This document shows, one piece after another, positions 1 to 43,877 of a stretch of DNA of 43,877 nucleotides. The notes under the pieces were generated by a model that was not told where the DNA came from, did not search any database, and worked only from the letters and a program-made list of their open reading frames with translations. The stretch is taken from the NCBI GenBank assembly GCA_018375675.1, contig JAHACW010000013.1:1-43877 (forward strand). The letters run 5' to 3'. The translations under genes were made by a program, and so were the position numbers. The first letter of the stretch is position 1; each line of letters starts with the position of its first letter. The DNA comes from Actinomyces sp. Lineage in GTDB: Bacteria; Actinomycetota; Actinomycetes; Actinomycetales; Actinomycetaceae.

Positions 1-285
1 CCACAACCCACCCAACAGGAGGACACCCCACTCCAACTCAGCGCATAACCCACCCCGAAGGACACAAAACGATTACACCACTCCACAGGACTTGACCTCG
101 CCTTTGCTGGCGTGTGCTCTGTCTCCGGTGAAACCGACGACACCATTGCAAGCCAGATACACCTGTTTTCGGCGCAATTTTGGCGAGCAAAGGCGTCATG
201 GGTTTCATGGAGGCGTCCTGAGGCTCCCGCATTGGTGCTGACGGTTTCATCTTGCGGCGCGGTAAGTCGCATGGGTACGACAAAG

Positions 286-436
286 TTCGCCCAGCGCCGA
301 CTGTCGATGGCGATAGCGCGATAATATTCGCCCAGCGCGGGCAAAATGGCCCAAAATGGACGTTTTATGGCGTGCCGGGCGAGTTTGTTCGCGGAAATGG
401 CGCACATGGCCTCGCGTTGGGCGAGTTTTTTCGCGG
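286..436. repeat. Degenerate short repeats in both orientations
   Basis: TTCGCCCAGCGC occurs at 286-297 and again at 327-338, 41 nt apart. An 18-nt word beginning GGGCGAGTTT occurs at 377-394 and 419-436 with one mismatch, 42 nt apart. GTTGGGCGAG in the second pair is close to the reverse complement of the first word. The word AAAATGG also recurs at about 345-359. This may be a decayed repeat element; no function is evident. Confidence 0.5.
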
Positions 437-578
437 GTGTGGGTGGTTGGGGTGTTAGTTGGGGGAATTTTGGCGCTCTCCGGCACCTTAATCAGGTCCC
501 GAAGCCCTCCATTGGCACTGAGGCCGGGCCGTTCCATGCGTGCATGCCCTCCAGACCGGCGAAACCTGCCGCGTACGC

Positions 579-675
579 GGATAGGTTATTGCGATCCGGA
601 TAGGTTATGAGGATGCGGATAGCTTATTAACCTATCCGCATGCCGATAACCTATCCGCATCCAGACAACCCATCC
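579..675. repeat. 97-bp periodic inverted array, copy 1 (3 + 3 heptamers)
   Basis: Forward sites GGATAGG start at 579, 598 and 617 (the third reads GGATAGC). Reverse sites CCTATCC start at 631, 650 and 669 (the last reads CCCATCC). Successive starts are exactly 19 nt apart within each arm, and 14 nt separate the starts of the two central sites. Forward sites are followed by TTAT; the first two reverse sites are preceded by TAA. The same geometry recurs at 37223-37319. The layout looks like an array of protein-binding sites around a dyad; the binder is unknown. Confidence 0.85.
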
Positions 676-836
676 GCATGGGCTCAGGTGTGGTCTTCGC
701 GTGCTCGCCGCGCCGTCGGTCGTGGGGGTTTTGCGGCATTAGAAGGCGGCTATCTGCGTGTCGCCGGCGTGTCGGATCTCTAATGATGCAATTCCCCCCG
801 ATCAACGGTGTACAAGCCATGACTCACGAGGGTTGG

Positions 837-912
837 TGCCCAAAACGCGGACCACCTCGGTGAAATACGTTGAAAATGGCTCTTGTAGGTGAGGTGGTCT
901 GCGTTTTGGGCA
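837..912. repeat. 22-bp near-perfect inverted repeat with 32-nt loop
   Basis: The left arm is 837-858 (starts TGCCCAAAACGC). The right arm is 891-912 (ends GCGTTTTGGGCA). The arms pair at 21 of 22 positions, and the exception can form G-U in RNA. The loop is 859-890. The arm is longer than in the operon terminators of this window, there is no run of T after it, and no gene ends nearby. It could be a structured RNA, a MITE-like remnant or a regulatory site for the gene at 1124. Confidence 0.7.
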
Positions 913-1123
913 AATTGGCAGCTGATGGGGTGTGTTGTTCGCGCGTGGACCCGCTATTCCGGGCGCTAACCTGCGCTGTTGGCTGGCCGACCTGCAACGA
1001 TGCTGTACAGCGGAGTAGTTACCGATGCCCCGCATAACCCTTGATATCGTTGAACCATCGCGCGCTGATGCGCCAAAAACGGGGGAGTGCCGCAGCCTCC
1101 TCGCAAACAGGAGGCCATACACG

Positions 1124-1939
1124 ATGGACACCATCAGGAAAGCGGACAGCCGCCGCGGGCGGATCGCCTACGAGGTTGCGGGCCTCGCGTGGCTCGCCGA
1201 GGCCTCGGACCCCGGAGCAGCCGTCGTACCCGTGCTTGATCACGGCGCGACGTGGCTTGAGGAGCCCCGCCTGGTCTCTGTCGCGCCAACCCCGCGAGCC
1301 GCCGAAGACTTTGGCCGCGCCCTTGCCCATACGCACGCCGCCGGAGCCAGCCACCTGGGTGCGCCGCCGCCCGGCTTCGAGGGGGATGGCTGGATGGGGG
1401 AGGCCCACCTCTCGCTACCCGACCGCCCGAGCCCGGCCCCGGCCTCGTCGTCGGAAGGTGAATCCTGGGGTGCCTTCTACGCGCGCGAGCGCATCGCCCC
1501 CTACCTCGACGACCGCATCTTCACGGCCGCCGAACGAACGCTCATCGACAAGCTCTGCGAACGCCTCGAATCGGGCGCGCTCGACCACGGCCAACCGCGC
1601 CTCATAGAAGACGCGAAAAACCGCCACAACAGCATCGGTGCCGCCCGCACCCACGGCGACCTGTGGAGCGGCAATGTCATGTGGACCCCCGAGGGTGCCG
1701 TCCTCATCGACCCCGCTGCGCAGGGAGGCCACGCCGAGGAGGACCTCGCGGCCCTCGCGGTCTTCGGCTGCCCGCACTACGAGCGTATCCTTGCCGCCTA
1801 CAACGAGGCCTCGCCCCTGGAGGACGGCTGGCGCGAGCGCGTCGCCCTGCACCAGATGCACATCATCATGATCCACTGCGCCGTCTTCGGGCGCTCCTAC
1901 GTGCCCGAGGCCGTGGCAATCGCCCGCAGGTACGCATAG
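1124..1939 (+). CDS. Fructosamine kinase family protein
   Basis: This is a 271-residue cytosolic kinase-fold protein of the fructosamine/ketosamine-3-kinase family, which phosphorylates sugar adducts on protein amines so that they fall off. The catalytic-loop motif HGDLWSGN (H177, D179) and the metal-binding motif IDPAAQGGHAEEDL (D196) are both present and spaced as in the family. The frame is open back to 1025, but ATG 1124 is preceded by AGGAGG at 1109-1114 with 9 nt spacing, so the shorter start is chosen. The gene stands alone and converges on the next gene. The true substrate is not shown by the sequence. Confidence 0.85.
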   Translation: MDTIRKADSRRGRIAYEVAGLAWLAEASDPGAAVVPVLDHGATWLEEPRLVSVAPTPRAAEDFGRALAHTHAAGASHLGAPPPGFEGDGWMGEAHLSLPDRPSPAPASSSEGESWGAFYARERIAPYLDDRIFTAAERTLIDKLCERLESGALDHGQPRLIEDAKNRHNSIGAARTHGDLWSGNVMWTPEGAVLIDPAAQGGHAEEDLAALAVFGCPHYERILAAYNEASPLEDGWRERVALHQMHIIMIHCAVFGRSYVPEAVAIARRYA

Positions 1940-1940
1940 A

Positions 1941-1998
1941 CCACGCCTCCCACCGCGGACCCGCACGCGCATGCGTGGAGACGAGGAGGGAGGCGTGG
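1941..1998. terminator. Bidirectional terminator between convergent genes
   Basis: CCACGCCTCCC (1941-1951) pairs perfectly with GGGAGGCGTGG (1988-1998). An inner hairpin CACGC/GCGTG (1964-1977) lies in the loop. It begins one base after the kinase stop and lies 22 bases beyond the stop of the minus-strand gene, so it can serve both. Confidence 0.65.
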
Positions 1999-2020
1999 TA
2001 CCGCTCGAAGGCAGAGATTC

Positions 2021-3586
2021 TCAGGCGCGAGCGTCGTAGTGCTGCAGGCCAGAGTCCTCTCGCGAGCCGCCCTGGCCGTCGCCCACGTCGTGATAGTCGT
2101 GGATCCACTCCAGGCGGCGCACCCACTTAACCATCTTGTAGCCGTGCTGGGAATCCGCGCGCAGGCGTAGAGGGCCGCCGTAGACCTCGGGCAGAGGCTC
2201 GTCGTTCATGCCCCAGGCGAGGATGCACTCGTCGTCGTCGATCATCGACGGGTCGATGCACTCGTAGTAGGGCTCGGTCGGGCGCCCGTCGTAGGTGTGC
2301 CCGACGTGTCCGAAGGAGGTGGCCATCAGGTAGTGCGCGCCCTCCGTGGGCGTGACCTGATCGAGGAGATCCTTGAGGCGGATGCCCTCCCACTTCGCGA
2401 TGCCCGTCCATCCCTGCATGCAGGTGTGCATCGTAATGTTCGTGACCTTGCCCAGGGCCTTCAGCTCGTCGATGGAGAAAGACTTCTCCTCCTCGACCAG
2501 GCCGCCGATCTCGAGGCGGAAGTCCTTGAAGTCGTCCTCGCGCAGGGCGATGTACTCCTCGGACTGCTCCTGTGTCGGCGGGCGCGTGTTGACCCAGTGG
2601 AACGGGGAAATGTCGTCCTCGGTGAAGGTCTTCTTCGCGACCTGACGAGACTTCAGGCGGTCGATCGTGAGCGCGCGAATTGGCTGCGTCGCACCCCAGA
2701 TCCAGCGCTGGGTGCGGCGCAGGTTCGACAGGGACCAGTAGGAGGCTCCGATCCACAGGGCGATGGCAACGACGATACCGATGATCAGCATGGTGACGGC
2801 CTGAGCGAATTGTGCCGCCGTGATGTCGTTGTAGTTTTCTCCCAGCATCATGTGCGCGATGTTGTACGTCGGGTGGACGATGAAGACGAGCGCAACGTGA
2901 ATCACGACGAAGACGCAGTAGAAGGCCATGCCCAGGAAGTGGATCGAACGCGCCGTCTGGCGGTTGCGGAAGAGCTTGACATACCCGGGGAAGCGTCCCG
3001 CGAAGGTGGGGGACATGATGGGGCCGGTCGCGATCATGAGGGGCGCGACGATGAAGACGACCGTGAAATACATGAGCTTCTGGAGGGCGTCATAGGGCTG
3101 GAAGTGCTCGATGGAGGGAATCTGCAGACCCATGTAGATCTTCGCGCTCTCCCAAGCCTCGGGGAAGATGGACCACGAGGTGGGGACGATGCGTCGCCAC
3201 TGGCCCGTCCCGAAGAGGAGGGCGACGTACACGAAGCCGTTAATGAGCCAGATGGCCGTGACGAGCGCGTGCCACGCGCGGCCCAGGCCGATCTGTCCGC
3301 GTCCGGGCAGGGAGATCAGCGGGTGGAGGTTGCGCTGGTCGTCGCGCGCCGTGAACTCGCCGGGGACGGTCGACACCTTGTCCTTCGTGAACTTGAGCCA
3401 CTCGGATCCGGGTGTGCAGTGATTGTTCCAGTACAGACGTGGGTGAGATGCGAGGACCTCCCAGCCGGAACGGATGAGGAAGCCCATCATGATGAAGTTG
3501 ATGAAGTGGGTGATCCTCAGCCAAGCGGGAAAAGTGTCGAGGTGGACGGCACCGGCTGCGCTGGCCATTGCTGCGAGCGCGTGCAT
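2021..3586 (-). CDS. Cytochrome b / molybdopterin-binding oxidoreductase fusion
   Basis: This is a 521-residue membrane protein. The first ~280 residues hold about five hydrophobic segments with membrane histidines (THF, WHA, IHFLG, VIHV), like a di-heme cytochrome b561-type subunit. The last ~170 residues match the sulfite-oxidase/YedY molybdopterin domain, with C389 in HTCMQGW as the likely Mo ligand. The enzyme probably exchanges electrons between a small oxidised compound and the quinone pool; its substrate is unknown. The frame is open to 3664, but ATG 3586 has AGGAGG 7 nt upstream (3594-3599 on +), so this start is preferred. No twin-arginine signal is seen. Confidence 0.8.
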   Translation of the reverse strand: MHALAAMASAAGAVHLDTFPAWLRITHFINFIMMGFLIRSGWEVLASHPRLYWNNHCTPGSEWLKFTKDKVSTVPGEFTARDDQRNLHPLISLPGRGQIGLGRAWHALVTAIWLINGFVYVALLFGTGQWRRIVPTSWSIFPEAWESAKIYMGLQIPSIEHFQPYDALQKLMYFTVVFIVAPLMIATGPIMSPTFAGRFPGYVKLFRNRQTARSIHFLGMAFYCVFVVIHVALVFIVHPTYNIAHMMLGENYNDITAAQFAQAVTMLIIGIVVAIALWIGASYWSLSNLRRTQRWIWGATQPIRALTIDRLKSRQVAKKTFTEDDISPFHWVNTRPPTQEQSEEYIALREDDFKDFRLEIGGLVEEEKSFSIDELKALGKVTNITMHTCMQGWTGIAKWEGIRLKDLLDQVTPTEGAHYLMATSFGHVGHTYDGRPTEPYYECIDPSMIDDDECILAWGMNDEPLPEVYGGPLRLRADSQHGYKMVKWVRRLEWIHDYHDVGDGQGGSREDSGLQHYDARA

Positions 3587-3687
3587 TGCGGTTCCTCCTG
3601 TGTGGCGTGAATGATAGAACGTCTCGCATATTAGAGGGGAAATGCGCGCATAAATAGCTGTCAAGTCATGTTCTAGTGTAGTGAGCT

Positions 3688-3704
3688 ACAAGTTGTCCAC
3701 TTGT
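3688..3704. promoter_or_regulatory. Operator-like dyad upstream of the oxidoreductase gene
   Basis: ACAAGT (3688-3693) and ACTTGT (3699-3704) form a perfect dyad with a 5-nt centre, about 100 bases upstream of the minus-strand start at 3586. The surrounding 3640-3780 region is much more AT-rich than the rest of the window, as expected of a control region. No clean -35/-10 pair was found. A regulator site is possible but unproven. Confidence 0.35.
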
Positions 3705-3782
3705 CAGGCGATATTTGAGTTGGAAAAAGCCAGTCTTTTAGAAAAATGAATGTTGATAAAATGCGGATTGAAGCCATGAAAA

Positions 3783-3827
3783 ACGAGGTCGGGGCCAGGT
3801 CGTGCGTTGACCCAGCCCCGGCCTCGT
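3783..3827 (-). terminator. Rho-independent terminator of poxB
   Basis: The arms are 3783-3801 and 3809-3827 (19 positions, with three non-Watson-Crick pairs), around a 7-nt loop. Read on the minus strand, the stem is followed by TTTTTC. It lies 20 bases beyond the poxB stop. One arm contains the GCCCCGGCCTCGTC word that recurs elsewhere in the window. Confidence 0.8.
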
Positions 3828-3846
3828 CCCCGGAGATGTGAATGGC

Positions 3847-5589
3847 CTACAGGCGCGGGATGTTACGCATGTTGGAGGTGGCCATTGAGAAAGCCTCGGC
3901 GATGCCGCGGTTGAGAACGATCTTGCTCATCGCGGTCGCGAAGCCGACGACCTGGCCGCCCGTGATGGCCGGCGGGAGCGAGAGTGCGTTCGGATCCGTG
4001 ATGACCTCAACGAGGGCGGGGCCGGGCGCAGCGAACGCCTCGCGGTACGCGTCCTCCAGGCGAGAAGCATCCTCGACGCGCTCCGCGTGGAAACCAATTG
4101 CGCGGGCAATGTCCGCGTAATTCGTATCAGGGACATCTGTCTGGAAGTCAGGCAGGCCGTTGACCAGCATCTCCAGCTTCACCATGCCCAGCGTCGAATT
4201 GTTGAAGACGACCACCTTGATCGGTAGGTCGTACATCTTCGCGGTGATGAGTTCGCCGAGAAGCATCGAGAGCCCGCCGTCGCCCGACACTGACACGACC
4301 TGGCGATCCGGGTAGGCGACCTGAGCGCCCAGGGCCATCGGCAGGGCGTTTGCCATCGACCCGTGCAGCAGGGAGCCGATGAGGCGGCGGGTGCCGAGCG
4401 GATCAATGTAGCGGGCGGTCCACACGTTGCACATGCCCGTGTCCGCGGTGAAAATCGCGTCCTTCGCGGCCGTCTCATTGAGGAGGTGGGCGGCGTACTC
4501 GGGGTGGATCGGGCGCATCTTCTCCACGTTGCGCGTGTAAGCGCCCACGGGAGCGTGCATGATCTCCGAGTGCTTCTTGATCTTGGACTTCAGGAAGGAA
4601 TCGGAGCGGTTCGCGCGCAGGTGGGGGAGGAGTGCCTCGATGAAGGGCTTGACCTGCGCGTGGATTGCGAGGCCGACGTCCGTGCGGCGGCCCAGCTTCT
4701 CCGCGTGCGTGTCCACCTGGATGGTCGGGGTGGACGGCAGGAACTGGTCGTAGGGGAAGTCAGTGCCCAGCAGGATCAGTACGTCGGCGTCGTTCATGCC
4801 CTCGGCTGCCGCGCCGTAGCCCAGCAGGCCCGTCATGCCCACGTCGAAGGGGTTGTCATACTGGATGAAGTGCTTGCCGCGCAGCGAGTGACCGATCGGG
4901 GCCTTGAGGGCGTCCGCCAGGGCGATGACCTCGTCGTGGGCTCCCTCAACACCGGCGCCGGCGAAGATAGCGACCTTGTCGGCCTTGTTCAAGAGGGCTG
5001 CGGCCTCTTCAATATCGGTGGCGTTGGGAGCAAGCGTCGCGGGGCGCGCGGGCGCGTAGGTGGGAACGTGCTCAACGGCCTTGAGGTCAGAGACGTCGCC
5101 GGGCAATGTGATGACCGAGACGCCGCCCAAGCCGACCGCGTGGCGGATCGCCGAGTTCACCGTGCGCGGCGACTGCGCCGCGGAGGAAATGAGCTCGTTG
5201 TAGACCGAGCACTCTTCGAAAATGCGGTCCGGGTGAGTCTCCTGGAAGTACATCGTGCCGATCTGAACGCTCGGGATGTGCGAGGCGATGGCCAGGACAG
5301 GTGCGCCCGTGCGGTTCGCGTCATACAGGCCGTTGATGAGGTGCAGGTTGCCTGGGCCGCACGAGCCTGCGCACACGGCGAGCTTGCCTGTCAGCTGAGC
5401 TTCCGCCGACGCTGCGAACGCCGCCGCCTCCTCGTGGCGCACGTGGATCCAGTCGATGCCGCCCTTCTTCGAGCCGCCGGTTTTGCGCACGGCGTCGACG
5501 ATGGGGTTCAGTGAATCGCCGACAATGCCGTAGATCCGGTGTACCCCCGCATCAACAAGCTGGTTGACGATCTGTTCCGCTACGTTCAT
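3847..5589 (-). CDS. poxB: Pyruvate dehydrogenase (quinone), PoxB type
   Basis: This 580-residue thiamine-diphosphate enzyme decarboxylates pyruvate to acetate and CO2 and passes electrons through FAD to membrane quinone. It follows E. coli PoxB closely along its length: GDSLNP near residue 24, the catalytic-glutamate region RHEEAAAFAA (E53), AVCAGSCGPGNLHLINGLYD, LRGKHFIQYDNPFDVGMTGL, and the ThDP/Mg motif GDGGLSMLLGE followed by FNNSTLG. The C-terminal ~25 residues may be the lipid-binding tail of the family. ATG 5589 has AAGGAGA just upstream. An H2O2-forming pyruvate oxidase is the alternative, but the similarity is to the quinone-linked type. Confidence 0.88.
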   Translation of the reverse strand: MNVAEQIVNQLVDAGVHRIYGIVGDSLNPIVDAVRKTGGSKKGGIDWIHVRHEEAAAFAASAEAQLTGKLAVCAGSCGPGNLHLINGLYDANRTGAPVLAIASHIPSVQIGTMYFQETHPDRIFEECSVYNELISSAAQSPRTVNSAIRHAVGLGGVSVITLPGDVSDLKAVEHVPTYAPARPATLAPNATDIEEAAALLNKADKVAIFAGAGVEGAHDEVIALADALKAPIGHSLRGKHFIQYDNPFDVGMTGLLGYGAAAEGMNDADVLILLGTDFPYDQFLPSTPTIQVDTHAEKLGRRTDVGLAIHAQVKPFIEALLPHLRANRSDSFLKSKIKKHSEIMHAPVGAYTRNVEKMRPIHPEYAAHLLNETAAKDAIFTADTGMCNVWTARYIDPLGTRRLIGSLLHGSMANALPMALGAQVAYPDRQVVSVSGDGGLSMLLGELITAKMYDLPIKVVVFNNSTLGMVKLEMLVNGLPDFQTDVPDTNYADIARAIGFHAERVEDASRLEDAYREAFAAPGPALVEVITDPNALSLPPAITGGQVVGFATAMSKIVLNRGIAEAFSMATSNMRNIPRL

Positions 5590-5629
5590 GCCATCTCCTT
5601 AAATTGATTGGCTGCGTCCTTGCAAAATC

Positions 5630-5635
5630 AGCATA
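5630..5635 (-). promoter_or_regulatory. Possible -10 element of poxB
   Basis: Read on the minus strand this is TATGCT, 41 bases upstream of the poxB ATG and upstream of its ribosome binding site. No convincing -35 hexamer lies at 16-18 nt, so the call is weak. Confidence 0.25.
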
Positions 5636-5718
5636 GGCTCGGCTAGGGAACCATGTCGCTTCGGCGTGATCGACGAATCAAGACGAGGTGTCGGTGGAAG
5701 AGGCCGGTGTTCCTCCGA

Positions 5719-5724
5719 TAGGAT
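5719..5724 (+). promoter_or_regulatory. -10 element of the tRNA gene
   Basis: TAGGAT ends 6 nt before the first base of the tRNA, which fits transcription starting at or next to the mature 5' end. The -35 region (TGGAAG, 5695-5700, 18-nt spacer) is poor. Confidence 0.4.
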
Positions 5725-5730
5725 GGCACC

Positions 5731-5804
5731 GCCCCAATAGCTCAGTCGGTCAGAGCAGCGGACTCATAATCCGTGGGTCGTCGGTTCAAGCCCGACTTGG
5801 GGCA
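5731..5804 (+). tRNA. tRNA with CAT anticodon (tRNA-Met, or Ile2)
   Basis: The 74-nt cloverleaf has acceptor arms GCCCCAA/TTGGGGC, D arm GCTC/GAGC, anticodon stem GCGGA/TCCGT, T arm GTCGG/CCGAC with loop TTCAAGC, and discriminator A. The loop CTCATAA puts anticodon CAT at 5765-5767. A Watson-Crick G1-C72 pair argues against initiator tRNA. The same anticodon serves elongator Met and lysidine-modified Ile2, so identity is not settled by sequence alone. CCA is not fully encoded (ACCG follows the acceptor stem). Confidence 0.92.
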
Positions 5805-5900
5805 CCGCCACCCAAGCCCGGGTATCGCCAGCGTCGCGCCTGACGAACAAGCTGGCCACGGCCTCGTTCCCGTGAAACCCTGCACATATCACACGCTGCC

Positions 5901-5929
5901 TTGACTCGCGATGTGACTCACGGTAGCCT
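5901..5929 (+). promoter_or_regulatory. rpoB promoter P1
   Basis: TTGACT (5901-5906), a 17-nt spacer and TAGCCT (5924-5929) give a good housekeeping-sigma promoter of actinobacterial type. Transcripts would start near 5936 and carry a leader of about 125 nt. A degenerate CGGCCTCGTT word lies 42 nt upstream of the -35 (5859-5868). Confidence 0.7.
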
Positions 5930-5987
5930 GAGTATTTGCGCCTTATCATGCCCGAGGTGACCCGTATCCAGCCGTCGTAACAGGCGC

Positions 5988-6014
5988 TTGACGGACCAGG
6001 ACGCGTCAGATAAT
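5988..6014 (+). promoter_or_regulatory. Possible second rpoB promoter
   Basis: TTGACG (5988-5993) is followed after 15 nt by GATAAT (6009-6014). The hexamers are good but the spacer is short, so this is weaker than P1. It would give a leader of about 40 nt. Confidence 0.35.
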
Positions 6015-6061
6015 GGGTGATAAGGCAGCGTGCGCACCGTTAATGCAGGGAAGGATCCCCT

Positions 6062-9538
<3,477 letters not shown>

Positions 9539-9553
9539 TAGGGAGAGATAACT

Positions 9554-12500
9554 TTGCTGGACGCCAAAACGTTCGACAGCCTGAAGATCACCCTGGCCAC
9601 CGGCGATGACATCGCCGTCTGGAGCCACGGTGAGGTTAAGAAGCCGGAGACCATCAACTACCGTACGCTCAAGCCCGAGCGCGACGGCCTGTTCGGTGAG
9701 CAGATCTTCGGCCCCACCCGCGACTGGGAGTGCGCGTGTGGCAAGTACAAGCGCGTGCGCTACAAGGGCATCGTGTGCGAGAAGTGCGGTGTCGAGGTCA
9801 CTCGCTCGCGCGTTCGTCGTGAGCGCATGGGTCACATCGACCTGGCTGCCCCCGTCACGCACATCTGGTACTTCAAGGGTGTTCCCTCGCGCCTGGGCTA
9901 CGTGCTCAACCTCGCGCCCAAGGACCTCGAGAAGGTCATCTACTTCGCTGCCTACATGATCACCGAGGTCGACGAAAAGGGTCGCCACGAGGATCTGGCT
10001 GAACTGCGCGCCGAACTTGAGGTGCAGAAGAAGCAGATGGAGAACAACCGCGACGCGACGATCAACGACTTCGCGGAGCAGCTCGAGTCCGACATGGCCG
10101 CCCTGGAGAAGGACGGCGCCTCGCAGGCTGAGCGCGAGCGCGCTCGCAAGCAGGGCGAACGCGAGATGGCCAAGATCCGCCGCCGCTTCGACGGCGACAT
10201 CGAAGGCCTCGAGGCCGTGTGGGAGCGCTTCAAGGACCTCAAGGTCGGCGACCTTGAGGGCGACGAGCGCCTCTACCGTGCGATGGTGGCCCGCTACGGC
10301 ACCTACTTCAAGGGTGACATGGGCGCTGCCGCCATCCAGAAGCGCCTGGAGACCTTCGACCTGGAGGCCGAGGTCGCCGCGCTGCGTCAGACTATCGCCT
10401 CTGACTCCGGCCCGCGCAAGGCTCGCGCCATCAAGCGCCTGAAGGTCATCAACGCCTTCGTCGCGACCGGCAACTCGCCGGCCTCGATGGTCCTCACCAA
10501 GATCCCCGTGATCCCGCCGGACCTGCGCCCCATGGTTCAGCTGGACGGCGGCCGTTTCGCGACCTCCGACCTCAACGACCTGTACCGTCGCGTCATCAAC
10601 CGCAACACCCGACTCAAGCGTCTGCTCGAGCTGGGCGCCCCCGAGATCATCGTCAACAACGAGAAGCGCATGCTTCAGGAGTCCGTTGACGCCCTCTTCG
10701 ACAACGGCCGCCGTGGCCGCCCCGTCGCGGGCCCGGGCAACCGTCCGCTCAAGTCGATCTCGGACATGCTCAAGGGTAAGCAGGGTCGTTTCCGTCAGAA
10801 CCTGCTCGGTAAGCGCGTCGACTACTCGGGTCGTTCCGTTATCGTCGTCGGCCCGCAGCTGCAGCTGCACCAGTGTGGTCTGCCCAAGCAGATGGCCCTG
10901 GAGCTGTTCAAGCCCTTCGTCATGAAGCGCCTGGTTGAGAAGAACTACGCGCAGAACGTCAAGGCCGCCAAGCGCAAGGTTGAGCGTCAGCGCCCCGAGG
11001 TGTGGGACGTCCTCGACGACGTCATCCGCGAGCACCCCGTGCTGCTGAACCGTGCACCTACGCTGCACCGCCTCGGCATCCAGGCGTTCGAGCCCCAGCT
11101 GATCGAGGGTAAGGCTATCCAGCTGCACCCCCTCGCCTGTGGCGCGTTCAACGCCGACTTCGACGGTGACCAGATGGCAGTCCACCTGCCGCTGGGCGCT
11201 GAGGCGCAGGCCGAGGCCCGCATCCTCATGCTGTCGACGAACAACATCCTCAAGCCCTCCGACGGCCGCCCCGTGGCCATGCCGTCGCAGGACATGATCA
11301 TCGGTCTGTTCCACCTGACCTCGACGCCCGACCCGTCGGTGCCCGTCGAGAAGGACGAAGACGGAAACCCCGTGATTCCGTACTTCTCCAGCCAGGCAGA
11401 AGCCCAGATGGCGTACGACGCCGGCAACCTGCACCTGAACGCGACCGCGCGCATCCGCTTCGCCGACGGCACCGTGCCGCCCGAGGGCTGGGAAGCCCCC
11501 GAGGGCTGGGAGCCCGGCGACGAGCTGATCCTCGAGACCAGCCTCGGCCGCGCGATCTTCAACGAGCAGCTGCCCACCGACTACCCGTTCGTCAACGAGG
11601 TCGTCGGCAAGAAGCAGCTCGGTAACATCGTGAACACGCTGACCCAGCGTTACCCGAACGTGCTCGTGGCGGACTGCCTCGACGCGCTGAAGTCGGCCGG
11701 CTTCCACTGGTCGACCTGGTCGGGCATCACGATTGCGTTCTCCGACATTCAGGCCTCGCCGCGTAAGCGCGAGATCCTGGCCCGCTACGAGGCCAAGGCA
11801 GCCGAGATCGTCGAGCAGTTCGAGACGGGTATCATCCTCGAGGAGACCCGTTACGAGGAGCTCGTGAAGCTGTGGCTGCAGTGCACCGAAGAGGTCGCCG
11901 ACGACATGCGCGCGAACTTCGACGAGCGCAACACCGTGTACCGCATGGTGAACTCCGGCGCTCGTGGTAACTGGTCGCAGGTTCAGCAGATCGCCGGTAT
12001 GCGTGGCCTCGTGTCCGACCCGAAGCAGAAGCTGATCGAGCAGCCCATTAAGGCGAACTACCGCGAGGGCCTGACGGTTCTCGAGTACTTCATCGCCACG
12101 CACGGCGCCCGTAAGGGCCTGGTCGATACGGCTCTGCGTACCGCCGAGTCGGGCTACCTGACCCGTCGTCTGGTCGACGTCTCGCAGGACGTTATCGTCC
12201 GCGAGGCCGACTGTGGTACCCGCGCCGGCCTGAAGATCGACATCGCTCACAAGAACGAGTTCGGTGAGTGGGAGGCGTCCGAGACCATCGAGACGACCGC
12301 CTACGCCCGTAACCTCGCCCGTGACGCGGTGAACGAGGCCGGAGAGGTCGTCATGCCCGCGGGCACCGACCTGGGTGACGACCAGCTCGCCGAGCTCGTC
12401 GCAGCCGGCGTTGCGCAGATCGTCTGCCGTTCCGTCCTCACCTGTGAGTCGCAGGTTGGCACCTGTGCGGCCTGCTACGGCCGCTCGCTGGCCACCGGCA

Positions 12501-13456
12501 AGCAGGTCGACATCGGCGAGGCCGTCGGCATTATCGCCGCCCAGTCGATTGGTGAGCCCGGCACGCAGCTGACGATGCGTACGTTCCACACCGGTGGCGC
12601 CGCCTCCGCTGCGGATATTACGCAGGGTCTGCCCCGTGTCCAGGAACTCTTCGAGGCCCGCAGCCCGAAGGTCGAGGCGAAGATGAACGAGGCCGCCGGC
12701 CGCGTCCACATCGACGACGAAGACCCGAGCGCGCGTAAGGTCGTCATCACCCGTGACGACGGCAAGGAAGACCTGGTCATCGAGGTCTCGCGTCGCCAGA
12801 AGCTCCTCGTCTCCGAGGGCCAGCACATCGAGGCTGGCACCCCGCTGACCGAGGGCCAGCTGGATCCCAAGGAAATCCTGCGCATCATGGGCCGCAACGT
12901 GTCCCAGAAGATGCTCGTGGACGAGGTCCAGAAGGTGTACCGCGACCAGGGCGTGGGCATTCACGCCAAGCACATCGAGGTCATCGTCCGTCAGATGCTG
13001 CGCCGCGTCACCATCCTGGAGCCCGGCGACACGACGTTCATGCCCGGCGAGCTCGTCGACCGCATGGCGTACCTGACGCAGAACCGTCGCGTCGCAGCCG
13101 AGGGCGGCCAGCCCGCCTCCGGTCGCCAGATGCTGATGGGTATCACGAAGGCGTCGCTGGCCACGGATTCGTGGCTGTCGGCCGCGTCCTTCCAGGAGAC
13201 CACCAAGGTCCTGACCGAGGCCGCCATGAACGGCAAGTCGGACTCCCTGGTGGGCCTCAAGGAGAACGTCATCCTCGGTAAGCTCATCCCGGCTGGCACC
13301 GGCCTGTCGCGCTACAACGACGTCATCGTTGAGCCGACGGCTGAGGCCATGGCGAACTCGAACTACTCCGAGGCCGACTTCGGTGACGGCTCCGTGTCCG
13401 AGGACTTCCTCGACGCGCTGGGCGCCATCGACTTTGGCATGAACTTCCGCGAGTAA
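9554..13456 (+). CDS. rpoC: DNA-directed RNA polymerase subunit beta'
   Basis: This 1300-residue subunit carries the active-site magnesium triad NADFDGD (D535, D537, D539). The N-terminal zinc ribbon CACGKYKR...CEKCG lies near residues 58-80 and the second cysteine cluster [13 protein letters not shown] near 963. The bridge-helix/trigger-loop region [16 protein letters not shown] is present. It starts at TTG 9554, 15 nt after rpoB with GGGAGA ahead, so the pair is one operon. A strong hairpin 18 nt beyond the stop ends the unit. Confidence 0.98.
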
Positions 13457-13474
13457 TCCGGTTCGTGACCGCTT

Positions 13475-13519
13475 GGGGCCCCGGCCTCGTCCGTGAGAAC
13501 GTGACGAGGCCGGGGCCCC
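13475..13519 (+). terminator. rpoBC terminator
   Basis: GGGGCCCCGGCCTCGTC (13475-13491) pairs perfectly over 17 bp with 13503-13519 around an 11-nt loop. Only a weak T-rich tail (TTGTCGT) follows, as is common in high-GC actinobacteria. The stem contains the GCCCCGGCCTCGTC word. Confidence 0.85.
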
Positions 13520-13618
13520 TTGTCGTGTCAGCTCACTCTCCTTAAGCGCGCCGAGGGTGTCTAACGGCGGTGCAGGTTGAGCTCCAGCTGCGACGGTCGA
13601 ACATGAAAGTTCAACCAT

Positions 13619-13647
13619 TTGGAAAGCTGTCGCACGGATGCTAGATT
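13619..13647 (+). promoter_or_regulatory. Promoter of the wall-anchored protein gene
   Basis: TTGGAA (13619-13624), a 17-nt spacer and TAGATT (13642-13647) precede the ATG at 13686 by 38 nt. The separate promoter after the rpoC terminator shows that this gene is not part of the rpoBC unit. Confidence 0.65.
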
Positions 13648-13685
13648 GGCCGCACATGTCCCTCAACGCTTAAGGATGTCTCCTC

Positions 13686-15134
13686 ATGCGCCTGTCCAAG
13701 AAACTGGTCATTGCTGCGCTCGGCTCCGCGACCCTCGTTCTCAACCCGTTGGCGGCCCTTGCTGCTGGCCCCACGATTGAGGATGCGGACGGTCCGCTCG
13801 TTCGGATCGCCATCTCCGACACCCTCAACTGCTCGATCAACTACAAGGGCGATAAGTACAACGAGTTCTACAATGATAAATCCGCTCAGGATCCAGCCGA
13901 CTGTGGAACCTTCCTCGCTGTGGGGTCTGAGCTCTTCGGTCCGGGGGAGCTGAATTCGCGTGCTGCGACGCGGATGGGGGCGATCGCCTGGACGCCGGTC
14001 TCGCAAACGAAGTCGGGAACGGGCACTCAAGCCGATCCGTGGGTCCTCACGACTGTCGTTCGCGGCGGTGGATTCGAGATTACGCAGACGGACACCTACT
14101 CAACGGGCAATGAGTTCTACACGACGACCTCGTCGGTGAAGAACATTTCGGATGCCGCTCAGGACTTTACCCTCTACCACGCGGCGGATTGCTACCTCCA
14201 GGACGACGATTACGGCTTCGGCGAGTACGACGCGAACACGGGGACGGTCATCTGCCGAGCGAAGGATTCGGAAACCGGCGAGCATACGGATCGTGGCCGA
14301 GTCGAGCAGTTTGTCCCGACGACCGCCGGTTCGAACTACTACTACAGTTCCTATAACGAGGTCTGGGGTAAGCTCAAGGACCGTGCGCCGCTGCCCAACA
14401 AGCTCGAGCGCGCAGATTCCAACCGGGACAATGGCATGGCTCTGAGCTGGACTCGTACGCTCGAGCCGAATACGACGGCCGACTACTCACTCATCACCTC
14501 CTTCTCGCCGAAGGGTCAGGTCGCGCTGTCCTCCGCGACATGCGCCGTCGCCCAGCCGGGCGCCGACTCCACCGCGACGCGCACCATCGGAGTGACGATC
14601 ACGAACCCGAACCGTGATGTCAAGTCGGTTCAGACGGTCATCGCGACCCTGTCGGACGACGCCACCTACGTTCCCCAGTCGGCCAGCGGCGCCCCCGAGC
14701 CGACGGTCGCGGGCAAGGTGCTTACCTTCAAGGATCTGGAGCTTCCCGCCAACGGGTCGGTGAAGTTCTCGTTCCTTATCACCGGCAGCGCCGAGGTTAC
14801 TCCGCTCGTGAAGATCTCGGGGACGACGACGAGTGGCGCAGCCATCGCCGAGTCCGATACCTCGGCATCTTCGACGTGCGATTTCCCCGAGCTTCCGGCT
14901 CCCGAGGAGCCCCAGCCGACTCCCGAGCAGCCGCAGCCGACTGTCGAGCAGCCGCAGCCCACCGCTGAGCAGCCGCAGCCGACTGCCGAGCAGCCCCAAC
15001 CTGCGGGCGGCAAGAGCACTGAAGGTAACAAGCTGGCCAGCACCGGCGCGAATACCGGCGTTGCCATCGCGCTCGTTGGCCTGCTCGGCATCGCCGGCGT
15101 CGGCCTCGTCGTGGCGAGGCGCCGCGCACGCTGA
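13686..15134 (+). CDS. LAxTG sortase-anchored surface protein
   Basis: This is a 482-residue exported protein of unknown function. A signal peptide spans residues 1-26 (KK, hydrophobic core, ALA-A). A beta-rich, Tyr/Thr/Asp-rich domain with about four cysteines runs to ~280, followed by a DUF11/CARDB-like sandwich (~290-400). A PQPTxEQ repeat stalk (409-439) leads to the sorting signal LASTG (450-454), a hydrophobic helix and RRRAR. The LAxTG form suggests a class E-type housekeeping sortase that links it to peptidoglycan. ATG 13686 has AAGGAT upstream. It is monocistronic, with its own promoter and terminator. Adhesion or ligand binding is a guess. Confidence 0.85.
   Translation: MRLSKKLVIAALGSATLVLNPLAALAAGPTIEDADGPLVRIAISDTLNCSINYKGDKYNEFYNDKSAQDPADCGTFLAVGSELFGPGELNSRAATRMGAIAWTPVSQTKSGTGTQADPWVLTTVVRGGGFEITQTDTYSTGNEFYTTTSSVKNISDAAQDFTLYHAADCYLQDDDYGFGEYDANTGTVICRAKDSETGEHTDRGRVEQFVPTTAGSNYYYSSYNEVWGKLKDRAPLPNKLERADSNRDNGMALSWTRTLEPNTTADYSLITSFSPKGQVALSSATCAVAQPGADSTATRTIGVTITNPNRDVKSVQTVIATLSDDATYVPQSASGAPEPTVAGKVLTFKDLELPANGSVKFSFLITGSAEVTPLVKISGTTTSGAAIAESDTSASSTCDFPELPAPEEPQPTPEQPQPTVEQPQPTAEQPQPTAEQPQPAGGKSTEGNKLASTGANTGVAIALVGLLGIAGVGLVVARRRAR
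14910..15002 (+). repeat. 21-bp coding tandem repeat (PQPTxEQ)
   Basis: There are four 21-bp units at 14910, 14931, 14952 and 14973, plus a partial fifth, encoding PQPTPEQ, PQPTVEQ, PQPTAEQ, PQPTAEQ and PQP. The Pro-rich heptads form the wall-spanning stalk of the surface protein. Copy number may vary between strains. Confidence 0.9.
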
Positions 15135-15160
15135 TCGGAGATCCGGTCGACAACGTCATT

Positions 15161-15190
15161 GGGCCCGGTCCCCGCGAGGGGGCCGGGCCC
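15161..15190 (+). terminator. Terminator of the wall-anchored protein gene
   Basis: A 13-bp stem, GGGCCCGGTCCCC with 15178-15190 (one G-U pair), closes a GCGA tetraloop. It begins 26 nt after the stop codon. Confidence 0.85.
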
Positions 15191-15483
15191 TCGCGCATCC
15201 CTTGTGAACGCCCTCGTCGGTGGCGGGGAGAGTCGCTTTCCGCGCAGGTGGCGAAGCCTGCGGGGTGCCAGGCTGCCCATCCCGACAGATTGTGCGCCCA
15301 ATCCGACAGAATGCACGAGGTCCCACATGAGGCGACCGACCGTGCGGTTGAATAGGTGGTGGCGGTTCCCATCTGCCCTCTGGTCTGCGGCGACCCATGT
15401 CTATGGAGACACATACGGGGATGGAAAGGGAGCTGATCTAGCTCTGGGATGCAGGGTTTCGGAACTGAAAGAGGACATCAACA
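15191..15483 (+). promoter_or_regulatory. Control region of the GH3 gene with direct repeat
   Basis: This is a 293-base gap. CCGACAGATTG (15282-15292) and CCGACAGAATG (15303-15313) are direct repeats 21 nt apart, two helical turns. Further on, TGTCT-atgg-AGACA (about 15399-15412) is a small dyad. No strong -35/-10 pair was recognised. The repeat is a candidate site for a regulator of this glycosidase. Confidence 0.4.
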
Positions 15484-18435
15484 ATGCTTTCCATCAACTG
15501 GTCTGATGTGTGGAAGATGGTTGAGTCGATCAAGGTCCCCTTGATCGTCATCGGCGTGGCGCTGGCGCTCGCCATCATCGTCTCCCTCGCTGTTTTCAAG
15601 ATGGGCAAGCCTGCCCGCAAGCTCACGCGCTCGACGGCCTGGGTCGCGGCGTTCATCGCCGTCGTCGTGGCCGTCGTGTCGATGATGTACGGCGGCTTCA
15701 AGACGGTGCTCGACCTGGCGGCCGGCACCGGCGCCCTCACGGACGCGTCGAAGGCTCAGGTGGAGGATCTGGGCAACGACATTTCTAACGAGGGCATGGT
15801 CCTCTTGAAGAACCAGAGCGGCGCCCTGCCGCTCGCCAAGGGCTCCGCGATCAACGTGTGGGGGTGGGGCTCGACGAACCCGATCTACGGCGGTACGGGC
15901 TCCGGCTCGCTGTCGAAGGACAACCCGACGACGACCCTCCTCGACGGTCTGCACAACGCTGGCTTCACCACGAACGATGAGCTGACGAACCTGTACACCT
16001 CCTACCGCGCTGAGCGCCCCGAGGTCGGCATGTTCAAGGCCGACTGGTCGCTGCCCGAACCCACGCAGGACAAGTACTCGGACGACCTGCTCTCCAACGC
16101 CACCGCCTTCGGTGACACCGCGGTCGTGACGATCGCCCGCTCGGGCGGCGAGGGCTTCGACCTGCCCCGCGACGTCAACCAGGAGATGGCTGACAACCCG
16201 TACTTCAGCTACACGAACAACTCCGAGGAATACACGGACTTCGAGGATGGTCAGGGCTACCTCGAGCTGACGCGTCCCGAGAAGGACATGATCGAGCTGG
16301 CGAAGAAGACGTCGACGAAGACGATCGTCGTTATCAACGCTGCCAACGTCTTCCAGCTGGGCGACCTTCAGGATGACCCGGAGATCGACGCGATCGTGTG
16401 GGCGATCCCCGGCGGCCAGGTGGGATTCAACGCGCTGGGGCGCATCCTGGACGGCGAGGTGAACCCCTCGGCGAAGACCCCCGACACGTTCCCGCGTGAC
16501 ATCAAGGCGGGCCCCGCGGCCAATAACTTCGGCGACTTCCAGTACACGAACATGACGGAGTTCGCCCAGGAGGATCCCTTCAACAAGGGCACCCAGACGC
16601 AGCCGTCCTTCGTCAACTACAACGACTCGATCTACGTCGGCTATCGCTGGTACGAGACGGCTGCCGCTGAGGGCGTCATCGACTACAGCAACGAGGTCGT
16701 CTACCCGTTCGGATTCGGCCTGTCCTACACGACGTTCTCCCAGTCGATGAGCGACATCTCGGTCGACGAGGCCACGGGCACCATGTCCGCGGACGTGACC
16801 GTCACGAACACCGGCCAGGCTGCCGGTAAGGACATCGTCCAGATCTATGACAACCCGCCCTACACGGACGGTGGCATCGAAAAGGCTTCCGCGAACCTGC
16901 TGTCTTACGAGAAGACGAAGCTGCTGGAGCCCGGTGAGTCCGAGACACTGAAGGTCACCTGGAACCGCGATTCGCTCGCCTCCTACGACTCGGTGAATGC
17001 GAAGGCCTACGTGCTTGAAGCCGGCGACTACAAGATCTCCGCGCGCTCCAACTCGCACGACGTCATCGATGAGAAGACGTACACGGTCGATGCGACGCAG
17101 ACCTTCAACACCGCCGACAACACGCACGACGGCGACAAGGTCGTGGCCACCAACCAGTTCGACGACGCGAAGGGTGACGTCACCTACCTGTCGCGTGCGG
17201 GCCGCTTCGCCAACCTCGCGGAGGCAACCGCGGCTCCCACGAACTTCGAGATGAGCGAAGCCAACAAGGCGAAGTTCCTCGCGACGTCGAACTACGACGC
17301 AGCAGCCGCCGACGCTGACAGCAGCGCCACGATGCCCACCATGGGTGCGAAGAACGGCCTCGTCCTGGGTGATCTTGCGGGCCTCGATTACGACGACCCG
17401 AAGTGGGATCAGCTCCTCGACCAGCTTACCGTCAAGGAAATGAACACCCTCATCTCCAAGGGTGGCTACGGCTCCCCGGCGATCTCCTCGATCGGCAAGC
17501 TGCGCGTCTCCGACGTGGATGGCCCCGCCTCGCTGAACAACAACTTCACGGGCGTTGGCTCGATCGGCCTGCCCTCCGCGGTGTCCGTGGCGGCCACCTT
17601 CAACAAGGAGCTCGCGCATTCCTTCGGTGATGCGATCGGCACGATGGCGCACGACATGCAGGTCTCGGGCTGGTACGCGCCGGCAACGAACACGCACCGC
17701 TACGCCTACGCGGGACGTAACTTCGAGTACTTCTCGGAGGACCCGGTCCTGGCCGGCTCGCAGGTCGCCGAGGAGATCAAGGGCGCCCAGGCCAAGGGCG
17801 TGTACGCCTTCCTCAAGCACTTCGCCCTCAACGACCAGGAAACGAACCGTACGCACATGCTGGCGACCTGGACGAACGAGCAGGCGATGCGCGAAATCTA
17901 CCTGCGTTCCTTCGAGATCGGCGTCAAGGACGGCGGCGCGCACGCGATCATGAGCGCGTTCAACTACATCGGCCCCGAGTACGCGGGTGCGAACTCGGCG
18001 CTGCTCAACAACGTCCTGCGCGACGAGTGGGGCTTCCGCGGCATGGTCCTCACCGACTACTTCGCGGGCATGGGATACCAGAACGCGGACCAGATCACGC
18101 GTAACGGAGGTGACCTGATGCTGGCCACAATCGATATGCCGATCGCCACGGTCAACGTGCAGGATGCGGCGGGCGTCAGCTCTCTGCGTCGCGCCTCGCA
18201 CAACATCCTCTACACGGTTGCGAACTCGTGGATGTACGAGAACGGTCAGCCCGAGGTCACCCGCAATACGTGGGAGTACATCACCTGGGTGGCGGCAGCG
18301 GCAGGGATCCTCGCGCTGCTTGGACTTGAGCTGGTGGCGATCCGCCGCTACCGCGCTCGCAAGGCCGAGGCCGTGATCACCGTTGAACCCAACGCGTCGA
18401 TCGACGAGGCCGGGGCCGAGAAGGCGGAAGAGTGA
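15484..18435 (+). CDS. Membrane-anchored glycoside hydrolase family 3 enzyme, reversed domain order
   Basis: This 983-residue protein is related to beta-glucosidases. Two membrane segments (~18-38, 52-69) are followed by the GH3 C-terminal alpha/beta domain (~95-400) with acid/base candidate E223 in GGEGFDLPR. A Fn3-like domain begins near YPFGFGLSYT (407). The GH3 TIM-barrel domain comes last (~630-920), with nucleophile candidate D858 in VLTDYF and KHFALNDQETNR. A third membrane segment (~932-950) and a basic, then acidic tail end it. This is the reverse of the usual GH3 order, a layout known in some Ruminococcus, Butyrivibrio and bifidobacterial enzymes. The substrate is not predictable. 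AGAGGA precedes the ATG. Confidence 0.88.
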   Translation: MLSINWSDVWKMVESIKVPLIVIGVALALAIIVSLAVFKMGKPARKLTRSTAWVAAFIAVVVAVVSMMYGGFKTVLDLAAGTGALTDASKAQVEDLGNDISNEGMVLLKNQSGALPLAKGSAINVWGWGSTNPIYGGTGSGSLSKDNPTTTLLDGLHNAGFTTNDELTNLYTSYRAERPEVGMFKADWSLPEPTQDKYSDDLLSNATAFGDTAVVTIARSGGEGFDLPRDVNQEMADNPYFSYTNNSEEYTDFEDGQGYLELTRPEKDMIELAKKTSTKTIVVINAANVFQLGDLQDDPEIDAIVWAIPGGQVGFNALGRILDGEVNPSAKTPDTFPRDIKAGPAANNFGDFQYTNMTEFAQEDPFNKGTQTQPSFVNYNDSIYVGYRWYETAAAEGVIDYSNEVVYPFGFGLSYTTFSQSMSDISVDEATGTMSADVTVTNTGQAAGKDIVQIYDNPPYTDGGIEKASANLLSYEKTKLLEPGESETLKVTWNRDSLASYDSVNAKAYVLEAGDYKISARSNSHDVIDEKTYTVDATQTFNTADNTHDGDKVVATNQFDDAKGDVTYLSRAGRFANLAEATAAPTNFEMSEANKAKFLATSNYDAAAADADSSATMPTMGAKNGLVLGDLAGLDYDDPKWDQLLDQLTVKEMNTLISKGGYGSPAISSIGKLRVSDVDGPASLNNNFTGVGSIGLPSAVSVAATFNKELAHSFGDAIGTMAHDMQVSGWYAPATNTHRYAYAGRNFEYFSEDPVLAGSQVAEEIKGAQAKGVYAFLKHFALNDQETNRTHMLATWTNEQAMREIYLRSFEIGVKDGGAHAIMSAFNYIGPEYAGANSALLNNVLRDEWGFRGMVLTDYFAGMGYQNADQITRNGGDLMLATIDMPIATVNVQDAAGVSSLRRASHNILYTVANSWMYENGQPEVTRNTWEYITWVAAAAGILALLGLELVAIRRYRARKAEAVITVEPNASIDEAGAEKAEE

Positions 18436-18501
18436 CCGATCCGGGAACAGACGGACGGAGCATGATCACCGGGTGACATTGAGTGCCGTTCACCCGTGGG
18501 G

Positions 18502-18535
18502 GAGGGGCCCGCAGGCAAGCGCCTGCGGGCCCCTC
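18502..18535 (+). terminator. Terminator of the GH3 gene
   Basis: A perfect 15-bp stem, GAGGGGCCCGCAGGC (18502-18516) with 18521-18535, closes an AAGC loop. It lies 66 nt after the GH3 stop. Confidence 0.85.
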
Positions 18536-18635
18536 TGCGTGCCCCTGAAATAACGGCGGGCGCGCCTGAAATGAAAAGGCGCCTGCACTTCACGACGCAA
18601 ACGGGGGAGCGCAGAGGAAACGATCTGAGCGCTCC

Positions 18636-18655
18636 TGTGCCCCGGCCTCGTCGAT
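18636..18655 (+). promoter_or_regulatory. TGTGCCCCGGCCTCGTCGAT word upstream of rpsL
   Basis: The same 20 bases occur at 37393-37412 upstream of infA. Shorter matches occur at 23559-23575 upstream of rpsJ and in the poxB and rpoC terminator stems. Here it has no matching second arm, so it is not a terminator. It ends 26 nt before the rpsL -35. Confidence 0.5.
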
Positions 18656-18681
18656 GAGGGGGGAACCACAATGCACCCCCT

Positions 18682-18711
18682 TTGACGAACGGCGACGTTT
18701 CCCACTATCCT
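18682..18711 (+). promoter_or_regulatory. Promoter of the str operon (rpsL)
   Basis: TTGACG (18682-18687), an 18-nt spacer and TATCCT (18706-18711). The predicted leader is about 220 nt, long and GC-rich with several possible short hairpins, for example GGGCTCC...GGAGCTC near 18763-18783. Confidence 0.65.
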
Positions 18712-18940
18712 TGAGGGTGGTTCCCGCTTCTGTGGAACCTCTGTGCCCGGGAAACCGGGAGCGGGCTCCGTCCGTCGGAGCTCCGGGCGTCATTCTCTGA
18801 CCCTCGTGGTTATCATGGCGCGCCGGCCCCCAGGCGGACACGTGTGCCCACGCGGGGGTGAAACAGTCGCGGAAGACTGACAATCAGGGCCGCCCCTTAA
18901 AGCGAGGGGAGGCCGCCGACGGAAAGAAACTGGAGACCCA

Positions 18941-19315
18941 GTGCCTACCATTCAGCAGCTCGTCCGCAAGGGACGTGTCTCGAAGCGCGCGAAGGTGAAG
19001 ACCCCCGCGCTGAAGGGCTCCCCCCAGCGTCGCGGCGTGTGCACCCGTGTGTACACCACCACGCCGAAGAAGCCGAACTCGGCTCTGCGAAAGGTCGCTC
19101 GTGTGCGCCTTTCGTCCGGCATCGAAGTCACCGCCTACATCCCCGGTGAGGGCCACAACCTGCAGGAGCACTCGATCGTGCTCGTGCGCGGTGGTCGTGT
19201 GAAGGACCTGCCCGGCGTGCGTTACCGCATCGTCCGCGGCTCGCTCGACACCCAGGGTGTCCGCGGCCGTCAGCAGGCTCGTTCCCGTTACGGCGCGAAG
19301 AAGGAGAAGAAGTAA
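18941..19315 (+). CDS. rpsL: 30S ribosomal protein S12
   Basis: This 124-residue S12 lies at the decoding centre and helps monitor codon-anticodon fit. [12 protein letters not shown] carries K43, and [12 protein letters not shown] carries K88 next to D89. These are the wild-type residues at the classical streptomycin-resistance positions, so no such resistance is predicted. The start is GTG 18941 ([11 protein letters not shown]), as usual in actinobacteria. Its TAA stop overlaps the rpsG ATG by one base (TAATG), which suggests coupled translation. Confidence 0.98.
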
Positions 19316-19785
19316 TGCCTCGTAAGGGCCCCGCTCCCCGTCGCCCCCTCGTCGATGACCCGGTTTACGGCTCCAAGGTCGTGACCCAGCTGGTCAACCG
19401 CGTTCTCCTCGACGGCAAGAAGACCGTCGCTGAGCGCATCGTCTACGGCGCACTTGAAACCGTTCGCGAGCGCACCGAGCAGGAGCCCGTCTCCGTGCTC
19501 AAGCGCGCTCTCGAGAACATTCGTCCGGCCCTCGAGGTCCGCTCCCGCCGCGTCGGCGGTGCGACCTACCAGGTCCCCGTCGAGGTTCGCCCCGCGCGCG
19601 CCACGACGCTGGCCCTGCGCTGGCTGGTCGACTTCTCGCGTCAGCGTCGCGAGAAGACCATGACCGAGCGTCTCGCCAACGAGATCCTCGACGCCTCCAA
19701 CGGCCTCGGTGCCGCTGTGAAGCGCCGTGAGGACATGCACAAGATGGCTGAGTCCAACCGCGCCTTCGCGCACTACCGCTGGTGA
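19315..19785 (+). CDS. rpsG: 30S ribosomal protein S7
   Basis: This 156-residue protein is a primary binder of the 16S rRNA 3' domain and sits at the head near the E site. [11 protein letters not shown] at the start and the final [10 protein letters not shown] match the family over its full length. It overlaps rpsL by one base. A perfect 10-bp hairpin follows its stop, ahead of fusA. S7 is the autoregulator of the str operon in E. coli; whether that holds here is not shown. Confidence 0.98.
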
Positions 19786-19790
19786 TTTAA

Positions 19791-19820
19791 AGACGAGGCC
19801 TGGGCAACCGGGCCTCGTCT
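19791..19820 (+). terminator. Hairpin between rpsG and fusA
   Basis: AGACGAGGCC (19791-19800) pairs perfectly with GGCCTCGTCT (19811-19820) over a 10-nt loop. No T-run follows and fusA has no evident promoter of its own, so partial termination or an mRNA processing or stability element fits better than a full stop. Confidence 0.6.
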
Positions 19821-19865
19821 CACGCAGCAAGAACACCCATTACTTCGAACGAAGGAACCACACTC

Positions 19866-21989
19866 GTGGCACTAGAGGTGCTGACGGATCTCAACAAGGT
19901 CCGCAACATTGGCATCATGGCTCACATCGATGCCGGCAAGACGACCGTGACGGAACGCATCCTGTTCTACACGGGCATCAACTACAAGATCGGCGAGACG
20001 CACGATGGCGCCTCGACGACCGACTGGATGGAACAGGAAAAGGAACGCGGCATCACGATTACGTCCGCCGCCGTTACCTCTTTCTGGAACGGTAACCAGA
20101 TCAACATCATTGACACCCCCGGTCACGTTGACTTCACCGTTGAGGTTGAGCGCTCGCTGCGCGTCCTCGACGGCGCTGTCGCCGTGTTCGACGGCAAGGA
20201 GGGCGTTGAGCCCCAGTCCGAGACCGTGTGGCGTCAGGCCGACAAGTACGACGTCCCGCGTATCTGCTTCATCAACAAGATGGACAAGATGGGCGCCGAC
20301 TTCTACTTCTCGGTTGGTACCATTCGCGACCGCCTGCACGCGACCCCGATCGTCATGCAGCTCCCGATGGGCGCCGAGAACGACTTCGTCGGCAACATCG
20401 ACCTGCTGACCATGGAGGCCCTGACCTACCCGGCCAAGGACGACAAGGGCAACGACACGCTCGGCTCCGTCGTCGAGCGCGGCCCGATCCCCGCCGAGTA
20501 CCAGGAAAAGGCTGAAGAGTACCGCGAGGCACTCGTTGAGGCCGCCGCCGAGGGCTCCGACGAGCTGACCGAGGCGTACCTGGAGAACGGCGAGCTGACG
20601 ATCGAGCAGATCAAGGAAGGCATCCGCCTCCTGACCATCTCCTCGCGCGCGTTCCCCGTGTACTGCGGTACCGCTCTGCGCAACATGGGTGTGCAGCCCG
20701 TCCTCGACGCCGTCGTGGACTTCCTGCCCTCCCCGCTCGACATCGGCGACGTTCGCGGCTTCCTCCCCGGCTCTGAGACCGAGGAAGAGACCGAGGTCCG
20801 TAAGCCCGACGAGAACGAGCCGTTCTCCGCTCTGGCGTTCAAGATCGCCGCTCACCCCTTCTACGGCAAGCTCACCTTCATCCGCGTGTACTCCGGTAAG
20901 GTCGAGTCCGGCGCCCAGGTCCTTAACTCGACCAAGGGCAAGAAGGAGCGCATCGGTAAGATCTTCCAGATGCACTCGAACAAGGAGAACCCCGTTGAGG
21001 TGGCGCACGCTGGCCACATCTACGCGGTGATCGGCCTCAAGGACACCACGACCGGTGACACGCTGGCCGCGATGGACAAGCCGATCGTTCTCGAGTCGAT
21101 GACGTTCCCCGCCCCCGTTATCCAGGTCGCCGTCGAGCCCAAGTCGAAGGCTGACCAGGAGAAGATGGGCGTCGCCATCCAGAAGCTGGCGGAAGAGGAC
21201 CCGACGTTCACCGTCGAGCTCGACGCTGAGACCGGCCAGACCATCATCGGTGGTATGGGTGAGCTCCACCTCGACATCATCGTCGACCGTATGCGTCGCG
21301 AGTTCAAGGTCGAGGCCAACGTGGGTAACCCGATGGTTGCCTACCGCGAGACCATCCGCAAGACGGTCGAGAAGTACGAGTACACGCACAAGAAGCAGAC
21401 CGGTGGTTCCGGTCAGTTCGCGCGTGTCATCATCGCCCTGGAGCCCCTCCCGGCCGACTCCGAGGAAGAGTACATGTTCGAGGACAAGGTCACCGGTGGC
21501 CGCGTTCCTCGCGAGTACATCCCGTCGGTCGACGCGGGCATCAAGGACGCCATGCAGTCCGGCGTTCTCGCCGGCTACCCGATGGTCGACATCAAGGCCA
21601 CGCTGCTCGACGGCGCCTACCACGAGGTTGACTCCTCCGAAATGGCGTTCAAGGTTGCTGGCTCGATGGCGCTGAAGGAAGCTGCTAAGAAGGCTAACCC
21701 CGTCCTCCTCGAGCCGATCATGGCCGTTGAGGTTCGTACTCCCGAGGAGTACATGGGCGATGTCATCGGCGACCTCAACTCTCGCCGTGGCCAGATCAGC
21801 TCGATGGACGAGCAGCACGGCGTGCGCGTCGTCAAGGCTCAGGTCCCGCTGTCCGAGATGTTCGGATACGTTGGCGACCTGCGCTCCAAGACGCAGGGCC
21901 GCGCTGTCTACTCCATGGAGTTCGACAGCTACGCCGAGGTTCCGCGCGCCGTCGCGGACGAGATCGTCGGCAAGTCTCGGGGCAACTGA
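19866..21989 (+). CDS. fusA: Elongation factor G
   Basis: This 707-residue GTPase drives ribosomal translocation and, with RRF, ribosome recycling. G1 AHIDAGKTT (about residue 18-26), the switch region [10 protein letters not shown]3 DTPGHVDF and G4 NKMDKMG are intact. The five-domain length is complete, ending in a typical domain V ([11 protein letters not shown]). GTG 19866 ([20 protein letters not shown]) has GAAGGAA upstream. It is part of the str unit with rpsL-rpsG, but a hairpin on each side may adjust its level. Confidence 0.98.
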
Positions 21990-22000
21990 GTCCCACCGGG

Positions 22001-22033
22001 GGCTCGCGGGGCAGGTCATCTGCCCTGCGAGCC
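22001..22033 (+). terminator. Hairpin between fusA and tuf
   Basis: A 14-bp stem, GGCTCGCGGGGCAG (22001-22014) with 22020-22033 (one G-U), closes a 5-nt loop, 11 nt after the fusA stop. The ~100 nt that follow, before tuf, leave room for a tuf promoter (for example TAGGCT at 22098-22103), but no clear -35 is seen. Confidence 0.75.
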
Positions 22034-22135
22034 GCCTCACACACAAGTAAACCCAGTAGGTCTCAAGCCCCAGGGGTGTTAAAGTGGCACCTAGCCGTAG
22101 GCTGAGAATATCTACCCGAGTCCAGGAGGACACAA

Positions 22136-23321
<1,186 letters not shown>

Positions 23322-23323
<2 letters not shown>

Positions 23324-23355
23324 ATCAACCTCTGAGACTTTCTCAGATCTGATTC
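23322..23355 (+). terminator. First hairpin after tuf
   Basis: GAATCA/TGATTC (23322-23327, 23350-23355) encloses TCTGAGA/TCTCAGA (23331-23337, 23341-23347). The stem begins inside the stop codon and is AT-rich, unlike the GC-rich terminators elsewhere. It may protect the mRNA 3' end or help termination. Confidence 0.55.
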
Positions 23356-23377
23356 GCTGCTGATCCAGCGGCATTGA

Positions 23378-23407
23378 GGGCCCCGCCTCTTCCGAGAGGC
23401 GGGGCCC
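23378..23407 (+). terminator. Main tuf terminator
   Basis: A perfect 13-bp stem, GGGCCCCGCCTCT (23378-23390) with 23395-23407, closes a TCCG loop and is followed by TTCG. Confidence 0.88.
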
Positions 23408-23558
23408 TTCGCTATCTGGTGTCCACTAGCGACCGCGCCCCACATGCGTCCCGCTGTGTAGGTGTGGGTGGTTAGCGCACGCTCTTCTGTGACATTGGTG
23501 GCTTAAGTTATGTGTGAGTCTATTGTGGAAGCGTACTTCGTGGCGTATTCGCGTGGCT

Positions 23559-23575
23559 GCCCCGGCCTCGTTGAT
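23559..23575 (+). promoter_or_regulatory. GCCCCGGCCTCGTTGAT word upstream of the S10 promoter
   Basis: This is another unpaired copy of the GCCCCGGCCTCGT word, ending 21 nt before the rpsJ -35. It is followed by GGAAATGTGAC, and GAAATGTGAC also occurs downstream of the infA copy (37441-37450). Confidence 0.45.
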
Positions 23576-23596
23576 GGAAATGTGACCGATCCCCGG

Positions 23597-23625
23597 TTGC
23601 GACACGCCCGAGTGCGGGGTACGGT
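23597..23625 (+). promoter_or_regulatory. S10 operon promoter
   Basis: TTGCGA (23597-23602), a 17-nt spacer and TACGGT (23620-23625). The predicted leader before rpsJ is about 300 nt. Confidence 0.6.
23598..23619 (+). repeat. 22-nt direct repeat, copy 1 (within S10 promoter)
   Basis: The word starts TGCGACACGCCCGAGTG and spans most of the -35 and the whole spacer of the S10 promoter. An identical 22-nt copy lies at 23874-23895, 276 nt downstream. Confidence 0.9.
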
Positions 23626-23629
23626 AGTT

Positions 23630-23932
23630 TCTTGGTGACGGTCTGGGCTGTTATGTGCAGCTTGGGCCGCTATCCACGCCAATCTGTCGGTGGTTTCACA
23701 TGCGAGAACCCCCTTTCGGGTTTGTGCTCGCGGGTGGAACTCTGACAGAATGGCACGGTTGCCTCAGCGTCTCTGGGGTGGTCCATGCGTGCCATCACGT
23801 ATGGATCGGGCAATATGCCCAAGATCTTTGGACAAGACGTCGGTCCAGCGCGAGCGATCGCGCGCACAACGGCTGCGACACGCCCGAGTGCGGGGACCGG
23901 CGGCGAATCTGTACGAGAAGAGGTAAGACGGC
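23630..23932 (+). promoter_or_regulatory. Structured 5' leader of the S10 operon
   Basis: The leader is long for a window where most genes are 0-30 nt apart. Clear hairpins are GCGAG-AACCC with GGGTT...CTCGC (23702-23731) and TCCATGCGTG with CACGTATGGA around a CCAT loop (23782-23805). E. coli controls this operon through L4 binding to the leader. A comparable ribosomal-protein control site is plausible here, but no known leader family was recognised. Confidence 0.45.
23874..23895 (+). repeat. 22-nt direct repeat, copy 2 (next to rpsJ start)
   Basis: Identical to 23598-23619 over 22 nt. Here the following bases (ACCGGC) give no -10 element, so this copy is unlikely to be a promoter. It ends 37 nt before the rpsJ ATG. 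Confidence 0.9.
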
Positions 23933-24241
23933 ATGGCGGGACAGAAGATCCGCATCCGGCTCAAGTCGTATGACCACGAGGTCATCGACAGCTCCGCGCG
24001 CAAGATCGTGGACACCGTACAGCGTGCTGGCGCCACGGTCGTGGGCCCGGTGCCGCTGCCGACCGAGAAGAACGTTTTCGTCGTTATTCGGTCGCCCCAC
24101 AAGTACAAGGACAGCCGCGAGCACTTTGAAATGCGCACGCACAAGCGGCTCATCGACATCATCGATCCGACCCCCAAGGCCGTCGACTCGCTCATGCGCC
24201 TCGACCTGCCTGCGGACGTCAACATCGAGATCAAGCTCTGA
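23933..24241 (+). CDS. rpsJ: 30S ribosomal protein S10
   Basis: This 102-residue protein is in the 30S head and also binds NusB in antitermination. [19 protein letters not shown] and the [23 protein letters not shown] loop region (split here as [19 protein letters not shown]) are standard, and length is normal. ATG 23933 follows GAAGAGGTAA. It is the first gene of the S10-spc run. The long structured leader and the repeated promoter word upstream suggest control at this point for everything through rplO. Confidence 0.98.
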
Positions 24242-24252
24242 GGACATCTGCA

Positions 24253-24918
24253 ATGACTAACAAGAAGCAGCACGCTGGCGCGCCCATCAAGGCGCTGCTC
24301 GGCCGCAAGCTCGGCATGACCCAGGTCTGGGATGCCGACGGCCACCTCGTGCCCCTGACTGTCGTGCAGGTCGGCACCAACGTCGTGACCCAGGTTCGTA
24401 CCGATGAGGTCGACGGCTACTCCGCTATTCAGCTTGGCTTCGGTGAGATCGACTCCCGTAAGGTCACCAAGCCCCTCCAGGGCCACTTCGAGAAGGCCGG
24501 GGTTGCCCCCCGTCGCCACCTCGTCGAGGTCCGCACGTCCGAGCATGACTCTTACGAGGTCGGCCAGGAACTCGACGCCACCACCTTCGAGGCTGGCGAA
24601 GGCGTTGACGTCTCCGGCACCACCAAGGGCAAGGGTTTTGCCGGCGTTATGAAGCGTCACGGCTTCGCTGGCGTTTCCGCCTCCCATGGTGCGCACCGCA
24701 ACCACCGCAAGCCCGGCTCGATCGGCGCCTGCGCTACCCCCGGTCGCATCTTCAAGGGCCTGCGTATGGCTGGCCGCATGGGTGGCAACCGTCGTACTGT
24801 CCAGAACCTGACGATCCAGGCCGTGGACGCCGAGAAGGGCCTGCTGCTCATCAGCGGCGCCGTCCCGGGTCCGAAGAACGGCGTGGTCCTGGTTCGCTCC
24901 TCCGTGAAGGGTGCGTGA
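24253..24918 (+). CDS. rplC: 50S ribosomal protein L3
   Basis: This 221-residue protein is one of the first to bind 23S rRNA; its central loop reaches the peptidyl-transferase centre. [15 protein letters not shown] near the start and the loop sequence [21 protein letters not shown] stretch ([19 protein letters not shown]) are present. It starts 11 nt after rpsJ with GAGGACAT ahead. The end runs almost directly into rplD. Confidence 0.98.
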
Positions 24919-24920
24919 TC

Positions 24921-25565
24921 ATGGCTGACGATCGTAACGTTGACGTCATCGACCTCAAGGGCAAGAAGGCGGGCTCCGTCGTTCTCCCGGGTTCGATCTT
25001 TGACGTTCCCACCAACATTCCGCTGATGCACCAGGTTGTCGTCGCTCAGCTTGCGGCCGCTCGTCAGGGCACGCACGCGACGAAGACCCGTGGTGAGGTC
25101 GCTGGCGGCGGCAAGAAGCCGTTCCGTCAGAAGGGCACCGGTAACGCTCGTCAGGGCTCCATCCGCGCGCCTCACTTCACCGGCGGTGGCATCGTCCACG
25201 GCCCTCAGCCGCGTGACTACGACCAGCGCACCCCCAAGAAGATGAAGCAGGGCGCTCTGCGTTCCGCTCTCTCCGACCGTGCGCGCGCCGACCGCATCCA
25301 CGTTGTCACCGCCCTGTTCGAAGGCGACAAGCCCTCGACCAAGGCTGCTCTCGCTGCCCTGAGCGCGATCGTCGAGGACCGTCAGGCTCTCGTCGTCCTC
25401 GAGCGTGGCAACGAACTGACCGCGCTGTCCCTGCGCAACGTTCCCGAGGTTCACGTTCTGTGGGCCGACCAGCTGAACACGTACGACGTCCTGGACGCCG
25501 ATGACATCGTCTTCACGCAGGCCGCCCTTGAGTCCTTCCTCGGTACCAAGGAGGAGACCAAGTGA
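24921..25565 (+). CDS. rplD: 50S ribosomal protein L4
   Basis: This 214-residue protein's extended loop lines the exit tunnel with L22. The loop motif [23 protein letters not shown] (seen as [15 protein letters not shown]) is intact. A GTG at 24915 is in frame, but GAAGG at 24907-24911 is well spaced only for ATG 24921, so the start is set there. It overlaps rplW by 4 bases. L4 is the S10-operon autoregulator in enterobacteria. Confidence 0.97.
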
Positions 25566-25867
25566 GCACGATTGAAGCGGGTAAGAACCCCCGCGACATC
25601 ATCCTGAAGCCGGTCACCACCGAGAAGTCGCTCGCCCTCATGGACCTGGGCAAGTACACCTTCGAGGTTGACCCCCGCGCGAACAAGACCGAGATCAAGA
25701 TTGCCCTCGAGCGTATCTTCGGCGTCAAGATCGGTTCCATCGCCACCCAGAACCGCAAGGGCAAGACCTACCGCACCCGCAACGGGATCGGTAAGCGCAA
25801 GGACGTCAAGCGTGCCATCGTCACCGTGCGTGAGGGCACCATCGACATCTTCGGCGATCAGGCCTGA
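25562..25867 (+). CDS. rplW: 50S ribosomal protein L23
   Basis: This 101-residue protein sits at the polypeptide exit and is the docking site for trigger factor and [20 protein letters not shown] and [17 protein letters not shown] are typical, and length is normal. The GTG start lies inside the rplD stop (GTGA overlap, 4 nt), which implies translational coupling. rplB follows 22 nt downstream. Confidence 0.97.
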
Positions 25868-25889
25868 GGACCGAAGGGACATTTGAACA

Positions 25890-26726
25890 ATGGGAATTCG
25901 CAAGTACAAGCCCACGACTCCGGGCCGTCGCTTCTCGTCCGTCTCTGACTTCGTCGAGATCACCCGCGACACCCCCGAGAAGTCGCTGCTGCGCCCGCTG
26001 CACAAGACCGGTGGTCGTAACAACAACGGCCGCGTGACCTCCCGCCACCGCGGCGGCGGCCACAAGCGTCAGTACCGCGTGATCGACTTCCGTCGTCACG
26101 ACAAGGACGGCGTCCCGGCAACGGTCGCTCACATCGAGTACGACCCCAACCGCACCGCTCGCATCGCCCTCCTGCACTACGCGGACGGCGAGAAGCGCTA
26201 CATCCTCGCTCCGACCGGCCTCAAGCAGGGCGATCAGATCGAGGCCGGCGTTGGCGCTGACATCAAGCCCGGCAACTCGCTGCAGCTGCGCAACATCCCC
26301 CTGGGTACCGTTGTGCACGCCGTTGAGCTCTACCCGGGTGGCGGCGCCAAGATCGCCCGCTCCGCTGGCACCTCCGTGCAGCTCGTCGCTAAGGAAGGCC
26401 GCTTCGCCCAGCTGCGTATGCCCTCCGGCGAGATCCGCAACGTTGAGGCCACCTGCCGCGCCACCATCGGCGAGGTCGGCAACGCCGAGCAGTCGAACAT
26501 CAACTGGGGCAAGGCCGGCCGTATGCGCTGGAAGGGCAAGCGCCCGCACGTCCGTGGTGTCGTTATGAACCCGGTCGATCACCCGCACGGCGGTGGTGAA
26601 GGCCGCACGTCCGGTGGTCGTCACCCCGTGTCGCCTTGGGGCAAGCCCGAGGGCCGTACGCGTCGTCCGAAGAAGGCGTCCGATCGCATGATCGTCCGCC
26701 GTCGCAAGACCGGCAAGAACCGCTGA
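25890..26726 (+). CDS. rplB: 50S ribosomal protein L2
   Basis: This 278-residue protein is essential for subunit joining and supports the peptidyl-transferase centre. The N-terminal [14 protein letters not shown], the RNA-binding region [14 protein letters not shown] and the highly conserved [18 protein letters not shown] with its histidine are all present, followed by [13 protein letters not shown]. Length is normal. A GGACCGAAGGGAC stretch supplies the ribosome binding site. rpsS follows after 16 nt. Confidence 0.98.
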
Positions 26727-26742
26727 GTAGGAGTCGATTGAA

Positions 26743-27024
26743 ATGCCGCGTAGTTTGAAGAAGGGCCCGTTCGTCGACGACCACCTGCTCAAGAAGGTCG
26801 ACGCCGCGAACGAATCCGGCTCTAAGAACGTCATCAAGACCTGGTCGCGTCGCTCGGTCATCACCCCGGACTTCCTGGGTCTGACCATCGCCGTCCACGA
26901 CGGCCGTAAGCATGTGCCCGTTTTCGTCACCGAGTCGATGGTGGGCCACAAGCTCGGCGAGTTCGCTCCCACGCGTACTTTCCGCAGCCACGACAAGGAC
27001 GATCGTAAGGGACGTCGGCGCTGA
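26743..27024 (+). CDS. rpsS: 30S ribosomal protein S19
   Basis: This 93-residue protein is in the 30S head, paired with S13 and touching the A-site finger. [33 protein letters not shown] and [20 protein letters not shown] are diagnostic. AGGAG lies upstream at 26729-26733. It continues the standard S10 order between rplB and rplV. Confidence 0.98.
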
Positions 27025-27053
27025 GCCGGCCCCACGGAAGAAGAGGCAGATAC

Positions 27054-27425
27054 ATGGAAGCCAAGGCGCAGGCGCGATTCATCCGCGTCACGCCCCAGAA
27101 GTCCCGCCGTGTTGTGAACGAGGTTCGCGGCAAGCGTGTTCTGGAGGCCGCCGACATTCTGCGGTTCGCCCCGCAGGCCGTCGCCACCGATGTCCGCAAG
27201 GTGCTCCTGAGCGCCGTCGCCAACTCGAAGGTCAAGGCTGAGAACGCCGGAGAGACCTTCAACGAGGCCGACCTGCTCGTTCTGGAGGCATACGTGGACG
27301 AGGGTCCGACCATGAAGCGCATCCGTCCCCGTGCACAGGGGCGCGCCGGTCGTATCCTGAAGCGCACCTCCCACATCACCATCGTGGTGGGGACCAAGGA
27401 AGACAAGAAGAAGGGAGACCGCTGA
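27054..27425 (+). CDS. rplV: 50S ribosomal protein L22
   Basis: This 123-residue protein's long beta-hairpin reaches the exit tunnel near the macrolide site. The hairpin stretch [19 protein letters not shown] is intact, with no deletion or duplication of the kind linked to macrolide resistance. GAAGAGG precedes the ATG. The charged tail KEDKKKGDR ends just before rpsC, whose ATG begins one base after the TGA. Confidence 0.98.
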
Positions 27426-27426
27426 T

Positions 27427-28236
27427 ATGGGTCAGAAGGTCAACCCCCGCGGGTTCCGTCTGGGAATCACCACTGACCACCGGTCTCGCTGGTTCTCCGA
27501 CTCCACCACCAAGGGACAGCGCTACGCGGATTACGTGGCCGAAGATGTCGCGATCCGCAAGTTCCTGACCGACAACCTCGAGCGCGCCGGCATTGCCGAG
27601 GTGAGCATCGAGCGTACGCGTGACCGCGTTCGCGTCGACCTGCACACCGCTCGCCCGGGCATCGTCATCGGTCGCCGTGGTGCAGAGGCCGACCGCCTGC
27701 GCGTTCAGCTCGAGAAGCTGACGGGCAAGCAGGTTCAGCTGAACATCCTTGAGGTGAAGAACCCCGACCTCGAAGCGCAGCTCGTTGCGCAGGGCATTGC
27801 GGAGCAGCTCGCTGCTCGCGTGTCCTTCCGTCGTGCGATGCGTAAGGGCATCCAGTCCGCGCAGCGCGCTGGCGCCAAGGGCATTCGTGTCCAGGTGTCC
27901 GGCCGTCTGGGTGGCGCTGAAATGTCCCGCTCCGAGTTCTACCGTGAGGGCCGCGTGCCGCTGCACACCCTTCGCGCGAACATCGACTACGGATTCCACG
28001 AGGCCCGCACGACCTTCGGTCGTATCGGCGTCAAGGTGTGGATCTACAAGGGCGACATCACCGAGCGCGAGTTCGCTCGCCAGCAGGCCGAGCAGGCCCA
28101 GCGTGGCGGCCGTCGCGATGGCCGCCGTGGCCCCCGCCGCGGTGGACGCCCCAACCAGGAGACCGCTGCGCAGCAGGCTCCCCGTGAGGCTTCGGCCTCC
28201 GAGGCCGCTGCGCCCACGACCGGATCGGAGGCCTGA
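27427..28236 (+). CDS. rpsC: 30S ribosomal protein S3
   Basis: This 269-residue protein is at the mRNA entry channel. [14 protein letters not shown] starts it. A KH domain ([17 protein letters not shown], ~75-95) and the C-terminal S3 domain with [26 protein letters not shown] follow. The last ~45 residues are an Arg/Gly then Ala/Pro-rich extension, common in actinobacterial S3. It starts one base after the rplV stop, with AAGGGAGA as binding site inside rplV. Confidence 0.98.
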
Positions 28237-28241
28237 GCCCA

Positions 28242-28661
28242 ATGCTCATTCCCCGTCGGACTAAGTACCGCAAGCAGCACCGTCCTCACCGCACTGGCTT
28301 TGCCTCCGGTGGCACCGAACTGGCGTTCGGCGACTACGGCATCCAGGCTCTCGAGCCTGCGTACATCACCAACCGTCAGATTGAGGCAGCACGTATCGCC
28401 GTGACGCGTCACATCAAGCGTGGCGGTAAGGTCTGGATCAACATCTTCCCGGACCGTCCCCTGACGAAGAAGCCCGCCGAAACCCGAATGGGTTCCGGTA
28501 AGGGTGCTCCGGAATGGTGGGTTGCCCCCGTCAAGCCCGGACGTGTCATGTTCGAGCTGGCAGGCGTCCCGGAGGAGCTCGCTCGCGAGGCCCTCAGCCG
28601 TGCCCAGCACAAGCTTCCTATCAAGACCCGTTTCGTGGTCCGAGAGGGTGGTGACATCTGA
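28242..28661 (+). CDS. rplP: 50S ribosomal protein L16
   Basis: This 139-residue protein helps position A-site t[17 protein letters not shown], the [20 protein letters not shown] loop and the C-terminal helix are as expected. The arginine in the TRMGSGKG segment is the one hydroxylated by YcfD in E. coli; no such enzyme is visible here. Its TGA overlaps the rpmC ATG by one base (TGATG). Confidence 0.98.
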
Positions 28662-28894
28662 TGGCAGATAAGGGTCTGACCACCGAGCAGCTCGACGCAA
28701 TGGACAACTCCCAGCTGTCCAAGGAGCTGGAGAAGGCTAAGGCTGAGCTGTTCAACCTGCGTTTTGCGCAGGCCGTTGGCAACCTCGAGGATCACGGTCG
28801 CATGAAGACCGTGCGCCGCGACATTGCCCGGATCTACACCATCGCGCGTGAGCGGGAGCTTGGCTACCGCACCGCCCCGAGCACTGAGGAGTGA
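28661..28894 (+). CDS. rpmC: 50S ribosomal protein L29
   Basis: This 77-residue protein forms a small helical hairpin at the exit-tunnel rim beside L23. The [20 protein letters not shown] helix and the [16 protein letters not shown] helix are diagnostic. The N-terminal ten residues are slightly longer than in E. coli. The start overlaps the rplP stop by one base. Confidence 0.97.
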
Positions 28895-28899
28895 GCCTG

Positions 28900-29166
28900 A
28901 TGGCAGAAACCACCGCTCGTAACGAGCGCAAGGTCCGTCGCGGCTACGTCGTCAGCGACAAGATGGACAAGACCGTTGTCGTCCAGATCGAGGACCGCGT
29001 CAAGCACGCCCTCTACGGCAAGGTCATGCGCAAGAACAAGAAGGTCAAGGTTCACGACGAGCACAACGAGTGCGGCGTCGGCGATCTCGTCCTCATCATG
29101 GAGACCCGCCCGCTGTCGGCCACCAAGCGCTGGCGCGTTGTGGAGATCCTCGAAAAGGCGAAGTGA
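28900..29166 (+). CDS. rpsQ: 30S ribosomal protein S17
   Basis: This 88-residue OB-fold protein binds 16S rRNA early in assembly. [32 protein letters not shown] (core seen as [18 protein letters not shown]) is typical. A GTG at 28891 is also in frame and overlaps rpmC, but GAGGAG at 28886-28891 is ideally spaced (8 nt) for ATG 28900, which is chosen. It is the last gene of the classical S10 group; an 88-nt gap follows. Confidence 0.96.
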
Positions 29167-29209
29167 CCTTCGCTCACAGACCGAAATCCGTTCGGCAAGG
29201 CTCGACCGG

Positions 29210-29215
29210 TACAAT
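29210..29215 (+). promoter_or_regulatory. Possible -10 element ahead of rplN (spc boundary)
   Basis: TACAAT lies in the 88-nt gap between rpsQ and rplN, where E. coli starts its separate spc operon. The -35 (TCCGTT, 29187-29192, 17-nt spacer) is poor. An internal promoter is possible. Confidence 0.3.
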
Positions 29216-29254
29216 CCGGAAGAGAACCGGCACGACGACAGGAGTCAATAGAAA

Positions 29255-29623
29255 ATGATTCAGCAGGAGTCGCGACTGAAGGTCGCCGACAACACAGGGG
29301 CCAAGGAGATCCTGACCATCCGTGTTCTCGGTGGCTCGGGTCGGCGCTACGCGGGTATCGGCGACACCATTGTCGCCACCGTGAAGGACGCCATTCCCGG
29401 CGGCAACGTCAAGAAGGGCGAAGTCGTCAAGGCAGTGATCGTTCGCACGCGTAAGGAAACCCGCCGCCCCGACGGTTCCTACATTCGTTTCGACGAGAAT
29501 GCGGCCGTCATCATCAACAACAATGGCGAGCCGCGTGGCACGCGTATCTTCGGCCCCGTGGGCCGCGAGCTGCGTGACAAGAAGTTCATGCGCATCGTCT
29601 CCCTCGCTCCGGAGGTGATCTGA
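29255..29623 (+). CDS. rplN: 50S ribosomal protein L14
   Basis: This 122-residue protein makes intersubunit bridge contacts with 16S rRNA and is the docking site of the silencing factor Rsf[20 protein letters not shown], the central [18 protein letters not shown] and the C-terminal [22 protein letters not shown] (core [15 protein letters not shown]) are diagnostic. Length is exact for the family. ACAGGAGT lies upstream. It is the first gene of the spc group. Confidence 0.98.
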
Positions 29624-29626
29624 TCC

Positions 29627-30058
29627 ATGGCAGCCAAGATTCGTAAGAATGACCTCGTCGAGGTCGTTCGCGGACGCACGTCCGACGAGAAGGCGCTGGC
29701 TGAGCGCAACGCCCGCCGTGCGGAAGAGGGCCTCGAGCCCCTGACCCCCGGCGACAAGGGCAAGCAGGGCCGCGTCATCCAGGTGTTCCCGGCTGAGGGC
29801 AAGGTCCTCGTCGAGGGCATCAACCTGAAGACGCGCCACGTGCGCCAGGGCCAGCAGGGCAGCGCCGGCGGCATCGAGACCATCGAGGCCCCCATCTCGC
29901 TGTCCAAGGTCGCACTGGTCGACCCCGAGACCAAGAAGCGCGTTCGCGCCGGTTTCCGCGAGGACACCGTCGAGCGCGGCGGCCGCACCCGCACCGTCCG
30001 AGTCCGCGTGGCTCGTGGTGGCGCGAAGCGCGGCGTTGAGCAGGGCAAGGAGATCTGA
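29627..30058 (+). CDS. rplX: 50S ribosomal protein L24 with a KOW-loop insertion
   Basis: This 143-residue protein starts 23S rRNA assembly and lies at the exit-tunnel mouth. The usual ~105-residue plan is recognisable: [36 protein letters not shown], then [12 protein letters not shown] charged, helix-prone insertion of 25 residues (18-42, containing [15 protein letters not shown]) splits the KOW motif between RGR and DKGKQG. The C-terminus is also longer and Arg-rich. The frame is continuous and flanked by tightly packed genes, so the insertion looks real. It starts 3 nt after rplN. Confidence 0.97.
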
Positions 30059-30060
30059 GC

Positions 30061-30606
30061 ATGGCCCCGCGTCTGAAGGAAAAGTACGTCTCCGAGATCC
30101 GCGAGGCGCTCCGTGCTGAGTTCAAGCACGAGAACGTCATGCAGGTCGGCGGACTGACGAAGATCGTTGTCAACATGGGTGTCGGCGAGGCCGCTCGCGA
30201 CTCGAAGGCACTCGAGGGCGCGATCCGCGACCTCACCGCGATCACCGGCCAGAAGCCCGTGACCACCCGCGCCAAGAAGTCCATCGCGCAGTTCAAGCTG
30301 CGTGAGGGCCAGGCGATCGGTGCACACGTCACGCTTCGCGGCGACCGCATGTGGGAGTTCCTGGACCGCCTCCTCTCGACGGCGCTTCCCCGTATCCGTG
30401 ACTTCCGCGGACTGTCTTCCAAGCAGTTCGACGGTCACGGCAACTACACCTTCGGTCTCACGGAACAGTCGATGTTCCACGAGATCGATCAGGACTCGAT
30501 CGACCGAGTGCGCGGCATGGACATCACGGTTGTCACCTCGGCCACCACCGACGAAGAGGGTCGCGCCCTTCTCCGTCACCTCGGCTTCCCGTTCAAGGAG
30601 GACTGA
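30061..30606 (+). CDS. rplE: 50S ribosomal protein L5
   Basis: This 181-residue protein binds 5S rRNA with L18 and bridges to S13 in the 30S head. [46 protein letters not shown] and the [20 protein letters not shown] segment (core [17 protein letters not shown]) are present. It starts two bases after the rplX stop and ends three bases before rpsN, which reflects tight packing of the spc genes. Confidence 0.98.
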
Positions 30607-30609
30607 CCC

Positions 30610-30795
30610 ATGGCCAAGACATCCCTGAAGGTCAAGGCTGCCCGCAAGCCGAAGTTCGGCGTGCGTGCCTACACCCGGTGCAACCGTTGCGGTCGTCCGC
30701 ACTCGGTGTACCGCAAGTTCGGACTGTGCCGCGTGTGCCTGCGCGAGCTCGCCCACCGTGGCGAACTCCCCGGTGTCACCAAGAGCAGCTGGTAA
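30610..30795 (+). CDS. rpsN: 30S ribosomal protein S14, short zinc-binding (type Z)
   Basis: This 61-residue protein has a CxxC...CxxC zinc site (C24, C27, C40, C43 in RCNRCGRP and LCRVCLRE). This makes it the short zinc-dependent form. Many actinobacteria also keep a longer zinc-free S14 under zinc (Zur) control elsewhere in the genome; none is in this window. GAGGACTGACCC supplies the binding site. It starts 3 nt after rplE. A 62-nt gap with a hairpin follows. Confidence 0.98.
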
Positions 30796-30801
30796 AACGA
30801 A

Positions 30802-30837
30802 CGTCGCAGGTCCCGGGTAACCGGAGAAACCGCGACG
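30802..30837 (+). promoter_or_regulatory. Hairpin in the rpsN-rpsH gap
   Basis: CGTCGC (30802-30807) pairs with GCGACG (30832-30837). After one unpaired A, GGT (30809-30811) pairs with ACC (30829-30831), and a CCGG/CCGG pair may close the tip. It sits just upstream of the rpsH ribosome binding site. S8 is the spc-operon regulator in E. coli, so an S8-binding site is possible but was not matched to a consensus. Confidence 0.4.
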
Positions 30838-30857
30838 AGGAAGGGGAATAAACCCCC

Positions 30858-31256
30858 ATGACAATGACAGACCCGATTGCAGATATGCTGACGCGTCTGC
30901 GCAACGCGACTCGTGCGCACCACGATGCGGTCTCCATGCCGTACTCGAAGCTCAAGAACGCGATTGCGAACATCCTGGTCGAGGAAGGCTACATTGCCTC
31001 GACCTCCGTCGAGGATGCCCGCGTGGGCAAGACCCTGACGATCAACCTGAAGTACGGCTCGCACCGCGAGGCCGCGATCCAGGGGCTCAAGCGCGTGTCC
31101 AAGCCTGGTCTGCGCGTGTACGCCAAGTCCACCAACCTGCCCAAGGTCCGCGGCGGCCTCGGCGTGGCGATCCTGTCCACGTCCTCCGGCCTGCTCACCG
31201 ACCGTCAGGCAGCCGAGAAGGGTGTGGGTGGGGAAGTCCTCGCCTACATCTGGTGA
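30858..31256 (+). CDS. rpsH: 30S ribosomal protein S8
   Basis: This 132-residue protein organises the central domain of 16S r[19 protein letters not shown], the [20 protein letters not shown] segment and the C-terminal [21 protein letters not shown] (core [11 protein letters not shown]) are diagnostic. ATG 30858 is chosen over ATG 30864 because AGGAAGGGG upstream is better spaced for it. It is separated from rpsN by a structured gap, and rplF follows after 15 nt. Confidence 0.97.
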
Positions 31257-31271
31257 TGAGGAGGCTGAACA

Positions 31272-31814
31272 ATGTCGCGAATTGGTAAGAACCCCATCGC
31301 AATCCCCGCCGGTGTTGACGTCACGATCGACGGCCAGAACGTGTCGGTGAAGGGCCCCAAGGGCACCCTCTCCCACGTCGTTGCCGAGCCGATCACCGCC
31401 AAGATCGAAGACGGCCAGGTTATCGTCGAGCGTCCTAACGACGAGCGCACCTCGCGTTCGCTCCACGGACTGTCCCGCACCCTGATCGCTAACATGATCG
31501 TCGGCGTGACCGAGGGCTACAAGAAGGATCTCGAAATCACGGGTACCGGTTACCGCGTGGTCGCCAAGGGCAAGGACCTCGAGTTCTCCCTGGGCTTCTC
31601 CCACACGATCACCATCACCCCGCCCGAGGGCATCGAGTTCACGATTGCGCCGAAGTCCCAGACGCTGTTCACGGTGTCCGGAATCGACAAGCAGCTCGTC
31701 GGTGAGACCGCTGCTCGCATCCGCAAGCTGAAGAAGCCGGAGCCCTACAAGGGCAAGGGCATCCACTACGTGGGCGAGACCATCCGTCGCAAGGTCGGAA
31801 AGGCTGGTAAGTGA
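31272..31814 (+). CDS. rplF: 50S ribosomal protein L6
   Basis: This 180-residue protein has two tandem RNA-binding repeats near the factor-binding centre. [15 protein letters not shown], the [23 protein letters not shown] segment (core [19 protein letters not shown]) and the C-terminal [14 protein letters not shown] motif are present. Length is normal. GAGGAGGC lies upstream. Its TGA overlaps the rplR ATG by one base. Confidence 0.98.
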
Positions 31815-32185
31815 TGGCTTACTCGATCAAGGGCAAGGGCAAGTTCGTCGCTCGCAAGCGCCGTCACCTCCGCCTCCGCAAGAAGATCAACGGCACGCCC
31901 GAGCGTCCCCGTCTGGTCGTCACCCGTTCGAACCGCCACATGGTGGCTCAGGTTATCGACGATACGGTTGGTCACACCCTGGTGTCGGCCTCCGACATCG
32001 AGACCGAGGTCGCTGGTTCCGAGGGCACGAAGACCGACAAGGCTCGCAAGGTCGGCGCACTGATCGCCGAGCGTGCGAAGGCTGCCGGTATCTCCGCTGT
32101 CGTCTTCGACCGCGGTGGTAACAAGTACGCAGGTCGCGTTGCGGCCGTTGCCGAGGCCGCCCGTGAGGGCGGACTCGAGCTGTGA
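31814..32185 (+). CDS. rplR: 50S ribosomal protein L18
   Basis: This 123-residue protein binds 5S rRNA together with L5. Basic [33 protein letters not shown] and the C-terminal [22 protein letters not shown] (core [18 protein letters not shown]) fit the family. An in-frame GTG at 31811 directly precedes ATG 31814; the ATG is preferred. It is in standard spc order before rpsE. Confidence 0.97.
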
Positions 32186-32213
32186 ACGAGCCGAAAGAAA
32201 GAGAGATCATCTG

Positions 32214-32903
32214 ATGGCTGCACAGCAGCGAGACAGGAACGGTTCGGGCGCGGGCGAGAACAACGATCGCCGTGAGCGCCGCTCCGGCCGCGGCAACGAT
32301 CGCGATAACCGCCGGAACAACGAAAACAAGAACGAGTACATCGAGCGCGTCGTGACGATCAACCGCGTCTCCAAGGTTGTGAAGGGTGGACGTCGTTTCT
32401 CCTTCACCGCCCTGGTTGTCGTGGGTGACGGCGAAGGCACGGTGGGCGTCGGCTACGGAAAGGCCAAGGAAGTTCCTCAGGCTATTTCCAAGGGCGTCGA
32501 GGAGGCGAAGAAGAACTTCTTCCGCGTCCCGATGATCCGCCGCACGATTACGCACGTGGTGCAGGGCCGCGACACCGCCGGTGTCGTCCTCCTGCGTCCG
32601 GCTGCCCCCGGTACCGGCGTTATCGCCGGCGGCCCGGTGCGCGCCGTCCTGGAGGCCGCAGGCGTCCACGACGTGCTCACCAAGTCGCTGGGCTCGTCCA
32701 ACGCGATCAACATCGTCCACGCGACGGTTGACGCACTCAAGCAGCTCGAGCAGCCCGAGGCTGTCGCCGCACGTCGCGGCCTGCCCCTCGAGCGCGTTGC
32801 TCCCGCGTCCATGCTGCGCGCTCGCGCAGAGGGCGAGGCCGAGAAGCGCGCCGCTGCCGAGGCCGCCGAGGCCGACAAGGCCGCTGCAGGGGAGGCTAAG
32901 TGA
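32214..32903 (+). CDS. rpsE: 30S ribosomal protein S5
   Basis: This 229-residue protein helps decoding fidelity and mRNA entry. A ~40-residue Arg/Asn/Gly-rich N-terminal extension precedes the double-stranded RNA-binding core ([20 protein letters not shown], broken as [14 protein letters not shown]). The conserved [20 protein letters not shown] and the C-terminal [16 protein letters not shown] follow. An Ala/Glu/Lys tail of ~30 residues ends it. The frame is open upstream to 32073, but that part lies within rplR; ATG 32214 with AAAGAGAG is the start. rpmD overlaps its stop. Confidence 0.97.
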
Positions 32904-33088
32904 TGGCGAAGAACATCAAGATCACGCAGGTCAAGTCCTCTGCTCACGCGAAGCAGAACATGAAGGACACGCTGCGCACCCTCGGGCTGCGCAAGATCGG
33001 CCAGAGTGTCGTGCGTGAGCAGACGGATGCCGTTCTGGGCGCCGTTCGCACCGTGCGTCACCTGGTGACCGCTGAGGAGGTCGACTGA
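32903..33088 (+). CDS. rpmD: 50S ribosomal protein L30
   Basis: This 61-residue small 50S protein matches the family: [31 protein letters not shown] (core [14 protein letters not shown]). Its ATG overlaps the rpsE stop by one base (TGATG); an in-frame GTG three bases earlier is less likely. It ends two bases before rplO. Confidence 0.97.
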
Positions 33089-33090
33089 CA

Positions 33091-33555
33091 ATGGCGGACT
33101 CCACGAACAAGACGCAGATCGTTAAGCTGCACCACCTGCGTCCTGCCCCGGGAGCCAAGACCGCGAAGACCCGCGTGGGTCGCGGTGAAGGTTCGAAGGG
33201 TAAGACCGCTGGCCGTGGCACCAAGGGCACCAAGGCCCGTTACCAGGTTGCTGCCGGCTTTGAGGGTGGCCAGATGCCGATTCACATGCGTCTGCCGAAG
33301 CTTCGCGGCTTCAAGAACCCCTTCCGCGTTGAGTACCAGGTCGTGAACGTTGGCAAGCTCGGGGAGCTCTTCCCCGAGGGCGGCAAGGTCACGGTTGAGG
33401 ATCTCATCGCCAAGCACGCCGTTCGAGACTCCGCGCCCGTCAAGGTGCTCGGTACCGGCGAACTGAGCGTGAAGCTCGAGGTTGAGGTCGACTCCTGGTC
33501 GTCCTCTGCCGAGGCGAAGATCACGGCTGCCGGCGGGTCCATCTCGGCTCGCTGA
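33091..33555 (+). CDS. rplO: 50S ribosomal protein L15
   Basis: This 154-residue protein has a long Gly/Arg/Lys-rich N-terminal arm that threads into 23S rRNA ([19 protein letters not shown]), then a globular part with [20 protein letters not shown] (core [16 protein letters not shown]). It is the last gene of the uninterrupted S10-spc run. A perfect terminator hairpin begins 5 nt after its stop, so secY, which follows L15 directly in many bacteria, is a separate unit here. Confidence 0.98.
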
Positions 33556-33560
33556 CGCTG

Positions 33561-33594
33561 AACGGGGGTGGTCCCGCGAGGGACCACCCCCGTT
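33561..33594 (+). terminator. Terminator after rplO
   Basis: A perfect 15-bp stem, AACGGGGGTGGTCCC (33561-33575) with 33580-33594, closes a GCGA tetraloop and begins 5 nt after the stop. It closes the S10-spc transcription unit. Confidence 0.9.
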
Positions 33595-33812
33595 ACGTGT
33601 CTGTGTTTTCGCGGGTGAAGAGCTGTCAAAGTGCTTTTCGTCCGCGAAAGCGACTCGCCCCAGCGCATGGGGCTTTCGCGCGCCGCGTCTCGTTAAATAT
33701 GCGGCAATGCGCTTTTTTAATGATTGGATATCGCCAACCACTACCCGTGTCGGGTAAGCTGGATCAGTCTAGGGGCTTTGCCCCGCATGCCCATCACCCG
33801 TAGGAGGAAGCC
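33595..33812 (+). promoter_or_regulatory. secY upstream region
   Basis: This 218-base gap must hold the secY promoter, because a strong terminator precedes it. TAAGCT (33755-33760) in GGGTAAGCT is a possible -10, without a clear -35. GGGGC-TTT-GCCCC (33772-33784) is a small hairpin 17 nt before the AGGAGG of secY. Nothing is firmly assigned. Confidence 0.3.
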
Positions 33813-35101
<1,289 letters not shown>

Positions 35102-35105
<4 letters not shown>

Positions 35106-35680
35106 CAGTCGTCATCCTCCTCGGCCCTCCCGGAGCTGGCAAGGGCACCCAGGCCTCGCGCATCGCTGAGCGCCTTGGTATCCCGGCTATTTCGACGGGC
35201 GACATCTTCCGTGCCAACATGGCGGAAGGTACGGAGATTGGCAAGCAGGCGCAGGCCTACATGGACCGCGGTGAGTTCGTTCCGGACTCGGTCACGAACG
35301 CCATGGTGAAGGCACGCCTCGCAGCCCCCGACGCTGCCGACGGTTTCCTCCTCGACGGCTACCCGCGTTCCGTGGAGCAGGCGCACGTCCTGCGCGACAT
35401 GCTCCTCGATCTGGGTAAGTCCATTGACGTCGTCCTGGAGATCCAGGTGGATGAGGACGAGGTCGTGGAGCGTATGCTCAAGCGCGCTCAGGAGCAGCAC
35501 CGCACGGATGACACTGAGCCCGTCATGCGTCACCGCCTGGAGGTCTACCACCAGCAGACGCTGCCCGTCGCCACCTACTACGTCGATCAGGATCTCCTGG
35601 AGGTCGTCGATGGCAGTGGCACGATCGACGAGGTCACGGCTCGCATTTTCGAGATCCTCGACTCGGTGGCAAAGAACTAA
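35102..35680 (+). CDS. adk: Adenylate kinase
   Basis: This 192-residue enzyme interconverts ATP + AMP and 2 ADP. The P-loop GPPGAGKGTQA (residues 7-17), the AMP-site DGYPRS and the ISTGDIFR motif are present. The LID region (KRAQEQHRTDDTEPVMRHRL, near 125-145) is the short form without the zinc-finger cysteines, typical of actinobacteria. It overlaps the secY stop by 4 bases and ends 3 bases before map, so the three are translated as one unit. Confidence 0.97.
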
Positions 35681-35683
35681 GCG

Positions 35684-36592
35684 ATGCCACGCATTGAACT
35701 GAAGTCCGCGCAGGAGCTTCGATGGATGCGCGAGGCCGGCCTGGTCGTCGCGTCCATCCACGAGGCCCTGCGCGGTGCCATTCGCCCCGGCGTCACGACG
35801 CGTGAGCTGGACGAGGTGAGCGCCCAGGCGATCGTCGACGGGGGAGCGACTTCCAACTTCAAGGGCTACTACGGCTATCCGGCGACGGTGTGCATTTCCG
35901 TGAACGACGTGATCGTTCACGGCATCCCGGGCGACTATGAGCTGGCTCCTGGCGACATCGTGTCCTTCGACTGCGGCGCGTATGTGGAACGCGGCGGTCG
36001 CCAGTGGCACGGGGACGCTGCCTTCAGTGTCATCGTTGGCGAAACCTTCGTGTCGGACGCTGACTTCGCGGCGGGGGAGCGTGCTACCGGCGCTATCGCC
36101 GGAGTGGACGAGAACCTGCTGCGTGAGCGTCGCCAGCTCGACGCCGTGACGCGAGAGTCCCTGTGGGCTGCCCTGGCGGGGCTCGCGACCGGCAAGCGCA
36201 TAAGCGCGGTCGGCAACGCGGTTGAGACCGTTGTTGCGGAGAACGCGCTCATCAACGGCTGGGAAGCCGGCATTATCGAGGAATTCGTTGGCCACGGCAT
36301 CGGCACGAAGATGCACATGCCGCCGGACGTCCTCAACTACAACGTCCGCGGCATTCAGGCTCGCCTCAAGCCGGGCATGGTTCTGGCGGTCGAGCCGATG
36401 CTCACCCGCGGCGACATCGCCTCGCAGACGGATGATGACGAGTGGACGGTGCGCACGGTCGATGGTCGCGATGCCGCTCACTGGGAGCATTCGATCGCGA
36501 TCACCGAGGATGGTGTCTCCGTCCTCACGGCGCGCGATGGGGGAGTGGCCGGACTGGCGCCCTATGGTGTCACCCCGGTGTCGCTCGACTGA
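35684..36592 (+). CDS. map: Type I methionine aminopeptidase
   Basis: This 302-residue metalloprotease removes N-terminal Met from new proteins. The five metal ligands are recognisable: D in SFDCGA, D in HGDAAF, H in FVGHGIG, E in AVEPML and E in HWEHSIAI. The substrate-positioning His is in VHGIPG. It is about 40 residues longer than E. coli Map, partly through an Asp/Ala/Arg-rich stretch near residues 120-160. It is the last gene of secY-adk-map, starting 3 nt after adk, with a terminator 17 nt beyond. Confidence 0.97.
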   Translation: MPRIELKSAQELRWMREAGLVVASIHEALRGAIRPGVTTRELDEVSAQAIVDGGATSNFKGYYGYPATVCISVNDVIVHGIPGDYELAPGDIVSFDCGAYVERGGRQWHGDAAFSVIVGETFVSDADFAAGERATGAIAGVDENLLRERRQLDAVTRESLWAALAGLATGKRISAVGNAVETVVAENALINGWEAGIIEEFVGHGIGTKMHMPPDVLNYNVRGIQARLKPGMVLAVEPMLTRGDIASQTDDDEWTVRTVDGRDAAHWEHSIAITEDGVSVLTARDGGVAGLAPYGVTPVSLD

Positions 36593-36608
36593 CACGACGT
36601 ATGGCTGC

Positions 36609-36639
36609 GGGCCCGGTACCTCACTCAGGTGCCGGGCCC
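36609..36639 (+). terminator. Terminator of secY-adk-map
   Basis: A 13-bp stem, GGGCCCGGTACCT (36609-36621) with 36627-36639 (one G-U), closes a 5-nt loop, 17 nt after the map stop. Confidence 0.85.
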
Positions 36640-36676
36640 GAGTCGTTCGTCGACGAGGTCGAGGCCGGACCGCCGC

Positions 36677-36754
36677 TGTTCCTGCTGGCAGCGCCACCGG
36701 TGTTCCTGCTGGCTGCGCCACCGGTGTTCCTGCTGGCTGCGCCACCGGTGTTCC
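36677..36754. repeat. 24-bp tandem repeat, 3.25 copies
   Basis: The unit TGTTCCTGCTGGCWGCGCCA plus CCGG starts at 36677, 36701 and 36725, with a partial fourth copy at 36749-36754. The copies differ at one base (CA or CT). A length divisible by three keeps several frames open, with translations such as NTGGAASR on the minus strand. No start signal supports coding. Confidence 0.9.
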
Positions 36755-36770
36755 GGGCGCCGTCGGGCCC

Positions 36771-36837
36771 GCCCGCCCGCTCGCCGGCCGCGCTGCGAGC
36801 TTCGCTCGGCGCGTCGCCTCGAAGCCCGGCCAGGCCC
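36771..36837. repeat. 67-nt dispersed GC-rich repeat, copy A
   Basis: This matches 43809-43875 at 63 of 67 positions, including 49 of 50 in the core that begins CCGCGCTGCGAGCTTCGCTC. The core can form CGAGC-TTC-GCTCG. It lies 131 nt beyond the map terminator, in the same orientation as copy B relative to its upstream operon. Confidence 0.85.
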
Positions 36838-36977
36838 TGCGGCCCCGCCGGCGCCCTCCACACTGGTGGTGCGCAGCACACTGCCACGGCCAAGGCGTGT
36901 AGAACGCGAATGGCCGTCGGCGATTCGATGCGCGGCCAGGCCGCGTCCCCGTGCCTTCTGAGTCTTCTTCGCCAATT

Positions 36978-37082
36978 TCGCATGCAATTCCCCTGCGACT
37001 ATTTCGAACCATGGTTTCGCAGCGTTGGAGTTACAACGTATTGAGGCTTCGTTGAATCTTCGTCCAATCGAATTGCATGCGA
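36978..37082. repeat. AT-richer segment bounded by a 13-bp inverted repeat
   Basis: TCGCATGCAATTC (36978-36990) and GAATTGCATGCGA (37070-37082) are perfect inverted repeats 79 bases apart. Inside lie CTGCGA/TCGCAG (36993-36998, 37017-37022) around the palindrome AACCATGGTT (37007-37016), and TTGGA/TCCAA (37025-37029, 37063-37067). The segment is less GC-rich than its surroundings. It could be a structured RNA or a small mobile-element remnant. Confidence 0.65.
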
Positions 37083-37222
37083 CATTTGTGTGGTCGGGCC
37101 CCGTGGTCTGCCGAAGGACAATAACCTGCGAGTGCCTGCACTCTGCTCAATCAGTCTGTACGGATGCGCCTTAGTGCTTGTGCGTCGTGAGGCCCGTGGT
37201 TCCCTCTGTTTGGGACTTATCC

Positions 37223-37319
37223 GGATAGGATGCGCGCATCCGGATAGGTTATGCGCAGCCGGATAGGTTAGTAAGCTATCCGGATGTTCGTTTCCTATCC
37301 GGATGTTGGTTACCTATCC
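37223..37319. repeat. 97-bp periodic inverted array, copy 2 (3 + 3 heptamers)
   Basis: GGATAGG starts at 37223, 37242 and 37261. CCTATCC starts at 37275 (reads GCTATCC), 37294 and 37313. Spacing is 19 nt within each arm and 14 nt across the centre, exactly as at 579-675. Most sites extend to CCGGATAGG or CCTATCCGG. The 12-nt spacers do not match those of copy 1. It lies 296 nt upstream of infA. Confidence 0.88.
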
Positions 37320-37392
37320 GGATGTGTGTTGGAGGCAGTGGCCGGTGCGCGCTCGGTTGGCACTCTGCGCTGAGGGGTGCAGTGAAGCGCGG

Positions 37393-37412
37393 TGTGCCCC
37401 GGCCTCGTCGAT
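37393..37412 (+). promoter_or_regulatory. TGTGCCCCGGCCTCGTCGAT word upstream of infA
   Basis: Identical over 20 bases to 18636-18655 upstream of rpsL, in the same orientation, and without a pairing arm. GATGAAATGTGAC follows at 37438-37450. Confidence 0.5.
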
Positions 37413-37614
37413 ATAAGACAGACTGCGGCGGCGATTCGATGAAATGTGACGCATTAAACGTGAGCGAACCGACAGGGACCCCGACTACCGCCGATGGGCG
37501 TCAATGCCGTAGAGTAGTTCCTTGGGCGTATCTGCATCCGGCATTTGTTGGTGCACTATGCCTAGCGGCATCCGCCGCAACCTATCCGAGACATGTAGAG
37601 GATAAACGGAGGAT

Positions 37615-37836
37615 ATGGCGAAGAAAGACGGCGTCATTGAGATGGAAGGCACGGTCGTTGAGGCCCTGCCTAACGCGATGTTCCGTGTGGAACTGAAGAA
37701 TGGCCACGTGGTTCTCGGCCACATTGCGGGAAAGATGCGTCAGCACTACATCCGCATCCTGCCCGAGGATCGAGTTGTCGTCGAGCTGAGTCCCTACGAC
37801 CTCTCCCGAGGCCGTATCGTTTACCGCTACAAGTGA
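37615..37836 (+). CDS. infA: Translation initiation factor IF-1
   Basis: This 73-residue OB-fold protein blocks the A site during initiation. [40 protein letters not shown] (core [14 protein letters not shown]) and the end [12 protein letters not shown] are diagnostic. GGAGG (37608-37612) lies very close to the ATG; a second GAGG at 37598-37601 is more distant. It leads the alpha group infA-rpmJ-rpsM-rpsK-rpoA-rplQ. Confidence 0.98.
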
Positions 37837-37876
37837 CCCGACACAAACTGCCCGCCGGGCAGTGGAGGTAACAACC

Positions 37877-37990
37877 ATGAAGGTCAAGCCGAGTGTCAAG
37901 AAGATCTGTGACAAGTGCAAGGTGATTCGTCGCCACGGCAACGTCATGGTCATCTGCGACAACCCCAGGCACAAGCAGCGCCAGGGCTGA
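37877..37990 (+). CDS. rpmJ: 50S ribosomal protein L36, zinc-binding form
   Basis: This 37-residue protein begins [19 protein letters not shown] and ends in HKQRQG. It has the CxxC...C...H zinc ribbon (C11, C14, C27, H32), so it is the zinc-dependent form. GGAGG at 37864-37868 is well placed for ATG 37877. It lies 40 nt after infA in the usual order. Confidence 0.97.
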
Positions 37991-38138
37991 GCCCCGCTGC
38001 GACCCGAGGGGCACTAGGCCCCACAGCATCACTCTAAGCACCCACCCGTGGGTGACCCTCGGTTCGGAGGCCGAGGCCGGGCTGCTCGCCCGGACTGAGC
38101 GATGACGACCTCCGATGAACAACTGGAGCAACATCACC

Positions 38139-38513
38139 ATGGCACGTATTGCCGGCGTCGACCTCCCCCGCGAGAAGCGGCTCGAGATCGCGCTCACATA
38201 CATCTACGGAGTCGGCCGCACCCGCGCGGCAGAGACCCTCGCCGCCACCGGCGTCAGCCCGGACACTCGCGTGAAGGACGCGACGGAAGAGGAACTCGTC
38301 AAGCTTCGTGACTACATTGAGGCAAACTTCAAGGTTGAGGGTGACCTCCGCCGTGAGGTTCAGGCCGACATTCGTCGCAAGATCGAAATCGGTTCGTACC
38401 AGGGCCTTCGCCACCGTCGTGGCCTGCCGGTCCACGGTCAGCGCACCAAGACCAACGCGCGTACCCGCAAGGGCCCCAAGCGCACCGTTGCAGGCAAGAA
38501 GAAGGCCAAGTAA
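38139..38513 (+). CDS. rpsM: 30S ribosomal protein S13
   Basis: This 124-residue protein in the 30S head contacts P-site tRNA and L5. [23 protein letters not shown] (core [20 protein letters not shown]), the [24 protein letters not shown] segment (core [19 protein letters not shown]) and the basic tail are standard. An upstream in-frame ATG at 38115 would add eight unrelated residues; ATG 38139 with GGAG at 38125-38128 is chosen. A 148-nt gap with small hairpins separates it from rpmJ. Confidence 0.97.
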
Positions 38514-38574
38514 GGCCTAGGAGAGCGCATCCCCTCGGGATAGCTTTCCGCGACAAGAAGGAACTGAACCAGAA

Positions 38575-38985
38575 ATGGCAGCAGCAAAGACCTCGCGCTC
38601 GGGCGGTGCCCGCAAGCCGCGTCGCAAGATTTCGAAGAACGTCACCAACGGCCACGCCTACATCAAGTCGACGTTCAACAACACCATCGTTTCCCTGACG
38701 GACCCCACGGGCGCGGTTGTCGCCTGGGCGTCCTCCGGCCAGGTTGGCTTCAAGGGTTCGCGTAAGTCCACCCCCTTCGCCGCGCAGCTCGCGGCCGAGG
38801 CCGCGGCTCGTCGCGCCCAGGAGCACGGCATGAAGAAGGTTGACGTTTTCGTGAAGGGTCCCGGCTCCGGCCGTGAGACCGCGATCCGTTCCCTCCAGGC
38901 CGCCGGCCTCGAGATCGGTTCGATCCAGGACGTCACGCCTCAGGCCTTCAACGGCACCCGCCCGCCGAAGCGCCGCCGCGGCTGA
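38575..38985 (+). CDS. rpsK: 30S ribosomal protein S11
   Basis: This 136-residue protein forms the 30S platform with S18 and lies by the Shine-Dalgarno helix. [41 protein letters not shown] and the C-terminal [18 protein letters not shown] are diagnostic. AAGGAAC lies upstream at 38559-38565. A 124-nt gap with three hairpins follows before rpoA. Confidence 0.98.
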
Positions 38986-38994
38986 CTTGTGGAC

Positions 38995-39060
38995 GGGAGG
39001 GCATTGCCCTCCCCACGTCTGAACCTTCGGGTTCTTACTCCCTTAGCCTGCTTCAGCAGG
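38995..39060 (+). promoter_or_regulatory. Three tandem hairpins in the rpsK-rpoA gap
   Basis: GGGAGGGC-ATT-GCCCTCCC (38995-39013), GAACC-TTCG-GGTTC (39021-39034, followed by TTACT) and CCTGCT-TC-AGCAGG (39047-39060). The rpoA start has its own AGAAAGGAA. The set may attenuate or process the mRNA so that alpha subunit is made at a different rate from S11 and S13. Confidence 0.5.
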
Positions 39061-39109
39061 TTCCCATATCCGGTGTCATATAGCGGGCACCGGCCAGAAA
39101 GGAATAGAC

Positions 39110-40105
39110 GTGCTCATTGCAGAGCGACCCATCCTGACCGAAGAAAAGGTCAGCGACCTGCGCTCCCGTTTCACCCTGGAGCCCCTCGAGCCCGGGTTCG
39201 GCTACACGCTGGGTAACTCCCTGCGTCGTACCCTCCTGTCCTCGATTCCGGGTGCAGCGGTGACGTCCATCCGTATTGATGGCGTCCCCCACGAGTTCCG
39301 CACGATCGAAGGTGTGAAGGAAGATGTCGCTGAGATCATCCTGAACATCAAGCAGATCGTCCTGTCCAGCGAGAACGACGAGCCTGTCGTCATGTACCTG
39401 CGGAAGGCTGGCCCCGGCGAGGTTCTCGCCGGCGACATCACGCCTCCCGCCGGCGTGGAGATCCACAACCCCGATCTGCACCTTGCCACCCTCAACGAGA
39501 AGGGCAAGCTGGAGATCGAGCTGACCGTCGAGCGTGGCCGCGGCTACGTGTCGGCCGCTCAGAACAAGGATCCGCAGGCCGAGATCTCTCGCATTCCGAT
39601 TGATTCGATCTACTCGCCCGTCGTCAAGGTGACCTACAAGGTCGAGGCGACGCGTGTTGAGCAGCGCACCGACTTTGATCGCCTCGTCATTGACGTGGAG
39701 ACCAAGCCGGCGATCACCCCGCGCGATGCCCTGGCCTCGGCCGGCAAGACGCTGGTGGAGCTGTTCGGCCTCATGCGTGAACTGAACGAGGAAGCGGAAG
39801 GCATCGAGGTGGGTCCGTCCACCACCGACGCCACCCTCGCAGCCGATCTGGCTCTCCCGATCGAGAACCTGAACCTGCAGTCGCGTTCCTACAACGCGCT
39901 GCGTCGCCGCGGCATCCTGACCGTCGGCGAGCTGGTTGCTCACTCGGAGGCCGACCTGCTCGACATCCGCAACTTCGGCACCAAGTCGATCGAAGAGATC
40001 AAGGAGTCCCTGGCGGCCCTTGGTATGACGCTGAAGGACTCGGTCATGCCGAGCTTCGGCGACTCGGAGTCCGCCGCGATCTTTTCGGACGACCAGTCCA
40101 TCTGA
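39110..40105 (+). CDS. rpoA: DNA-directed RNA polymerase subunit alpha
   Basis: This 331-residue subunit nucleates polymerase assembly. The N-terminal dimerisation/assembly domain (to ~230) includes [20 protein letters not shown] and EEAEG near its end. A linker leads to the alpha-CTD with [19 protein letters not shown] and [15 protein letters not shown], which binds UP elements and activators. An acidic tail ends it. GTG 39110 ([14 protein letters not shown]) has AGAAAGGAA upstream. With rpoB and rpoC, the window holds all three large core subunits. Confidence 0.98.
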
Positions 40106-40148
40106 CCCCGTGCGTCCGATGGACGCATTGAATCCGTAGGAGAAACTC

Positions 40149-40718
40149 ATGCCCACCCCCAAGAAGGGTGCTCGTCTGGGCGGTAGCCCGGCACACCAGA
40201 AGCTGATCCTGTCGAACCTGGCAGCTCAGCTCATCGAACACCGTGCGATCACGACGACCGAGGCCAAGGCTAAGGCCCTGCGCCCCTACGTCGAGAAGCT
40301 CATCACCAAGGCCAAGCGTGGCGACCAGCACGCCCGCCGCACGGTTATGAAGAAGATCCCCAACAAGGGCATCGTCGCGATCCTCTTCGAGGAGCTCGTT
40401 CCCGCGATGGATTCCGAGCGCGCCGGCGGCTACACCCGCCTCATCCGCGTCGGCAACCGCAAGGGCGACAACGCTCCCCTGATGCGCATTGAGCTCGTCA
40501 TGGAGAAGGTCGAGAAGAAGGCCGTCGTGAAGGCTGCCGAGAAGACCGCCGCCAAGGCCGTCGCCGAAGAGGCCGAGAAGGCCGCCGAGGCTGCCGCCGA
40601 GCGCGCCGAAGAGGCTCGCGAGGAAGGCGATCTCGCCATGGCCAACGAGGCCGAGGAAGTTGCCGCCGAGGCCGGCAAGGAGGCTGACGCCGCCGAGCAG
40701 GTCGCCGACGAGAAGTGA
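40149..40718 (+). CDS. rplQ: 50S ribosomal protein L17 with Ala/Glu-rich tail
   Basis: This 189-residue protein starts with a normal ~118-residue L17 core ([40 protein letters not shown]). A ~70-residue tail then repeats [24 protein letters not shown] segments, predicted as a long charged helix. Such tails are known in actinobacterial L17. CGTAGGAGAAACTC supplies the binding site. It is the last gene of the alpha group; a perfect terminator follows 28 nt later. Confidence 0.97.
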
Positions 40719-40746
40719 CCGTGAGTCACTGATCAACTCGAGCATC

Positions 40747-40778
40747 GGGCCGGACACTCCGCAAGGAGTGTCCGGCCC
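40747..40778 (+). terminator. Terminator of the alpha operon
   Basis: A perfect 14-bp stem, GGGCCGGACACTCC (40747-40760) with 40765-40778, closes a GCAA tetraloop. Confidence 0.9.
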
Positions 40779-40791
40779 CTGCCGTATCCGG

Positions 40792-40797
40792 TAGCCT
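40792..40797 (+). promoter_or_regulatory. -10 element of a likely leaderless transcript
   Basis: TAGCCT ends 6 nt before ATG 40804. No Shine-Dalgarno sequence precedes the ATG. This is the pattern of leaderless genes in actinobacteria, with transcription starting at the A of ATG. The -35 would fall within the end of the terminator stem and is not evident. Confidence 0.5.
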
Positions 40798-40803
40798 GAA
40801 GTC

Positions 40804-41553
40804 ATGACTCGTGAGATGACATTGGCGATCGACTGCGGCGGTGGTGGCATTAAGGGCTCCGTCGTGGATGAGCGCGGCACCATGATGGCCCCGCCTCACA
40901 GGGTTCCGACCCCGTACCCCCTACCTCCCGAGCTCCTCGTGGAAACCGTCATCGGCCTCGCGCGTGCGCTTCCCACGGCGACGCGAGTGACGATGGGTAT
41001 GCCGGGCATGATCCGCCACGGTGTCGTCATCGCGACCCCCCACTACATCACACGCGACGGACCGCGTTCGCGCGTGCTGCCCGAGCTCGTGGAGCGGTGG
41101 GACCACTTCGACATGGGTTGGGCTATCGAGCAGGCCCTAGGCCTGCCCACCAAGGTTCTCAACGACGCCGAAGTCGCTGGTGCTGGCGCTATCACGGGTC
41201 GCGGTCTTGAAATGATCATCACCCTGGGAACGGGCCTCGGTAACGCGGTGTTCGATGGTGGCCAGCTGGCGCCTCATGTCGAGGTCTCGCAGGGGCCCGT
41301 TCGGTGGGGCCTGACCTATGACGACTACATCGGCGAGCATGAGCGCCTGCGCCTGGGCGATGTGCACTGGTCGCGCCGTGTTCGTCGCGTCGTGGATGGC
41401 CTGCGCCCCATGTACATGTGGGACCGCCTCTACTTGGGTGGCGGCAACTCCAAGCGCATCACGGCCTCGAACCTGCGCCTCATGGGCGACGACGTGATCG
41501 TCGTGCCTAACGATGCGGGCATTATCGGTGGCGTTCGGGCGTGGGAGCTGTGA
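40804..41553 (+). CDS. ppgK: Polyphosphate-glucokinase-like ROK family kinase
   Basis: This 249-residue sugar kinase matches the polyphosphate/ATP glucokinase branch in length and motifs: phosphate 1 IDCGGGGIKGS, catalytic LNDAEVAG (D121), phosphate 2 TLGTGLGN and nucleotide site LYLGGGNSKRI. The family's glucose-contacting EFGH motif reads EVSQ here (160-163), keeping the Glu but replacing the His, and the following segment diverges. Glucose and polyphosphate use are therefore uncertain. It appears leaderless and overlaps truA by 4 bases. rplQ lies upstream beyond a terminator. Confidence 0.72.
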   Translation: MTREMTLAIDCGGGGIKGSVVDERGTMMAPPHRVPTPYPLPPELLVETVIGLARALPTATRVTMGMPGMIRHGVVIATPHYITRDGPRSRVLPELVERWDHFDMGWAIEQALGLPTKVLNDAEVAGAGAITGRGLEMIITLGTGLGNAVFDGGQLAPHVEVSQGPVRWGLTYDDYIGEHERLRLGDVHWSRRVRRVVDGLRPMYMWDRLYLGGGNSKRITASNLRLMGDDVIVVPNDAGIIGGVRAWEL

Positions 41554-42458
41554 GCGCGCGGCGCTTGCGCCTCGACCTGGGCTACGACGGCACCGATTTT
41601 CGAGGTTGGGCCGCCCAGCCCGGCCTGCGCACTGTCCAGGGCGAGCTTGAAGCGGCGCTCGCCATGGCCTCGCGCGAAGAGATCGTGACGACGGTCGCCG
41701 GTCGTACCGACGCGGGGGTTCATGCGCGTCACCAGGTGTGTCATGCGGACATTTCCGAGGGCGCCTGGGCGCGACTGTCGCCCAGGGGCGGGGATGCCGA
41801 CGACGAGGCCGTGGCCTCCTCGATTGTCCGCCGACTCAACAAGATTCTCTCCGGACGCTACGGCGAGCGCGCGCGCGGCCGCGACCTGCCTGCTGCGCGC
41901 GGCACGTGCGACGTGCGCATCTACTCGGCCGCCGTCGTCGACCCCAGCTTCGACGCGCGCTTCTCCGCCCTCGGTCGCTCCTACGCCTACCGGGTGTCCG
42001 ATCGTCCCGAGCCCATTGGGCGCTGGGACCGCCTGTGGGTCGAAGATCCCCTCGACGAGGCTGGCATGAACGAGGCCGGGGCCGCCCTCCTCGGGGAACA
42101 CGACTTTCTGGGATTCTGTCGGCCGCGTGAGGGAGCCACGACGATTCGGACGCTGCGGACGTTGCGCGCCGAGCGTGACGCTGAGGGAACCCTCGTCTTC
42201 CGAGTCGAGGCGGATGCGTTCTGCCACTCGATGGTCCGCTCCCTGGTGGGGGCGCTGCTCCTGGTGGGCTCGGGCGCACGCGACGTCGACTACCCGGCGC
42301 AGATCCTGCGGGCCCGGTCCCGCTCCGAGGCAGCGCCGATTGCCCCCGCACACGGGCTGACCCTTGAGGGCGTGGAGTATCCCGATCCCTCGCAGTGGGG
42401 CGCGCGGGCCGAGCAGGCCCGGGCCAGGCGCGACACGTGCTGCGGTGACGACGGCTGA
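41550..42458 (+). CDS. truA: tRNA pseudouridine(38-40) synthase TruA
   Basis: This 302-residue enzyme makes pseudouridine in the tRNA anticodon arm. RLRLDLGYDGTDFRGWAAQ opens it, the catalytic Asp is D54 in AGRTDAGVHA, and YAYRVSD and CHSMVRSLVGALLLVG are family motifs. The start is uncertain: GTG 41550 (overlapping the previous stop as GTGA) or GTG 41541, three residues longer. A lineage insertion of Gly/Asp/Arg-rich residues lies near 75-115. Translation is probably coupled to the kinase gene. Confidence 0.92.
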   Translation: MSARRLRLDLGYDGTDFRGWAAQPGLRTVQGELEAALAMASREEIVTTVAGRTDAGVHARHQVCHADISEGAWARLSPRGGDADDEAVASSIVRRLNKILSGRYGERARGRDLPAARGTCDVRIYSAAVVDPSFDARFSALGRSYAYRVSDRPEPIGRWDRLWVEDPLDEAGMNEAGAALLGEHDFLGFCRPREGATTIRTLRTLRAERDAEGTLVFRVEADAFCHSMVRSLVGALLLVGSGARDVDYPAQILRARSRSEAAPIAPAHGLTLEGVEYPDPSQWGARAEQARARRDTCCGDDG

Positions 42459-42485
42459 GGAATGTGACACAGTATTCGCCGCGCT

Positions 42486-42514
42486 TTGACCGGCGGGCTG
42501 AGCACAGATAATAT
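42486..42514 (+). promoter_or_regulatory. Promoter of rplM-rpsI
   Basis: TTGACC (42486-42491), an exact 17-nt spacer and TAATAT (42509-42514) make the best consensus promoter in the window. The leader is about 140 nt; CCTAG...CTAGG (near 42540-42563) and GACGCC...GGCGTC (near 42573-42631) could fold it, and r-protein feedback is possible. Confidence 0.78.
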
Positions 42515-42661
42515 GGCTAGTGCTGTGCGTCAGCAGAGTACCTAGTGTCTCCCACTCGCTAGGAGCGCTCGCCGACGCCTCGCGCGAACCGTTTCATCGC
42601 GGATGCCCCCGGAAAAACCGGCGCGGCGTCCCATGACCAACAAGAATTGAAGGTTACGCCC

Positions 42662-43105
42662 GTGCGCACCTATTCACCCAAGCCTGGGGACGCGGACAAG
42701 AAGTGGTACGTCATTGACGCCACCGACGTCGTCCTCGGTCGCCTGGCAGCCCAGACCGCTGCCCTCCTCCGTGGGAAGCACAAGCCGACGTTCGCCCCTC
42801 ACATGGACATGGGCGACTACGTCATCATCATCAACGCGGACAAGGTCGCTCTGACCGGCAAGAAGCTCGACCAGAAGATGGCCTACCGTCACTCCGGTCG
42901 TCCCGGCGGCCTGACCGCGACCGCTTACCGTGACCTCCTCGCCGCGACGCCTGAGCGCGCCGTCGAGAAGGCCGTTAAGGGCATGCTTCCTCACAACTCC
43001 CTCGGCCGCGCGCAGTTCAAGAAGCTGCACGTTTACGCTGGCCCGGAGCACCCCCACGCCGGCCAGTCGCCGGTTCCCTACGAACTGACCCAGGTGGCTC
43101 AGTGA
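42662..43105 (+). CDS. rplM: 50S ribosomal protein L13
   Basis: This 147-residue early 50S assembly protein has [51 protein letters not shown] and [19 protein letters not shown] motifs. A TTG at 42647 is in frame, but GAAGG at 42649-42653 is well spaced for GTG 42662, and the resulting length equals that of mycobacterial L13. It is co-transcribed with rpsI, 38 nt downstream. Confidence 0.96.
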
Positions 43106-43143
43106 CCTTCGGTCGCTGAACGCCTTTGACCCTGAGGAGAACC

Positions 43144-43635
43144 GTGGCTGAGACCATCGTTTCCGCTGAGCTGGACGAGGAAGTCGTCCCCAGCTCCTAC
43201 ACGTCCGAGACCGAGTCGGCTCCCGCCGGCGCCGGTCAGTCCATCACCGCGCCCGGCGCGGGCCTGGGCCGCCGCAAGGAGGCCGTCGCCCGCGTTCGCC
43301 TGGTCCCCGGCTCCGGCAAGTGGACCATCAACGGTCGCACCCTTGAGGACTACTTCCCCAACAAGCTGCACCAGCAGCTGGTGAAGTCCCCCTTCGTGCT
43401 GCTCGACATTGACGGCCGCTTCGACGTCATCGCCCGCATCAACGGCGGCGGCGTCTCCGGCCAGGCCGGCGCCCTGCGCCTCGGCGTGTCGCGCGCCCTC
43501 AACGAGATCGACCGCGACGCGAACCGTCCGGCCCTCAAGAAGGCTGGCTTCCTGACCCGCGATGCCCGCGCCACCGAGCGTAAGAAGGCAGGCCTCAAGA
43601 AGGCCCGCAAGGCTTCGCAGTTCTCGAAGCGCTGA
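43144..43635 (+). CDS. rpsI: 30S ribosomal protein S9
   Basis: This 163-residue protein's C-terminal tail (SQFSKR) reaches the P-site tRNA anticodon loop. The core begins at [17 protein letters not shown] (near residue 41), with [17 protein letters not shown] and [19 protein letters not shown]. The first ~40 residues are an acidic Ser/Glu-rich extension, as in other actinobacteria. GTG 43144 follows GAGGAG (43134-43139). It is the last gene in the window, with a terminator 23 nt beyond. Confidence 0.97.
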
Positions 43636-43658
43636 TTTCACTCAGCACATTTTCTGTT

Positions 43659-43688
43659 GGCCGCGTCCCGCTCCTGCGGGGCGCGGCC
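43659..43688 (+). terminator. Terminator of rplM-rpsI
   Basis: A 13-bp stem, GGCCGCGTCCCGC (43659-43671) with 43676-43688 (one G-U), closes a TCCT loop and is followed by TTCG. Confidence 0.85.
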
Positions 43689-43808
43689 TTCGTATGCTCT
43701 CCTGCGCGTACCGCGATGTGGGGTTATAGGACACTAGGCGTTGCTTGCGGCCCCACGGGTGTTGCGGGCGTCGGAGGCCCCGGCCGCTGTGTGTGCCGGT
43801 GGGCGGCG

Positions 43809-43875
43809 GCCCGCCCGCGAGCCGTCCGCGCTGCGAGCTTCGCTCGGCGCGTCGTCTCGAAGCCCGGCCAGGCCC
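43809..43875. repeat. 67-nt dispersed GC-rich repeat, copy B
   Basis: This matches 36771-36837 at 63 of 67 positions. It starts 120 nt after the rpsI terminator, in the same orientation as copy A. The repeat may continue past the window end. The remaining bases 43689-43808 show no gene. Confidence 0.85.
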
Positions 43876-43877
43876 CG

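What the first reader, a model, noticed from the sequence alone, without database searches (positions are those of the whole stretch)
579..675. Six-site array with exact 19-nt spacing around a dyad
Three GGATAGG then three CCTATCC sites sit at starts 579, 598, 617, 631, 650 and 669. Ten-base flanks partly repeat (TTAT after, TAA before), but the 12-nt spacers vary. Fixed spacing with variable filler suggests selection on protein-binding geometry, for example by a cooperative regulator or a nucleoid or segregation protein, rather than recent copying. It is not a terminator, because no gene ends here. I know no described element with this layout.
Basis: partly seen in the sequence, partly recalled or inferred. 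Interest (0 to 1): 0.8.

Follow-up and report, generated by a model that had tools for sequence, protein, structure and literature searches.

The report
Dispersed six-site DNA arrays in Schaalia
An oral bacterium and its closest relatives carry dozens of copies of the same precisely spaced six-site DNA landmark, often where neighbouring genes run into each other, and its sites have stayed almost unchanged while the DNA between them drifted, which suggests that an unidentified protein docks there.

Summary
The array is real: all six sites sit at the stated positions, four exact and two with one changed base. A second copy is at 37223-37319. It belongs to a large dispersed family of the Schaalia odontolytica group. 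Ten of 35 genus genomes give 14-49 matches, two give one, 23 none; the six multi-copy carriers placed on a tree form one clade. Of 172 distinct arrays, 90 are exactly 3+3, with 735 steps of 19 bp against three neighbours at 18, 20 or 22 bp. In nine checked orthologous pairs, outer-site GGATAG bases are 195/198 identical, linkers 94/132. Arrays favour convergent gene ends (26 of 50 regions, against 23 of 179 others) and often lie beyond another strong hairpin (41 of 69 stretches). RNA-partner covariation was not found; no RAYT transposase in 34 genus genomes. Best reading: a mostly inherited DNA docking array for an unidentified protein, between transcription units. Neither protein nor role is shown. 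Arrays are scarce near the replication terminus, but so are two other repeat families.

The parts
574..679 (.). Array 1, whole element (3+3 units; C at position 7 on the left half of the centre)
   Evidence: Family alignment: information concentrated from -43 to +62 around the third site; sites read
579..623 (+). Array 1, three direct sites GGATAGG, GGATAGG, GGATAGC at 579, 598, 617
617..637 (.). Array 1, central 21-bp dyad GGATAGCTTATTAACCTATCC, polar because only one half has C at position 7
631..675 (-). Array 1, three inverted sites CCTATCC, CCTATCC, CCCATCC at 631, 650, 669
37219..37324 (.). Array 2, whole element between a map-like (M24 peptidase) gene and infA; sites at 37223, 37242, 37261, 37275, 37294, 37313
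   Evidence: orthologous copies in G013 (3+2) and G012 (2+3), segment absent in G001 and G021
37261..37281 (.). Array 2, central dyad GGATAGGTTAGTAAGCTATCC (opposite polarity)
36766..36876 (.). Companion repeat family E2 (G+C-rich), often in the same intergenic island as an array
   Evidence: 15 of 19 copies in 47 loci within 1 kb of an array; whole-genome hits
36970..37090 (.). Companion repeat family C with terminal inverted repeat (GCATGCAATTC...GAATTGCATGC)
   Evidence: 13 of 16 copies in 47 loci within 1 kb of an array; whole-genome hits
1124..1939 (+). Nearest called gene to array 1, fructosamine kinase family
   Evidence: Pfam PF03881; gene
37615..37836 (+). Nearest gene to array 2, infA (IF-1)
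   Evidence: Pfam PF01176
35684..36592 (+). Gene upstream of array 2, map-like M24 metallopeptidase
   Evidence: Pfam PF00557

Best explanation
The array is a DNA-level, multi-site docking element. Each 19-bp unit is one asymmetric site of about 15 bp, roughly ATSYGGATAGGTTAT, plus a nearly free linker of about 4 bp. The two central units meet head to head in an AT-rich 21-bp dyad, and further units extend outwards in register, most often three per side. A sequence-specific protein, dedicated to these arrays and probably cooperative, most likely nucleates at the usually polar centre and spreads outwards. The arrays multiplied in the Schaalia odontolytica group to some 14-49 copies and are in large part inherited in place, with whole-unit and whole-array gains and losses. 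They sit between genes, especially between convergent ones. The most likely job is therefore architectural: a fixed nucleoprotein block that marks or insulates transcription-unit ends or organises the chromosome, rather than classical promoter regulation. Shown here: anatomy, spacing, constraint on the sites, distribution, near-restriction to one clade. Inferred: the existence of the protein, cooperativity, and the architectural role.
For: Family size and clade. Geometry: 19 of 19 G001 matches have a 19-bp step although 16-21 bp was allowed; 172 distinct arrays with 735 contiguous 19-bp steps, and three further sites at 18, 20 and 22 bp beyond array ends. Constraint: nine checked orthologous pairs, outer-site GGATAG bases 195/198 identical, against 233/297 at half-conserved positions and 94/132 in linkers; 35 automatically found pairs that share both neighbour genes, not independent of one another, give 759/768, 863/1152 and 365/512. 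Borders: information falls off at both ends of the array. Whole-unit changes at one orthologous place: 3+3 in the window, 3+2 in G013, 2+3 in G012. 11 of 18 G001 array loci have a G012 array next to the same neighbour gene on at least one side (my recount). In 800 kb of G001 GGATAGG is not enriched (50 seen, 43.1 expected, both strands), and the 5 matches to GGATAGGWWA are 4 in one array and 1 in a nearby remnant, so no single-site regulon is visible. Centre: C at position 7 on exactly one half in 117 of 172, on neither in 54, on both in 1. Position: 26 convergent, 22 tandem, 2 divergent of 50 regions, against 23, 108, 48 of 179 other intergenic regions of 100 bp or more in the same loci and 23, 152, 61 of 236 in forty 20-kb samples of G001. 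In 41 of 69 gene-end-to-array stretches a hairpin stronger than all 20 shuffles lies in between.
Against: No binding protein was found; carriers share no extra ParB-family protein, and neighbour clusters suggest no dedicated regulator. Seven of 18 G001 array loci have no array at the same place in G012, and the infA array is missing from G001 and G021, so no single copy is indispensable. Two other repeat families share the same islands and are equally scarce near the terminus, which could mean that these regions merely tolerate insertions. 28 of 69 stretches have no hairpin beyond all shuffles, so some arrays may be transcribed. Arrays were collected by exact central hexamers and outer sites were counted only with at most one mismatch, which inflates apparent site conservation and hides lost units. 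The centre step is fixed by the search pattern in most calls. G018 and G028, outside the multi-copy group, have one match each.
Confidence: 0.55

Rival explanations
1. RNA-level element: the array is transcribed and folds into a long hairpin that ends transcription in both directions or protects mRNA 3' ends, as proposed for REP sequences.
For: Both window arrays fold strongly as RNA: -60.5 and -69.1 kcal/mol, z -7.8 and -9.3. Arrays favour convergent gene ends. Some arrays lie close to a gene with no hairpin beyond shuffles in between, e.g. stretches at L158, L170, L221. At positions -4 to -1 the central partners L1/R1 are the most alike of the cross-arm pairs, 0.78, and L3/R3 have the highest cross-arm association at positions 8-9 (z 8.1).
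Against: Any inverted array folds this way. Linkers (-8 to -5) of pairing units are less alike (0.28-0.31) than linkers of different arrays (0.39), while units of one arm are 0.42-0.58 alike (135 arrays). At -4 to -1 the other partners score 0.63 and 0.67, below several non-partners, and same-arm association is stronger than partner association at positions 8-9 (134 arrays). In 117 of 172 arrays the two position-7 bases at the centre cannot pair. 41 of 69 stretches hold another strong hairpin before the array. No Rfam match at the arrays. The unrelated Chloroflexi match L060 is by contrast a near-perfect hairpin with paired linkers.
Confidence: 0.2
2. Neutral or selfish miniature mobile element: copies spread by an unknown transposase and persist in promoter-poor intergenic islands because they do no harm there.
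For: Dispersed copies with defined ends, clade-specific expansion, co-residence with two other repeat families, one array locus with 854-1559 bp between the genes in four carriers against 2-135 bp in nine array-free relatives, few divergent regions, seven of 18 G001 loci not shared with G012.
Against: Neutral copies should lose sites as fast as linkers; in the pairs compared they do not. Steps of 19 bp stay in register while flanks gain and lose bases. No Y1/RAYT transposase in 34 genus genomes. No match in viral contigs (exact four-site pattern) or in phage and plasmid records (one 181-bp query). Target duplications were not looked for beyond the infA locus.
Confidence: 0.18
3. Site-specific recombination site: the centre GGATAGS-TTAWTAA-SCTATCC is a core site for a tyrosine recombinase, with outer units as accessory sites.
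For: Inverted arms around an AT-rich 7-bp middle, polarity in 117 of 172 arrays; cassette-like genes (mntA/hepT-like; an IS256-like transposase; both named from sequence recall) lie between neighbouring arrays in two loci.
Against: The middle 7 bp vary between copies. The mntA/hepT-like pair keeps its orientation relative to murB in G001 and G012. No linked recombinase or excision product was seen, but neither was searched for systematically.
Confidence: 0.07

Closest known systems
REP / BIME elements
   Same: Dispersed, extragenic, palindromic, mostly between convergent or unidirectional genes (passages of PMC3733652, and PMC1525189), reported to bind host proteins such as gyrase and IHF (passages of PMC1525189).
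   Different: REPs are 20-40-bp palindromes tagged GTAG or CGTC, the GTAG type often with a RAYT transposase (abstract and passages of PMC3733652). Here the element is about 106 bp, three direct plus three inverted 19-bp units with fixed geometry and unpaired linkers, without RAYT in 34 genus genomes.
Noc-binding and SlmA-binding sites (nucleoid occlusion)
   Same: About 70 and 24-52 dispersed sites per chromosome, under-represented in the terminus region (passages of PMC4726725); here 14-49 matches per genome and 6 of 89 loci in the terminus quarter.
   Different: Those are short single palindromes (passages of PMC4726725). Companion repeats here show the same terminus deficit, and carriers share no extra ParB-family protein; TetR/SlmA-type proteins were not tested.
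Transposon-end arrays (Mu ends, Tn7 TnsB sites; recalled)
   Same: Several asymmetric sites of about 20 bp in direct orientation, inverted between the two ends.
   Different: Here the two ends are fused at a constant centre step with no cargo; among the 19 G001 matches no isolated half-array was seen (one pair of extra direct units lies 22 bp off its array).
Start-associated sequence of cluster K mycobacteriophages (GGGATAGGAGCCC)
   Same: Shares the letters GGATAGG in a dispersed short motif (one passage of PMC4472889).
   Different: Single copies near start codons in phages, no array, no 19-bp geometry.

Membership tests
REP/BIME (with RAYT) | 20-40-bp palindrome ending in GTAG or CGTC | tested here: not met
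   Consensus of 94 oriented arrays is an about 106-bp 3+3 array without such an end tag
REP/BIME (with RAYT) | Associated RAYT (Y1_Tnp) transposase for the GTAG type | tested here: not met
   0 of 34 genus genomes, 2 of 56 genomes in all
REP/BIME (with RAYT) | Extragenic, mostly between convergent/unidirectional genes | tested here: met
   26 convergent, 22 tandem, 2 divergent of 50
Intrinsic terminator / structured RNA | Compensatory pairing between arms | tested here: not met
   Partner linkers less alike than linkers of different arrays; position-7 mismatch in 117 of 172
Intrinsic terminator / structured RNA | Located at transcript 3' ends without another terminator | tested here: inconclusive
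   41 of 69 stretches hold another strong hairpin, 28 do not; no transcript data
Intrinsic terminator / structured RNA | Match to an Rfam family | tested here: not met
   At gathering thresholds only a tRNA in the window
Nucleoid-occlusion sites (Noc/SlmA type) | Tens of sites, scarce near terminus | tested here: inconclusive
   6 of 89 loci in the terminus quarter, but companion repeats 6 of 78 and 2 of 41
Nucleoid-occlusion sites (Noc/SlmA type) | Noc-type ParB paralogue in carriers | tested here: not met
   7 of 9 carriers have one ParB_N hit; G027 has a second, G021 a second below cut-off
Nucleoid-occlusion sites (Noc/SlmA type) | Bound protein blocks FtsZ/division | not testable with these tools
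   needs experiment
Tyrosine-recombinase core site | Recombination between sites observed | not tested
   Only single loci looked at
Operator array of a regulon | Sites upstream of a coherent set of genes | tested here: inconclusive
   26 of 50 regions have no gene start facing the array; neighbours fall into many clusters but were not annotated one by one; motif not enriched elsewhere

The most novel reading that the evidence does not exclude
The arrays are the chromosomal binding sites of a previously unknown chromosome-organising or division-timing system of the S. odontolytica group: a protein polymerises outwards from each polar dyad on three or more 19-bp units per side, at 14-49 places between genes and scarce around the terminus, doing with multi-site arrays what Noc and SlmA do with single palindromes.
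Probability: 0.15. Interest if true: 0.85.

Novelty: new variant of a known kind. Interest (0 to 1): 0.62.

Why it matters
Dispersed palindromes in bacteria are usually treated as hairpin RNAs or remnants of mobile DNA. This family is evidence for something else: a fixed multi-site geometry whose individual sites are held almost constant at inherited positions while the filler drifts. If a dedicated protein is found, the carriers, with a sister lineage (G007) in which no array was found, give a clean natural comparison for what a chromosome-wide docking system adds.

Tried and rejected
RAYT/REP origin: rejected, no Y1_Tnp in 34 genus genomes. Noc-type ParB paralogue: no shared extra copy in carriers. 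Phage, plasmid or viral source: no match. RNA covariation: not found. Autoregulated regulator next to the most widely shared arrays: those neighbours look like pabA-like, transaldolase-like, exonuclease-like, murB and similar genes (named from sequence recall); a MerR-like gene adjoins arrays at one locus shared by several genomes and was not pursued. Polarity of the centre against replication: G012 16 against 15, G001 10 against 3; against tandem genes 11 same, 5 opposite over both; small numbers, not pursued. Terminus scarcity as a specific sign of nucleoid occlusion: clear against uniform placement (6 of 89, p 8e-6) and against convergent-pair opportunity (p 3e-4), but shared with E2 and C repeats, so not specific. 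Arrays do differ from those repeats in the third quarter (28 of 89 against 13 of 119).

Limits and corrections: gene calls come from a home-made codon-usage caller. At the map-infA locus it called the wrong strand (map is on +), so at least one of the 6 'divergent' arrays (the window copy) and probably one of the 2 (the G012 copy L223) are artefacts. One search used 11 pairs (369/372, 273/360, 110/160); on rechecking two of them (L152:10715 with L227, L161 with L218) are not at the same place, so I dropped them and recounted nine pairs; likewise 13 of 18 shared loci became 11 of 18. Orientation of each pair was chosen for the better linker match, which favours the linkers. Dropped before counts: arrays with fewer than four contiguous units (most counts), arrays without both neighbours called (130 arrays, 102 counted), gene-end stretches under 40 bp, relatives G004, G011 and G018 from the intergenic-length comparison because their gene calls were not comparable, and L060 from the 172-array set (it is still among the 131). 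One search found 102 stretches and listed 80. G027 and G032 sizes are rounded. The tree holds six of the multi-copy carriers, window included; G024, G025, G027, G032 and G059 were not placed, and G018, with one match, lies outside the clade.

Full report
What is there. The six sites at 579-675 are at the stated positions. Four are the exact heptamer; 617 reads GGATAGC and 669 reads CCCATCC. A second array stands at 37223-37319, between a map-like peptidase gene and infA. Chance is out of the question: the best of 200 Markov (dinucleotide) resamplings of the window had 2 of 6 exact hexamers in this geometry; array 1 has 5 and array 2 has 6.

Where it occurs. The window's own assembly is not held. 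The nearest genome, G001, has the same length as CP046315.1, Schaalia odontolytica FDAARGOS_732. A pattern of three inner sites is found in 9 of 58 relatives, all in the genus, at 13-46 matches per strand. With four inner sites and up to three mismatches, 12 of 35 genus genomes match: ten with 14-49 matches and two (G018, G028) with one each. Among the 80 listed of 102 stretches in named genomes, the carriers are S. odontolytica, Actinomyces sp. HPA0247, A. bouchesdurhonensis, Schaalia sp. ORNL0103 and two records labelled Sanguibacter keddieii 250_SKED and Xylanimonas cellulosilytica 352_XCEL. Four sampled loci of each of the last two are 91.5-96.2% identical to G001 over their longest alignments, so they are probably misnamed. 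One listed match is from a Chloroflexi genome (L060): a near-perfect hairpin, apparently unrelated. None was found in viral contigs (exact pattern), phages or plasmids. A tree of the infA region (25 rows) makes the six multi-copy carriers in it one clade (support 100/99) with array-free G007 as sister; G018 lies outside.

Anatomy. In 172 distinct arrays (L060 excluded), 90 are exactly 3+3; others range from 1+3 and 2+2 to 4+8 and 3+9. Contiguous steps of 19 bp number 735; beyond array ends only three further sites lie at 18, 20 or 22 bp. Independently, a G001 search that allowed 16-21 bp returned 19 matches, all of 19 bp. The oriented consensus of 94 polar arrays with at least three units per side shows information concentrated from -43 to +62 around the third site; outside, values are mostly below 0.4 bits, 0.53 at -47, where some arrays have a fourth unit. 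The unit reads about ATSYGGATAGGTTAT followed by four nearly free bases. The centre is GGATAGS-TTAWTAA-SCTATCC. C stands at position 7 on exactly one half in 117 arrays, on neither in 54 and on both in one, so most arrays have a direction. In 800 kb of G001 GGATAGG is not enriched (50 seen, 43.1 expected); the five GGATAGGWWA matches there are four in one array and one in a nearby remnant.

Evolution. At the infA site the array is present in the window (3+3), G013 (3+2) and G012 (2+3); units differ by exactly 19 bp. A larger segment including the array is missing from G001 and G021. Of 18 G001 array loci, 11 have a G012 array next to the same neighbour gene on at least one side and 7 do not (my recount). 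In nine checked orthologous pairs, GGATAG bases of outer sites are 195 of 198 identical, against 233 of 297 at half-conserved positions and 94 of 132 in linkers; central hexamers (108 of 108) are identical by selection. In 35 automatically found pairs sharing both neighbour genes, which are not independent, the numbers are 759 of 768, 863 of 1152 and 365 of 512. Counting outer sites only when at most one base differs from the motif inflates the contrast, and lost units are not counted. The flanks drift with insertions and deletions. This is the strongest evidence that the sites themselves are constrained.

Position. No array lay inside a called gene; two overlap a gene end by 6 bp. For G001 and G012, 26 of 50 array-bearing regions are convergent, 22 tandem, 2 divergent, against 23, 108 and 48 of 179 other intergenic regions of at least 100 bp in the same loci. 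Forty 20-kb samples of G001 give 23, 152 and 61 of 236. Over all carriers examined the numbers are 52, 44 and 6 of 102 arrays. At one convergent array locus nine array-free relatives have 2-135 bp between the genes and four carriers 854-1559 bp. The extra DNA is a composite island in which two further repeat families, E2 and C, are often neighbours of arrays: 15 of 19 and 13 of 16 copies in 47 loci lie within 1 kb of an array, which is 18% of the bases.

RNA or DNA. Both window arrays fold strongly as RNA, as any inverted array must. But linkers of pairing units are less alike (0.28-0.31) than linkers of different arrays (0.39), while units of one arm are more alike (0.42-0.58). At positions -4 to -1 the central pair L1/R1 is the most alike of the cross-arm pairs (0.78), but the other two partners (0.63, 0.67) are below several non-partners. 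In mutual information the partners are not consistently privileged, although L3/R3 lead the cross-arm pairs at positions 8-9. In 41 of 69 gene-end-to-array stretches another hairpin stronger than all 20 shuffles precedes the array, so many arrays probably lie outside the mRNA. In the other 28 the array could still serve as a terminator.

Mechanism. The best reading is a DNA docking array for a dedicated, probably cooperative protein. The strict 19-bp step (about 1.8 turns) places neighbours on a slowly rotating face, and the head-to-head centre gives a natural nucleation point; both are inferences. The role is inferred from place: between genes, at convergent ends, rarely at divergent promoters. 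That suggests insulation of transcription-unit ends or chromosome organisation. Array loci are scarce in the quarter around the terminus (6 of 89 in four closed genomes), which recalls Noc and SlmA sites (passages of PMC4726725). But E2 (6 of 78) and C (2 of 41) show the same deficit, and carriers share no extra ParB protein, so this is only a lead.

Known kinds. REP/BIME elements share the extragenic, convergent-biased dispersal (passages of PMC1525189, and PMC3733652) but not the size, end tags, geometry or transposase. Literature searches for palindromic or dispersed repeats in Actinomyces/Schaalia, for REP-like elements in Actinobacteria and BIME-type repeats and for the heptamer (15 of 2,431 papers listed) showed, in their listings, no description of this array. 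The library holds open-licence papers only. I therefore file it as a new variant of the dispersed extragenic palindrome kind, with a layout I could not match to any described element.

Noticed in passing
window 36970-37090 and 36766-36876: Two further dispersed intergenic repeat families (C with a terminal inverted repeat, 34 loci in G012 but 1-5 in three others; E2, 9-31 loci per genome) cluster with the arrays and are also scarce near the terminus.
   Followed up: partly
L209, L170 (G012, G001), between arrays near murB: A two-gene pair that looks like mntA/hepT (nucleotidyltransferase plus HEPN partner, named by recall) sits between arrays, with a partial murB copy beside it in G001.
   Followed up: no
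L213:5653-7002 (G012): A gene that looks like an IS256-family transposase (by recall) lies within a cluster of five arrays.
   Followed up: no
Genome contigs records JVOJ01 and JVKM01: Records titled Sanguibacter keddieii 250_SKED and Xylanimonas cellulosilytica 352_XCEL are 91.5-96.2% identical to S. odontolytica G001 over the longest alignment at four sampled loci each and appear misnamed.
   Followed up: partly
window 37581-37587: A single AACCTATCC site lies in the infA leader and is kept in all five genomes aligned there, also where the array is missing.
   Followed up: no
L208 in G012, arrays at 4752, 4925, 5098: Three arrays at exact 173-bp intervals: local tandem duplication of array plus spacer.
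   Followed up: no
window 6062-13456: Two long + strand ORFs (1158 and 1300 aa), likely rpoB and rpoC by size and place (recall, not searched), lie under a 2582-aa opposite-strand ORF without any Pfam match.
   Followed up: partly
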